Assembly: GCF_963675165.1 (NCBI RefSeq) | Contig: NC_087393.1 | Span: forward strand, 1,327,002 to 1,391,001 | Direction of reading: 5' to 3' | DNA from: Halichondria panicea | Taxonomy: Eukaryota; Porifera; Demospongiae; Suberitida; Halichondriidae | DNA: 64,000 nucleotides | Shown: positions 1 to 64,000 of the stretch, piece after piece | Position numbering within the stretch: the stretch's first letter is position 1 | Layout: each line of letters opens with the position of its first letter | Program-made: the position numbers and the translations under genes | The notes under the pieces: model-generated | Told to the model about the DNA's origin: nothing | Seen by the model: the letters and a program-made list of their open reading frames with translations, nothing else | Database searches by the model: none

Positions 1-1110
1 ACCTAGTTTTTCTCTGTTGGGTACGGGCACATCAATGCTATACAGAGTGTTCTTGTTGCAGACCAGTTTACAGAAGAACAGGTGACCACCCATGCAACAC
101 ACACATAGTCTCACAAGCAGATGTCAGAAGGGGAGGAAAGACTTCTGACGTCTCTTTAAGTTCCTCCCCCCCTCCCGCTGACGCCTGCTTGCGAGACTAA
201 CACACCCCTCTTTACTTGTGTACCATGCACGTAATGAGCTTTTAACAGTAATGTAATGAATGGTAACTGTTAGACATAATAAAGTTCGAGCAGTGAGTGA
301 TAAATTCCCTCCCTCTACAATGCACACAGACTAAGTCGAAGGAGCGGTCATTCTCCTGGTATTACTGGTGTTGTAACATCGGGGCCCTAGTGGGGGAGTC
401 CGGGATGCCAGTTCTCAGACAGTCAGTAGGGTTTATCATCGCTTGGATCACCATTCTTGGTAACTATTGTAGTACTTCCTTACTTCTGTGCTTTGCTTGT
501 GTCTACATTCTTAGAATCACCTCTTTATACTGTTGAGACCACTTTGATAGATTAATTTATTTCAGGGACAACATCAAGCTCAGCGATCGTAATTTTCAAT
601 GGAGGCTACCTGTATTTCAAAATACGATTGGAGCGATTAAAATGTGCCTGTTCAAAGAAGCCATCTTCTAATGAGACAAATCCTCTCCTCAATAAAGAAG
701 GGTCACATTTTCTGCTGATTTGGCTCATTTGCAAAAGGTTTTCACCAGCAAAATATTCTAGTAAAACGGTACTACAAGAGCCAATAATCTGTTGTTCTTT
801 GTGTTCTTTTATGCTATAGGGGCCTGCTTCAACGCAGTTGTATGGTGTTTAGTGCGTACATTCATTCCCTGATTACTTCAATTCTGTAGGTGCAACAAGA
901 ATGATGTGCATTAAGCTTCCTATACTGTCAAACTTGCTACAGCTCTACCTTGTCAAATTTCCCCGAGGACAAGACTGCGTAAAGGATATCAGTATAGCAT
1001 CAGCCATGGCAACTTTCGCACATCATTCTCATATCCTTTGCTGAAGTGTTGGTCGCAGTAACTGGGATGAAAATTAATTGCCTACTTCAAGAACCCCATG
1101 ACTTCAGGTA
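1..1110 (+). pseudogene. Partial, rearranged copy of the POT/SLC15 peptide transporter gene at 33-36 kb
   Basis: Positions 1-540 match 33798-34340 almost base for base, covering the exon that encodes the ADQF-type POT motif, its intron, and the next exon (FSWYYW type). Positions 555-690 match the start of the following exon (34356-34490). Sequence then diverges, and from about 805 a weaker match resumes to the intron/exon region 35130-35416, with several small deletions and substitutions. The equivalents of 34490-35120, which encode transmembrane segments 7-8, are missing. The front exons still keep splice sites and open frame, so the copy is fairly young, but without the middle and with the damaged 3' part it cannot encode a complete transporter. 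The left end lies outside the window, so the missing 5' exons may exist further left. Confidence 0.85.
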
Positions 1111-1795
1111 CATGCAGTGCTATAGAATGACATACATCTGACTGTATATACAATTTAGAAAATTAACACAGCTCTGAAAATGTACAAGCAATGGATCTAG
1201 CCACATGTACGTAGTAGGCTGAGACTCACATTAGCATAGCTAGTTGCTATAACTGTTTGTATCACTGGCACCGTGTAATCAAAGTAACAGCCATGCATCG
1301 AGTAATTTTGTCTGACTAGCTGCTGATACAATGAAAGCACCACTGGTGCTGATGCGTCGGTGGATGTGCCAAACATACATAACCAAGCTATTGCTAATAC
1401 CCACATTTGATATTAAGATAACATTTTTAAGTTTGCTGCGTGCAGGCAGAATCACAGGGAAACTCCAAGAGTGGGAAATAATTGACCATGATTGTTGCTA
1501 AAAAAATTCCAAAACTCTTGCGTTCTGGCAGGAATCGTATGTATTTACCAGTACTATAATTTAGATTTTGCGATTTTATTGTTGCAAATTGATCAACCCT
1601 AGCAAAGTTCACATATGTTTGATGCTCGCGAACATTCTAGTAATACGGTATTCATTATGGGAATCATAAATGGGGAATGATCGTGAATAGACTATAAAGC
1701 AACGATTAGATCGATTAGAAAACAGTGTTTTTTGTTGCCTTGGAAGATCACCTACAAGTTGCAACTATAGCTAGCCTATTATTTTTCAATTATAC
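1111..1795. other. Gene-free AT-rich stretch with a dispersed repeat fragment
   Basis: No exon is recognisable. About 1320-1500 resembles 5850-6040: both carry a GAAAGCACC...GGTGCTGATGC segment followed by AATCACAGGGAAACTC and a CATGATTGTTG block. This indicates a dispersed repeat rather than a gene. Confidence 0.5.
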
Positions 1796-2177
1796 TGTCT
1801 CATTATAAAGCAGTCTGTGAAGTGTCTAGTTCGCTCAAACAGCTCATGCTTGTGTCCACACACACACACACACACACATGGGCGGAAGTATGTAACAGAT
1901 CAAACAGAAGCCTTATACCTGTGCAATGTGCAATATATTCAACCACTACAGAGTTTACAGAATGAGACCACATGCATGACAGGTTTTGTACACTATTCTA
2001 CACATTTTGTGGCAAAGTTTAGAAATTAGTTTCCGGGCAGATGATCGATGTCCACAGGCTGGTGCAGCAGGGGCAGATCTAGCAGGTATAGCAGAAGATA
2101 CTCAAGCACCCCCCTGACCTTTAATTATCTTTTGTGTCTCATTCATAATTGGCTGATGAAGTCACTCTCAGACTTAG

Positions 2178-2739
2178 TACTACCATAGATAGAGTAAAAG
2201 GGGATTGGAAACGGAAGTATCTTAAAAGTACCATCCATGTATCTCCGCGGTTTTAATCGAGGCTTACTTTTAACACAAGGGCTATAAACATGAATAATCC
2301 AAGATAATTGTTTTGCTGGCTGTAACAAGTCCAAGAGCAGTTCTACTGCTAAACATAAACTTTCATCTCATACTTGAGGCCATTTGGGACACAGCACACT
2401 ACTTAGTTAGACAGCCTTAGTTATATCATAGGTACTATAGGAACACAAGCATGAAAAAGCGCTCTGTGTACCTCTAGCTACTTCACGACAATCGAGATTA
2501 TATTTTCTTCGTTTCCAATTGATACCTATACTATCAGGGGGCATGTGATTCAGTAATTATAATGGGGGTAAAACTCTGAGATGTATGCATTGGACGCAAT
2601 AAGTTTCCCGGGCTTTTGCGGGAGTTATGAAGAGATACAAGGATGGTCTAATGCAAAGCCCACTACATAGACTTCATTGTAAAACATCACGTGAATCACT
2701 TCCATTTCCAATCCCCTTCTACTCTATCTATGGTGCTAC
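2178..2739. mobile_element. MITE with GGGGATTGG termini, copy 1 of a five-copy family
   Basis: The left end reads CCATAGATAGAGTAAAAGGG then ATTGGAAACGG. The right end is its inverted complement (CCAATCCCCTTCTACTCTAT). The interior carries segments shared with copies near 10820-11375, 23024-23480, 36530-36900 and 47966-48560, including CTCCGCGGTTTTAATCGAGG and a CAATAAGTTTCCCGGG block. It has no coding capacity, so it is non-autonomous. Confidence 0.8.
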
Positions 2740-3280
2740 ATGTAGATCTAACTAGCTGAGTAGCGGTATATAGACCTATATATCTATATATCTATATATC
2801 TATATATCTATTCAGTACTGTAACAGTAGTTTCTGTTTATTATTTTAAAGCTTGTCTAGTCTGCACTGCAGTGCAGTGCAGACTAGACTCGACAAGTAAA
2901 TACGGAGTGCAAGGAAACCACTGCAATGCAATAGATACCACACTCACCGAAAATGACGTCAAAAGGGTGTAACCTTCGATTTCGCGCAATTTTTGAGGGA
3001 GGCTCCTTACCTCTCTTGCTCAGCACCTACCTACCACTTTTTCTAGATCCGCCTGGCTCAAGCAATTACCCTCTGATTTATTAACACACAGGGGTAGAGA
3101 TAATTAGTGCTCAATCAAAAACTAATTGAGCTCCACCCCAGCTGGCTACCTCCTCTGGTTTCCAGGCATTGTAACATTAGAATGGTAACATTAGAATGCA
3201 TGGTAGCCCTTTTTAGCTTTAGGTAATGATTATAGAGTAATAAAACAATAACTTCACAACTACATGTGCTAATTGTTACA

Positions 3281-3571
3281 CAGTATAACCTTGATTATCC
3301 GGCCCTCCATGCATTATCCGGAACCTCGATTATCTGGTTTGGCAGTTTTCAATAATTCAAAAAATGGGCGTGTCCTTTAAATGCGCATGCGCGTTGCAGC
3401 TGTTCTATGGAGACAGGCCTGCTTACCTTCTGCGCATGCGCAGACAACCACGTGGCACTAGTCTACTGTTTATCAATAAAGTGGGTAGATCAAGGCGTGG
3501 TTTATGTTTGATTATCCAGTTATCCGCCTGCCTCTGGAACAAAGGTGTCCAGATAATCAGGTTTTCTACTG
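3281..3571. mobile_element. pogo/Tigger-like MITE, copy A
   Basis: Termini are CAGTATAACCTTGATTATCC and its imperfect complement ending GGTTTTCTACTG, with TA on the right and a mutated CA on the left (TA in copy B at 11865). CAGTA-type ends with TA target duplication are typical of the pogo/Tigger group of Tc1/mariner elements. The interior holds two GCGCATGCGC-type palindromes. Confidence 0.8.
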
Positions 3572-3650
3572 TACATGAGGTATGTGGAAAACCACAGTCA
3601 TAAGTAAACACAGGAGCTAGTGTTTTTCATGCACTCCTGGTAACATTATC

Positions 3651-3854
3651 AACTTGGGGTCACTACACTGTTATTATTGTAAATTGTCCTCTGGGAAGAT
3701 CCCAGGGAAAATCCCATGGAAAATCCAGTGAAAATCACCCAACTTAAAGCAGCCCCTCCACCAAAATATTAAATGTGGGTGATTTTTACTGGATTTTCCC
3801 TGGGATCTTCCCAGAGGACAATTTACAATAATAACAGTGTAGTGACCCCAAGTT
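3651..3854. mobile_element. Palindromic MITE of about 204 bp, copy A
   Basis: The arms CAACTTGGGGTCACTACACT (left) and its complement (right, ending CCCCAAGTTG) are nearly perfect inverted repeats that run through TTGTCCTCTGGGAAGATCCC to a short AT-rich loop near 3755. The whole unit would fold as one hairpin. A shorter version is in copy B at 12236-12423. Confidence 0.8.
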
Positions 3855-3870
3855 GCTTATGACTGTGCAT

Positions 3871-4600
3871 CAGAGGAGGGAGGACACATTAACCTTAGCT
3901 CTAATTAGCTAATTATCGCGACCTTTTAATTACATTCTTTGAACATTCATCTTTTTTTTATTTATAACCTCTACATATTGGGACACACAGAACTAGTCTC
4001 GAATACCCGCCTCAACCTCAAGCTTTTAGGTTGAGGCGGGTATTCGAGACTAACACAGAACCGTACTGTAGTATTAGTGACAGGCAATTCTTGCAGGCAC
4101 AGAGCAAACCATGCAAATAAAGGGGTGCTAGAAGCTGAGACTGTTAGTGTCATTGATGTTCTTCATGTTGGAGACACTCTGAACTAAACAATTCCATGTT
4201 GCAGCTTTATCACAGAGACAGGAGTGCCTGGGGTGCTTCTCACAGGGATCTTGGAGACAGGAGTGCCTGGGGTGCTCCTCATAGGGATCCTGTCTCCAGG
4301 ATCAAGAGTGCTTCTCACAGAGACAAGATCAGAGTGCCTGGGATGCTTCTCACAGGGATCTTAGAGATAGGAGTACCTGAGGTGCTTCTTATAGGGGTCC
4401 TATTACCTTCAGGTCCTGACAACTTGGCCATAGGGGTACCTCCTAGTCCAGTAGGAGAAAAGGCTTACTTTGCTCTAGCTCTTGTGTCCAATATGTAGAG
4501 GTTATAAAGAAAGAAAAGATGAATCGTTCAAACAATGTAATTAAAAGGTCGCAATAATTAGCTAATTAGAGCTAAGGTTAATCGTGTCCTCCCTCCTCTG
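3871..4600. mobile_element. MULE-like non-autonomous element with 9-bp target duplication
   Basis: The element is 730 bp with terminal inverted repeats of about 115 bp, starting CAGAGGAGGGAGGACAC and ending GTGTCCTCCCTCCTCTG. It is flanked by ACTGTGCAT on both sides (3862-3870 and 4601-4609). The duplicated block at 12,430 has a single ACTGTGCAT and no insert, giving a clean empty site. Long terminal inverted repeats with a 9-bp duplication fit Mutator-like elements. The interior has a second inverted repeat (about 4000-4051) and, at 4205-4400, imperfect tandem copies of a GGAGTGCCTGGGGTGCT unit. The 100-codon open frame across those repeats is a repeat artefact. No transposase is present. 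Confidence 0.88.
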
Positions 4601-4939
4601 ACTGTGCATACAGTGGTTTTCCCCATACCCCATACCAATTGGCACATGTACAGAGCTTTTCAGGTTGCTTGCAACAATTAGAATTGTGGAAATTTAACTC
4701 AGTGATGTTTTACTCACGTGTCTTAGCCTTATAAGTCAAAATTAAAATGGGTGGGGGAGAAAATGATGAAGTTGTTTACAAAATAAAAAGCGATAAATCA
4801 CAGTGATTTTGTTGTCAAAATTACACAGGTTCATCTAGACTTTTTGAGTAATTTGTGTAACAGTTTACATAAGTAAACCACAATACTATAGGCAAGGGAC
4901 AGAGTTTAAATTTTGGAACCGAAGATTCTATAGCTAGAC

Positions 4940-5310
4940 TGGCTTGTATAATTATTCAGCAGATGTTCTGGTGATAGTATATCATTGTGCTATAGGCTAT
5001 AGTGAGAGCATATGGGATGTATGGAATATATTGCACTGAAGCACGAGGGCGTAACACAGAGAAAAGAGGTGTGCTGTTTTAGACCCTGAGCGTGTGCTAT
5101 ATTAGCACCGTGGTGTGCTAAACAGTGATTCAGCACACTACATGTGCTGTTTTGTAGGCATATAGCACAGCCTACGTGTTGTATTGGTGTGCTTTTTCAT
5201 GGCTTGTAATTTTGATGTTCGATTAATGTGCTAAATGGACTGTGCTAAATGTAATGGGTGTGCTGAAACAGGTACACATGCTAATTCAGCACAGTGTGCT
5301 GTTTTCAGTA
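4940..5310 (+). repeat. Left arm of a long inverted repeat rich in TGTGCT / AGCACA
   Basis: The arm contains TTGTATAATTATTCAGCAGA, GGTGATAGTATATCATT, ACACAGAGAAAAGA and then many TGTGCT(A/G) words. The same landmarks occur in reverse complement and mirrored order at 9690-9925. The two arms could be ends of one large decayed element of about 5 kb. Confidence 0.65.
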
Positions 5311-8300
5311 CCAAATAAGGGCATGCAGTACAACAGATGTGTAGCTGTAGCTGCATAGCAACAAAGACTTTTTTTTTATTTGCTGTTCTTGCAAAGAAGA
5401 AAATAAGTTGAGTTTAGACATGGTTTGAGAGCTGTTTGACAAAACTGTGGAACTAGGTAAGTTTCCCTCAACATGCTGAACAATGCTGTACAATCTAATT
5501 ACACAGCTATTGTATAATAATTATTGTACCAGGGTGTCGTACAGTACACAGGGGGAGTATCCCCTCTGGCTCCAACCCCCCTCCCCCCTAAAATTTGCAT
5601 TCAGGTATTAGTAATGGTGTATGACTGAGTATCCATAGCCTGTATACTAACCAGGGTATTGAAATAACATGCAGTTGACTTTTTTTAAAAGAATGCCTTA
5701 TATTTCCCCCCTCTACTTTAAAATCCTGTATGACACCCTGTAATAATTATGCAGGAAGGACAAGCAAGTAAAAGGTTGAATGGGGCTCAACAAAGTGGAT
5801 ACCAATTGAAGCTTATATTGCCCAAGTTTCATAGCACAATAAGTGAGTTATTTACTTCTTTTAATGAAAGCACCGCGGGTGCTGATGCCTCGGTGGAGGT
5901 GCCAAAGCTACATAACATAAAACTACTAATAGCTAGCTTTTATACACACATTGATTGATGATAATTATTATTGCTGCGCATGCAATCACAGGGAAACTCA
6001 AATAGTGGGTAGTGATCGACCCATGATTGTTGTTAAAAACGATTGATGCCTAAAGTTCAAGTCTAAAATTAATGGCTGTAAGTCAGCAGAGCCTCGCAGC
6101 TCTCTTCTCACTCTTGCAGCTACCAATAGCTAGCGTTCTAGTGCAGAACTAACTACTAAGTAGAGTAGCAACACTCGGTGAACGAGTTTTGCTACGGACT
6201 CTTCTGAAAAGGCTGCAATAGCATTCCAAGTAAGCAAAACTAGGCATAACTCGAGAACGAAGCTTTATTTTGCAAATCCACAAATAGCAAGCCAAGAAAA
6301 CATGACTAGAAGCCTATAGTAACTCTTACTTGCACTTCCTTGAGCAGCTGAAATAGTCTACACACACAAACACACTACCGTATACCTTGCTTGCGCATGC
6401 GCACCGCGAGGCATAATTACAGCGCCACTCTAATTGAAGGGCCAAATTCATAAAATAAATTATCCAATTAAGCGCCAAGTTGCTAGCGCTTACATAATTA
6501 GAAATAACGCATCCTTAATTCGAGGCTACATGTACAACTGATCTGATAGCCTCGTGGAAACAGCTATACTAGAGTACTCTACGTTGCTAAAGCACCACTC
6601 TAAATAATATTATAAGTGCCAAACTGGAATTATGGTTTTCTTGTGCGCCACTGAAAATCTTTAGCGGCGCTGTAATTAGAAGAAAGACTGTATAGTAAGT
6701 GTGTTTGTTTGTGTGTGTATTTTCACTTGGATGCCATGGCACTGCGTTTACAGCTAGCTAGGATAGATAGCCTCAGCAAAAAAAGTGATTTGTTTTGACA
6801 GATTTTCAAATAGTAAAAAGCTTAGTTGGGTAAAAGCTAAGAAGTATAAATTAAACCTTGTACACATGCATTGAAGCTAGCTAAATACAGTTTCATTTTG
6901 AAGCTTGATACATCAATGCGCACTATACAGCCACGCTTGAGTTCTGGCTTCTTTACTGTGAGACTACTCTGGTCCCGGTGAATGTCCGGAGCGCTATAGC
7001 TATTCGTTAACACATAAAACTTAGTTTCATTGCATGCATGTCTGACCAAGAACCACTGCCGCTTTCGACTGTACTTGTCATAGCATACGTTGCACTTTTA
7101 TTGTATAGATGCAGTAAGCGGTCAATATAAGTTCCGTTTATGTAGTACGCCAGTACGTTTACACTGTATTAAAAGCGTTGCAATTTACCGTTGCACGTTG
7201 CAAGTATACGTTTTGCAAAAAACAAACAAAGAGACAATCCTAGTCACCTCGAGTATCGTAGCTAGACTAGTTACTTAGCTATATGCTGTACATACTTGAT
7301 GCTATGTTTCAATATATATTGTACATTGTACATTTATAATTATTGCACATACTAGATCTACTGCTTTTCACGTGTACATTATAGTTGTGAGACGCCAACT
7401 GCCTAGAGGGAAACCACGCCATTCGCAAAAGTTCCCCTAATTCCCTCTCACGTCTAAAGTTCTTTCAAAATGGTGGTCGTACTTTTTTGAAGGCACTATG
7501 ATTATTGTTGTAAGAATTGATGTGAAAAAACATATTCCAGGATGATGTTGAAAGTGACACGTGTTGGAGAGAGCATTATACTGGACACCCTTGTATGACC
7601 AGACCACTGTAAAGTATCGACACAATTGGAGGTATGTATTATTATGCTGCTGTATTGCCACAATGTTTTAATTTAATGGTATAGTGGCTTCACCCAAAAA
7701 AACAATTGCAACAGTATACCATACTTTGGCTTAAAGTCCCTCTCAAGTATAGTTCCCTTTCAAGTATAGTTATCTGCCTATATACGTATATAGCGGTCAT
7801 TATCCCATTTCGTTTACTGTATTAAAAGCGTATTTTACTGTTCTGTTGCTATATACCATTGCACTTTATAAATGTGGTGTGCTGTGTTTATGAATGCAAA
7901 GTGACAATCCTCTAGTAACATATATAATTATGGTTATACCCAGCTAAATTATGCTTAGCCTATAGTTCTACATAGATCTAACAAGAAATAGAACGCACCA
8001 TTCACTGTACTACTTAGCATAACTGCTATAGCTAACTTACATGTAGCAAAGCTAGCAAGCTGCAAAATGTCGTGATTACTATAGCTGCATGGGTGGCCAA
8101 AGTAATTTTAACAACAGAAAAAAGCTCTTATCTTGAGCGTCCTTTTTAGCGTTTAATTTGCGCTGTATCAGTGTATTATGCACGTACTACGTAAACGGAA
8201 CGGGGACTTTATATTTACTACTTTGTAAGTTCATAATTGATAAAAATTGCTGCTACGGAAATCCCAAATTTCCTTGTGCACAAAACGATTTTCGATTGCC

Positions 8301-9010
8301 ACACACGTCCAAATTAATGCAAATCAATACTGCCACCTGTAGCATATTGTCTCTGTCGGCCTTGCAGCTGTAGCTGTTCCTATTCAGCTAACAGTTCTAT
8401 CGATATATTATATAGGACAACGCAGTTTAATTAAACTTTCGTATTAAGCTTTGTTGTTTAGCCCTTACAACGAGTATTGTCGGTGGAAGACAGCTTCTCA
8501 ATCTGCTCTCTATACGAGATAATTGATGGGCCCGAATATTGATGCTGCTCTATAATAGCACAACAAGAACTCTTGCATTATCATAGTCTCGCAAACTTAA
8601 TTGTGTGTAAAAACGACTATAATGAGAGTTCATTAGGAAGAGTATGCAACTCCCACTAACCGTAGTAAGCATTCTGTCTAACTTACATCACAACCACATG
8701 CTGTTGTATAAACTGTAAAATCTTAAAATTAATCTGCATGAATGGGATGAATAAAAGTTAGTGATGATTACCACTAATTTTATTCATTGCTTTTTCTTAT
8801 CAGCATTGTTATTGTTATTGTTGTATCTCAAGTGGCTGTGGTTACATGCAATAATGAGTTTGCCTCCTGTGTGTACAGTCTATTGGAGTAGCGTACTCTT
8901 CCTCTTGGTCCTAGTGTTATATGACTCTTTCTGTAGCTACAATTCTTTGCTTTTGCCTCATGTACTTTTTTATGCACTCGGCATTTGTCATGGATCACAG
9001 CAAAGGCTTT
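5311..9010. other. Gene-free region between inverted arms; dispersed repeat fragments
   Basis: I find no convincing exon. Open frames here are short and look like random sequence or low-complexity tracts. About 5850-6040 resembles 1320-1500. About 6235-6420 belongs to a dispersed family also seen at 15940-16090, 22840-22950 (related part) and 50600-50790, recognisable by GAAGCTTTATTTTGCAAATC, a (CA)n run and CGAGGCATAATTA. The interior shows no transposase remnant that I recognise. Confidence 0.45.
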
Positions 9011-9435
9011 TCTTATTTCGCCCCATAATAATTATAAGTTCATTGCAATGCTGTGAATAACCCCACCACCTATCAACAGACTAGTGAATGCTATTAGTGG
9101 AGAGGGGGGGGGGGTGGAACAACCTTACTTTATTCATGCTATGAATGGATGAGTGATGTCTTATTTCGCCCCATAATAACATTGCAATGCTGTGAATAAC
9201 CCCACCTCCTGTCAACAGACTAGTGAATGCTATCAGTGGAGAGGGGGGGGGGGGTGGAACAACCTTACTTTATTCATGCTATAAATGGATGAATAAACGT
9301 AGTGATGTCTTATTTCGCCCCATAATAACATTGCAATGCTGTGAATAAGTTAACCCCACCTCCTGTCAACAGACTAGTGAATGCTATCAGTGGAGAGGGG
9401 GGTGGAACAACCTTACTTTGTTCATGCTATGACTG
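9011..9435. repeat. Minisatellite, three tandem units of about 145 bp
   Basis: CTTATTTCGCCCCATAATAA recurs at about 9014, 9158 and 9308, each time followed by CATTGCAATGCTGTGAATAA, CAACAGACTAGTGAATGCTA and a G-run (10-12 G, shorter in the last unit) before TGGAACAACCTTACTTT. The units differ by small indels. Confidence 0.85.
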
Positions 9436-9689
9436 ATGTTATGTACCTAATCTATACGCACTTTAATTATTCTTATACTTGGTTATAATTCTACTGGCTT
9501 TATGTGACATATTTTTCTACTTCACGCATGCAGGTGATGCTGAGAAGTCAAAGGCAGTATCTTACAATTGCAGTGAACTGAGTGCAGACTTGCTATGGTT
9601 AACTAACTGTTTAAAAAAACCTTTCACTTTTATATCCTCATCGTTTGTTTAATACAATTTTAATACTGTATTGATGTATTGTTGTTTCT

Positions 9690-9925
9690 AATGTTTGAAA
9701 TTGATTTAGCACAATACAATCAGCACAACTGTTTCAGCACATTAGAATTCAGCACATGTGCCGGTTTAGCACATCAGGTTGTTTAGCATATGTGCAAACG
9801 TGCTAAAACTGGAGACATTCGTTTAGCACGGTTTTCTGTGCTAAATCAGCACGTCTTTTTTCTCTGTGTAATGATATACTATCACCACCGAACATCTGCA
9901 TCAAAACCATTGTATAATTATTCAT
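9690..9925 (-). repeat. Right arm of the TGTGCT / AGCACA inverted repeat
   Basis: The arm is AGCACA-rich and continues into CTTTTTTCTCTGTGT, AATGATATACTATCACC and ATTGTATAATTATTCA, the reverse complement of the left arm's landmarks (4940-5310). Confidence 0.65.
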
Positions 9926-10454
9926 TCAGTTTTCCGGTGGACACGTCATTACTGTATAGTAGCCATGCCTGAGAGATACCAAATTAAAAACCGCCAATTA
10001 AGTTGATTCAAATGGCTCATTCGCCATAATTATAATACCCGCCAAATTTTACAGTTGTATACGGTACATCAACTCTCCCTATAATTGTCTGTGACTATGT
10101 TTAGTGATTGCGATGGTATAGCTCAGCTAACTTTTTGCTTGGCAAAATGATATGAGGCTTGTTGACCTCGCGAGCACCAAGCATATAATTAATGAGTAGG
10201 AGGAGTGATAAATATGCTGTGCAAGTAGAGTAGTATACACGTACATCCCCTTTGAGTTGTGTGAAAGTCTGCATTTTCCTTAGTAAGATGCATCAGTATA
10301 ATTATTTTACTTTACTTTGACCTTCATTGATTTTGTGATGTGTGGACTAAAATAACACATACATTGTGGTTTTGGAGTATAGGTATGCATGGAAAACCTG
10401 ATATATATAGGGGGGAAATTATGTGCCTAACCAGAAGGGGGTATTTTCACTATA
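9926..10454. other. Gene-free AT-rich spacer
   Basis: No coding, RNA or repeat structure stands out between the right inverted arm and the second copy of the duplicated block. Confidence 0.4.
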
Positions 10455-12487
10455 GATTGTCTCATTATAAAGCAGTCTGTGAAGTGTCTAGTTCGCTCAA
10501 ACAGCTCATGCTTGTGTCCACACACACACACATACACATGGGCGGAAGTATGTAACAGATCAAACAGAAGCCTTATACCTGTGCAATATATTCAACCACT
10601 ACAGAGTTTACAGAATGAGACCACATGCATGACAGGTTTTGTACACTATTCTACACATTTTGTGGCAAAGTTTAGAAATTAGTTTCCGGGCAGATGATCG
10701 AGTGCAGCAGGGGCAGATCTAGCAGGTATAGCAGAAGATACTCAAGCACCCCCCTGACCTTTAATTATCTTTTGTGTCTCATTCATAATTGGCTGATGAA
10801 GTCACTCTCAGACTTAGTACTACCATATAGATAGAGTAAAAGGGGATTGGAAACGGAAAGTACCATCCATGTATCTCCGCGGTTTTAATCGAGGCTTCCT
10901 TTTAACACAAGGGCTATAAACATGAATAATTCAAGATAATTGTTTTGCTGGCTGTAACAAGTCCAAGAGCAGTTCTACTGCTAAACATAAACTTTCATAT
11001 CATACTTGAGGCCATTTGGGACACAGCACACTATACTTAGTTAGACAGCCTTAGTTATATCATAGGTACTATAGGAACACAAGCATGAAAAAGCGCTCTG
11101 TGTACCTCTAGCTACTTCACGACAATCGAGATTATATTTTCTTCGTTTCCAATTGATACCTATACTATCAGGGGGCATGTGATTCAGTAATTATAATGGG
11201 GGTAACTCTGAGATGTATGCATTGGACGCAATAAGTTTCCCGGGCTTTTGCGGGAGTTATGAAGAGATACAAGGATGGTCTAATGCAAAGCCCACTACAT
11301 AGACTTCATTGTAAAACATCACGTGAATCACTTCCATTTCCAATCCCCTTCTACTCTATCTATGGTGCTACATGTAGATCTAACTAGCTGAGTAGCGGTA
11401 TAGACCTATATATCTATATATCTATTCAGTACTGTAACAGTAGTGTCTGTTTAAATAAAAGCTTGGCAGACTAGACTCGACAAGTAAATACGGAGTGCAA
11501 GGAAACCACTGCAATGCAATAGATACCACACTCACCGGAAATGACGTCAAAAGGGTGTAACCTTCGATTTCGCGCAATTTTTGAGGGAGGCTCCTTACCT
11601 CTCTTGCTCAACACCTACCTACCACTTTTTCTAGATCCGCCTGGCTCAAGCAATTACCCTCTGATTTAATAACACACAGGAGGAGAGATAATTAGTGCTC
11701 AATCAAAAACTAATTGAGCTCCACCCCAGCTGGCTACCTCCTCTGGTTTCCAGGCATTGTAACATTAGAATGGTAACATTAGAATGGTAGCCCTTTTTAG
11801 CTTTAGGTAATGATTATAGAGTAATAAAACAATAACTTCACAACTACATGTGCTAATTGTTATACAGTATAACCTTGATTATCCGGCCCTCCATGCATTA
11901 TCCGGAACCTTGATTATCTGGTTTGGCAGTTTTCAATAATTCAAAAAATGGGCGTGTCCTTTAAATGCGCATGCGCGTTGCAGCTGTTCTATGGAGACAG
12001 CCTGGCCTGCTTACCTTCTGCGCATGCACAGACAACCACGTGGCACTACTGTTTATCAATAAAGTGGGTGGATCAAGGCGTGGTTTATATTTGATTATCC
12101 AGTTATCCGCCTCTGGAACAAAGGTGTCCAGATAATCAGGTTTTCTACTGTACATGAGGTATGTGGAAAACCACTGCATGCACAGTCATAAGTAAACACA
12201 GGAGCTAGTGTTTCATGCACTCCTGGTAACATTATCAACTTGGGGTCACTACACTGTTATTATTGTAAATTGTCCTCTGGGAAGATTCCAGGGAAGATCC
12301 CAGGGAAAATCCAGTGAAAATCCCCAACTAAAGCAGCCCCTCCCCCAAAATGTGGGTGATTTTTACTGGATTTTCCCTGGGATCTTCCCAGAGGACAATT
12401 TACAATAGTATAACCCCAAGTTGCTTATGACTGTGCATACAGTGGTTTTCCCCATACCCCATACCAATTGGCACATGTACAGAGTTT
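10455..12487 (+). repeat. Direct duplicated block, copy B, without the MULE-like insert
   Basis: This is the partner of 1796-4655. It contains copy 2 of the GGGGATTGG MITE (about 10820-11375), the pogo/Tigger-like MITE (11865-12150, here with intact TA on both sides) and the palindromic MITE (12236-12423). The site matching the MULE-like insertion is empty (near 12428-12438). A palindrome present at 2851-2893 in copy A is absent here at about 11458-11485. Confidence 0.9.
11865..12150. mobile_element. pogo/Tigger-like MITE, copy B
   Basis: Termini are CAGTATAACCTTGATTATCC and GGTTTTCTACTG, flanked by TA on both sides. It is the same element as 3281-3571, differing by a few bases and an altered second GCGCATGC palindrome. 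Confidence 0.8.
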
Positions 12488-13723
12488 TGTAAGCTAGTGA
12501 TTTGGGGCCCCCCCACGGCCCTATTTCACTAGCGCTTTGAGGCCCCCACTTATAACTTGCAGTGTAGATGGTATCTATGCTTGTAGCCTCAGCCTCATGC
12601 TCTAAGTAAATCTAGATGTCCCTTGCTGACTAGATCTTGCACAGTACTTACTCATAATTATGTCTAAGCTCTCTTGCTGACCAAGTACAGAGTTTGATAA
12701 CACCATGGCTTGCTGCTATTGGCTAATGTTAGGCTAGCTATACCAGAGCAGGAAGATGTAGCTCAATACTTGAACTGAATTCGAGAAAGTTGTGTTTATT
12801 TATTATTTTATGCCGCTGTTATAACGAAATAAATTACTGTTCCTTTAACTGGCTCTGTTCCGAGTCTGTCTTGGATAATAAGAGATCAAAACACATGCAC
12901 ACACAGAACATGCATGCAGACTGTCATAGGAACAAATACGAGCAGGGCCTCTTCACAACACAAGTATTGTCTACTATGACAAAAACCATAGAGCCTTGCT
13001 CTACGTACGTAGAGCTGAGATAAAATACACAATACACTGGGGCAAATGTGTCCACAGGTGCTGACTATTATACTGTTATCCTTAGTGACCAAGCAGCACA
13101 GATTATAGGCTAGTAATGTATTCTGTATTGGAAGTTTAGATCTACATAAACATTATAGCCATTGATTCTCAACTCAACCTCCTATTACTGTTGTGCTGGC
13201 GTTGACTTCACTGCTCAGAATAGACTTCTCATGCAAGGGGGGGGGGGGCCTATATCACTATGGGGGCCTATACCGCTAGTGCAATAGGGGCCCCCCTAAC
13301 ACCCTAAATCACTAGCATTTTAGGGCCGGGGGGCCCCATATCGCTTCTACACCGGTATACTGCCAAAATGTAATAATATCCATGCTTTGGATATGACACA
13401 CTAGTTCTTTAGTTTTAATATGGAGCAAGCACAAGCAAATTCGATAGTCACATGCGTTGTGGTTGCATCGGACCTTTGTTGCATTCCTCTGGTTTATGAT
13501 ACTGCCATAATGACAATCATTGTGCAAGACAAGAGTCTCTCCCCTGGAAAGGGCGCTGATTCATGAGACTAGGGATTTAGATGCATGCATGATTATCATT
13601 AACATTCCACAGGATTTCTGTATAAAACAAATTATCAGCACCATTTCCTTGCACATGTCTGAATTCTAGCTAGCTACATCTGATCCACAAAGTATTCTAT
13701 AGATCTAAAGCTGATTCACCATC
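12488..13723. other. Upstream region of the Roc-COR-Death gene; G/C-run repeat ends
   Basis: Two GC-rich patches, about 12497-12550 (GGGGCCCCCCCACGGCCCTA) and about 13225-13345 (runs of G and GGGGCCCCCC), look like inverted ends of a decayed repeat of about 850 bp. The promoter of the gene starting at 13724 should lie in the last few hundred bases, but I cannot point to a defined core element. Confidence 0.35.
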
Positions 13724-16700
13724 ATGGGAGGAGGCCAATCAGCAGAAGAGGTTAGCCAAAATTATAACTAACTATTGCGAATTGCATTCTTGCATACTCA
13801 TTCTTTGTGACCTATCGAAAGAATCGCATTCGAAACCGATATGTTATAGTTATTGACTGGTTGACTAGTATTATTGGTTTTTTATAAGCCATAATTACTA
13901 GGTAACCAGTCAACAACTAATTTATTTACTGCAAAAATAGCAAAATATCAGCCTTGACTAGAAACACAGAGCAAGAATTGAACTGCCGTGTTTTATGCGT
14001 TATGAACATGTAATAAGTATCATATAATGGCTTAGACTGCTAGCTATATAGCTCAGGTCAATATGACAATAACACAAAACGGATCATGAGGCATATATAC
14101 GGCACCGGATGTGGAAACGCCCTAATTTTTATAACTTTTCCTTTGCTAACCCGAACCCCTCCCTTCCACAATTACATCCGGTGCCGCCGTATATGCCACT
14201 TGGTCCCACAAAACAAAGTCTACAAAACTTTGTGCGTGCTGTATTGCTATTTTACTGTACAAATTGTAAAGATGATTTCAAAAGTTGAATAGTGCTTGAA
14301 GTAAATGCCATATTCCATACTTTCCTGGGGGAAGTAAAATATGGCTCATTCACTGGAAATCATCTAGCTGAATAACAGAGTAAACCAGTTATTACATGGC
14401 CTTGACCACAATCTACTACCGGGCCAATAAACAGCTTGTGCACGGCATGAATTGCCATGTAATAACTGCCTTGAAAACCATTTTCTGCATATAGAAACCT
14501 GCATAGAATGCGTAGATATGAAAAAAAAATGGTAATTTGGTCGTTTTTGTTTTTGGTGGCTGGAATTACAATATTGAAATAGTAGCTGCATCGAAACCAT
14601 GCATATGCTGTCTAGTAAATTTCCACAGGAACCGCAACTGTCTCATTCAATGATTTGACAGTTTTCGTGGGAGGTGGGGTACTTCACTGAAAGGTCAATT
14701 TTCTGTATGCCATTTACAGACTGACCACAGTGCAATATGCCATATACAAGCACTGCTATTCTTTTGATCTCAGCGGTCAAAAAGCAACAATAACTGTATA
14801 ATTACCCCGTGCGTCCGCAGCGTGCAGCAGGGGTAGTGTGTGTATGTTAGAATTTGAATAAGGTGGGTGAAATTGTGCATAGCTCAAACGGAATGCTTAC
14901 TCATAATATGTTTGGCATCTATAATCAAATCAAGCTAAGTAGGTGGGTTGGGCCAGCTGACCACAAATTCAAACTAAATTGATGACCACGGTTGCGAACG
15001 ACCTTGAAAGGGATAAGCTTCTATAGCAATGCTATATCTTGCAAAACTAAAGCTTGTGTATAAAGGCTATAGTTTTTCCCAGTACATTGAAGGCCATTGC
15101 CAGAATTAAGAATAGTAAAGTATGTTCGTAGAAGGTTGCTATTCTACTTAGTAGTTATAGCTCTACACTAGAGGTGATAGCTATCGGTAGCTGTAAAAAG
15201 CTGCAAACTAAAGCAGTTAATGCACCGTTTCACGCTCTATACTCTCTGGATATTATTGGCCTTGCGAAAGTTCTTCACCTCGAGCTACATGAACTTCTCG
15301 GATTTCCGCTTGGCCAACGAGTAATGCAAGCTGCGCTGTGTTATAATGCCTCTCGCCATGTTTTGCTTTCGCTCAAGTGTTATAAGAGGTAATTAGTTTG
15401 CTTTGTATAAACGTTATGTTATTATTATGCAATTGTTGAAATGAATCACAGGTAAATAATTTGCTATGTGCTTTGATTGTTTCACAAGAAAGGGATGTCC
15501 ACAGTTAATAGTGCATACTGATCGTCTTAAATGGCCTCTAGCCAAACAGTGGGAGCAAACCTTTGTCAAAAGCATAGTCAGTAGTCTGTGAGATAAGTAT
15601 TGAAGATAGACTTCAATACAAGCAGTCTTTAATCACAGAATTCAATCACAGTGTTCAAAAGTAACAGGTACTGTTTCGTGTGATGTTTGTGTCAGGCTAT
15701 CTCAAGAGTTATAGGTTTTACAGTTAAGCTTATACAAAAAATAGCATTTACTCTGTATAGCACTATTTGTTTTTTAAAGTCCATGCAGCTACAATTTCCA
15801 GATGCCATATACTGACTAGAACTAGCTAGCTATGGTGGTTAGATCGTCCAGCTGTGGGTCTAGTGTGGCAGAGACCCCGCCCACCGAAACGCGGATTGTG
15901 ACACAATGTCATTGTGTTTCTTACATATCCATCTTCCTTTACAATCTGTGCTAGAAGCCTATAATTATAGAAACTCTTACTTACAGTTCATTGATCCTTG
16001 AGCAGCTGTAGCAGTCTACACACACACACAAATACACTACCGTATACCTCGCTTGCGCATGCATGCCTACCGAGGCATAATTATGTACAATCTCCTGTGT
16101 GGGGGGAGGCTCGTTTGTAGTGCTTTAGACATGGATTTGTACTGAAAAATGTCCCCGGGGGAGTGTCTTTTGTTACCCCTTTTTGACAAATCCCCACCTT
16201 CCCCCAAGGGGAGTGGGAATTTGCATTCATAGGTGTGTTTTTAGCTGATGCTATATATTTTCTGAAATGCCACCTCGCTATTCCGACTAAGCTGCGCTGT
16301 CCCATAAAGGGTGGCCAGATTAAGACACAGAAATCCATTCGTGGTGAGAGCTTCTTTTCCAAATCAGGTTGACCTTACAGAGCCTATAACACTCCTACCA
16401 ATCTCACTTAGCTTCTGTAACAACAACTCATCGGATGGGTGGGCAGGCTTACAATGGCATTGGTATAGCATATTGCATTGGGAGATGCCTGCATGAAAGA
16501 CATTCACAGTACTAGGTGCATTCACAGTAGCTATTGCTTTTGTGAGCTTGTATAGGTATAGAAGCTGTGACTTTACTTGCATATATACACTTTGTAGCAG
16601 GCCAGGGGAAGCAAACCTTTCAATTAACATGACAGATAATTTTTGTCAATATGTCAATATCCTAGTTCTATAGCTATAGCTAACTTTGGAGCTTTGACTT

Positions 16701-19700
16701 GTTACATATTTCAAGTGAATTAAAGGCACTATTTCCTAGGACGCGTAGCTCGTGCCCGTCATATCTCTAACACTTACATGTACATAATTATAGATGATAA
16801 TTATGCACAATCTGAGTCCATGTGATCATGTGACTTCAATCGATGTATATATCTATTATTTTGTACAGTGCCTTATATAAATGTATATTGTGATGATTGT
16901 CTGTATGTATTAATTATATAGCGTCGAGTACAAGAGCAAGAAGCGAGACAAATAGTAAGTAGCAAAATACATGCATGCATGGGTAATAATGGTAAAGCTA
17001 TAATAATTATTATTATCATACCTTAAGGTGACATATTTTTGCACGTATTAATTTCTGCTATTTCTGCGAAGGAGAGTAAAATCGTAAAAATGTGTACTCA
17101 CAGATAATTGGAAAATACACTGAATCTCATTAAAGCCCTTTGCGAGTAATTAGAAACTCTATGAATAAATTAATTTCACAAATAAGCAGAATTTACCAGC
17201 AAATTAAAATGAGCTAAACAGTGAAATTGCAAATAAATCTACCTTTGAAAATAATAACTATATATAATTATGTCACCTTAAGATAGATATAAATATTATT
17301 ATAAGGGGTCACTTTCAATTTACTTTTGCATTTCTTAGTGTCATTATAATATTGGGAGGGGGGATGGTCTTGGGCTGTGACGTTAGTCCAGGTATGCTCA
17401 ATAAGGGGCGTGGCTTTGATTGTTTGGTCACATGCAGAAAGCAGATTATAGCTACTGTATACTTATTCGATTTAAGGCAACACTTTTTAAATAATTACGA
17501 AGCCAAAGGTCGTTTCTTTTGGGGGTTAAACAATTATGTTGAAGTCCTGGTGTCGCATATTTAGAGTGTCGCATCTAATTGGAGGTTACTCTACTACCGT
17601 AGAAACTTGATTATTAGCACTTACTCGATTATAAGCGTATCTTTATTTTAAGCGCATGCTCAACTGCAGGATTTTTATACTCGAGTTGAAGCGCTTTTCC
17701 AATTATGTGAAGGTTATTAGTGAAATTAATTTTAGTTTATCTATAAGCTATATAGTTAGCTTGTACAGTGCTAGCTATATAGCTAGTGACATCCATCTGG
17801 AAGGACTCTCTGCATGGGCATGCTGTTACCTTGTCTGATCATGCTGAGAGAATGTGAGACATGGATGAGGTCCTTTTATTCCAAGTTCCTGGTTAATTTG
17901 AATGTTTTTATAATGTGAATTTAAATGATGTAAATGAACTGTAAAATGAACTGTAACATAATAGTATATGATATAGATCCAGTTAGGGTTGCCTGCTTAC
18001 CTTCGAGTCAGCTATCATCACAGAGACATCCGGTTGCCTGGTGCATGCGTGGCTCCATTATAGGAGCATTCTCGAATATAAGCGTATAGAGCTCTGCTAT
18101 TGACCCTAAAAGCGCATGCACTAATAATCCAGTTTCTACGGTATCATCTTCGATTATAGGCTAAATTGTTTTTTGCGGCCTGGAATTGAGGCTATGGTTT
18201 AACCTCTATTTAAGACGCGACATAATGTCAACGCAGCAGTCGCTACTTTTAGAGATCAGAAATTGGAGGGTGTCACATATTTGGAGGGTCACTTTAAATC
18301 GAATAAGTGCGGTACAGGTATAATTTTTTTTATGACAATCCAAAAACAAGTATATGAATAATTCATTGACAAGTGTACCAGACAACAAGGAAGGGCAGCA
18401 ATAAGCAAGCTCTGTGACTGTTTAAGACTTTTTAGAACTGACTCAGAGGCGTAGGAAGATTTTTTACAAGGGGGGGCTCTTAGACCAATCTCTAGTGCAT
18501 GCATGATTGTGAATCTATCACTTTAGACTTTTGAAACCTATAGACCATCATCAAAATAATCACGTATTAGATCTTACAGTTTAATAGCTAGCTGGCTGCA
18601 GCCAGCATGCTGTAGCTAAGCTAGCTCAACAGTTCAAGCTAAACAGTGCTCTCCAACAATGGGGGAGCCACCCCACTTCCTACGCCACTGTGACTGTTTA
18701 AATGGGTGTGACCTGCCCACAGACCACGCCCATATAGTGAGAATACTTGTGACATTAAGATTAGAGGGAGGCAAGGGAACGCATGATGATAAGAAATACA
18801 AAATTAGTTCGGAGTGCCCCCTAAACGAAAGATAGGGATTGGAAATGAAGTACCTCGAATGAACATATCTAAATTATTACTAGTAAATACACACGATCCT
18901 TGCGATAACGCAATAGTTAGATCGCAAAGGGTTAACATTTCTGCTGATTTGGCTCATTCGCAAAGGTTTTTCATCTGCAACTAATACGCAGAGGTATAAA
19001 TAACAGTCGGTCATTGGTCAATTTCCGAGCAATTAGCCTATTTGACCGGCCATTTATAGCTACTTGCTTGGTCATAGTGTCCTAGCATGCAAAGATTGAA
19101 GGCCAAAGGTGATTATTTTAGTGCGCATGCGCGTCATAACTATGACCTTTGGCTTTTTCAGCCATGTGTCATTGATACCGTATAGCGGGTAAGTTTTGTG
19201 GGGTAAAAAATCGTTCAACTCGAGAAACGGTAGTTTTCGTGAGTAAAAATTTTGTTTAGTCTCGTGGCTGCACGGCATTCCTACGTTCAGATAAGCCACG
19301 CCTATGATAAAATTTCGTGGAGGTCAGCCTGCCCACGAAAATAACAAATATTTTACCCCACGAAAATTACCCGCTATACGGTATAGCTATATGTATAGCA
19401 GAGTGACAAGACGACTATAGGTATGTGCTAAGCATTATCTTAATTATCTTCCCTATAAAGTCTCCTTTTTTATAAAGACACTGCAATGGGTAATTTAGTG
19501 TCCGACCAATATCACTTGATGGCAGAACAAAGTATTATGTTAGGACAGCTTGTCAGGACAATCAAGATGATACCTCTGATACGGTATATTAGTGTGGCGC
19601 TTAGCAATAGAACGTAGAGTACTAGTAGCTGTTTCCAGAGGCTATCATCAGTTATACATACGTCATGCAACAATAATAATGTATATACACATGTAGTAGA

Positions 19701-22700
19701 ATTAACCTCGCTAATCCGAATATAGCCAGACCAGACCCCATCCGAATACATGAAATTTCCGGATTAACGGATGTTACAGTAGAACCTCGCTAATCACCTC
19801 GCTAATCCGGACCCCTTTAATCCGAAACCTCGCAAATCCGGACAAAATGGAAAACTGAAAAAGAGGAGGGGCTGTCGGTAGAATAGAGTACTGCGCATGC
19901 GCAATGTAAATTGCTTAGCTGAATCAGCAATTGATAAACTGCTGGAGACAATGGCCACTGCAAAGAAAACGAAGAGAGAGCTCACAAGACTCACTGTATT
20001 GGAGAGAAAGTTGAGATAAAGACTATTCTATAGCTAACAGCTTCCCTTCTGGCCACAGTAATATCAATACATGTACAAAAGTGTCTTTGTTAATGATATT
20101 CATATCAATTAGTTAATCTGTTCATGTATTCGGATGGGGTCTGGTCCCGCTCTATTCGGATTAGCGAGGTTCTACTGTATTAATAATTATTGATCATGAA
20201 TATCATTAACGAAGACACTTGTGTACATGTACATGTATTATGATTTACTGTGGCCAGAAGGGAAGCTGCTACATGCATGTGTAGCTCTTTTAAACTCAAC
20301 TTTCTAATACAGTGAGTCTTGTGAGCTCTCTTCATTTTCTTTGCAGTGGCCATTGTATTGAGCAGTTTAAATTATTGCTGATTCAGCAAGAGTGTGCATG
20401 TGCAGTAGTCTTTTCTACTGACAGGCCCTCCTCTTTTTCAATTTGCCATTTTGTCCGGATTTGCGAGATTTCAGACTAAAGGGGTCCAGATTAGCGAAGT
20501 TCGTTCAACTGTAGTGGGAAAGTTTTTTGGGGTACAAATTTTCGCATTTTTTGAGGGCAGAGCAGTTAACGCAAAAATTTAAACTGGGATGAACTCCCAC
20601 GCACCGGTATTTTACATGCAAAGCTATTGGTGGGTGTGGTTTCCTGGCATTGAAATGCGAATATTAGAACCCACGAACATTTCTGCTGAGGGCTCTGCAG
20701 CCAAATAACGAAAATTTTCACCAGCGAAAATTTTCCGCTATACAGCATAATAATGTAAACAAAACATTGCGAGAGACATTAGCACAGCACAGCTTGCACC
20801 ACTCGTTGTTGATATATTCATTGTATTTCAAGAGCTGCATGGCAGGCCTCAAACGCAGACAGAAAAGACATGCTATGTATTTCAGTGCTCTATATAAATA
20901 TGATCCATAAATGTTTGTCTTGCAATTAGCATCGAGCACGTCAACGAGAGGTTGAAAGCCAAGTAGCAGAATGGGTAAGCTGCATGTATATAATAATTAT
21001 ATGCCGTGAATAGAATTATTGGGCTATAGTAGCCTCGATCCCAGGCCGAGTTTTCGCTTTTATAACGGTTAGGCGAACAACTGGGCCTGGTACTAGTTGT
21101 CTGCGCATGCGTCAAATTTTCATTGTATATTTGTGGTCGGCAAAAATATTTAATAAATCAATAATCGAAATTTGTACACAGAAAATGCACAGAGTGAGTA
21201 CACAAAAGATGCACATAGAGAGCTGCTTCACAAAGGCCTGGGGAGTTGCCAGTTGTGCTGCAGCACAATTACAGTGACCCAGGGCAACTCAGGATGATTG
21301 AATGCCTTCAAATTACGTTTCAAAAAGATTTAGCAGGCTGCTGGACTTCTCTGATTCTAGGCCCCAACTCGTAACTCAGTTAAATTTTGCTTGAGAAAAC
21401 GTAGATTCTCTTGATGTCTCTGAGCTACCCAGCAACACTCGAATGAGCAGGTCATACTCCAGTCCTGTGAGTATAGGACAATATTAAAAGAAACCAAAGA
21501 CGGTTAAACCCTTACCTCAAACTGTCCAGTCTCGTCCGTTAGTATAGCCAAGAGGAGCACTGTTGGGATAGCTGGATATTAGCCATTGCTCCTGTACAGA
21601 GAAGTAGACATTTTAAATACGTGTAGATCTATACATATTAAATTTCTCGTATTAAACAGGTTAGTGTCATTGTCGACGAGCTAATGATGGCAGCACCAAG
21701 TTCTCTAGCTCACACTCTTCACTTGATCCACCATATTAATGATGAAACTATACTCTACCTACATACCGGTAGATCTTGCCAAACATGAACAAGACTTGAT
21801 AGCATAGCCATAGGGCCCACACAAAAATATCTGACCTTAACAAGCTTGACAAAGCTTTATACCTCTTCCCTTGTTGTTTAGTCTTCAGAATAAGCTTCAG
21901 AGAAGAGAGAAGCTTCAGCTAAGAGCCATTCCAATCGATTCCAATAATGATAAAACGGGAACTGACTTCTAGTACACGATAGTACACGAATATAAATGTC
22001 ACGAAAGTGAACGAGAATATCCATTCGTCAGAATCTGACGAACGACTGACGCATGCGCAGACAACTAGTACCAGGCCCAGTTGTTCGCCTAACCGTTATA
22101 AAAGCGAAAACTCGGCCTGGGATCGAGGCTAGGGCTATAGCTGCTATAGTATTACGTGCAGGAGAATGCTTATTGAGCTTTATACATTGTATAGTATTAC
22201 ATGCGTGCATCCTAGAAAAAATAATGATCCACATGCATGTCTATATTGACCGCATGCATGTGCAAATGTAGCAGCACTCTATTGCATGCTTGATGAAGCC
22301 ATCATGCACGATTAGTGCATGGGGTATAGGTATATATATAATAATGTAAAGAAATAGTTTCATGTCCTGTTCCGCAGAAACAAAGAACGCACAGAATGTC
22401 AAGCTTGGACAAATTGAAATTCTACAAGCAGGTATATATCTATAACTTATATCACGTTGTCAAGGTAACAGCTTGTAATATATAATCGTACTCATGTATT
22501 ACACGGTCACGTAGTCTCAAAGCATAATTTTGTGAGGGGATCATCGCGATATACAACACATAATTATAGCATCATCAAGAGTAGATAAGAGGAAGAGTGT
22601 TGAACTCCTGTAGTAAACGTGAAACCGCATTACCACAAAACCACCATACAATGTTAGCTATGCAAATAAATATAGTATAAATATACGTATATACTAGTTA

Positions 22701-25700
22701 ATGCACGGATCGGCTCTAGTATAGAGCTAACTATACTATATAGAATAGCAACCTTCTACGAAAATATTTTGTTATTCCTGATTCTGGAGAGACTGCATGC
22801 AATGGCCTTCAACGTACTCAACGTACTGGTAAGCAAAACTAGCCTTTACTCGAGAATAAAGCCTTTGCTAGCAAGATATAGCATTGCTAGAAGCTTATAG
22901 AATCACTTAGCTGTACTCCATTGCAACCATGGAGCAGTTGTAGCTATTATAAAATTCTATGGCTTAAAAATCAATTATTTTAACCACCAACCGTGCGTGC
23001 TCTAATTACCCCAGCGGTGCTCTAACCATAGAAGAGAAAGGAATTGGCAATGGAGTGCACTTCCGGTACCATCCGTGTTTCGCCTCGAGGCTTACTTCTA
23101 ACGTGGGGGTCTAAACATGAATAATTCATGAGAATTGTTTTGCCGTCTGTAAAAAAGTCTACAAGCAGTTCTACTGCTAAACATCAACTTCACCTTATTT
23201 GTGTGGCGATTTGGGACATAGCACACTACTTAGTAACACAACCTTAGCTATATCATAGGTGCTATAGGAACACAAGCATGAAAAAGCCTCTGACAGAGGC
23301 TCTGTGTACCTCTAGCTACTTCACGAAAATCAAGATTATATTTTATTCATTTCTAAATGATACCTACCACCAGGGGGCATGTGTTTAAATGTTGGAGGGG
23401 TCTTTGAGAAGTAGGTATTAGACACAATAAATTTCCCGGGTTTTCGCGGGAGTTTTAGGGCGGAACACGGATGGTTTAAGGCCCATCTGTGTGCATATCC
23501 ATCTTCGATTCGTTTCAGTTGAGACAGTGCCAGGGATCTGTGTTCATGTCCACCTCTTAAACAAAACACCTTTCCGTTGTAGTAAAAGACTGCATGCACG
23601 TTGCAGTGCCACAGGATCATCCGTTCGAAAAACACCACTAGACCATAGCAAGTTCTCTTCTTCATTTGAGAAAGGCTCTGCTGAATGTGTCTCTGCTCCA
23701 ACTCCTTGAGCCCTAAGACCTCTATAGATAGTATCCATCGTGTTGTGAAGTGTTTCGAAGCAAGGGTTTTTTTGTGAGGTGTTTCGAAGCATTTTTTGCA
23801 AAAATGCTCGGTGCCTTTTATGCATCAACACCTCGCATGTAACGCAGTAGACCTGATAGAATGCTTTGCAAGGTTGTAGGGTTCTCCATTGACCTAATTC
23901 TTGTTTCTGCCACAAAAACAGACAGCCACTTATTCAATAGGCTTGCCTCAATCTGCAGCAAAAGATCATCAGGACATTTTTCAGCTTCTGGTCGACTGTT
24001 TCGGCTTTCTATCTAGCAGTGAAAGTTTTGTAGAGCCCATTTTGTCTGTTCACTTGTCTTCTTTGGGACAAAGGGTTTGGATAAGTGTTGCAGTTCCTGG
24101 TCAGTCACCTCCAAGAATCTTTTAGATGGTCGGATTCTGCAGGAAGTGTGCGCTTGAGGGAGGAGCTGGGTTTGCAGGCTGAGGTCAAAAGACAGGAAGC
24201 TGGGTCACTACGAAGGTGTAGTTCAAGCCATTCAATTAAATTGGCGAGGAACTTTCTTAACAGTGCATGATATTTTTCAGGAGAGACTTAGATATTACAA
24301 CTTCAGCCATTGACTAGAAGCTGTTACTAAGCTGTTACTAAGGGAGTTGCTATTTAGTTTGCCTTAGGCTTGTCTAGTTTAGCCAATGAAAAGTGGGATC
24401 TAAATGGGTTAGATAATGTGCATTCGGTATCTATGTGTTCCTCAGCCCTCGTGCTTTGGGACACTATCATGCCCATTATATATTTAACCATTATACATAG
24501 TTATACCACACTTACATCACCACAAATTGATCTCATTGGTCAACAGCTGTAGGATATATAGAATATTAGCATACAGCCCCAGGCATGCACAGTTTTTCAA
24601 GTTGTTTTTTAGTTTTTTCATTTGTTCAAGAAAGTAAGCAAAGAGAAAAGAGCCATGCTTGACGGTACTAAGACTCAAAGCGACGGCAGAAACACGGAAG
24701 GTGCTCTCCAACAAGATGGCTAAGCTTCCATGGGTCCATGGGCGCGGTTTAGATACATTTTATCCAAGAAGAGCTTGCAACTCCAGTAAGGGACGTCGAA
24801 TGGTCAACGCTTGGACCAAGGAAGCTCTTGAGCATCTGTAGGAGTCAACATGTTGCTCAACTAGCTCTTTGACGGCTGTAAAATCCGGCATAGTCTTGTT
24901 CTTTTTTGCAATCTGCATCGTGATTGAATTGTTGCTAGGGGGAGGTCCTTTTATAGTGCTGCGGTCACGTGGTATAAGTCAGATATGCCACACCTAAGAG
25001 GAGGATATATGGGTGCATATCCTCCTCTTAGGTGTGGTATATCCTATACTTCTCTTTCGTGGCTAGCTAATTAGGCTTGCAAATAAAGATCCGGCTACAC
25101 CCAACTTGGCAGTTAAGTTAATTATGACATCATTGATAAGGGGTGTGGCTTCCAGTCAACCAAATTTCGACGCTTCGCGCCCTCTTTCATCATAATGGCA
25201 CCCCTTCCCCAAAATCCTGGCTATATATACGCCCCTGAGCTGCATGTACTGGAAATATCATAGCCTTTGATGTGGTCTGCCACTAGGCTATAATTTGACA
25301 TACTTACATGCTAATGAAACTGAATTAACATCCATACAGGAGCAACAAAATGTGCTTTCCTATCGTCGTCACATCAAGTCGAAAATTAATGAGCTTATTA
25401 CAAATCTTCAGAAGGATATTAAAGGTATAGCTATATAATTATAATTACCAAATTGCATTAAACGTATTTGATGCATAAAGTACACGCAATACAGTAGACT
25501 CTCGTTAATCCTGGGACAGTGCAGATTGGTCGCAATAGTGAGGTGGCTGCATTTCAAAAAATAGCCACGGCTAAAAAGCGACCCTGCCTCGAATCTAATG
25601 ACTATAATGTTGCGGTTCTGTCTCGAGAATAATTAATCATTATGCTCTCTATTAAAGCAATTTTATCTGCCAAACCACACCCAAAATGTCATATCTGGCC

Positions 25701-28700
25701 GTAACAAACTGCATTAAAATCTAGGTTGGGGCAGCCAAAACTGACCATGCAGTATAGTATACAAAATAGCAAGTGGCCATATTTCAGGGCGAGTTCTGTG
25801 CAGTAATGATCAAGCTAGCAATTCGTGCCCAATAAGTATATCGAGGTGACCGTACTTGAAAGAGCTAATTAACCAGAATATTATACCAAAATTATATATA
25901 GCAGGGAATTTGTTGTTCAATTTTCGTAAACTATATCAGTTTAGGACAGTATTGTACAGTAGAATAATTTTATAGTTTTAATTCTCATGTGATGCTCGAA
26001 TGAGTGTCAAATCCCTTCTTTATAATAATTATACCGTATAGCGCAAAATTTCGTGGGTTAGTAATCCTACACAAAATTAAGTCCACGAAAATTGTTCTTT
26101 AATTAGAATTACCTGCAAAGATTTAAAGGCGTGGCTTCCGGTAAGCCGTCATTCCACGAACATTGTGCAACGAAATGCTTTTAGAGGCCAATCCACAAAA
26201 TATAAGTGCCTCGAAACTTTCGCGCTATACGGTAATATGCATTCTATAAAAAAAAGATACCCTTTGCATGTTGTTTCCTTCCATGCATGCATGTACAAAG
26301 TGGCCTATAATTATATTTATGTATAATAGCAATTGAGTAAATAATAATAATGAGCCGATTATTTTGTTATTGTATGCCATCTATAGATTCCAAGAGGATT
26401 TTTGACAATGCTATGGAAGCTGGAAAAGTGAAGGTTAGAAACACCAATGTACTCATTGTTGGAATGGCTGGAGCTGGAAAGACTGCTACAAAACACCTGA
26501 TCTTTGGTGTGCCCCCTCCTGATGTACGAAACAGCACTCCACTAGCAGAAGCTCCGATTCAAGCCCAAGTTCGTGATGTTTCAGGGATAAGAGCTCATCA
26601 AACAGGTAGTCAATGGACAACTATTGATGCCAACGATCTTGAGAAAGTTGTTGGCGATGCTGTTGCTGCAATTGGTCATCAATTGGTTGATACTTCTTCT
26701 GAAAGAATGTCACAATTGCGTCAATCAGTACAAGACATAATCCATAGGTGGAATGTATTTTCACGTACAAGGTCTGAACAGCCTCAAGCTACAGGCACCC
26801 CTGCAGGTAGTGATGTCGATGCTGTCCGTTCCGAGCTTATATGTAGCCATAGCGTTGAGCAAAGTGATATTTCTGAATACATTGTCAGTCTAGACAGTAA
26901 GTTGGTAGAAATGATCCGAAAGAGACCAGCATCTGTCAATCCCCCCTCAGTTGAGGCTTCGAAAGTACTAGGGAAAAACTGGATCTACTTTATAGACAGT
27001 GGGGGTCAGCCACACTTCCACAATATTCTTCCTCATTTTATCCAGGGTCTATCTATTGTTTTGTTTACTCATCGCCTTTGTGACAAACTTGACAATTATC
27101 CAGAAATTCACTACGTTGTGAATGATCAATCCATTGGTTCTTTTAGGTCAACCGTTAGTGTAAAAGATACACTTACGCACCTTATTCATTCCATCTGCTC
27201 TCATTCGAATGCTAGTACAGGAGCTCACAAACCGAATATGCTTTTCATTGGCACATTCCACGACAAGATTGAAGAAAGTAATGAAACTCTTGATGAAAAG
27301 AATGATCAGCTACTCCATCTTCTACCAGAAAATTATCGAGAAAAACTGATATTACATGGCAAGGAATTGGATCAGTTGATTTTTGCAATCAATGCTAAGA
27401 GTCCTAACGAAAACGATAAGGATAAAGTAAAATTTATAAGAGAAACAATAGAGTCATCTCCACCTTTTGAAGTTGATGTTCCAATTAAATGGTTTGTACT
27501 AGAAGTTTTTCTTAATAATTTTTCTAATCACTTTAATCGAAAAGTAATAAGAAAGTCGGAATGTTTAAACATAGCCAGCCAATTACTTAAGATGGAGGAG
27601 GCAGAGCTTAATGCATGTCTACAATTCTTCCATAGCAATCATCTCCTTCACTATTATCCTGTATTGCCAAATCTAGTTTTCACTAGCACTCAAGTTCTTT
27701 TGGATAAACTCACTGAACTTGTTCGAGAATCGTACCAATTAAAAGGATCCGAAAGCGTATCTTCAGCTCGACCAGGTGTTTGGCGTGACTTTCGAGACAA
27801 AGGAATTATTACACCCATAATTTTGAAGACATTTTCAAGTCACTACGTGGAGGACCTGTTTAATCCTTCAGATCTCTTTGTACTTTTTGAATATCTTCTT
27901 ATAATAACACCTTTGAGTTTCACAGAGCAAGACAAAATTGATTATTCTCAGCCTAATGCTAAGGCTTTCATGCCTTGTTTACTAGGTATACTTCCCGCAA
28001 ATGAGCTTGAAAAATATCGACTCTCAAGTGAAATAGAGCCGTTGGTGCTATCCTTCCCAAGTGGAATACTGCAATCTGGCATATTCTGTTGTCTCCAAGT
28101 TTACCTAATTCAAAACTTAAAGTGGAAACTTGTTTCTACTGACGGGAGGCCTAACATTATTGCACAGAATTGTGTAATGCTATCACATTCAAAGATGCCC
28201 TGCACAATTGTCTTGATTGACTCCTTTTCATATATCGAGGCGCATGTCCAATCTAAAATTTCAGATTATCGAATAGTTTGTCCACTGATCCGAGATGATA
28301 TTGTCAATGCACTACACGAAGCAAGTTTGGCTCTGAACTACACTGATACGGAGGAGCCAGTAGTGGCATTTTTCTGCCCTGATGACCATGCAGTGCAGGC
28401 TCCAGATCTAGAGTCCACTCCTCTTTCTCCGATTTCTTCTCCTACTACTAGATCTATCCCCAAAAGACATGTTGCTAATAGGCTGGAGTATGGTGATTAT
28501 CTCCGGTGCTCACTTCAAGATGATGTCTACCCAAAGCTAACAGAGAAGCATAATATGTGGATTGGTCCTGCTTCAAGTAGTAAGTTGTGTGCTGGTTGAA
28601 TCATGAATATTGTATACTCTAGTCTCGCGGTCATAGTTATATCTTAAAAATTGTATGGTGACTATATTGTATGATGACTATATAGCAAGTTTTTTGTGTC

Positions 28701-30012
28701 ACAGTGGAATTACTTTTGCGTGTTTTATTAACTACAACGTGCGTACCAAGACCTAGCACATAAAACCCATAGTCTTTTAGCTACCTGGTAACCGTATTTA
28801 TTCGATTTAAGGTGCATGAGTTGACACTTCTAAATGATTACAAAGCTAAAGGTCGCTATACTTTTGGAGGTTGACAGTTATTCCTTGTAGAAGTCCTTGT
28901 GTCACATATTTAAAGGATTTTAGATTTATTTTGTGTGGATGCTGTAAACACAGTGTTATATGGCATCCAGGTGAGTAGACATATGAAACAACGAATCGAA
29001 ATCTGTCACAATTATAAAACTAATAACTTGTTGTGTGTAGGCTATCCATGCTGTATACAGTGCTATAACTCACCTGTCACACACAAACAAACAAACCAAC
29101 GGACTACTATACCCGTGGCCGCCCACATACATCTCGGGTGATATAGTAGAGTTGTATTATAAGCTGTGGTATACAAATTGCTATATGAACGTAGCATAAT
29201 GCTGGTTCTAAAAGATTCCAGTGGATTCACGTTAGTCTCACATCACCACCAAATGTTCCAATATAGAACAACTTTGGGGTGTTACGAGATTAGATTTACG
29301 TGCATTTTATCATTACTCCACTTAAAACCATGTATATAGTAGGCATTCCTTCTAGCGTACGTCACAACCACATGCTGTACAAATTTGCAATAGTAATATA
29401 ATGTTTTCACTACAACTGCCAGTAGGAAAGGCAATGAATAACATCGTTACTCATTGCCTTTTCTACTAGTTTCAGTTTCAATAGTGAGTATCTGTGACGT
29501 AGGTCAGACAGAATGCCTTTTGTGTATGGAGTTGCCTAATGAACTCTTGATGACGCCTATCCAACATCTTTTGAGATTTGCAGTAATACCACAATGAGCA
29601 ATAATAGTACAGTCATGCATGTTGTATACAGACTGAGTCTTGGTGTCACACTGGCTCATTATTTACAGATTTATGGGTGATGGCTGGGAACAACCCTATT
29701 CTCAATGTTGGAATGCACTTGCAAAATGTGAGAACGACTGTGCATAGAGCCAGACTCCAATGGAAAAATATTGGTCGTGGTCTAAACGTACCCGATGATG
29801 ACCTCGAGAGCATTCATGAAGAACACTGCAAGGATCAAGACTTCCATGCTGAATGCTTGTACTATACGCTAAAGAAATGGATGCAATCAGGAATTGCTCG
29901 AATAGAAGACCTCTTGGATGTACTTGAGGGTGAAATAGTTGGGCACAAAGATCTTGTGCAGGAAATTCGTCAACAAAATGAGGAACAAAAACGTAAAATA
30001 GGACTCATTTGA
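13724..30012 (+). CDS. Roc-COR-like GTPase with C-terminal Death domain, probably N-myristoylated
   Basis: Spliced model, about 926 residues: exons 13724-13750, 16922-16954, 20930-20974, 22378-22431, 25340-25424, 26387-28579 and 29669-30012. Each junction has an AG acceptor and a GT donor, and all phases agree. Exon 1 encodes MGGGQSAEE, a good N-myristoylation signal, suggesting membrane attachment. Exons 2-5 (residues 10-81) are charged and Gln-rich, probably coiled coil. The big exon has a P-loop GMAGAGKT (about 107-114), a G3-like DSGGQ (about 285-289), a G4-like GTFHDK (about 370-375), then a COR-like stretch (WFVLEVFL ... YYPVLPNLVFT). The last exon encodes a Death domain (WKNIGRGLNVPDDDLESI). 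Roc-COR proteins are GTP-regulated signalling proteins, and the Death domain implies recruitment of death-fold partners. The first exon and tiny exons are inferred. The two large exons are certain; a shorter gene starting near 25.3 kb is possible. Confidence 0.78.
13751..16921 (+). other. Intron 1 of the Roc-COR-Death gene, repeat-filled
   Basis: It holds a palindromic MITE (14087-14204), a block at about 15000-15170 that is found inverted at 22740-22910, a segment at 15300-15350 (ACGAGTAATGCAAGCTGCGC) that recurs at 37140-37190, and a copy of the CGAGGCATAATTA repeat near 15940-16090. I see no further exon I would defend. The donor, GTTAGC, is non-consensus at +3. Confidence 0.5.
14087..14204. 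mobile_element. Short palindromic MITE (GCATATATACGGCACCGG type), copy 1
   Basis: The arms GCATATATACGGCACCGGAT and ATCCGGTGCCGCCGTATATG pair as inverted repeats around a middle containing GCTAACCCGAACCCCTCCCT. The same element occurs at 40131-40243 inside an intron of another gene. Confidence 0.7.
17454..18313. mobile_element. Decayed DNA transposon interrupted by a second MITE
   Basis: The left end (TATACTTATTCGATTTAAGG) and right end (TTTAAATCGAATAAGTGCGG) are inverted repeats. Inside it, 17597-18141 is a separate pogo-like insertion, so the outer element is older. A left half of the same outer family stands alone at about 28790-28926. Confidence 0.6.
17597..18141. mobile_element. pogo-like MITE (CCGTAGAAACTTG ends), 545 bp
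   Basis: Ends are CCGTAGAAACTTGATTATTA and TAATCCAGTTTCTACGG, flanked by TA on both sides. It lies inside an older element (17454-18313). There is no complete open frame. Confidence 0.75.
18444..18690. mobile_element. hAT-like MITE, 247 bp
   Basis: Terminal inverted repeats are CAGAGGCGTAGGAAG and CTTCCTACGCCACTG, a pattern common in hAT elements. I cannot see a clean 8-bp target duplication, so the superfamily call rests on the ends only. Confidence 0.55.
19178..19381. mobile_element. Mariner-type MITE (CCGTATAGCGGG ends)
   Basis: Ends are CCGTATAGCGGGTAAG and CCCGCTATACGG, with flanking TA. It is one of a family also seen at 26034-26232, 45539-45773, about 55700-55853 and about 61468-61637, with degraded members near 20505-20745, 32281-32448 and 49090-49137. 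Confidence 0.75.
19777..20177. mobile_element. Tigger-like element with a transposase N-terminus remnant
   Basis: Ends are CAGTAGAACCTCGCTAATC and TTAGCGAGGTTCTACTG with TA on each side. Inside, from about 19951, a short frame reads MATAKKTKRELTRL then TVLERKLR before a stop. This resembles the basic start of Tigger/pogo transposases just before the CENP-B-type DNA-binding domain. The element is therefore a deletion derivative of an autonomous Tigger. Confidence 0.7.
20185..20515. mobile_element. Second, inverted and more diverged copy of the Tigger-like element
   Basis: It is the reverse complement of most of 19793-20100: it runs from ATCATTAACGAAGACACTTG, through the transposase-start region, to GGTCCAGATTAGCGAAG. 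Together with 19777-20177 it forms a large head-to-head inverted pair. Confidence 0.7.
21030..22131. mobile_element. MULE-like element, 1102 bp, 9-bp target duplication
   Basis: Terminal inverted repeats of nearly 100 bp begin TAGCCTCGATCCCAGGCCGA and end with its complement. The element is flanked by GGGCTATAG on both sides (21021-21029 and 22132-22140), an exact 9-bp duplication. No transposase frame is seen, so it is non-autonomous. It lies in an intron of the Roc-COR-Death gene. End fragments of this family appear at 30500-30534 and probably at about 53015-53092. Confidence 0.85.
22741..22920 (-). repeat. Inverted copy of a repeat from intron 1
   Basis: The region from TAGAATAGCAACCTTCTACG to GCAATGCTAGAAGCTTATAG is the reverse complement of about 15000-15170. 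Neither copy has coding features. Confidence 0.6.
23024..23480. mobile_element. MITE-family copy 3, joined directly to a DUF3504 gene remnant
   Basis: The left part matches the five-copy family (GAATTGGCAATGG end, CGAGGCTTACTT, CAGTTCTACTGCTAAACAT, the TTTCCCGGGTTTTCGCGGGA block and GGATGGT). Instead of the family's right end, the sequence runs straight into the remnant at 23488-24130. Confidence 0.65.
23488..24130 (-). pseudogene. Crypton-type DUF3504 (KIAA1958/ZMYM-like) gene remnant
   Basis: Read on the minus strand in three frames, the order of family landmarks is kept: VTDQELQHLSKPFVPKKTS, then QTKWALQNF, RNSRPEAEKCPDDLLLQIEA, LLNKWLSVFVAETRI, LQSILSGLLRYMRGVDA, FETLHNTMDTIYRGLR, AQGVGAETHSAEPFSNEEE, then FYYNGKVFCLRGGHEHRSL. 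This is the domain order of DUF3504 proteins, which derive from Crypton tyrosine-recombinase transposons. At least three frameshifts and two stops show it is dead. A possible N-terminus (starting MQIAKKNKTMPDFTAVKELV near 24918) lies further upstream on the same strand but is broken too. Confidence 0.75.
24984..25042. repeat. Near-perfect hairpin
   Basis: ATGCCACACCTAAGAGGAGG and CCTCCTCTTAGGTGTGGTAT pair around a loop of about 10 bases (ATGGGTGC). The repeat is short and has no clear family. Confidence 0.7.
26034..26232. mobile_element. Mariner-type MITE (CCGTATAGCGC ends)
   Basis: Ends are CCGTATAGCGCAAAATTTCG and TTTCGCGCTATACGG, flanked by TA. It is closely similar to 45539-45773, sharing TTAAAGGCGTGGCTTCCGGT. 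It sits 155 bp before the main GTPase exon. Confidence 0.8.
28580..29668 (+). other. Last intron of the Roc-COR-Death gene
   Basis: Donor GTAAGT at 28580, acceptor TTTACAG ending at 29668. It contains a left half of a TTATTCGATTTAAGG element (about 28790-28926) and a hairpin at about 29424-29475 (GTAGGAAAGGCAATGA / TCATTGCCTTTTCTAC). Without splicing, the main exon would end six codons later at 28599 and lose the Death domain, so intron retention would give a shorter isoform. Confidence 0.65.
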
Positions 30013-33011
30013 TGCTTAAAGTGTATAATTATGCAACTGCACTTATTTATAGCTGTGGAGAACTTACGGATATGTACTGGTAGAACTGCATATTTATACT
30101 TTTTGTGAATGTTCTAGAATAGTGATGTATTGTTTTTGTGAATGTTCTAGAATAGTGATGTAATGTTAGAGAATGTTCTAGATTTACCATGTGTTGTTGT
30201 GCAATACCCGAATATAAAAGGGTCAGTTGTGTTTATTGCTGTGATAAATTATTAAGAACTTGACAATTAGCGCAAGCAGGCGCTGACAATAGCTATATAA
30301 AAAAAATTATAAAGACACTGTACTATAAATTAACATTTAGTAACTTTCACTTCTGGCATTACACTGTACCTTTGCACATGTACAGTGGAACCTCCAAATG
30401 TATAAAGGACACTTTGGGAGCATATAGCTTTTGTTCTCCAGTGGGCCGGGAGCTGGAGGTTATTTTAATTTTAAAAGAATTATAGATAGTCTATTTACCT
30501 AGCCTCGATCCCAGGCCGAGATCGAGGCTACTAGCTATTTACCTAGTTCAAGAAGCCAAGGAACTTGCTGAAATCAAAGGCATTCTTTGCAGTATGCAAT
30601 TAAAGACAGTATATGATTAGCTTGTTTGTAGCCCAGTACATTTTTGTGTTTAAACAGGTGCTGGACGATGGTAACAATTTTTCATGGAGACAGAAACCAG
30701 CTAGATCGTTTACAGCCTCACAGGTGCGAGACTCAACATTCCTAAGTCTACATGTACGTATATACCGACAAAGCAAGCAAATACAAACTACTCTACCATA
30801 TTAGGCATAAAATGTGGGTGTGGTTCTGATTAACTAGATCATAGATAGATTGGTGCTCTAAATCTACAATTGACTTTTGGGCCCAAATTTCCGAAAAAGC
30901 ATGCATGTAGAAGGGGATTGAAAACGGAAATGATTCACGTAATGTTTTACAATGAAGTCTACCTAGTGGCTCTATTAGCCTCCTTCGCAGCCTCTCCTTT
31001 TTCTATTCTTTGTCACAGAGAGAAAATTGGAGGAACAAAGAAAGAAAGAAGGAAGCGACAAAGAAAAAGGAGAGCCTGCCTTGCTAATTAAGTCGCGTGA
31101 TTCGAATTCCCTACTGACGGAGACAAATTTTAACGAGCGTGGGCGAGAGAAAACCTACTGTCCTCCCACCACAGTACTTGGAGCGCATTTACCAGGAACA
31201 TAATCTGTTATGAACAGTAGAGTCAGCCTTCGTGAGACCTTTAGTCAGTAGAGGAAGTATGAAAGACTAGAGTAGAGTAGACTATACTGCTGTAATAATT
31301 ATATCTACTAGTCAAGTGGGTCTGTTCTGAACTCAGGAAAAAAAACTGATAGAGATCTTTAGTCTTTAGTCTTTGCTAGGTAAGCCCTCGTCTACGATGT
31401 CTCCACACTTGATTCTGGCTTACTATCTACGATGCTAACAGCTTTTATGTTAGAGTTTGCAATGCGTAGGCATGCTGTAGCTTTTTGCTCTGTCAGGCTC
31501 ATTATAGCAATTATACATGTAAGTATGCAGTGTCATTCAATATGCAGTGCCATGCACTCTCCCTTACCTGAAACTTTCCTCTTCTTCAGGAGTCAAGGAT
31601 TCATGGCTATTTATCACGGTGCAGCTGCAGTAGGCTAGCCAGCCCCACCCTCTTGTTATGCAGAGAGAACCAGCCCCACTCTTTTATTATACGGAGAGAA
31701 CTTTGTACGACTTTGTCACTACCATGTACAGTTAGCTATAGCTAGACTAGTAATGTCAAAGACTGGAAGGGTAGTTCGTACGAACCCAACGAACTACCTC
31801 TGGATCCGCCCCTGCGGCAGTGAGACTGGCTAGTAATAAATAGGTTTAGATCAGGTACCCCATAAACAAAGTAGGCTAAGCTTAATTGTATTGGTTCTTG
31901 GCCTAAGTTAAATCTACAGTTGCTAACTGAAGAGGTTAGAAGGGGTTACTCTATATCCAAATGGCATTCTAAAATGAATGAGCTCTATCTAAGCTATGTA
32001 CATGTGGTATCTCTTTGGTGATGAAAGCTGAAGGATCTTATTTAATACTAAGTCTGAACATTTTTCTTGCGAATGGAGTCACTTGTTTGCCATGGTCGGT
32101 AGCAAATCCAATGGTAACGTTGGCTGTCTGGTTGCTTACAGAATATGCACACTGTACATGTGTGCGGGAGGGGTTAGGAATATTGTGGGAATATTAAATA
32201 GCTTGTAAGCACTTACTGGCTATTTGAAGAGGAGAAGGAAGAGCCCGGTCAGTTGATAGTGAGCATGGAAGGATTACAAACTGTACAGTGGGTAATTTTC
32301 GTTAGTGCAAATTTTTGTATCAACTATCCTTGCGGATAGTGACGTAGAACCTATATATTGCACTGCAGTTTTTATTTTCAGTTGCTCTACAATACAAAAA
32401 TTTCCACCACACGAAAATAATTTGTCTACACACTATCGTGAATGAGGTATGATATAATTATATCTAGTACCAGAACATTTATACACAAAGAAACTCTTCA
32501 AAAAAACCTACCTTTAAAAGTGGGAGTGTCTTCTTGCACTGGGCAGTCTATATACCAGCTGTGAACTTGTTAGTACACCATCGGCACGAGTCGAAACAGC
32601 ACTCTTCAAGTTCCAATATTGTGGAACCACTGTACTCACCACCCTAGACTCGATAGACCTCATCAGTACAGTATACTTGTCCTGCACTAACCGCTCTTCG
32701 ATGTCTTAAACTCTCGTCCATGTCTTTTCACCAAGTGTAGTGTCTCTCAGCCTGTTCAGTCAGATGACGAAGTCTACTCTGTGCTCTCGAGATTCTACGG
32801 GCGCTTATGACCATTTGTCTGTTGTTGAGTTGCTCGAAAAAATTTTTGACAGCTTGATGAGCAGGCATGTCTTTACGAGGCACACATGTTAGGCAACTAT
32901 GCACACATCTTACTACACCTTGGACAACTCTGCAGAAAAGGGGGGTAGGGCTCGTAATTTTAGCTGTAGGTCAAGGTGTGTTCCCGCCCACTCAACATGG
33001 CCTCTTGAAGG
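30013..33011. other. Intergenic region, no gene recognised
   Basis: Two tandem GTGAATGTTCTAGAATAGTG copies lie just after the stop (30104-30160). A compact remnant of the 21-kb MULE family is at 30500-30534, a fragment of the GGGGATTGG MITE at about 30910-30965, and a degraded mariner-type MITE at 32281-32448. An open stretch at 30541-30605 (EAKELAEIKGILCS) could be exon-like but has no supporting neighbours. Confidence 0.45.
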
Positions 33012-35836
33012 ATGTCGATGGTGGGAGATATTCAACGAAATACTGAAGTAAAAGAGCCAGCAAGCTTGAAGGACGGAGCAGGTAATGGTGCTGTTAAGCT
33101 AGAAAAGAAGGCAAGGTATCCATATGGAGCTGTCTTCTTCCTACTGACTTCTACAGTTGGGCAAAGGTGAATTGATACAATGCAGCTGGCTATTCACTAA
33201 AAATGGGTGCACATTATGGGTATTTTTTCTTCAGCTACTCTGGGATAGGTCTCCAAGCAGTACTGGAGTTGTATTTCACTCGGTTTTTGTTTGTGTGTTT
33301 GACTCAGGCGGATCAGCTGGGCACAGCAGCCGTCAACGTGTACATTGCTCTCTACCAGATATGTGCCTTGTCAGCAGGATTCTTAGCAGATAGGATTCTA
33401 GGTGAGCACCATACACATAAAAATATTTGATATTACTGCTGGATTGAGCATTGTATCATAATTATATTGTAAAGGCAACTTCTTGACTCAAGTTCTAAGC
33501 ACTCTGTTGACTACTATTGGGATATGCCTTCTATCATTCTCCACATGGCAGTACACAGTGTCTCCACCTGGTTGCTGTGTTGCCAATAGCAACAACAAGT
33601 CTGTGTACCTATCCGGATCTGAATATAGTGGCTCTTTTAACTGGAGCTCAAATTGCAGCGAGCTGGACAAAGTGACTATCCTTAATCAGATCGATCTCAA
33701 CATCTCTCCAACGCTAAATATGGTCCTCTCTATAATTGGATTAACTGTGAGAACAGTTTTAAATCACTCTGTATGCTACTTTGAGAATTATCCTCCACCT
33801 AGTTTTTCTCTGTTGGGTACGGGCACATCAATGCTATACAGAGTGTTCTTGTTGCAGACCAGTTTACAGAAGAACAGGTGACCACCCAACACACACATAG
33901 TCTCACAAGCAGATGTCAGAAGGGGAGGAAAGACTTTTGACGTCTCTTTAAGTTCCTCCCCCCTCCCGCTGACGCCTGCTTGCGAGACTAACACACCCCT
34001 CTTTACTTGTGTACCATGCATGTAATGAGCTTTTAACAGTAATGTAATGAATGGTAACTGTTAGACATAATAAAGTTCGAGCAGTGAGTGAGAAATTCCC
34101 TCCCTCTACAATGCACACAGACTAAGTCGAAGGAGCGGTCATTCTCCTGGTATTACTGGTGTTGTAACATCGGGGCCCTAGTGGGGGAGTCCGGGATGCC
34201 AGTTCTCAGACAGTCAGTAGGGTTTATCATCGCTTGGATCACCATTCTTGGTAACTATTGTAGTACTTCCTTACTTCTGTGCTTTGCTTCTGTCTAAATT
34301 CTTAGAATCACCTCTTTATACTGTTGATACCACTTTGATAGATTAATTTATTCAGGGACAACATCAAGCTCAGCGATCCTATTTTTCAGTGGAGGCTACC
34401 TGTATTTCAAAAAGAAACCGGAGCGATTAAAATGTGCCTGTTCAAAGAAGCCATCTTCTAATGAGACAAATCCTCTCCTCAATAAAGAACAGAGGACTAC
34501 TAGTCAGTACCTCAAGACCAGGTTAAAGGAGCTCCTGCCGTTTGTGGGCGTGTTCACACCACTCATTGTTTTCTGGGCTATTTTCTACCAGCAAAACTCG
34601 ACCTGGATTCTGCAAGGCACCATGATGAACTGTCACCTTGGAGCTCTGCACGTACCACCAGGTTTGTATTCTCTAGGTGTTCATGCATGGTCCTGGACAA
34701 TCATTGATCCTATAGCTGTCCTAGACATTACATTTGTAATAGTCCCTTGTAAGTACATAGGTCCATTACCATTAATTATCCTAGTTAAAGTGCCTCCGTG
34801 CTATCATTTGGCTTCATATCCATGCAATACAGAATCTCAGTAAGCAAACGTATATAGATCCTCTTACACAAACTCCACATAGGTGTAATGCATGTATGCA
34901 CTGTAGATTTGATGCCGAGTGTGAATGACTTCCTAGTGTTGTTCATCATCCCTGTTTTGGACTACATTGTCTACCCCCACCTGGAGAAGACAATGGGAGT
35001 TAAAATACGACCTCTACACAAGGTACATGTAGTCAATAGTTTTGTGAAAATATGGGCCTTTCTATATTGTTCATTTGTAACAATAATGATTGCATTCACC
35101 CCACAACATTTTTATACAGGGATTTTTCATACATATTGCCTTTGTGGTTGTATGGTGTTTATACTGCGTACGCCCATTCACTGATATTACTTTAACTCTG
35201 CAGTTAGTAGCAGGCATGATGTCGGCTGCATTAAGCTTCCTGCTGTCAGGTTTGCTACAGCTCTACCTTGTTAAGTTGCCCCAGGGGCAGGACTGCCTAG
35301 GGGATATCAGTATAGCATGGCAACTACCACAGATCGTTCTCATATCATTTGCTGAAGTGTTGGTTGCAGTCACTGGGCTAGAGTTTGCCTACTCACAAGC
35401 ACCACCTGACTTTAGGTAAGTGAATGTAACCTCCAGTGGCCACAATGCATATGGATCTAGGGTATTACATTTGATAGCCACAGCTGTTTTAAAGCACTAA
35501 TAATACAACATGCACACCAACCACTTTTATAAGTGCTTTAATATTGTATCTGATTGCCTACACATTCGCAGCTACATTGATTTTGTATCATAGCCGTAAT
35601 TATTGCCGTCAGGTGTGTATAACTTTAACGTCTCCCCTTTATATACATGCAGGAACGTCATCACCTCATTCTGGTTTATCTCCCAGGCCCTGGGCACTCT
35701 ACTGAATGCTGGTCTGGCACAGATCCCAGGCCTCACTCTCAGAGATGAGTTTTTCATGTACACTGGACTCATGGCACTAGTGACTGCTCTGTTCGTAGCC
35801 GTTAACTGGAGATTCAAGTATAGAGACCCTAGCTAA
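33012..35836 (+). CDS. Proton-coupled oligopeptide transporter (POT/PTR2, SLC15 family)
   Basis: Exons 33012-33166, 33235-33401, 33475-33746, 33803-33877, 34121-34250, 34356-34661, 34907-35022, 35204-35415 and 35653-35836 join in phase to about 538 residues, normal for the family. POT landmarks in order: YSGIGLQAVLELYFTR in the first helices, a degenerate version of the FGADQF signature (SVLVADQFTEEQ), FSWYYWCCNIGALVGESG, FWAIFYQQNSTWILQG, and WQLPQIVLISFAEVLVAVTG followed by LEFAYSQAPPDF. Family members import di- and tripeptides, some also histidine, with protons, at the plasma or lysosomal membrane. I cannot tell which SLC15 subtype this is. Frame stays open between 35119 and 35203 in phase, but family alignment favours an intron there (RPLHK then LVAGMM). 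Fragments of this gene lie at 1-1110 and 41155-41275. Confidence 0.9.
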
Positions 35837-36305
35837 CTATTAGTACACGTACAATTTATGCATTTACTGCTGTATGTGCGTTGAATGTGTATGTGTTTGT
35901 ATAGTACGACCCTCGTGATCACTGAATTGATCACCTTGAGCTAAAAATGACTGCTGTAACTACTGGCCCAACACATCAATGCCACACACTGTGTTTCAAG
36001 CAGGCCCGTAGGAAGCGGTCAAGCTGACCTGACCACTCTTCGTAGCTATAGCTAGATAATGGTCGTCATTTTTGTTTAGCTTTTTGCCTCCGAACCATAT
36101 GGATTAATAATAAAAGACAGTGGATTTTTTTCTATTACTGGCCTAACCACTATCAAATTGCTTCCTACGGGCTTGGGTTTGAATGTATTGAGAGTGTCAG
36201 ACTAGCCAGCCACCAAGCAAACAACCTTGTCCATTGAATTATTACTTGACATACCATACTACTTAAGACTTGCATTAAAAAACAAACCCAACAATCGTGT
36301 CTAGA
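35837..36305. other. Convergent 3' spacer between transporter and SMYD gene
   Basis: The genes on either side end towards each other. The spacer holds one hAT-like MITE (36001-36175) and nothing else recognised. Confidence 0.5.
36001..36175. mobile_element. hAT-like MITE, 175 bp
   Basis: Ends CAGGCCCGTAGGAAGC and GCTTCCTACGGGCTTG form inverted repeats. The flanks GTTTCAAG and GGTTTGAA are only approximately alike, so the target duplication is not certain. Confidence 0.6.
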
Positions 36306-39300
36306 TTATTGAATGCACATGTGAGCTATATCTAGTTCAAGTTGAGAGTGGGTCAGCAATTCGGCTGCTCTCAGAGTGAAGAAGTGGTCAGCTCCGTACA
36401 GATTCAGAGCTGCCGTCTTAGCCTGCAGAGTGTGTGTTTGGAAAGGGGGGTAGTATAAGTACAAGGCTAACTGCATAATAGGTTGGATCAATGGATTGGA
36501 ATTACTGTCGAAATACCACATGCATGCATGTACCATCTGTGTATCTCCGCGGTTTTAATCGAGGCTAAAGGGCTAATATGAATAATTCATGAGAATTGTT
36601 TTGCTGTCTGTAAAAAGTTCACGAGCAGTTCTGCTGCTAAAACATACTTTCATGAGGTCATTTGGGACACAGCACATGCACTAATTACACAGCCTTCATT
36701 AGATTATTATCATAAGGTACTATAGGAACACAAGCATGAACAAGCGCTCTATAGCTACTTTACGGACAATCAATCTCCTAGCTACCATCAGGGAGCATGT
36801 GATTCAGTAATGGGGGTAACTCTGAGATGTATACATGCATTGGACGCAATAAGTTTCCAGGGTTTTCGCGGGAGTTCTGAAAAGTACACGCAGATGGTCC
36901 CAGAGCCACCCAAAAAGTGATATAGTGTGATCAGTGTGAAAGTGATATAGTGTGAATCATTTAGGTGAAAATGGTGGTGATCGTATCAGTGTATTAGTCT
37001 ACACAATTATCTCTGGAAGTGTTTCTGGAAAATAATTTTTGTGCAGACCTTATAGCTGATAAATTTGCTTGACTTCCATCGCTAAGTGAAAAGGTACCCT
37101 AGATACATAATTTAACGAAACAGCGTGTGAACTTACATAAACGAGTGATGCAAGCTGCGCTGTACTGTGCTAATGCTTCTCGCTATAATCGTTAGTCTGT
37201 GAGAATCGTTATGAAAACAGTGACACACACCGAGTACGATACAGTCACACGTAGATCTATGAAAGATATTCTATACTACGCAGGAACTTTAAAAATGTAT
37301 AAATTATGTTTGCTTCGCTCAAGGTATTAGAGTTAGAGTTAATTTATTTTGTATAATGTTACGTTATTGTTTTTTGGAATTGAATTGTTGACAATGAACC
37401 CACACATGCAGTCATAGAAGAAACAAAAGTCTATATATCTTATGGCTTGATGAATGATCTTCCAGGAGATTCGCAAATTGTACACATGTATAATTATAGT
37501 AGCATGAATTCATGCACTCTTGGTAGTATAGTCATAAGACACAAAATATATGACCCACGTGGCGACGTCAAGTTAGTTCAATTGTGAGTTAGTTCTGTCT
37601 CTTTGTTCGTAAATACAATGATCGACCTATAGAAGCTGTTTAGTTGGTCGCATTGCAACTGTTGAGCAGTTATAGCTGAAACAGACACACATGACACCTA
37701 CAATCAGTGTAAGATGTTCTGACAATGTGGATTTAAATGCTAGTGAGTGTGTGGGAGTACTATACTGTACAGTGGAGGGCTTGCCTTGGTGAAGTCGGCT
37801 AGTGATAGGATCAGTTGGTCAGTAGTTCCTAAACATCGTCTCAACTTACCAGTTCGAAGTAGATGGACTACACTCATAGGATTAAAGGGCCCAAATTGAC
37901 GGCTGTGTGTGTGTGTGGGTTAGTGAAGTGTGTGGGTGGTAGCTGTATGTACTTACAGAGATGATTCCAATAGTTTGATGCTGTATTCGAGCGCCTCCTC
38001 CCAGAGACACAACTCAAGACCGGCACGGATCAGATGGTACATAAGACGTAGACCCAGAATATTGTCAGGGGATAGTTGTGTCAAATGCCTCGTATATAGA
38101 GCTCTGCCTTTGTCATACATCACCTGCCACTGTACACACAAACTGTTAGGGAGCGCACACACACACTGTGATGGTAACCCTATATGAACTGTAAAGTAGC
38201 AGGATATCTCCACGTTTCTTTAACCCATTCAACTCTTCCAGCTTTTTTTCCATATCCTGCCTTAATGAGCAGGGGACTTCCTTTCCTACAACACACAAAA
38301 TAAAAGTGTAAAAAATAAGAGCAACAAACCATTGGCATCCATTAAGAGCAATCGATCAGAGCATCCCTGGAAACAAATGGTACTATAATAGGTTATCACC
38401 ACAGCAACAAACACTCACGGGGGATTTGCTGATGTCCTCCAAGCATCTCTCACAGGCACAGGTGAAGTTGTACCCCTTCTGTAGATCAGTTTGACGCTCA
38501 CTCAGCAATTGCACTGTGTCAGTGTAGGAAATGAACAGTTGCTCTCCAGGATTTATATCCCTGACAGCCTTGAAGAGTATTTGTCGTCCATTAAAGAGAG
38601 CAAGGGTGTTAGGACGACAGGAATGGTTCAGCAGAGAGGGGGTGGTGTACAAGGCCACGCCTACTGGAGACATTTCGTCCCCAGCCGTCACTGAGAATTG
38701 ATTACAGACCAACTATACAGGGGCATAAAGTAACACAATGAGAACTACTACACTTTGTGTACCTTCCGGAACAGCTGGTGGATGACATCCCGAGGATGAT
38801 TGCAGAGATAAGCAGTGTCAGTTATCAATAGCTGTGCAGCCAATTGTTCTCTGCTCGAGTACCAGTCACTAGGAACTATGGAAAGGACATTTACTCACCC
38901 TCACATTATTATTAATAGAGCAGCTGTGCTTACGTGAGCAGAGGTGTTGAGTGTCTATGGCGAGCGCTCGGAGGGCTAGTCTTATAAACGGTGCCGGTGC
39001 CACCTCCTTCACACCTCTCACAATCTTACACTACATCTTGTGCAGGGGCCAATCCAAACGCTGCAAAGTAGCGTACAACATACAGGCACACACACACACA
39101 TCAATATCTGGGTTACCAGGACAACATACACGTATCAAAAGCGGTAATTGTACATGTCGTAACAAACAGAGAATATGTACTGTGCAATGGTGTGCAGCAT
39201 ACATGTAACAAGGCATGTGGTAGGTGCAAAATTACTTTAGTGCATACACGTACACACACACACCTGGCATTCGGTGTTGCAATAATAAACAAACTTGCAT

Positions 39301-39565
39301 CGGCTGCACTTCTTCAGTGGTGACCTACACATGAACGTGCATGAGCTTTGCATGCAATACAGTAACACAATTACTCACTCTGATCTGTAGAAGCAGTGCT
39401 CACAGAGAGCGCCTCTAGCCTCCTCCACACTGCAATGTGCTATAGGTAGTGCACTGAGTATAGTGTGACTGTCTCCAGCAGATATAGATATAGACACTTT
39501 AGTAAACACTCCTCGACCCATCCCATCCACTGTGCGCAGTTCCAGCGACTGAGGTAATCCAACCA
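36306..39565 (-). CDS. SMYD-type SET/MYND lysine methyltransferase with an in-frame stop
   Basis: Minus-strand exons: 39565-39379, 39324-39264, 39060-38934, 38875-38763, 38712-38419, 38366-38330, 38285 to about 38222, about 38130-37957 and 36504-36306. The start of SET has DGMGRGVF; the MYND finger is split over exons (CEHC, CSRC, YYCNTEC, then H and C); SET core has LLNHSCRPNTLALFNGRQ and GEQLFISYTD; post-SET has CACERC; a TPR-like helical C-terminus ends NPLIQPIMQLALYLY ... ADHFFTLRAAELL. SMYD enzymes methylate lysines on histones or other proteins. Two oddities: the MYND exon reads HKM-stop-CKIV, a TAG at 39031-39033 where the family has Glu; and I find no ATG for the first exon (the frame begins at an acceptor or at GTG), so a 5' exon is missing from the model. 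The other exons keep splice sites and phase, so a recent loss, a readthrough or a sequence error are all possible. Confidence 0.82.
36530..36900. mobile_element. GGGGATTGG-family MITE, copy 4, partial
   Basis: It carries the shared interior (CTCCGCGGTTTTAATCGAGG, CAGTTCTGCTGCTAAAACAT, CAATAAGTTTCCAGGG, GATGGTCC) but no clear terminal GGATTGG ends. It lies in the last intron of the SMYD gene, immediately upstream of the final exon. Confidence 0.65.
36901..37956 (-). other. Rest of the last SMYD intron
   Basis: It contains a short repeat shared with 15300-15350 (at 37140-37190) and the CAACTGTTGAGCAGTTATAG motif of the 50.6-kb repeat family (about 37650-37690). I see no additional SMYD exon; the phases of the exons on both sides already agree. 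Confidence 0.5.
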
Positions 39566-39829
39566 CTGCAGATAGCTTCTTTAAGTCCTCACATGTGTAC
39601 GAGTTCGAGTATACGTGTTAGTCTCGTACACGTCCACACCATAGATAGATCTACTAAATTTATGTTATTATTTCTTTTTGGGACAGAGTCTTTAATATAA
39701 TAGCCACTGTGGTCAGATTTCATACATAAATGGGCGTGGTTACGCCTACAATAATAATTATTGTGCTCTTATTTGTACCCTGTACCTACATGGGCGGGGC
39801 GTGGGCAGATAATAATTATTGTTGAGGAC
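39566..39829. promoter_or_regulatory. Short spacer between divergent genes, probable shared promoter
   Basis: About 264 bp separate the first recognised SMYD exon (minus) from the ATG of the next gene (plus). No core element is clear. The missing SMYD 5' exon, if it exists, must lie here or overlap the neighbour. Confidence 0.35.
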
Positions 39830-40889
39830 ATGGATAAGGATAAGGAGAGGCCGGCTCTAGATTGGTTTGAGCAAATGCTTGAATTAGTCAAGTCCAATTC
39901 TTCCATTGATCACAAGATCCTCAAGGACCCCAGTGGCTCGTTGAAGTGGTTAGAGATATCTTCTACTAAGTGCCACATAGACCCGCAGCTAGGCCCGATC
40001 CGTGCAGTGCGCCTTGTAGTGTCAACTACCAGAACTTACAAGGTCGATGTATTGTACCCCATCCCACGCAGTGTTGAGAGATTGAAAGGTAAGATTAATT
40101 TAATGACGTGTAATAAATTATTGGATCAGGAGGCTTATACGGCACCAGATATGGATATGGAAACGCCCTATTTTTTGTTACGTTTCCTTAGCTAACCCGA
40201 ACCCCTCCCTTCTATAATTTACATCTGGTGCCGTATATGCCACTGGATCCAAATTATTACCTACAATGAATGAGCCTGATTAATTTAATTGTATCGTAGG
40301 TTTGGTCACGGATGATTATGAAAGTATTATAAATATAATTCAAGAAAGTGGTGGCCATGTTCTCTGCCCTGGAATCCAGCCGGAGTGGTATGAGGAGATG
40401 TACAAAGCGAATGGTTATCATCGTGAGAATGTACGCACACTGCAACTTCCGATAAAGAGATATGAAGCAACTGATTGTTTTCTTTGGCATAAACCAAGCA
40501 ACCGATACACCAAAGTTGGAAACAAGCTGTTTAATGTTTGCAATAATTGCAAGCGAGAAGCTCGTTGTTCTCAACAAAATGCAACAAGAAATATCAATAT
40601 TGATCAGGACATTAAAGATGCCAGAATGAGCGCATCATCAAACTATCCTATATCTAGGCTCACTCCTAAAGCCCAGTCAGAAAGATTGAAACGATTGAAA
40701 TCAGAGAATAAAAGTAATCGTGAAAGACTACAGCAGTTGCGTTCCAAGTCAAGTATTAAGTCAAGTAAGTGAGATGTGCAGTTGTGCAAACCAGAAAAAA
40801 ATTTTTTTTTATAGGAGTTACATTTAAGCTGAACACTTTGGAAGGTATTGAAATGGAAGATGTTATTCAAACAAATCCTGCTGCTAAAA
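39830..40889 (+). CDS. Unrecognised protein with a Cys-pair motif and basic coiled coil, 3' end incomplete
   Basis: Exons 39830-40088, 40300-40764 and 40815-40889 join in phase to 266 residues; a GTAAGC donor at 40890 suggests at least one more exon not found. The N-terminal half (about residues 1-86) is a compact region (LDWFEQMLELVKSN ... RTYKVDVLYPIPRSVERL). The second exon has HVLCPGIQPEWYEEMY, then FLWHKPSNRYTKVGNKLF, then CNNCKREARC, followed by a Lys/Arg-rich probable coiled coil (LTPKAQSERLKRLKSENK). A Cys pair followed by a basic helix resembles proteins around domesticated or active transposases in sponges and cnidarians, but this is an impression, not an identification. Intron 1 contains a palindromic MITE; intron 2 is only about 50 bp. 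Confidence 0.7.
40131..40243. mobile_element. Short palindromic MITE, copy 2 (partner 14087-14204)
   Basis: The arms TATACGGCACCAGATATGG and ACATCTGGTGCCGTATATG, with CTAACCCGAACCCCTCCCTT between, match the copy at 14.1 kb. It lies inside intron 1 of the gene starting at 39830. Confidence 0.75.
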
Positions 40890-41813
40890 GTAAGCTACGT
40901 ACATGCAGGCAGTGTTGTCTGAATGTGGGGACCCTGGCTCAAGCTCTTGCGAGTATTTCTGGGTCCACATGGTAGATTAAGGGGATATATATACCCCCTT
41001 TCTGCCACGTGGCTTGAGCTTGCTATAATTGTATGCACCTACACACACACACACATCTATGTAGCCGTAAATATTGCTGCAGGAGTCAGCAAAATAATAC
41101 GTTATAACCATTGCTTAATTTAACGTACCTTTCCCCCTATTCATCTCCCAGTCCCTACTAAGCACAGATCCCCGGCCTCACTCTCAGAGACAAATTCTTC
41201 ATGTACACTGGACTCATGACACTATAGGCTCTGTTCGTAGCTGGATATTTGAGTTATAGATACCCTATTATATATATAGTAGCTAGCTAAGCAAGTAATG
41301 ATCTACCCTCGTATACGTGACTTGTTGACATTTTTTTACCCTCTAGTTGTGATTCATTGATCAATATATACTTATTATAATTATTGATGTGAGTACATGA
41401 AGGGGACTGGGAGTAATTAAGCATGCTATACAAACATATAAATACGTTTTTGTCTCAATTAACACATAATTATAGTAATTGGGTTTTACATATATACCAT
41501 GTATGGCTAAGGCCAAGAGTATCATATACTCTTGCTAAGGCAGGCGTGGCGCGGGCAATCAGAAATTAAATCTACAGCATTTATGTATAATTGATGTGCA
41601 TACGTACATGATCTATATAGACTTAGAGCCACTTGAGAGACGTGGGTGTTATACACATGGACAGGACAACAAATTAATGGGTTTGTGGCCGGGCTCTACT
41701 CTTGATTATAATTTATATTGGCATCATAACATCTTTTTATTTGCAAATAGCATTATTCATAAATATTATACTGGTATACAAACACAGAAATATTTACAAG
41801 AGACTAGATTCTA
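40890..41813. other. Region after the incomplete gene; one transporter fragment
   Basis: Apart from the pseudogene fragment at 41155-41275 and an AT-rich tail, nothing is recognised. Any remaining 3' exon of the gene starting at 39830 would be here. Confidence 0.4.
41155..41275 (+). pseudogene. Fragment of the last exon of the peptide transporter gene
   Basis: ACAGATCCCCGGCCTCACTC and the following GACTCATGACACTATA match the last transporter exon (about 35700-35835), with a deletion of about 10 bp after the CACTA, ending in the equivalent of TAGAGACCCTAG. It cannot be functional alone. Confidence 0.75.
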
Positions 41814-44800
41814 CTATAATTGTAACAGTTTCCTAAGTTTGTCTGGTTCGTTAACAGGTGCAGCACAGGTGAAGTTCTCACATACGTAAGCCGTGGACTT
41901 GTTGTCAATAGCAACCATGGACTCGATTTCTGGCAGGTGCTGTATTAGGAATGTGTTTGACCCTGATTCATGAAGGATGAGGATCTTGTGGGGGATATAG
42001 CACGAGTTGACGACCTCTAGCAGGGCCTGGGTGTCTGGCGAACTCTTCTTACCAGCTATGATGATCTGCACAGGGGAGATGACAAGGCAGTATTACAAAA
42101 TGTAATATACACAGTACAAACTTTCGAAAGCATGAGTATATAAACGATGTTGTTTAGCATCACATGAGTCAATACAATAATTATATGCACAGTTGAATTT
42201 TGTAACCTCAATTGCATAATTATGAGCCAAAGTATAAACATGCAGCATGGCAATTTGGGTGAAGCAGATATTCCCGCAAATCTTGCAAATTGAAACCACA
42301 GTACACAGGCTGCAAGGGGCCTGAAGTGCTAGGAATGTGCATGTAGTGGGCGTGTATACAGGGGTAGTAATGTACTGGGGCACTAAGTCATATCGGGGGC
42401 AGATTACAGAAGGAGCGTCTTACGTTGGGAAATGCTTGTGCAAGTTTGCAAAGCATGACCTTATATGCAAAACCGCTAAATGGATGATAATCATCTGCGG
42501 GCGAGTGCTAATTGAGCTAACGGTGCATTTTTACCTACGCATAGGTCAATAAAAGTGAAAAGCTACAGCTAGCTAGTTAGCTAGGCCTGGTAGTAAGCTC
42601 TCTCTTCTAAGAACCTCAGTAAAACCAAGGGCGTATAAAAGAAGAGAGGGCATGCAACTCCTATATGAGCAGAGTTCAAACGTGGGCGGATGAATGTGCA
42701 TGACAGTGCATGAAATGAAATTTCTATTTTTAGCACTTCATGCAAATGCACACATTCTTCCGCCCACGTTTGAACTCTGCTAGCTACGTGTACTGATAGT
42801 GGAGTTGCATGCCCTCTCTTCTTTTATACGCCCTTGGTAAGACTCTGTAAAAACAAAACGCCTAGTTTAGGTCTAAGCAAATGTTCTCTTTACAAAGTAA
42901 TTGGATTATGCTCTCCTCTTTCAGAAATTTCTGTACCTCGCCAATGACAGTCTCTGTATACCAAAGACCTAGCTAGGCTCTTTCTGGCTCAACCTAGCTC
43001 TCCTGCACTTCACAGGCTGACCATGGTCTGTAATTTATGTACACAGTACTTGCACACTTTTCTTATAAGGCAATGCGTTGTTTAGGAAACACACGAAATG
43101 TAATTCCCAAACCCATGTACAGTTAGATGCTCCTGTTAATCTGCTCCTGGTCATATACACATTTAGAAGATAATATTGTCTTGTACACACTCGCTTGAAC
43201 TACAATAGCACTGCTATATAGCCTTAAAGTTTGTTTCTATTCACCTGTTTGGTAGTCCTGGAGTGATGGATGAATGCAGCTAGTAGCTCTGGTATGGCCA
43301 CAGGGTGCTGACTCATCATCTCATTGAAGGTCTTGTAGATTGCCTCAGGGCTCGGGTCAACAGGCCTGCCCAAGTAGGCCGAGAGACGTTGGAGGTTGGA
43401 TGCGGCCACTGAGTTGGGGCTTGGCTCTGCTCCATCTTGATCTGGATGACATTGAACAAAACAATAAACCCTACACAAGGGATCCAAGCTATGTATGTAT
43501 GTAGCTATACATATGTAACACAAGGACTATTGTGAAAACAGTAAGTAAACTAACACCTGCACACATGTAAGTGAGAACGAAGCTGATAGTAATTGCCAAA
43601 GTTTCAAATAATTTATAGCACGATGACAATCAAAACATCACATGACAGTGGTTAGAAAATCACCTTGTTATGAAGACAATAGTGACATTCTTACACATAT
43701 AAGCCTACTCACCTTCCTTCATTCTGATGAGAATGCTGGGATCATGTGACGTGGCCGTGAAATAACCACCGCCCTCTGAGTCCCAGAACAGTTCATTCAT
43801 CTTACCCTGTAGTTGCCATGCCCACTGTAACCATGATGACTCGTGACTGGCTTCGTACAGATCGAGTAATCCTCTGATCAAGTAGGCATAGTCGTCAGCA
43901 AATCCATCAATGCTACCCACACCAAGGGTACTGGGGGCAAAGAGAAAATTAATGTTAAGCCTAAAGGAGTGACTTAATTGATCCTCACCAACAAAAATGT
44001 GTGAAGTGAAATACGTTTATATAATACGCAGTATTTTTTTACAATGATTTTTGTGAAACTATAAATATCATGAAAAAAGTTGATTATTCCATATGAGAAG
44101 TATCAATCTTCAATTCAGTGGAAGCTCTGAGCGATCATCAAGTTACTAGAAACAACACAAACTAGTAGTCATTTTAAACTTCCAAAAACACTTCTAGCTC
44201 TGTGTTCTTGCTCTTATGATGTTTTTTATCATTCTAGAGGGCGACTCGAAGCGCAAGAAAAACTCCGCACAAAATATATGTAGACTCCACTTACAGAGCT
44301 AAGGAAAACAGCCTCTTGCAATTGTGAGCTTTCAGTAGCCTTTTTTTTTAATATCTCTTTGGGTATAAAGTGACTCACCCTAAGTTGTCCCTGTAGGCGT
44401 TCCTAATGAGCACTCCAGTGTCCTCTCTATACAGGCTGCGTCTGATAAAGCCAGCTGCCTCTCTGGCCAGTTCCAGGTGGGTGTGGTCCCCCAGGGCCAT
44501 GGATGAGTGGGACAGTCCAGATATCATGAGTCCTGAAAGAATTTAACATCACAGAAGACTATGTGTCACCAGCATACTCAACAAACATACACACAGACAC
44601 CGACTTGATACTAGCTGGGCCCCAGAAATACAATAGGCATGTATGTGGGCGGACACTGCATGTTGGGCTAAGGTATATACATGTACTAATGTCCACAAAA
44701 AATGAGTCATACCTCAGCAGCCCTACATATACTAGCTCTTAACACACTAAACCAGTGCCGAGTCAAGATATAATATTCACCATTCCAGGCTGTGAGTATC

Positions 44801-47800
44801 TTGTCATCCCTGTGTGGGCGTGGTCTTCCCTGCCGTACATCGTACAGTTTCTCCCTGCACTCCTTTAACAGCTGCTTCACTCGAGAGACCTCCAGAGAGA
44901 ACTCAACAGCTGTTTTCTCCAGCGACCCTCGCACAATCAACACATTCTTCCCCTTCAACTCACCATGGGGGTCCTGTAGGGGAGAGTATCATTGCATAAA
45001 ATACAGTAGAGACCGTTTTTATCCTCTGAGCATACGATTACTTTTAGTTAGCACGTACAAGAGAATTATAAGTAACCTTGTCAATTTAGAGCATAAAGTC
45101 TGGTTGCATAAACATTTGAGCCCCTAATACTCAATAAATAATAATTATAGTAAAGACTACAACGTCAATACCCACTTTTACTGATGACACATTTCCCTGA
45201 GGCTCCACCCCATAGTGATGAGAGAACAGCTCTGCAGTGGTCTTATCTCCAGGGAGGGTGTCAGTGAGGATGGAGGCTATTTCCTCATGGCTCCACACAC
45301 AGAAGGCCCCCTCTTTCTTGGCCTCAGAGCCTTCACTGGGGTAAGAGTCCGCATCCTCCGCAGAGTAGAAACCACCGTCCTAAAGGGAGTGCAAAAAATT
45401 ACTCACGTGTACAGTATAATTATCACTCATATAAGAAAGGCTTGATTAGTACAAAAGCCTAAAGGGATGGGTAATTATGTGAATTGGGGGGACAGTACTT
45501 TGGATGTCATGGGATGTAGGGCATCCCAGGAGTGCATACCGTATAGCGCGAAATTTTCGAGGGGCTTAATTTCGCGGATTTTGTGGGTTAGCAATCCTAC
45601 ACGAAAATTAAGTCCACAAAAATTGTTCTTTAATTAGAATTATCTGCTATAACGTGCAAAGATTTAAAGGTGTGGCTTCCGGTAAGCAGTCATTCCACGA
45701 ACATTGTGCAACGAAATGCCTTTAGAGGCCAATCCACGAAATATAAGTGCCTCGAAAATTTCGCGCTATACGGTATACAGTTAGTTGTAGATGCCAGAAT
45801 TATTGTTAGTGCTTTATTTTAGTATTTTCATTATTATTGTAATGACACTTCACACTCTACATAATTACCTTGTCTCTGAGGTCTCTTGAGACGTACAGTA
45901 CAATGTCCCTCACTGTGTCTGCAAAGAACTCATCCTTACTGATCTGTAAAAAGTGGTGAAGCTCACAACATAATTTGCACAGCAACAAGAGGAAGCAATT
46001 TCTTGTGGAGCCCTCCACAATAAAAAAACAAACAAGCAAATTTCTTATTAAAAGTACGAAGAAAGAATGATTATTTTCTATAGAGGTGATCCCTAACAAT
46101 AGCCAGATTAGGAATACTGCACGTACACACCACACACAACCCACACACCACACACCACACACAACCTATACACCACACACAACCCACACACCTGATAGGC
46201 TGCACTGTATATGGATGTGAGTTGGGCCTGGTCGTACAACATCTTCTCAAAGTGGGGCACATGCCAGAATCTGTCAGTCGAGTAGCGATGGAACCCCTGC
46301 AGTGAATAGAGCAATTTGAGCCGTTACCTCAGCTATAAATTACCAAACTACACGATACTATAGCTATTTGCTTGGGAAATAAGTTTATAAGTTACGTACA
46401 ACCCCTTAAAAGTAATGAAAGAGCAGTATCAAATATATTTGTAGTTCTAAATCAGCCATATGTACATGTGCACTACTTTATCAGCTTGAGAGAAAACTGT
46501 GATTCTGTCACCTGTGCCACATGGTCGTGAATCCCTCCGTTGGCCATTGCCCTGAGAGTGGCGAGGGTCATGTCTCGAGCACCCTCACCCATTGGAGAAG
46601 AGGGATAGCGACCGTACACACACAACAAGAAGTTGATAATGGCTGCAAGGGGAGAAATATCAAATGCTGTCATAACAGTGCCTTCATTGTTCTAACAATG
46701 AAGGCAGAAAAAGGGTCGACTGTTTAGTCTGCTATCAGAACAGCTTGGAATGACATGACTTCAATGAATTTGCAGAGAAATTCTGCATGCCTAGCATACA
46801 CCAAGTAACTTTTAGAATAGGCAAAGTTATAAAAATAACGATCATTGCCTTATTCTCACCTGGCTGTGGGAACTTTGGCTCTCTCCCGAATCCGCCGTGG
46901 GTGGAGTCAAACCTTTCCTCCAGAGTGTTGTAGCCACGTTGAACACACCCTGCACCCGGGAGGGAGGTGTCTGGGGAGTGGGAGGACGACACTGCCTGAG
47001 AGAGGGCCTCAATCACCTTGGAACCTTGCTGAACTATACGGTCCTGGTTGCTCTTCCACTGTATGGAATGGCAGGCAATGAAGCTTTGAAACTGTCTCGC
47101 TAAAATAATGCTGCTGACACACAGTTTAATTTAATGTGATGTATATACACTGTAGGGTCGTCAATATGATGCTGTGGTTTACGAAACTCGTACATGTACA
47201 GAGACAACTATAATGCTCATGTGCTGTGCTTACAACAATGAGTGGTTTGTAAATGTTCTGCACATCCCATGAAATGAATCAGACCTGGTTTTCCTCACCT
47301 GCTCAGCGATATTCTTCAGTAGAGTGGTGAATCCAGGACGACCAAGGGTGTCCTTGGGGGGGAAGTAAGTCCCCCCTACAAACGGCTTGAGGTCAGGGGT
47401 CAGAAACACACTCATAGGCCAACCCCCTCCACCCTGTGTGGCCTGCAAGAGAGTATGTGTTAAGGGTATAGTAGATTATGTGCTGAATCTTCATTTGATC
47501 CATTGTCGTCCTCAAGATTCTTTTAATTCTCTAATTAAACTTGTCATTCTAATTAATAGTGTGATGCATCTCAATGTGAAGCTATTGATCACAAGAAAAT
47601 GCCAGTACCCCGGTACCCCCTCCCCCGGCCCCCACACCTGTATGAATGTCATGTAGACCTTGTCCACATCCGGTCTCTCCTCTCGGTCCACCTTGATGCT
47701 CACAAAGCTCTGGTTGAGTAATTGTCCAATCTCTACACTCTCAAACGACTCTCTTTCCATCACATGACACCAGTGACATGTGGAGTAGCCTACAGACAAG

Positions 47801-48689
47801 AAGATTGGCTTGTTCTGTTCCTTGGCTTTTTTGAACGCTTCTTGACCCCACGGGTACCTGTATACAAACAACAATCAGTACAGTTACAATAATTATGGTA
47901 GATATCTCATGCAGGCAGATCTATCTAGTCATAGATATTAAATATAGCTGGAGTAATCTACTATATTCTAGCATAGATAGAGCAAAGAGGGATTGGCAAC
48001 AAAATTGACCTCGAATAACCATCCGTGTTGCCCCGGCGTTACTCGAGGCTGTCTACTTCAACGTAGGAAGACAGCCTCGAGTAAAGCACAGGCTGGGAAT
48101 GGTTGAGGAGACAACTGATTGTCTTACTGTCAGTATAACAATCCTGCTGCTGATTTTAGACTTCATTTCCATGCTTGAGGCTATATGTGATCCAGGACAC
48201 TACTTAGTTAGACAATCTTAGCTATATTATAGGTGCTATTGGTACATAGCCATAAAAAAACGGTGAAAAGAGGTTAAAAAAGCGCTATGTACCTGTAGCT
48301 CTTTCTCAACAATCTAGAAAAAAGTTTGGGAATTTCCACATAATACACATCATCAAGAAGCATGGAAATGAAGTTTTGGGGGGTCTTAGAAAGCTCTGTG
48401 TAAGGCCTCAAACATAAAAAAAGTGCTTCGTGGCGTTACAATGGGGGACAACACGCATCGTTTCTTGATTAAGCCACACCCCCTGCACAAAAGTCTACGT
48501 TTTAACTTCCGTTGCCAATCCCTCTCTTCTTTATATATATCTATGATTCTAGCAACTAGGCCAGGGGACCTATATAGGCTATTTGTGTACATACCAATCG
48601 ACTGGGTTGGAAGCATGTTGGAGGAGATAGGGCGATTTCTCCTGAGCCAAGCGGTTGAGGAACTTGGTAATCTTAGTACTTGATGCCAT
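41814..48689 (-). CDS. SPATA20: SPATA20 (DUF255 thioredoxin-like / six-hairpin glycosidase-like protein)
   Basis: Thirteen exons in phase: 48689-48595, 47857-47638, 47442-47299, 47058-46860, 46642-46512, 46296-46192, 45943-45869, 45379-45182, 44973-44781, 44532-44379, 43930-43713, 43441-43245 and 42065-41814, giving 726 residues, a little shorter than human SPATA20. The N-terminus [20 protein letters not shown] and the thioredoxin-like active motif CHWC (residues 59-62) in [18 protein letters not shown] are diagnostic. Later landmarks are [63 protein letters not shown] and [18 protein letters not shown] of the six-hairpin fold. The family is conserved from bacteria to mammals; its biochemical role is poorly known, with redox or sugar-related activity suggested by fold. 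The first exon starts at the only in-frame ATG and no targeting peptide is evident. Introns hold several MITEs. Confidence 0.95.
42626..42836. mobile_element. Palindromic MITE with 7-bp target duplication, copy 1
   Basis: The element begins CAAGGGCGTATAAAAGAAGA and ends with its complement (TCTTCTTTTATACGCCCTTG). The arms extend through GAGGGCATGCAACTCC and AGCAGAGTTCAAACGTGGGC to a short middle. Flanks are GTAAAAC (42619-42625) and GTAAGAC (42837-42843), a 7-bp duplication with one mismatch. It lies in an intron of SPATA20. Confidence 0.85.
45539..45773. mobile_element. Mariner-type MITE (CCGTATAGCGCG ends)
   Basis: Ends are CCGTATAGCGCGAAATTTTC and ATTTCGCGCTATACGG with flanking TA. It is the closest relative of 26034-26232 and lies in a SPATA20 intron. 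Confidence 0.85.
47966..48560. mobile_element. GGGGATTGG-family MITE, copy 5
   Basis: Left end TAGAGCAAAGAGGGATTGGC, right end GCCAATCCCTCTCTTC. The interior is diverged but keeps the CGAGGCT, CATTTCCATGCTTGAGG and AGCGCTATGTACC segments of the family. It fills most of SPATA20 intron 1. Confidence 0.7.
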
Positions 48690-49221
48690 AATTATAGCCT
48701 CCTTGGCCTTCACAAGCGAGTTTCACAAGGCCTGCCTCCTTCAGTGCGGCCAGGAATCGAGGCTAGATACCATTCATAAACATTTTTTGTTAGACGATCA
48801 TAACCGCCGCTCAAATTAAATATAACTTACAGTGCCCAAAAATTAATAAAAAAATATTTTCCGACCCGACACAGAACCACAGCACGCGGGTAAATGAGTG
48901 TCCACCTTCTTAGCCAATCAATTCACTATGATCTATCCGCCCGCTCGGTGCTCTTTTACTATAAAAAGCCCCCCAAATTCAAGATTAGGTATTGAAAAGC
49001 ATCATACGAAAATTAAAACTACGAAATTATTATTCTACCGCAATAGATACCTGTACGAATATTTAAAACACGAAAATAATATTTAAATGGGTAGTTCATA
49101 CGAAAATTTGCACCAACGAAATTACCCGCTACACAGTGCTTGCTACACAGCTTGTAATAATTTAAAAACTGTGCACATAATTATTCTAGCTATTTCAAAA
49201 TGAGTTTAGTATTCTTCTCAG
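48690..49221. other. Spacer between SPATA20 (5' end) and DDAH (3' end)
   Basis: It holds the SPATA20 promoter by position and a degraded mariner-type MITE end near 49090-49137 (GCACCAACGAAATTACCCGC). A short GGAATCGAGGCTAGATAC near 48760 resembles one end of the 21-kb MULE family. No gene is seen. Confidence 0.4.
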
Positions 49222-51419
49222 TCATATTTCGAATATCCTTATTGAATTGCAGGTTAAAGATCCATCAGACTTAGCTAACTCACTATTTGGTATTTCAACA
49301 GTTGGACATTTCATTGTTTTCCACACTTCGTAACTTCTGGGGTATTCTTCTTTTGGTGGGTGGAGGACAACACCATTAACAAACAGACAGTTTGCACCAT
49401 TGTCATCAGGAAAAATTAACTGTTTGTACTTGTGAGCACCAAATGACTCCATATCCTTCCATGCTTGTCTCCCAGCAGGACTATTGCTAATAGCAAGAAT
49501 GTCCACACCTGCCAATGAACACACAGATTTTAAGTGTAGTGTGCCCTTTGGTACCTTCACTCCAGTTACAGGCCAGCCAGAGAACACTTTCGACAGATAC
49601 TCAATCCCTGCCTGTTGTATATAAAGCATAAAATGTGTACAATGACAAGTGTGTACATGTGGTGGTATGAGTAATTATGGAGAGATAATTATAATAAACA
49701 ATGCAACACTGAGTTCATGACATCATAGTGATCACACTGTGAGCATTGCCGAAAATGTATTGAAAAATATAAGTAATGTTAATTAAATACTAAATGCTAT
49801 ACACTATAGAAACCAAAGGAGTAATATACATGCACTATACAGTGCGTATAGTATAGTAAGTATGTGTATGACTGAGCTGTCTAGCAAAGCAACTCAGGAG
49901 CGATAAAACTAAACCAGACACCAGACTAGAGGCATGCTGAACGAAGTTTTAGTAGTGCATGAGACACGCACTGTGGACGCTGGAATTACAAATATGGCTG
50001 GTATAATTATGTTCTGGGGATAAGCAAAAGAAAACAATTTCTAGCTTTCTAGCTTAAGTGGTTTTTTCCAATGTTCCTGGTACGGGGTCCTTTCAGCTGT
50101 AAACATGTACCTAAAAAAAAGCCGTGTGTAGCTAGCTAGCCATGCAGCCTACGTGCAAGTTCAACTTCTTAGCTTTTGCTCGACAACGAAGCTAAACTTA
50201 TTTTCACATAATTACGGTGCAAAAGTTATAAGGGGGTGGGATGACCGTGAATGATTTTCAGGGATATAGAAGCATGTGTAGACTACAATGTAGAAGTTGT
50301 AATAAGTATAATCAAGGGCATATAAAAGAAGAGAGGGCATGCAACTCCTATATGAGCAGAGTTCAAACGTGGGCGGATGAATGTGCACGACTGGGCATGA
50401 AATGCTAAAAATAGAAATTTCTATTTTTAGCACTTCATGCAAATGCACACATTCCTCCGCCCATGTTTAAACTCTGCTAGCTACGTGTACTGATAGTGGA
50501 GTTGCATGCCCTCTCTTCTTTTATACGCCCTTGGTATAATACATTTCCTGTCAATGAATAATAAAAGGTCAGAGTTCACACGGGCAGTACCGGTACATGC
50601 GATATGCAAGTCGAGAAAGAAGCTTTATTTTGCAAATCCATGAATCAAAATCCGAGAGAACGTGGCTAGAAGCCTGTAGAAACTGTTAGGTTTGGTTGCA
50701 ACCGCTGAACAGTTACAGCTGGAACAAACACACACACACACACAGCTAGCTTTTACCGTATTCCTTGTGTGGCTACGCCTGCGCCTCGAGGCATAATAAT
50801 TCTAGAAGATGTCAAAATACGGTCCGGTTTCAGCTTTATGATAACAACACCATAACTAATAAAAAGGCTGTCATGACAGTGAAATTTAAAATAACAACTG
50901 TTGTCTTACCTCATTGGTTCGTTCACTCAATCCAATAAAAAATTCTCTACCCGTGAACAGAACATCTCCACCGTCCAAGAAAGCACCAGGCTTTTTCATC
51001 TCAACTATATCAAGGTTCATACTTTCGAGTACCTTTCTCATTGGTTCAATCTCTCCAGCACGAGATGGAGGTGCCATCTTGGTTAACAGAGCCACGCCAT
51101 TCAGTATCACAGCAGGCTCTTCCACGTACACCTGATCTGGGAATCTATCATCAGCAGGGACTTCTACAATGGTAGGTATCAACTTTCGAAGTTCAGAAAC
51201 ATAGATGGAATGCTCTTGTTTAGCTTTCTCGATGACGATTGCTTTATCAGGTTGATCAATTCGAAGGGAGTTTTTAACAAAGTTTTCATTGATGCTTTCA
51301 GGGCTGCCAACTATGGCTCTTTGGAAGTGGAAATAATCTGCCACACTGTGAGAACTTCTACCTTTGATTGTGACCATCCAACGGGACCCTCTTTTTAGGA
51401 GTGGAAATAGAACGCTCAT
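49222..51419 (-). CDS. DDAH1: Dimethylarginine dimethylaminohydrolase (DDAH)
   Basis: Two exons, 51419-50910 and 49611-49222, joined in phase 0, give 299 residues against about 285 in vertebrates. The enzyme hydrolyses asymmetric dimethylarginine and monomethylarginine to citrulline and methylamines, relieving inhibition of nitric oxide synthase. Visible landmarks: FPDQVYVEEPAVILNGVALL, MAPPSRAGEIEPMRK, FLDGGDVLFTGREFFIGLSE with RTNE just before the intron, then the catalytic His in LHLKSVCSLAG and the catalytic Cys in GSLTCNSIRIFEI near the C-terminus; FPDD and EEYPRS are also typical. Start chosen at MSVLFPLLKRGSRW because the codon before it in the longer frame is not ATG. The 1.3-kb intron contains a MITE with a 7-bp target duplication. 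Whether it is orthologous to DDAH1 or DDAH2 cannot be decided here. Confidence 0.93.
50313..50533. mobile_element. Palindromic MITE with 7-bp target duplication, copy 2
   Basis: CAAGGGCATATAAAAGAAGA to TCTTCTTTTATACGCCCTTG, flanked by GTATAAT on both sides exactly (50306-50312 and 50534-50540). It is about 95 percent alike to 42626-42836 by eye, with a slightly longer palindromic centre (AAATAGAAATTTCTATTT). It lies in the DDAH intron. Confidence 0.88.
50600..50795. repeat. Dispersed repeat (GAAGCTTTATTTTGCAAATC family)
   Basis: It shares GAAGCTTTATTTTGCAAATC, CTAGAAGCCT, a CA run and GCCTCGAGGCATAAT with about 6235-6420 and 15940-16090. The function is unknown, and no clear ends are seen. 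Confidence 0.6.
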
Positions 51420-52552
51420 TTTTCCCCAGTGCAGATTAGTTGCTGGCCAGATTCGCAAGAGCAAGAGCTATTGATTGCAAAAAGGTTGCTCTTTGACTTG
51501 AACTTTTGACATAGATAGTTTTTAACAACAAAAATGGTCATCATTACCCACTCTTTGAGTTTCCTGGATTTTGCATGCAGCAAAATTGCAAGCAATCCCT
51601 GATCTTCATCACAATTATAAAAAGGCGGCCGAGAAGTGCAATACCCTAGCTCAACCAATAATAAATACATCAGTGTTTGAAATTCCTGCAAACCAACAAA
51701 GGCTTCGATCATCCCTCCACTTTGTCAGCTCTAAACCCATAATATAAATAATTATGTTATGGGTGAAGCCAAAGTTTTCGAAGCAATTGACCCAACTAGA
51801 TAAGTCCTGCGGATCAGATGGAATACCCGGGCGACTCCTCCTAGAGGGTGCTGCTCAACTATCTTCACCACTAGCAATACTATTTAACATGTCCATCCAA
51901 CAGAACACCTTACCCTTCGACTGGAAAACTTCGAACCCATGATCACCCCTCTCCACAAGAAAGGACATCAAAAACTCACCTATACTACATGCAACTACAG
52001 AACCAATCAGTTTAACATCATTTGCTGTCAAAACACTCGAAAGAAATATTCACACAAGGCTATGCAACTATATCTACTGGACAACAATACTTTATCACCA
52101 ATCCAACATGGCTTCAGACCTCAGAGCAATCTATACTACCGGTATATACCGTAGTTCCCTACTATAAATATACACTCAAATGGGATCTAATAGTAAATAC
52201 CAACATCACTCAAATCAGTGTGCCCTCAGGTAAGGGAGTTATGAGGAATGTGATCAAGGCGGGGAAATTATGCCCACCTATAGTTGTTTGACATACAGAG
52301 GCCAAGTGGGGTATCCTTAAAATGGTTACAAAAACAATTAATGGTATAATTTTCACAGCCTGTTGAATATCTCTATGCATATATACTGTTGCCTCTGATG
52401 TAGACACTGATTTGAACTGAGTTGCCTATACAACTAAAACTATATAAAGCTATAAAACGCTTGTGGAGTGGGGAACAATGGACTGTGTGTGAACAATGAG
52501 CATGCAGCTTGCTTGTTTATTTTCTCGATACATGATGTTGAAAAGGAAATCA
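51420..52552. other. Intergenic region upstream of DDAH, LINE fragment only
   Basis: Besides the reverse transcriptase fragment at 51754-52154, nothing coding is recognised. A minus-strand open frame at 51416-51712 has no family resemblance and overlaps the DDAH start region. Confidence 0.45.
51754..52154 (+). pseudogene. Decayed non-LTR retrotransposon (LINE) reverse transcriptase fragment
   Basis: The first frame (51754-51942) reads LDKSCGSDGIPGRLLLEGAA then PLAILFNMSIQQNTLPFDWK. After a frameshift near 51936 a second frame gives TPLHKKG, then NYRTNQFN and TLSPIQHGFRPQSN. These are consecutive segments of LINE reverse transcriptases (fingers region, the PLHKKG step and the NYRPIS-type motif). 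It is frameshifted, lacks the catalytic YADD region and is truncated at both ends. Confidence 0.88.
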
Positions 52553-53898
52553 TTACAAGATCTTCATGGGTACCATCTCACTTTCTCCTTCGCTTGGCCG
52601 TCGCTCTTCTTCTGCCAAAACAAGGAGAATAAAATGTGACCTGTCGCACATCCTTATACACATCATTGCTACTATTGATGTACTTATCCTCACCTATACT
52701 ATGTTCCTTTTCCTGCGGTGGGCGCCATGCACCTGAGGAAAAAGAGTTTTTAGCTGTAATCATCAGTCTGAGAATAGGGCTTGGCAAATTATGCTAACAT
52801 AATTTTTGGAATAATAGGGAGACTTCTAGCAACAAGCATAATTGAGAATAGTAGAGCACTTAATTAGCATAATTTGACCCTTAGGTGGACGTAGCTATAG
52901 ATAGACATCTATATTACTGTACTGTAAGCACTCTAGGCAGGCAGGGAGAAGAATATTTTTTTCGGCACAGAGGATTATATTTCACTTTCTGTAATGCTAC
53001 CTCAGGTATATAGCCCGTTTGGTCCTGGGCCGATTTTTTTTTATAGAACAAAGTTGAAAAATACTAGCTAGAGACAACGAGGCTGGGAACGAGGCTACCT
53101 CAGGTATAGAATAAATTGTTGTCTTTAAACTGGAATAATAGGCTGACTTTTTGACAAAAAGAATAATAGAAAGCATAATTTGCCAAGGTCTATCTGAGAG
53201 TATAAACACTTGAAGGATGCATGGCAATGAATTGTTCTTTTCATGTGAAACATATTGTACTCACCCTGGATCTTGATTTCCCTTGTAGGGTCAAAGCTAT
53301 CCAGACAGTATTTTATGACCCTCTTGCATCCAGCATCGCTTAACCATTCACGAAGATTGTCAAGATTGTCAGGTTCAACTTCCAATTGCTTCTCTGCCAC
53401 TTCAAAGAACTCAAGCAAACGTAGAGTGTAGTCCTTGTTGTGTAATGGCTTTGATAGAGTGTTGAGAGTTGTGCGAGGCTTAAAAGTATCTCCTGCTGTA
53501 TTGATAATCCTGGTTGCTGCACCTTCATCGTTTGCAATACTAGCCACAATTTTCAGAAGCATTGCACGAAGGTGAACCATTGGTGTAAGTGATTCGGGCA
53601 CGAAGTACGCTTCAGTAACATATTCTTGCAGGTTTGCAAGCCAATCAGTAGGGCACACTTGGGTCTCATTTAAAACATACCAAAACCTTGCAAGACCTCC
53701 TTCTTTATCTTTGAGAGTTTCAAAGTAGATTCGACTGATGAGATTCTCACCGTTCAGTACTTGTTTAGGTGCATTTGGTGGTAGAATAGGAGCCAGCAAA
53801 AAGCACACTCGATCATAGTTTAGAGACTTAGGTGGAATTTCTTGACTGATATCTTCGATAAGTTGTAACAATTTTTTGCTTTTTATAGATGACGCCAT
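52553..53898 (-). CDS. Small protein consisting of the NLR-type N-terminal death-fold module
   Basis: Exons 53898-53265, 52732-52694 and 52611-52553 give 243 residues. No signal peptide or membrane segment is seen. Residues 1-211 align along their length with residues 1-205 of the NLR at 55547-59859: LQEYV, then LR-x-x-LL-x-IA/V, then a C-terminal half (LLEFFEVAEKQLEVEPDNLD, then NLREWLSDAGCKRVIKYCLD) that looks like a death-effector-type helical bundle. The first exon ends in the same phase and at the same point (after SFDP/SFCP) as in the NLR, and a short exon follows in both (39 and 42 nt). The last part is acidic and low complexity (EEERRPSEGESEMVPMKIL). By analogy with stand-alone death-fold proteins it could bridge the receptor to an effector or compete with it; this role is inference. 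It lies 1.6 kb downstream of the NLR on the same strand. Confidence 0.85.
53016..53092. repeat. Probable MULE-family remnant flanked by CTACCTCAGGTATA
   Basis: CTACCTCAGGTATA occurs on both sides (near 53000-53013 and 53096-53109). Between them are GGTCCTGGGCCGA and GAGGCTGGGAACGAGGCT, resembling the ends of the 21-kb MULE family. It lies in intron 1 of the small death-fold gene. Confidence 0.45.
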
Positions 53899-54003
53899 TT
53901 GATTTGGACTTAGCTGTAAGTACAAATACATTCATGATTATTAACGACTGCATAGGCATAGAATTTTATGGTGCCATGCCCATAATTATTCAACATCTAG
54001 ACT

Positions 54004-54627
54004 ATGGGGTGCCGTTTGTGTCAAAATCCAAAAAGAGTCGATGTTATGAAATAGAGTTGACGTTATAAAAAAATCTATGTTTTAATTAGGAGTCGATGTT
54101 ATAAATAAGTCGATGTGTTTACCATAACATTAGAGTAGGCCTATTCTGTGTTTTGTAGTAAGTCGACCTTTACTAATACGATTTAATAACAGTAAAACTG
54201 GAGAGTGTAGGAAGCTGGAGCCGAGGTGTGCTGCACAGAACAGACTGGAGAAACCCAATGAGTGACCTTAATGAACTAAGGTCAGCCTGCCCTGTGCAGC
54301 ACCACTCTCCAGTTTACCGTTAAATTGAACTTAAATCGTATTAGTAAAGGTGGACTTACTAACAAAACACAGAATACCAGATAAATTGTTATGGTAAACA
54401 TTTGACTCCCTTGTAACGTCGACTCCATTTCATAACATCGACTATTTTTATAACATTGACTCCGACTGGACTGTGTAAACATTGACTGATTTTAGAATTG
54501 CATGAACTAGTAATTTTGACACAAACAGCACCCCTTTTTAAAACATCAACCTTTATAACATCGACTCTTTTTATAATGTCGACTCCATTTCATAAGATCG
54601 ACTCTTATTGGATTTTGACACACCCAT
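54004..54627. mobile_element. Palindromic element made of GTCGATGTTATA-type repeats
   Basis: The left arm (GGGGTGCCGTTTGTGTCAAA, then repeated GTCGATGTTAT) and right arm (repeated ATAACATCGACT, then TTTTGACACAAACAGCACCC at about 54514) are inverted repeats. The centre pairs AAACTGGAGAGTG with CACTCTCCAGTTT. A further ACATCGACT-rich stretch ending GATTTTGACACACCC extends to about 54627. Confidence 0.7.
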
Positions 54628-55097
54628 ATCGATTTATATCAGATAGATCTACAGATACTGAGATAATTATATAACTATAGCTTTCAACTGATGCTTCATT
54701 TCAATAGCTTATAATACATAGACTGTACTATTATTTAAGACTCACATCACAGCAGACTCACCGTCCAGTTATTAAAAAAACTTGTTGGCTGTTGGCGCTT
54801 GGCCGAGCTGTGGTTTTCACTACCCCAAATGAATGTGGTCTAATCTCTAGATCTATGTTAATTTCCCAGCACTGCACTAAGTGCAGCATGGGGAAAGATC
54901 TATGTCATGAATAATGATGTATAGTTCTCATCACCTATGTACACGCATGAGCTGTTCATGTTGTTGTCTCTATATGATATACTAAAAGTGTCGAGCTTCT
55001 GCCATTCCTTGAGAGTCAGACTTGAGAGAGCAATTGGAAGCTATATATATACATGTATAGTATAGGTGAGAACAACCACACAGCATAACAAGATAGT

Positions 55098-55337
55098 ATG
55101 ATCACCAAATCAAATGCACTGAACAAGTCTGGCAAATGGGTGACTGTTGGTTGGATCAGTTTTAGCCAGCTGAGCCAGCTCGATTGGGTGGGACTGTCAA
55201 CTCATAGACTGCATGTGCTGCCTCAGTACCTGCTATACGATGTGTTCTTTTCTCCCTGTAGCACTGGTCATGGTGCTATATACTCCGTGACTAATTCTGG
55301 TGTTCGAGTATACCACAATGACGGTCATGCACGTTAA
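55098..55337 (+). pseudogene. Orphan N-terminal domain of a purple acid phosphatase
   Basis: The 79-residue frame has NALNKSGKWVTVGW, then LSQLDWVGL, then SPCSTGHGAIYSVTNSGVRV. The same layout (NRSGDWLTVYWSGV, SSLDWVGLWVLP) opens the acid phosphatase at 60118-62797, and the SxxSxxxGxGxIS-like block is typical of plant and animal purple acid phosphatase N-terminal fibronectin-like domains. No metal-binding motif follows before the NLR gene on the other strand. It may be a dead duplicate, or one exon of a small secreted protein; no signal peptide is visible. Confidence 0.55.
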
Positions 55338-55546
55338 ACAACTTTTGTGTACACGCATGTCCATACATGCTCTTTTGTTATAAAAATTATTAAAATTGTG
55401 TTTGTACAAAAACTAGTGTGGGATGGGGATGTAATGTAAAATTAGTGTGTGTAGTGTAGTGTAAAATAGAGCAGTGTGAATGAGTTATCTTAACAGCTAG
55501 TAATTCGGATACGCTACAGTTAGAGTATGCAATACGTTATTAAGAG

Positions 55547-58500
55547 CTAAACAGCAACCCTTAGGTCACATCTTTCAGTAAGTTGAGGTGTGCGGTTGAC
55601 GACAGCAGATCGTATTGCAATCTTGCCCACATCCGTCATGTCATGGTTGTAGTAGATTCTGCAAGGAATATATCAAGTCAATAATTTTTCATACTACCGT
55701 AAAGCACCTTAATTTTCAAGGCGCTTAATTTTTGCTGTTTTTGTGTTTTGAGGGTTAGCAATATCCTTCACAAACCAAAATAGCACGAAATTCATTCAAT
55801 GGAATGTTTTTAGAGGCACTTAAAAAGTGCCTAGAAAATTTCGTGCTATATAGTATTATAATCCTGGAACTTATAATTATAGCGATAATATTAATTCAAA
55901 CTGACCTCATTTGCACAAGAGTGTCTGTAAACTCCAGGTAGCTAGCCAAGGCAAGAGCACCACTATCCCCTATCACATTCTCCACAAGACTGTGCATGAG
56001 GTATCCTTTAAAAGTTAAATCTTCATAAATCTTAATATCATGCACCTCACGGTCTTGAGAGATGTGGCTTTCCTAAGGCCTGGAAGCATGTCAATGACCC
56101 CCTTATCTCCAAGTTTGTTTTGATAAAGCCTGCATAATTATGAAAGGATGAAATCATAATAGGGCACGTAAAATCTATAGTTATTGTGGTAGAATATAAA
56201 GCATTGCACACACTCACTCAACAGTCTCCAACTTTTGTAGAGTTGCAAAAATCTCATTTAAATGAGCACCAGACTTTCCCGTCAAACTTGTCCCACGTAG
56301 ACTGGAGAAATGAGGTAGTAATTAGGTGCACACACAAGAACAATACAACAAACCCATACCCTAAAATTTTCAGCTCTGTGCACTTGAGCAAGCCCTGCTT
56401 CATTTCTCCTAGTCCTTTGTCGCTAATAGGATTGTAGCTGATACTGTGAAATAAGAGATTATTGGTAGGCAACAACATAGCCTTGTGGGACTACTTACTA
56501 GAATGTGTGAAGCTGAGGCAAGTTTTCCAAAATACTTGAAACGTGGCTTCCGGAGTCCATATCAAGATCATTCCGAGACACTCTGCACAAAAATCAACCA
56601 CACATGTTAACAAGCACGTACATGTACATACATTACATGACTGTACGTTACATCCATGTCAGTCGCCCACATAAAATTACTGTGATGTTACAAGTGATAC
56701 GTCACATAATTATATACACATACATGAATGTCTGCAGCTTGGTCATGTCCCTGATAACTGGAGCAAGGTACTGAAAACGTGCAGTCTCGAGCTTGTTCCC
56801 ATACAGCCTATAAAACAAATCATAAATATAGGTAATGACAAGTCTCCATACAAATCAAAGAATCAAGGAATAAAATGTTTAGGTGTATATACATTGTAGC
56901 ATGTGCATGCATAAAACACATCTGTGCCAATTATACCACTAGCTGGTCCCATTATTAATCAGTGCATGATCAGTCACCACACCACCACACGGTCACATAC
57001 ATAGTGCAAGTACAATACAGACACACGTAAACATGAGATACCATAATTATGGGCTACTATTTTCTTAGCTAAACAATGGTATTTACGAACAGAAAATAAC
57101 TATAAATGGGTGGAAAATAGCATTAACATAATTACGTATCTGTCCCTTAATTACTAACCTCAGCTCTTTGAGGTTTGGCAGCCTCTGGAGTAGCTTGGTA
57201 AGTGCTGGTGCTCCTTCAGTTCCCACTGCTCGGTCAATCCTCGCTCTGAGTCTGTGGGACAAACATGATTGTCGCACAGTTAAGTTGCGGAGTTACATAA
57301 GCAGCCATGCAATCAATCACAAAGCAAACGTACAAAGAATCTAAGCAAAGGTATATAGCCTTAGCTACATAAGTAATGTACAGTGTTTTAATTACCTGAG
57401 TAGGTGTACTGCCTCCAGAGTATTTTCCAGCTGGTCCACGAGAGCTCCGATGCCCTCAGGCCCGATGTGACAATAGCTGAGATCAATCTCATTAACTTCA
57501 CTGTGGGCACTAGAGGTAACATTTCCCACGGCAGCACAATCAGATGGGGTGAGCGAAATGTCGTTGACATCCATTCGTCCGTGCAGCTGAGTGACAAGAT
57601 CGACACAGGCGGCAACATTTTTCGACTCGAAGGCACAGTGAACCATGTTGAGGGACGCAATCCGACGCTCGGAAGATACATTGCGATTGGAGATTTCATG
57701 GAAGGCTTTCGTAAAGAAGCTGGGTGAGGTCTTGACTCCAGGCTTTTGTGAAAGACCACAATAAAACTTCCAGACAACCCACATGTGATCCATGCCGCCC
57801 ATAGGTGATCTAATGACGTTTAATTGCTCAGACTGTTCACAAAAATAGAGCAAATGGCAAGCGGACAAAAACTCCTGCAGGGTGAGATGAAGGAAGCTAA
57901 ACGATTTTGTCGGGAGTGAACTGTCAGCGATGATACGATCAACGGTCAGTAATCCAAGGGAGTCAAATGCTTTTTTCCTGTAGTTGACTGGTAGCTTCAT
58001 ACTACCCATTTCGAGGATATCTTTGCCCGTGAAAATTTGCTTCTGATCTGCTGTGGCTTTGAATGCTAGCAAGCAGATGCTTTGAAAGATTGGTTTCTTC
58101 TCGTCTGGAATTTGAGAGAGTGCGTGAAGCTCTTCTTCATCATCCTCATCATCAGAATTACTTTTCCCACGGAGGAAAGAGCGGTAGAGGGTGTGCAGAG
58201 TGAACTTGTAGTAAAGATCGGTTTCTGCATCAGGAAGCTTTTGACCTACACTGAACAAGTAAACTACCATAGCAAGATGGAGAGGGAGATAGCACATTCG
58301 AGCGATGTTGGGATGCTTGTCCAAGTAATTCAGAAGGATTTTGGCTTTGTGTCGATTTTCTTTGAATGCATGCTCCACATATGCTGTGATTTCTTTCTGC
58401 AAAAAGCCAATGATCTCCACATGCTTGCTGAATCGCAAATCATTCCTAAGAGGAGCAGAGCCGGCAGGACGAGAAGCCATAACAATGCTGGCCTTTGGTA

Positions 58501-59859
58501 GCAATTGTCCAACAAGAAGCTTCTTAATCAAATTGGTGTTATCTTTCAAGTGGCCATACTCATCCAAACCATCTAAAAGCAGACAGACACCTTTCCCACC
58601 GGTTTTCGTCACTTCGTCAATCACAGAATACACAACACGGCTATTGGCACTATACTGTCCAAAAATATCTTCAAGGCTAACATCTTTCTTGCCAAGAAAT
58701 TGACGCAATCGAACCAGAACCAGAATTTGCATATCTTGCAAAATGTCACCATTTGCCCAATCTTTGCTGACTTTGGTGAGAAGAGTGGATTTACCACATG
58801 CAGGGCGACCTTCGATCAAAACTAGTGTTCTCCCTCGAGGTTTTGTTGAGGGCAGCTTTGGGAACACGTTTTCGTAGCAGGTGGGCATTTTTCTCGACAT
58901 GACATCGTCGACAGAGCCTCGGACGGTAGCTCGACTGAAATGGTCATTGCGTGGCATCGGATCAGACGTGATGAGTGCAAGGTTGATGTAATGAACCTTG
59001 GTAACGGGTGGCCACTGATCAATGGGAAATTCGGGCATAACCTGGTACGTTTCAATCAAGTTATCTCGATAGTGAACTGAAACAAAAAAGAAACATCATA
59101 AAAGCAAATAATTACATGTACTCACTGTCAATCAACGTACCACTTCCTGAATGCGTTAGAGGCTCAATGGCGACTTTCAACTCTGAAATAAAAATATATA
59201 CACAGTTGATTACAAGCACATTGCACGAGAAATTGTTACCTACCAACATCCATGACTGCTAGTGTGTACGGACGGCTTGGGCAGAAACTCCCCAGCTGAT
59301 TCTGAATAAGATCTTTTCTCCCCCTTTCTAGAAGTAGTTCCCGAAGCTCCTCCAGATCACTCCCATCTTGCTTAATTTTTCCATCTATTAGCAGTTTTTC
59401 GAACAGCTTCAACAATCTGCAATAGTTTGAACTGGCTTTGAAACGATCAGGGTTTGCCTTCAAGGTAGAAATAGCAAAGTGGTGGATAAACGGTTCTATC
59501 TCATCTTTTGATTTCATTGATACGGCAATTGTCGAAAGGAGCTCTCGCAGTTGTAGGCTTGGAAGGAGCTTGTTTGTTTCGTAAATCTTTCGACTATTGA
59601 CGTATTCTTGCAGTGCTTTGCATTGCTCATCCTTGCATATATCTTGCACAATGAATCGGATTAGAGAGACAGCAATCTGGTAGTACTCTGGGGAATGTAT
59701 TAGGAGGGATGAGAGTTCCACTAAGCTTTCAGAGCCAGTGCATTTTGGTAGCAATGCCCGAAATTGAAAACATACTCCAGCCAGAGAGTCATCAGAAGCA
59801 GCATCCTGGATCTCTTTCAGGAGGCCCAGCACGTCGTCTTGAGACCCAAGTGATCCCAT
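55547..59859 (-). CDS. NLR receptor: death-fold N-terminal module, NACHT, leucine-rich repeats
   Basis: Eleven exons in phase: 59859-59244, 59182-59141, 59076-57396, 57251-57159, 56807-56724, 56582-56499, 56443-56360, 56301-56218, 56129-56046, 55989-55906 and 55658-55547, giving about 1015 residues. Residues 1-205 form an N-terminal module whose second half (YCRLLKLFEKLLIDGKIKQD, LRELLLERGRKDLIQNQL) resembles a death effector domain. NACHT: Walker A GRPACGKST (309-317), Walker B LLLDGLDEY (385-393), SRPAGSA and a winged-helix region ending FLHLTLQEFLSA. The C-terminus carries leucine-rich repeats of the ribonuclease-inhibitor type (YNPISDKGLGEMKQGLLKC), six of them one per 84-nt exon. NLRs sense microbial or danger signals in the cytosol and oligomerise through NACHT. 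No stop or frameshift was found; ATG is the first in frame. Neighbours: a stand-alone copy of the N-terminal module downstream, an acid phosphatase upstream. Confidence 0.93.
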
Positions 59860-60004
59860 AGCTATATATATAGATTACTGAATTTCTTAGTGAAGATCCA
59901 ATGAATGCAACTTCTACTATTTCTACTGATGACCTTTTGTCTGGGTCTAACTCAATTTTCAGTTTCTCAACTAGATTCATTACTGCATGCCTTCAGTTGT
60001 GGTA

Positions 60005-60095
60005 CACACCAAAAATACACATGCATGTACAAAATACACATGCACCATACATGTACAAAAATACACATGCACCATACATGTACATGTACTGTGCA
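60005..60095. repeat. Short minisatellite of ACACATGCACCATACATGTAC units
   Basis: About three units of ACACATGCA(C/T)...CATGTACAAAA sit between the NLR start and the 3' end of the phosphatase gene. The spacer is only about 260 bp, so the NLR promoter probably lies within or around this repeat. Confidence 0.7.
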
Positions 60096-60117
60096 GCAAA
60101 TCTATAACAAAAACAAA

Positions 60118-62797
60118 TTAATTCATTTTGTTAAGAATAATATGGTCAAATAGTGTTCCGTCATTGTGGATGTACTCGAACACCAGTGTTGTTGCATTGG
60201 CTTCAAACCGAGTGTAGCCCCAGTGCTAGAAGAAAAAAAATATTATAAGTATGTATATAATCTAAATGTAAAACTTACCAACTCATCTAGTACTTCAACA
60301 AAACTTGGAGGGGTTGGTCTAAAATGGAGAAAAATATCAATAATTCATGAAAACGGTTTAATGCGAGTCTCCAACCTGAGATCATGAAGAAGAGCTCTGC
60401 CTGCCATTCCCATGACAACGTGCACTGGAGCTCCTCCTCCTTCCTGACAGACGCCATTCACCACTGAACACATACGCTGGTAGGTGTGGTGATGACCCCA
60501 GAACGCAATGTCCACCTTGTAAGTCTACAGGGTGTGTACCAAGCACTTTCAATATGAATAATGTTTACTCCTACACATGCACTTGAATAGCTCGTTATGA
60601 ATAAGTCTTACCACCAGCAATGGTTCAATATGTTGTATCAGTAGCTTTGATACTGGTATCTGCCCTGAAGGCTCAGTCTCATTGGAACTATCTATATACA
60701 TGGGCCTAAAAGGAAACAAAGTCATACTTCCATAATATGCAATTACGTCACGCCTACCTGTGTCCTGCAAATATCAGCCAGGGAGTTTTTGTTCTGTCAA
60801 CACGCTTGAGATGATCTAAAAGATAGGTGTGTTGGGGTGAGGTGCTGGTGAAGTTGTGCTCAGTACTCATCATCACAACGTGGATGCAGCCAAAATCAAA
60901 CCCATACCTAAAGGTAGAGCCTTAGAATTAAACAATGCATGTTATACAGAAGTGTACACATCTTACCATGGCTGCTGGGGACCAGGAGTTGGCATGGCAA
61001 ATCTGTTGACATAAGGGACATTGCACTCTCCTCCAGAATCATTCTCCTGCCAGTAAGCACTGCACATTCAAATGTGAAATAATATGCACAATTAATTACT
61101 ATAGCGTCTACATGCCATGCCACTTACTCCGAGTTGGGAGAGTCGCTCTCATGGTTTCCAGGGTTGACCATACAAGGCAGCCCAGCCAGCAGTGTCTTGA
61201 CTTGGTCAAAGTACTCATCCCACTGATAATAAAGGGATGTTTTTAGTGGTTTCAATATCAAAACACTACTCACAATGGGTTCGTAACCATCAGCATAGCT
61301 TATGTCTCCAACATCAATGATGAGGTCGTGGGCTCCCATCTCACTGATCAGGTTCCTTGTAGTGTCCAGGGAGGGCTGCTCTAGTTTACGCACTTGTCGA
61401 GTGTCGTCTTTCTCACCATGACCCATGTCTACAAATAGAAAAATGATAATACTAGGACATAACATTATAGCGGGTGATTTTTGTTGGTGCAAGTTTCACT
61501 ACAAACTATATACCCATTTAAATATGTACAGCTCAGGATAGTGACGTTGAACTCTCGCAGTTTTAATCGTAGGTGCTCTACTGATATGAAAAATATGAAA
61601 TTTCCATCATACGAAAATAACCCGCTATATATACGGCAATAAAATTTAACCTCCAAATGCTAATACTCTTGTTATAACGTTTGGTCCAGTTTCAGGAGCT
61701 GACGTAAAACTGTACTCTTCACTCCAACCATAAGCAGCATCACCAAAGATGTAAAAATATTTGGTTTGTGGCTCAAGTCTATACAAAAGGGATTAAATGA
61801 ACAGCAACATTTTCAGGTCTACTTACTTTTCCAGTGTAACCTTATGGATCATTCCAGGATCTAGCCATCCATAGTCCCTTGCAGGAGAAGCACACATGTC
61901 AGTGGCTTTGTAAGTGGAGCTCACCGCCTATATAATCACAATTTAATATCTTGCTTTACATGTAAGAATACAGGTTTCATACATTCTTCATGACTGTGTA
62001 CTGCTTGCTTGTAGTGCCCCACTTCACTTGAGGAGCAGTTGCATCCCTAGTCACCCACATTAAGCTAGAGAAATAAACCAATTGAACAGCGCTACAAAGT
62101 TGCAGTGTCGATGGCTTACACCATCTCAGTAATGTCGTTGGTGAGAGCAAGATGACCGTGTAGTGGTTCATTGGGATTTTTGAAGCTGATCGGTTTAGAG
62201 ACAGCAGCCATAGTGGGTTTATCAAAACCTAAGTTATAGTGGTCGTAGTATAATGCTGAATCACTTATATTATACCTCCTCTAAAAAATCCAAAGCGATT
62301 CACTCCACGCATGTTTACAAGGTAAAATTTGAACTTTCCAAAGCCCCAATCCATGTGAGTGTTTGAGACATTGCAATACTGCAGAAAAAGACGGGATTTA
62401 AGTAATCACATGTAATAATAGAAACCATTGTTGTTTTAATACCTGATATTTGACAGGTGCTTGTGTCTTTGAGTTGATGTCAGTAGCATTGTCTGGCAGT
62501 ACCCACAGGCCAACCCAATCGAGGCTGCTCGGCTTGTCAACACCACTCCAATACACAGTAAGCCAATCTCCACTTCTGTTTAGTGCGTGATGGGACAAAG
62601 TAAGCCCAATGGATGGTTCTGCATGGAATCAAAGTAGCGGTTTTACAGGATTGCGATGCAATTACTTTTATGGTTGATATACCTAGATTCACAGTTGCTC
62701 TTTCGTGTTTGAAGGATCTCAGTGGGTTGACTTCATAATGGCAGCATACAGAAGTTAGAGTTATCAAGAACACAACAAGCTGTATCAGAGACAACAT
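60118..62797 (-). CDS. ACP7: Purple acid phosphatase (metallophosphoesterase), secreted or lysosomal
   Basis: About fifteen exons join in phase to roughly 565 residues. The first exon (62797-62683) encodes a signal peptide (MLSLIQLVVFLITLTSVCC). A fibronectin-like N-terminal domain follows (SGDWLTVYWSGVDKPSSLDW). The five metal-binding blocks are all present: GDMGHGEKDD, VGDISYADGYEP, NPGNHESD, an H in the GCIHVVMMSTEHNF/AGHR region and FWGHHHTYQRMC. The C-terminus HWGYTRFEANATTLVFEYIH is typical. Exon ends checked include 62618-62443 and the last exon stopping at 60118-60120. Such enzymes hydrolyse phosphate monoesters at acid pH with an Fe-metal centre. Start is the ATG at the head of the signal peptide. 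The final His of some blocks was matched by eye only. A mariner-type MITE (61468-61637) lies in one intron. Confidence 0.92.
61468..61637. mobile_element. Mariner-type MITE in a phosphatase intron
   Basis: TATAGCGGGTGATTTTTGTT at the left and AAAATAACCCGCTATA at the right are the family ends; the interior is short and diverged. Confidence 0.65.
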
Positions 62798-62952
62798 ACT
62801 TTATAGATGTAGATCCTGGAGCTGTGAGTTGTTAATAATTGATAATTATTCCGTTAGGAGATCTTTAGCTAGACTCCCGTCTGTTTTCTGGGCAGAGAAC
62901 TTTTATTAAAAGGAAAATTCGGCCAGCAAGGAAACTTCTCTATAAAAAAGCA
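62798..62952. promoter_or_regulatory. Probable bidirectional promoter between phosphatase and death-like gene
   Basis: Only 155 bp separate the two divergent start codons. An AT-rich block (TTGTTAATAATTGATAATTA) lies in the middle. No specific factor site was identified. Confidence 0.45.
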
Positions 62953-63366
62953 ATGCTAGGCTCAGTAAAATGTTTCATAGAACATATTTGCAGCGACCTC
63001 TATATGGCAGATTCACTACCTCCAACCCTGCACTGTCTACTGAGCTTCCAGCTGCACTCATCTGCAGCCCAGAGCCCTATCAACATCCCTCAAGAGATAG
63101 GAACCCACTATAGACAATTTGGAATTCTCCTCCTGCAAGATGACCGAGGAAATCTTGTCGATACAATTATCCACGATGAACCAAACTATGGTGCTGTCAA
63201 TATCAACCTGTCCATCCTGCAGAAGTGGCTCAATGGCCGAGGCAAGCCTCCCACCTGGTCATCCTTGATACAAGTGCTCAGAGATATTGAACTCCGTGTG
63301 TTAGCTCATGACATTGAACAAGAGCTTCAACTATCAAGAGTTAAGAGGACGGAATGTAAAACTTAA
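62953..63366 (+). CDS. Small death-like-domain protein
   Basis: A single-exon frame of 137 residues. Residues about 45-130 (PQEIGTHYRQFGILLLQDD, VDTIIHDEPNYGAVNINLSI, LQKWLNGRGKPPTWSSLIQV, then LRDIELRVLAHDIEQEL) match the pattern of the death-like domain that I know as abundant in demosponge proteins: a WLxGxG turn, then TW-x-x-L-x-x-x-LR. There are no other domains, so it is a solo adaptor-like protein or an isolated exon. The true start may be the downstream Met in YMADSLPPTLHCLLSF. It is transcribed away from the acid phosphatase across a 155-bp spacer. Confidence 0.75.
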   Translation: MLGSVKCFIEHICSDLYMADSLPPTLHCLLSFQLHSSAAQSPINIPQEIGTHYRQFGILLLQDDRGNLVDTIIHDEPNYGAVNINLSILQKWLNGRGKPPTWSSLIQVLRDIELRVLAHDIEQELQLSRVKRTECKT

Positions 63367-63603
63367 TGCTTTTTTGTAAAATTTGTGTGTGCCACTTTCC
63401 CTGCTTTCAATTTCTGTTTGTTCCTCACCTTTTTTTAAACGTGTACTGATACGTGTTTTCGTACTGTTTTTCATAAACTATTTCTATAACGTGATAAACT
63501 ATCAGTGATAACACGACAATAAGGGATGAATTTAAATAGACTATGGCCAATAATATTATAATCATCTAAACAGACACATACACAATGAGTCACTAGGCGA
63601 CAG

Positions 63604-63708
63604 CTATTTGAGTGACAACTCAGCTACTAGTTTGTCCAGCCTTGGGGCAGTGGAGAGGTTGCCATAGGCAACGATGCTGGGTCGAGTGCTGAACACAGTC
63701 TTGGCAAA
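63604..63708 (-). CDS. Last exon of a mitochondrial M16-family protein (UQCRC2/MPP-like)
   Basis: The exon follows a good acceptor (CACCCTTTCCAG) and encodes FAKTVFSTRPSIVAYGNLST, then APRLDKLVAELSLK and a stop. The pattern hydrophobic-ARPS-VAYGNLxxxPxLDxL resembles C-termini of cytochrome bc1 core protein 2 and mitochondrial processing peptidase subunits. The rest of the gene lies beyond the right edge. One short exon is weak evidence, so the exact member is uncertain. Confidence 0.5.
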   Translation of the reverse strand, partial: FAKTVFSTRPSIVAYGNLSTAPRLDKLVAELSLK

Positions 63709-64000
63709 CTGGAAAGGGTGAAAAACAGTTTGGTCTCTATCAAGGACACACCAGTAGGTGACGAATAATTATATGGGCATTTGGAGGCAATAATTATGTG
63801 AGTGTGTATATAATTATGTACATGTCAGGCATAGGATCAAATGAATAGGTAGCAATAAGGACAGCTAGAGTTATGATAGACACTTATTGTGCTTCTTGCA
63901 CGCATACAAATGTACACGCATACAAAAATGTATTGTGTCCACTAGAGGCAAACAAAAATGTACATGACATGCGGTGATGCAACCCAAGCAAACTGTAGGC
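63709..64000 (-). other. Upstream intron of the M16-family gene
   Basis: AT-rich with a TGTACACGCATACAAA short repeat near 63910; no second exon is recognised before the edge. Confidence 0.4.

Follow-up and report, generated by a model that had tools for sequence, protein, structure and literature searches.

What does it mean when an NLR receptor gene has beside it a small gene that holds little more than a relative of the receptor's own N-terminal module? In the 64-kb stretch of sponge DNA analysed here (the window), two such genes were read in a first-pass annotation as a possible self-contained, inflammasome-like unit of receptor and dedicated adaptor or decoy. Splice sites of both gene models were chosen by eye from genomic DNA alone, and the outer coordinates, phases and exon sizes given previously were correct (Table 1). 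The NLR gene (59859..55547, minus strand) has 11 exons encoding 1,015 aa in a frame without internal stop and comprises, from the N-terminus, the first-exon module, NACHT and LRRs. The stand-alone gene (53898..52553, minus strand) has three exons with GT-AG introns and encodes 243 aa. Both frames are intact end to end, and the NLR end lies 1.65 kb from the stand-alone start, on the same strand. The NLR scored 77.6 bits with Pfam NACHT (cut-off 26.7; E 1.3e-21), and its NACHT exon matched NLRP3 chains at E 4e-13. Seven exons of 84–93 nt encode LRRs; in the last 375 residues LRR_6 reached 56.2 bits (cut-off 23.4) in four stretches, and LRR_4 and LRR_1 likewise exceeded their cut-offs.

Table 1. 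Features of the NLR and stand-alone genes and of the gene fragment between them (window positions)
Feature	Position	Strand	Description and basis
NLR exon 1	59244..59859	-	616 nt, phase 1; 205-codon module; read as divergent tandem DED
NLR exon 2	59141..59182	-	42 nt linker exon, phase 1-1; splice sites and frame
NLR exon 3	57396..59076	-	NACHT with P-loop, then helical region and LRR start; frame
NLR LRR exon, 93 nt	57159..57251	-	Frame; LRR matches in spliced C-terminus
NLR LRR exon, 84 nt	56724..56807	-	Frame; LRR matches in spliced C-terminus
NLR LRR exon, 84 nt	56499..56582	-	Frame; LRR matches in spliced C-terminus
NLR LRR exon, 84 nt	56360..56443	-	Frame; LRR matches in spliced C-terminus
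NLR LRR exon, 84 nt	56218..56301	-	Frame; LRR matches in spliced C-terminus
NLR LRR exon, 84 nt	56046..56129	-	Frame; LRR matches in spliced C-terminus
NLR LRR exon, 84 nt	55906..55989	-	Frame; LRR matches in spliced C-terminus
NLR last exon	55547..55658	-	Includes stop; frame
Metallophosphoesterase-like gene, 5'-part fragment	55111..55197	+	Head-to-head with stand-alone gene
Stand-alone exon 1	53265..53898	-	634 nt, phase 1 end; 211-codon tandem-DED-like module, second DED without RxDL
Stand-alone exon 2	52694..52732	-	39 nt
Stand-alone exon 3	52553..52611	-	59 nt including stop; charged tail EEERRPSEGESEMVP..., kept in both C2 paralogues

The first-exon modules of the two genes are homologous. 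They share 26% identity, and their alignment score of 99 was equalled by 0 of 500 shuffles (mean 13.4, sd 5.2; z 16.6). When each protein was used in tblastn on the window, the other module was matched over about 200 residues with E-values of 1.4e-5 and 1.5e-6, which refer to the 64-kb subject with composition correction off. The proposal of an intact NLR adjoining an intact protein that is made up of a homologue of its N-terminal module was thereby supported, and the landmarks reported as common to both modules are approximately right, although the LR..LL spacing differs slightly between them.

Two open paralogues of the stand-alone gene, S2a and S2b, are present on another chromosome (C2), giving three copies in all, with the same three-exon plan, canonical splice sites, and a conserved tail and third exon. 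Their second exons are 60 and 57 nt long; the 39–42 nt noted earlier holds for the two window genes but is therefore no conserved feature, and the size match was dropped as evidence. Nor do the C2 paralogues retain the landmark LQEYV; they have LRKSV and LKKYV instead. Among the stand-alone copies dN/dS is 0.52–0.72, with an interval that includes 1 for the C2 pair and excludes 1 for both comparisons with the window copy. In tblastn with the NLR, no NACHT or LRR part was found near the C2 copies (30 kb searched, E up to 0.01); this search missed even the C2 modules, so that it rules out a NACHT or LRR part there and not a distant module. Because two of the three copies have no NACHT match in the 30 kb searched, the stand-alone gene is not a strictly dedicated partner of the receptor, and the idea of a self-contained unit was not borne out. 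Three single-protein genome searches, which reach only fairly close relatives, returned, apart from the NLR module and the three stand-alone copies, only one chance-like match on C6 (E 1.16), the closest detected relatives of the stand-alone protein being the C2 paralogues and the neighbouring NLR. From 259 candidate places in the genome 77 were scored, the NLR itself among them, and for the next 29 the upstream pieces were examined; these 41 pieces (open frames of at least 90 aa within about 1.5 kb, at 29 loci) gave maxima of 14.2 when compared with tandem DEDs and 17.7 with the NLR/stand-alone module, both within the decoy range. No relatives were found in the viral contigs searched.

Judged from its sequence, the shared module is most likely a very divergent tandem DED rather than a new fold. 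DED was the only Pfam family with matches in two or more of the four members; these were weak and occurred in three of them (best E 0.022), the NLR match (E 0.023) lying in its second half. All scores were below the PF01335 cut-off of 35.9 bits (NLR 15.4, S2a 13.7, stand-alone 13.4, S2b no match); in S2a the unrelated family CbiX outscored DED, and the sole Pfam match of S2b was Sld5 at E 0.22. NCBIfam gave six families for the four members, each in a single member and none of death-fold type, and a PDB profile search with the module returned nothing at E up to 10. A DED survey of the same genome yielded 29 matches, from which 15 distinct loci were read (16 regions, C4 twice), and two sets were picked by eye: seven single DEDs from three loci (L053–L055), and five divergent tandem-DED modules with a long first half (C4, C10 and three on C12). 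Neither set took in L056, L057, L061, L063, L064, L066, L067 or the first stretch of L055. With module halves also set by eye (in the NLR about residues 1–93 and 98–192), the second-half profile aligned with the seven DEDs over 40 columns (score 27.9, probability 52%), a score reached by 0 of 60 column shuffles (maximum 19.2). Against the five tandem modules the alignment of the whole module was co-linear across 172 columns and scored 34.6 (probability 53%), and none of 60 full shuffles (maximum 18.2), 60 first-half-only shuffles (28.4) or 60 second-half-only shuffles (23.8) reached this value; the five modules were picked for similar layout, which favours co-linearity, and the shuffles control for chance and not for this choice.

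The first half is less clear when taken by itself. The first halves of the five divergent modules are themselves DED-like (E 1.3e-6, 0/60 shuffles). The first-half profile of our module was not significant alone against DEDs (4 of 60 shuffles reached its score) or against the corresponding halves of the five modules (3/60), and no internal repeat between first and second half was detectable (15/60). Without the NLR, just 41 columns of the three stand-alone copies aligned, and each of these copies singly aligned by its second half. As a single sequence, the NLR module aligned by its first half (residues 12–93) to a complete DED, spanning 82 columns at a score of 23.4, higher than 137 of 139 natural 205-residue decoy windows. 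The remaining two windows (25.2 and 24.9), which also exceeded S2b (20.5), overlap each other and come from L001, an ORF with a sub-threshold Pfam Death match elsewhere (14.2 bits, cut-off 22.6); since they match via the P-loop stretch of the L001 NACHT, a false positive of about 25 does occur. The suggestion of a possible new fold in the N-terminal half was set aside as the best reading because the first half adds to the in-register tandem-DED alignment and, in the NLR, aligns alone with a DED, both signals being modest; we infer that it is a DED as well. The death-fold link suggested earlier was supported by these signs.

AF2 models of the two modules were too poor to superpose (mean pLDDT 47 and 37). 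At this low confidence, the helices predicted for the NLR module form two groups, 7–89 and 100–189, and Foldseek with the low-confidence model gave a tandem-DED FLIP as top match (E 0.91), with 13 death folds by title among the 50 matches listed. RxDL is a motif in the last helix of the DED. In the second DED this helix carries RKDL in the NLR and CKRV or CKKV in all three stand-alone copies; the pattern R.[DE][LV] is present in 7 of 13 stretches compared. Absence of RxDL is no proof of a decoy, because three of the five divergent tandem-DED modules (C12a, C12b and C10) also lack it, and the second DED of caspase-8 is likewise not known to carry it.

Considering these results, we have proposed a model to which we give slightly less than an even chance: the NLR engages caspase-8-like proteins by means of its own DEDs, and the neighbouring gene, a relative of the receptor's front end, encodes a FLIP-like regulator. 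On activation, the NACHT ring would gather several tandem DEDs, and these clusters would nucleate the tandem-DED prodomains of caspase-8-like proteins with no separate adaptor. The stand-alone product, as predicted, consists of a tandem-DED-like module and a short charged tail only; it would most likely act like the c-FLIP short forms, joining DED assemblies by homotypic contacts, and would limit or tune caspase recruitment, since it has no catalytic or receptor part. All interactions in this model, and the direction of the effect, we infer. A more specific form, in which the tandem-DED NLR fires caspase-8-like proteins directly and the adjoining relative limits the signal as a brake evolved from a receptor and not from a caspase, appears rather unlikely on present evidence; should the neighbour prove to be a brake, it would represent a FLIP that arose convergently from a receptor. 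Tandem DEDs also occur close to caspases in this genome: on C10, caspase domains are preceded on their own strand by two tandem-DED stretches, at distances of 1.9 and 0.8 kb. In another sponge, Amphimedon, the DISC components FADD and CASP8 have been studied by DAmFRET (PMC13012725). In layout (module plus short tail, 243 aa) the stand-alone protein would resemble a FLIP-type regulator, with a DED identity that is partial, and it shares with the c-FLIP short forms and other tandem-DED-only regulators two DED or DED-like units and little more. In contrast to those short forms, its module lies far under the DED cut-offs; and whereas c-FLIP is a caspase-8/10 paralogue (PMC7586951), the stand-alone gene is related to, and beside, an NLR N-terminus.

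Several other readings have to be weighed against this model. The two modules may be old relatives that now have unrelated jobs, their adjacency being left from tandem duplication and the stand-alone proteins serving other DED pathways. This is somewhat unlikely in our view; it would fit the 26% identity, the two of three copies on C2 with no NACHT match in the 30 kb searched, and a divergent tandem-DED module upstream of a GTPase-like gene on C4. Against it, the pair is still adjacent on one strand, and the probability that any of the three loci would adjoin the NLR module by chance is crudely put at 2.7e-4, a figure weakened as evidence because duplication accounts for adjacency without function. 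That the stand-alone protein is a positive adaptor, whose filament, seeded by the activated NLR, recruits tandem-DED caspases in the manner of ASC with PYD receptors, we consider unlikely. Its module is DED-like, homologous to that of the NLR, and open and conserved in three copies, and fish and sponge death-fold adaptors have been reported as supersaturable (PMC13012725); but it has no second interaction domain beyond the short charged tail, RxDL is missing from all three copies, and 26% identity is low, if compatible, for a co-assembling pair.

Quite unlikely is a new helical domain with a superficial likeness to DED. The sub-threshold Pfam scores (none in S2b), the empty PDB sequence search, the poor structure models and the non-significant first-half profile would all suit it, yet the in-register alignment beat shuffles of either half (0/60 each), and only DED was matched by more than one member. 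A decaying 5' fragment of an NLR is highly improbable: the copies evolve fast (dN/dS 0.5–0.7, with the C2-pair interval including 1), but three are open with canonical splice sites, all keep their own third exon, and both intervals involving the window copy exclude 1.

ASC and the CARD-only and PYD-only proteins are likewise small, belong to the death folds and have the fold of an NLR front end. The stand-alone protein differs in resembling a DED rather than a PYD or CARD, and beyond its module there are only 32 residues (exons 2 and 3) in place of the second of two ASC-type docking domains. An inflammasome-like arrangement with an ASC-type adaptor, as first suggested, is a weaker analogy than caspase-8 and FLIP, because the module is tandem-DED-like and a docking domain of another type is missing from the stand-alone protein. 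A closer precedent for the receptor is given by the DED-NACHT receptors described from amphioxus, sea urchin and Nematostella, proposed to trigger an apoptosis response directly with no ASC-like hub (PMC2575513). The sponge NLR has in common with them a front end, apparently of DED type, joined to NACHT; it may differ in that its putative DED is tandem and very divergent, and it stands as a single lineage among those relatives that were scored in the genome, next to a stand-alone relative. Receptors that combine DED with NACHT are known, as are regulators made of DEDs alone; what is new is the linked pair.

Sponge NLRs were grouped as NLRX, NLRD and NLRC in a study of Dysidea avara (PMC12909245). 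The receptor described here shares their NACHT-LRR architecture and would class as NLRX, since neither CARD nor Death can be recognised in it; unlike an NLRX receptor, its N-terminus is not blank and would hold a hidden DED-type module. This suggests that some sponge NLRs filed without an N-terminal domain may carry such modules, which would tie NLR sensing to the caspase-8 route and not to the ASC/caspase-1 route.

As for the history of the locus, the stand-alone gene would most simply be related to the NLR front end by an old tandem duplication here, and may later have been copied to C2 with its metallophosphoesterase-like neighbour, or in the reverse direction. The metallophosphoesterase-like fragment in the window matches the C2 copy at 86% over 87 nt, and on C2 a longer copy of this gene occupies the equivalent position beside a stand-alone paralogue.

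The N-terminal modules of the NLR receptor and of its small stand-alone neighbour, encoded by exon 1 of each gene, shared 26% identity, and their global alignment score of 99 (shuffle mean 13.4) was reached by 0 of 500 shuffles. Searching one module against the other in the window with tblastn gave E values of 1.5e-6 and 1.4e-5, and exon 1 ended in phase 1 in both genes. Both genes are on the minus strand, the receptor being upstream in reading order and ending 1.65 kb from the start of the stand-alone gene (53898). GT-AG borders, placed by eye, were present at 10 of 10 receptor introns; the spliced receptor has 1,015 aa without internal stops, and the stand-alone product has 243 aa.

Coordinates of the gene pair (positions in the window) and of two tandem-DED/caspase loci on chromosome C10
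Feature	Coordinates	Strand	Basis
NLR exon 1	59859-59244	-	splice sites by eye
NLR exon 2	59182-59141	-	splice sites by eye
NLR exon 3, NACHT	59076-57396	-	splice sites by eye
NLR exon 4	57251-57159	-	splice sites by eye
NLR exon 5	56807-56724	-	splice sites by eye
NLR exon 6	56582-56499	-	splice sites by eye
NLR exon 7	56443-56360	-	splice sites by eye
NLR exon 8	56301-56218	-	splice sites by eye
NLR exon 9	56129-56046	-	splice sites by eye
NLR exon 10	55989-55906	-	splice sites by eye
NLR exon 11	55658-55547	-	splice sites by eye
Stand-alone exon 1	53898-53265	-	splice sites by eye
Stand-alone exon 2	52732-52694	-	splice sites by eye
Stand-alone exon 3	52611-52553	-	splice sites by eye
Tandem DED then caspase domain	C10: 859830-860339 then 862229-862894	+	genome domain searches
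Tandem DED then caspase domain	C10: 2922809-2923384 then 2921362-2921988	-	genome domain searches

Receptor exon 3 matched Pfam NACHT (77.6 bits, cut-off 26.7), with NLRP3 chains as its top-scoring solved relatives (E 4e-13), and LRR_6 was recognized in the last 375 residues (56.2 bits, cut-off 23.4). Because its identity to each of the 76 other NACHT relatives scored was at most 32%, the receptor is a lone lineage among them, and the upstream pieces of its 29 best-ranked relatives contained no match to a tandem death effector domain (DED).

As a genome query, the stand-alone module recovered four places, namely itself, two copies on chromosome C2 (S2a and S2b; 75 and 78% identity) and the receptor module (E 0.0017). 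The receptor module recovered itself, its neighbour (E 0.0018) and one C2 copy (E 0.69); one C2 copy recovered all three stand-alone copies, its own locus included, along with a chance-like match on C6, and not the receptor. The C2 copies are 9.4 kb apart and keep the three-exon plan, their second exons measuring 60 and 57 nt; the tail EE(E/D)xRPxxGESE(M/L)VP is common to them and the stand-alone protein. The dN/dS ratio (NG86, 300 bootstraps, intervals about 95%) was 0.56 (0.38-0.86) and 0.52 (0.34-0.80) for the two pairs with the window copy and 0.72 (0.43-1.15) for the C2 pair. The receptor as tblastn query on 30 kb of C2 gave nothing at E up to 0.01; as the C2 modules were also missed at this threshold, the result counts only against the presence of NACHT or LRR parts there.

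A stretch lying head-to-head with one C2 copy matches window 60158-62744, upstream of the receptor, in four pieces with 66-91% identity. This window region is metallophosphoesterase-like (Pfam 20.9 bits, below the cut-off of 21.5), and 87 nt of the same gene recur at 55111-55197, where they face the stand-alone gene of the window head-to-head. Since such sequence adjoins stand-alone copies head-to-head at both places, the two genes seem to have travelled together, in either direction. Within C2 7712000-7742000 (L016-L018), both stand-alone copies occur together with a metallophosphoesterase-like gene copy, and the exon after each stand-alone copy appears to resemble ribosome-assembly factor LTV1.

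Against Pfam DED (cut-off 35.9 bits), the stand-alone module, S2a and the receptor module scored 13.4, 13.7 and 15.4, all below the cut-off, and S2b gave no match; S2a scored slightly higher for CbiX (15.2 bits, cut-off 22). When seven DEDs of this genome were made into a profile, the second-half profile of the module scored 27.9 against it, a value that none of 60 column shuffles attained (maximum 19.2); the first half alone scored 15.3, which 4 of 60 shuffles reached, so that there was no excess. Five divergent modules on C4, C12 (three) and C10, picked by eye from the DED search, combine a DED-like second half with a long first half, which itself matches DEDs (E 1.3e-6; the score was reached by none of 60 shuffles). 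The whole module aligned with these five in register over 172 columns (score 34.6, probability 53%), with shuffle maxima of 18.2 for everything, 28.4 for the first half only and 23.8 for the second half only (60 runs each). With two Pfam-grade tandem DEDs added, 169 columns aligned at a score of 34.2 (shuffle maxima 17.6, 25.8 and 26.7; 0 of 60 each), and the reversed module, as a control, scored 20.0. The first-half profile failed to match the other modules' first halves (3 of 60 shuffles reached the score) or the second half of its own module (15 of 60), and the three stand-alone copies without the receptor aligned over just 41 columns.

Single sequences scored 27.6 (stand-alone), 27.4 (S2a), 23.4 (receptor) and 20.5 (S2b), and 139 natural decoy windows had a mean of 13.1 (sd 2.9; top three 25.2, 24.9 and 20.4). 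The top two decoys overlap each other, match through a P-loop stretch and are a plain false positive. Single stand-alone copies align by the second half and the single receptor module by the first (residues 12-93, over 82 columns of one DED); this alignment, together with the Pfam match in the second half, hints at a DED, each weak, in both halves of the receptor module.

A PDB profile search with the module returned 0 matches at E up to 10. AlphaFold2 models from two-row alignments had a mean pLDDT of 47 (receptor) and 37 (stand-alone). In the receptor model, at pLDDT 47, helices form two groups (7-89 and 100-189), and Foldseek gave nothing at E 0.001, its top row being a tandem-DED FLIP structure (E 0.91), with 13 death folds by title among the best 50 of 123 matches. 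The predicted helix grouping and these rows are weakly supportive of the DED reading. The last helix carries RKDL in the receptor, a motif absent from 3 of 3 stand-alone copies; this absence would fit impaired contact, but an RxDL-type motif is also absent from three of the five divergent modules.

Domain matches across the genome, counted by exon, comprised at least 102 NACHT (E 0.001; best 102 of 265 candidates scored), at least 150 Death (E 0.01; best 150 of 503), 44 CARD (E 0.01; 57 of 57), 29 DED (E 0.1; 31 of 31) and 33 caspase domains (E 0.001; 36 of 36). We infer that each C10 tandem DED and its downstream caspase domain form one gene, and C10:859830-862894 (+) and C10:2921362-2923384 (-) are probable caspase-8-like genes. 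The closest NACHT-DED distance among the matches listed, with coordinates compared by eye, was about 73 kb, on C14. The complement of NLR, Death and DED sequences is consistent with a sponge genome.

DED-DED joining is homotypic. Amphioxus DED-NACHT receptors have been proposed to set off apoptosis with no ASC-like hub, and the DED-NACHT combination is also reported from sea urchin and Nematostella (PMC2575513); in the sponge Amphimedon, FADD and CASP8 were assayed by DAmFRET as basal DISC parts (PMC13012725). By analogy, the receptor may engage tandem-DED caspases directly, a docking that the stand-alone protein could tune. Titles and abstract openings, in a partial literature coverage that did not include the principal paper on sponge NLRs (Yuen et al., 2014), gave no report of a tandem-DED NLR.

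Elsewhere in the window, a large P-loop GTPase-like ORF lies at 26341-28599 (+); the 748 aa searched matched none of the Pfam families at E up to 1. Downstream of it, an exon at 29608-30012 (+) encodes a Death domain (26.1 bits, cut-off 22.6). A P-loop GTPase-like ORF on C4 (6967500-6975000, minus strand; L059 1-2501 and L070), with a Roc match at E 0.006 that falls below the cut-off, looks by eye like the same type of protein as the window ORF; upstream of it is a divergent tandem-DED module in a 213-aa ORF. A NACHT ORF on C1 (L001, 9546019-9549495) has a Death match upstream of its NACHT domain, at residues 138-212 of the stretch searched (14.2 bits, below the cut-off of 22.6). A large NACHT gene array spans C7:1.85-4.22 Mb, and several of its genes have a short exon upstream of NACHT that appears Death-like by eye.
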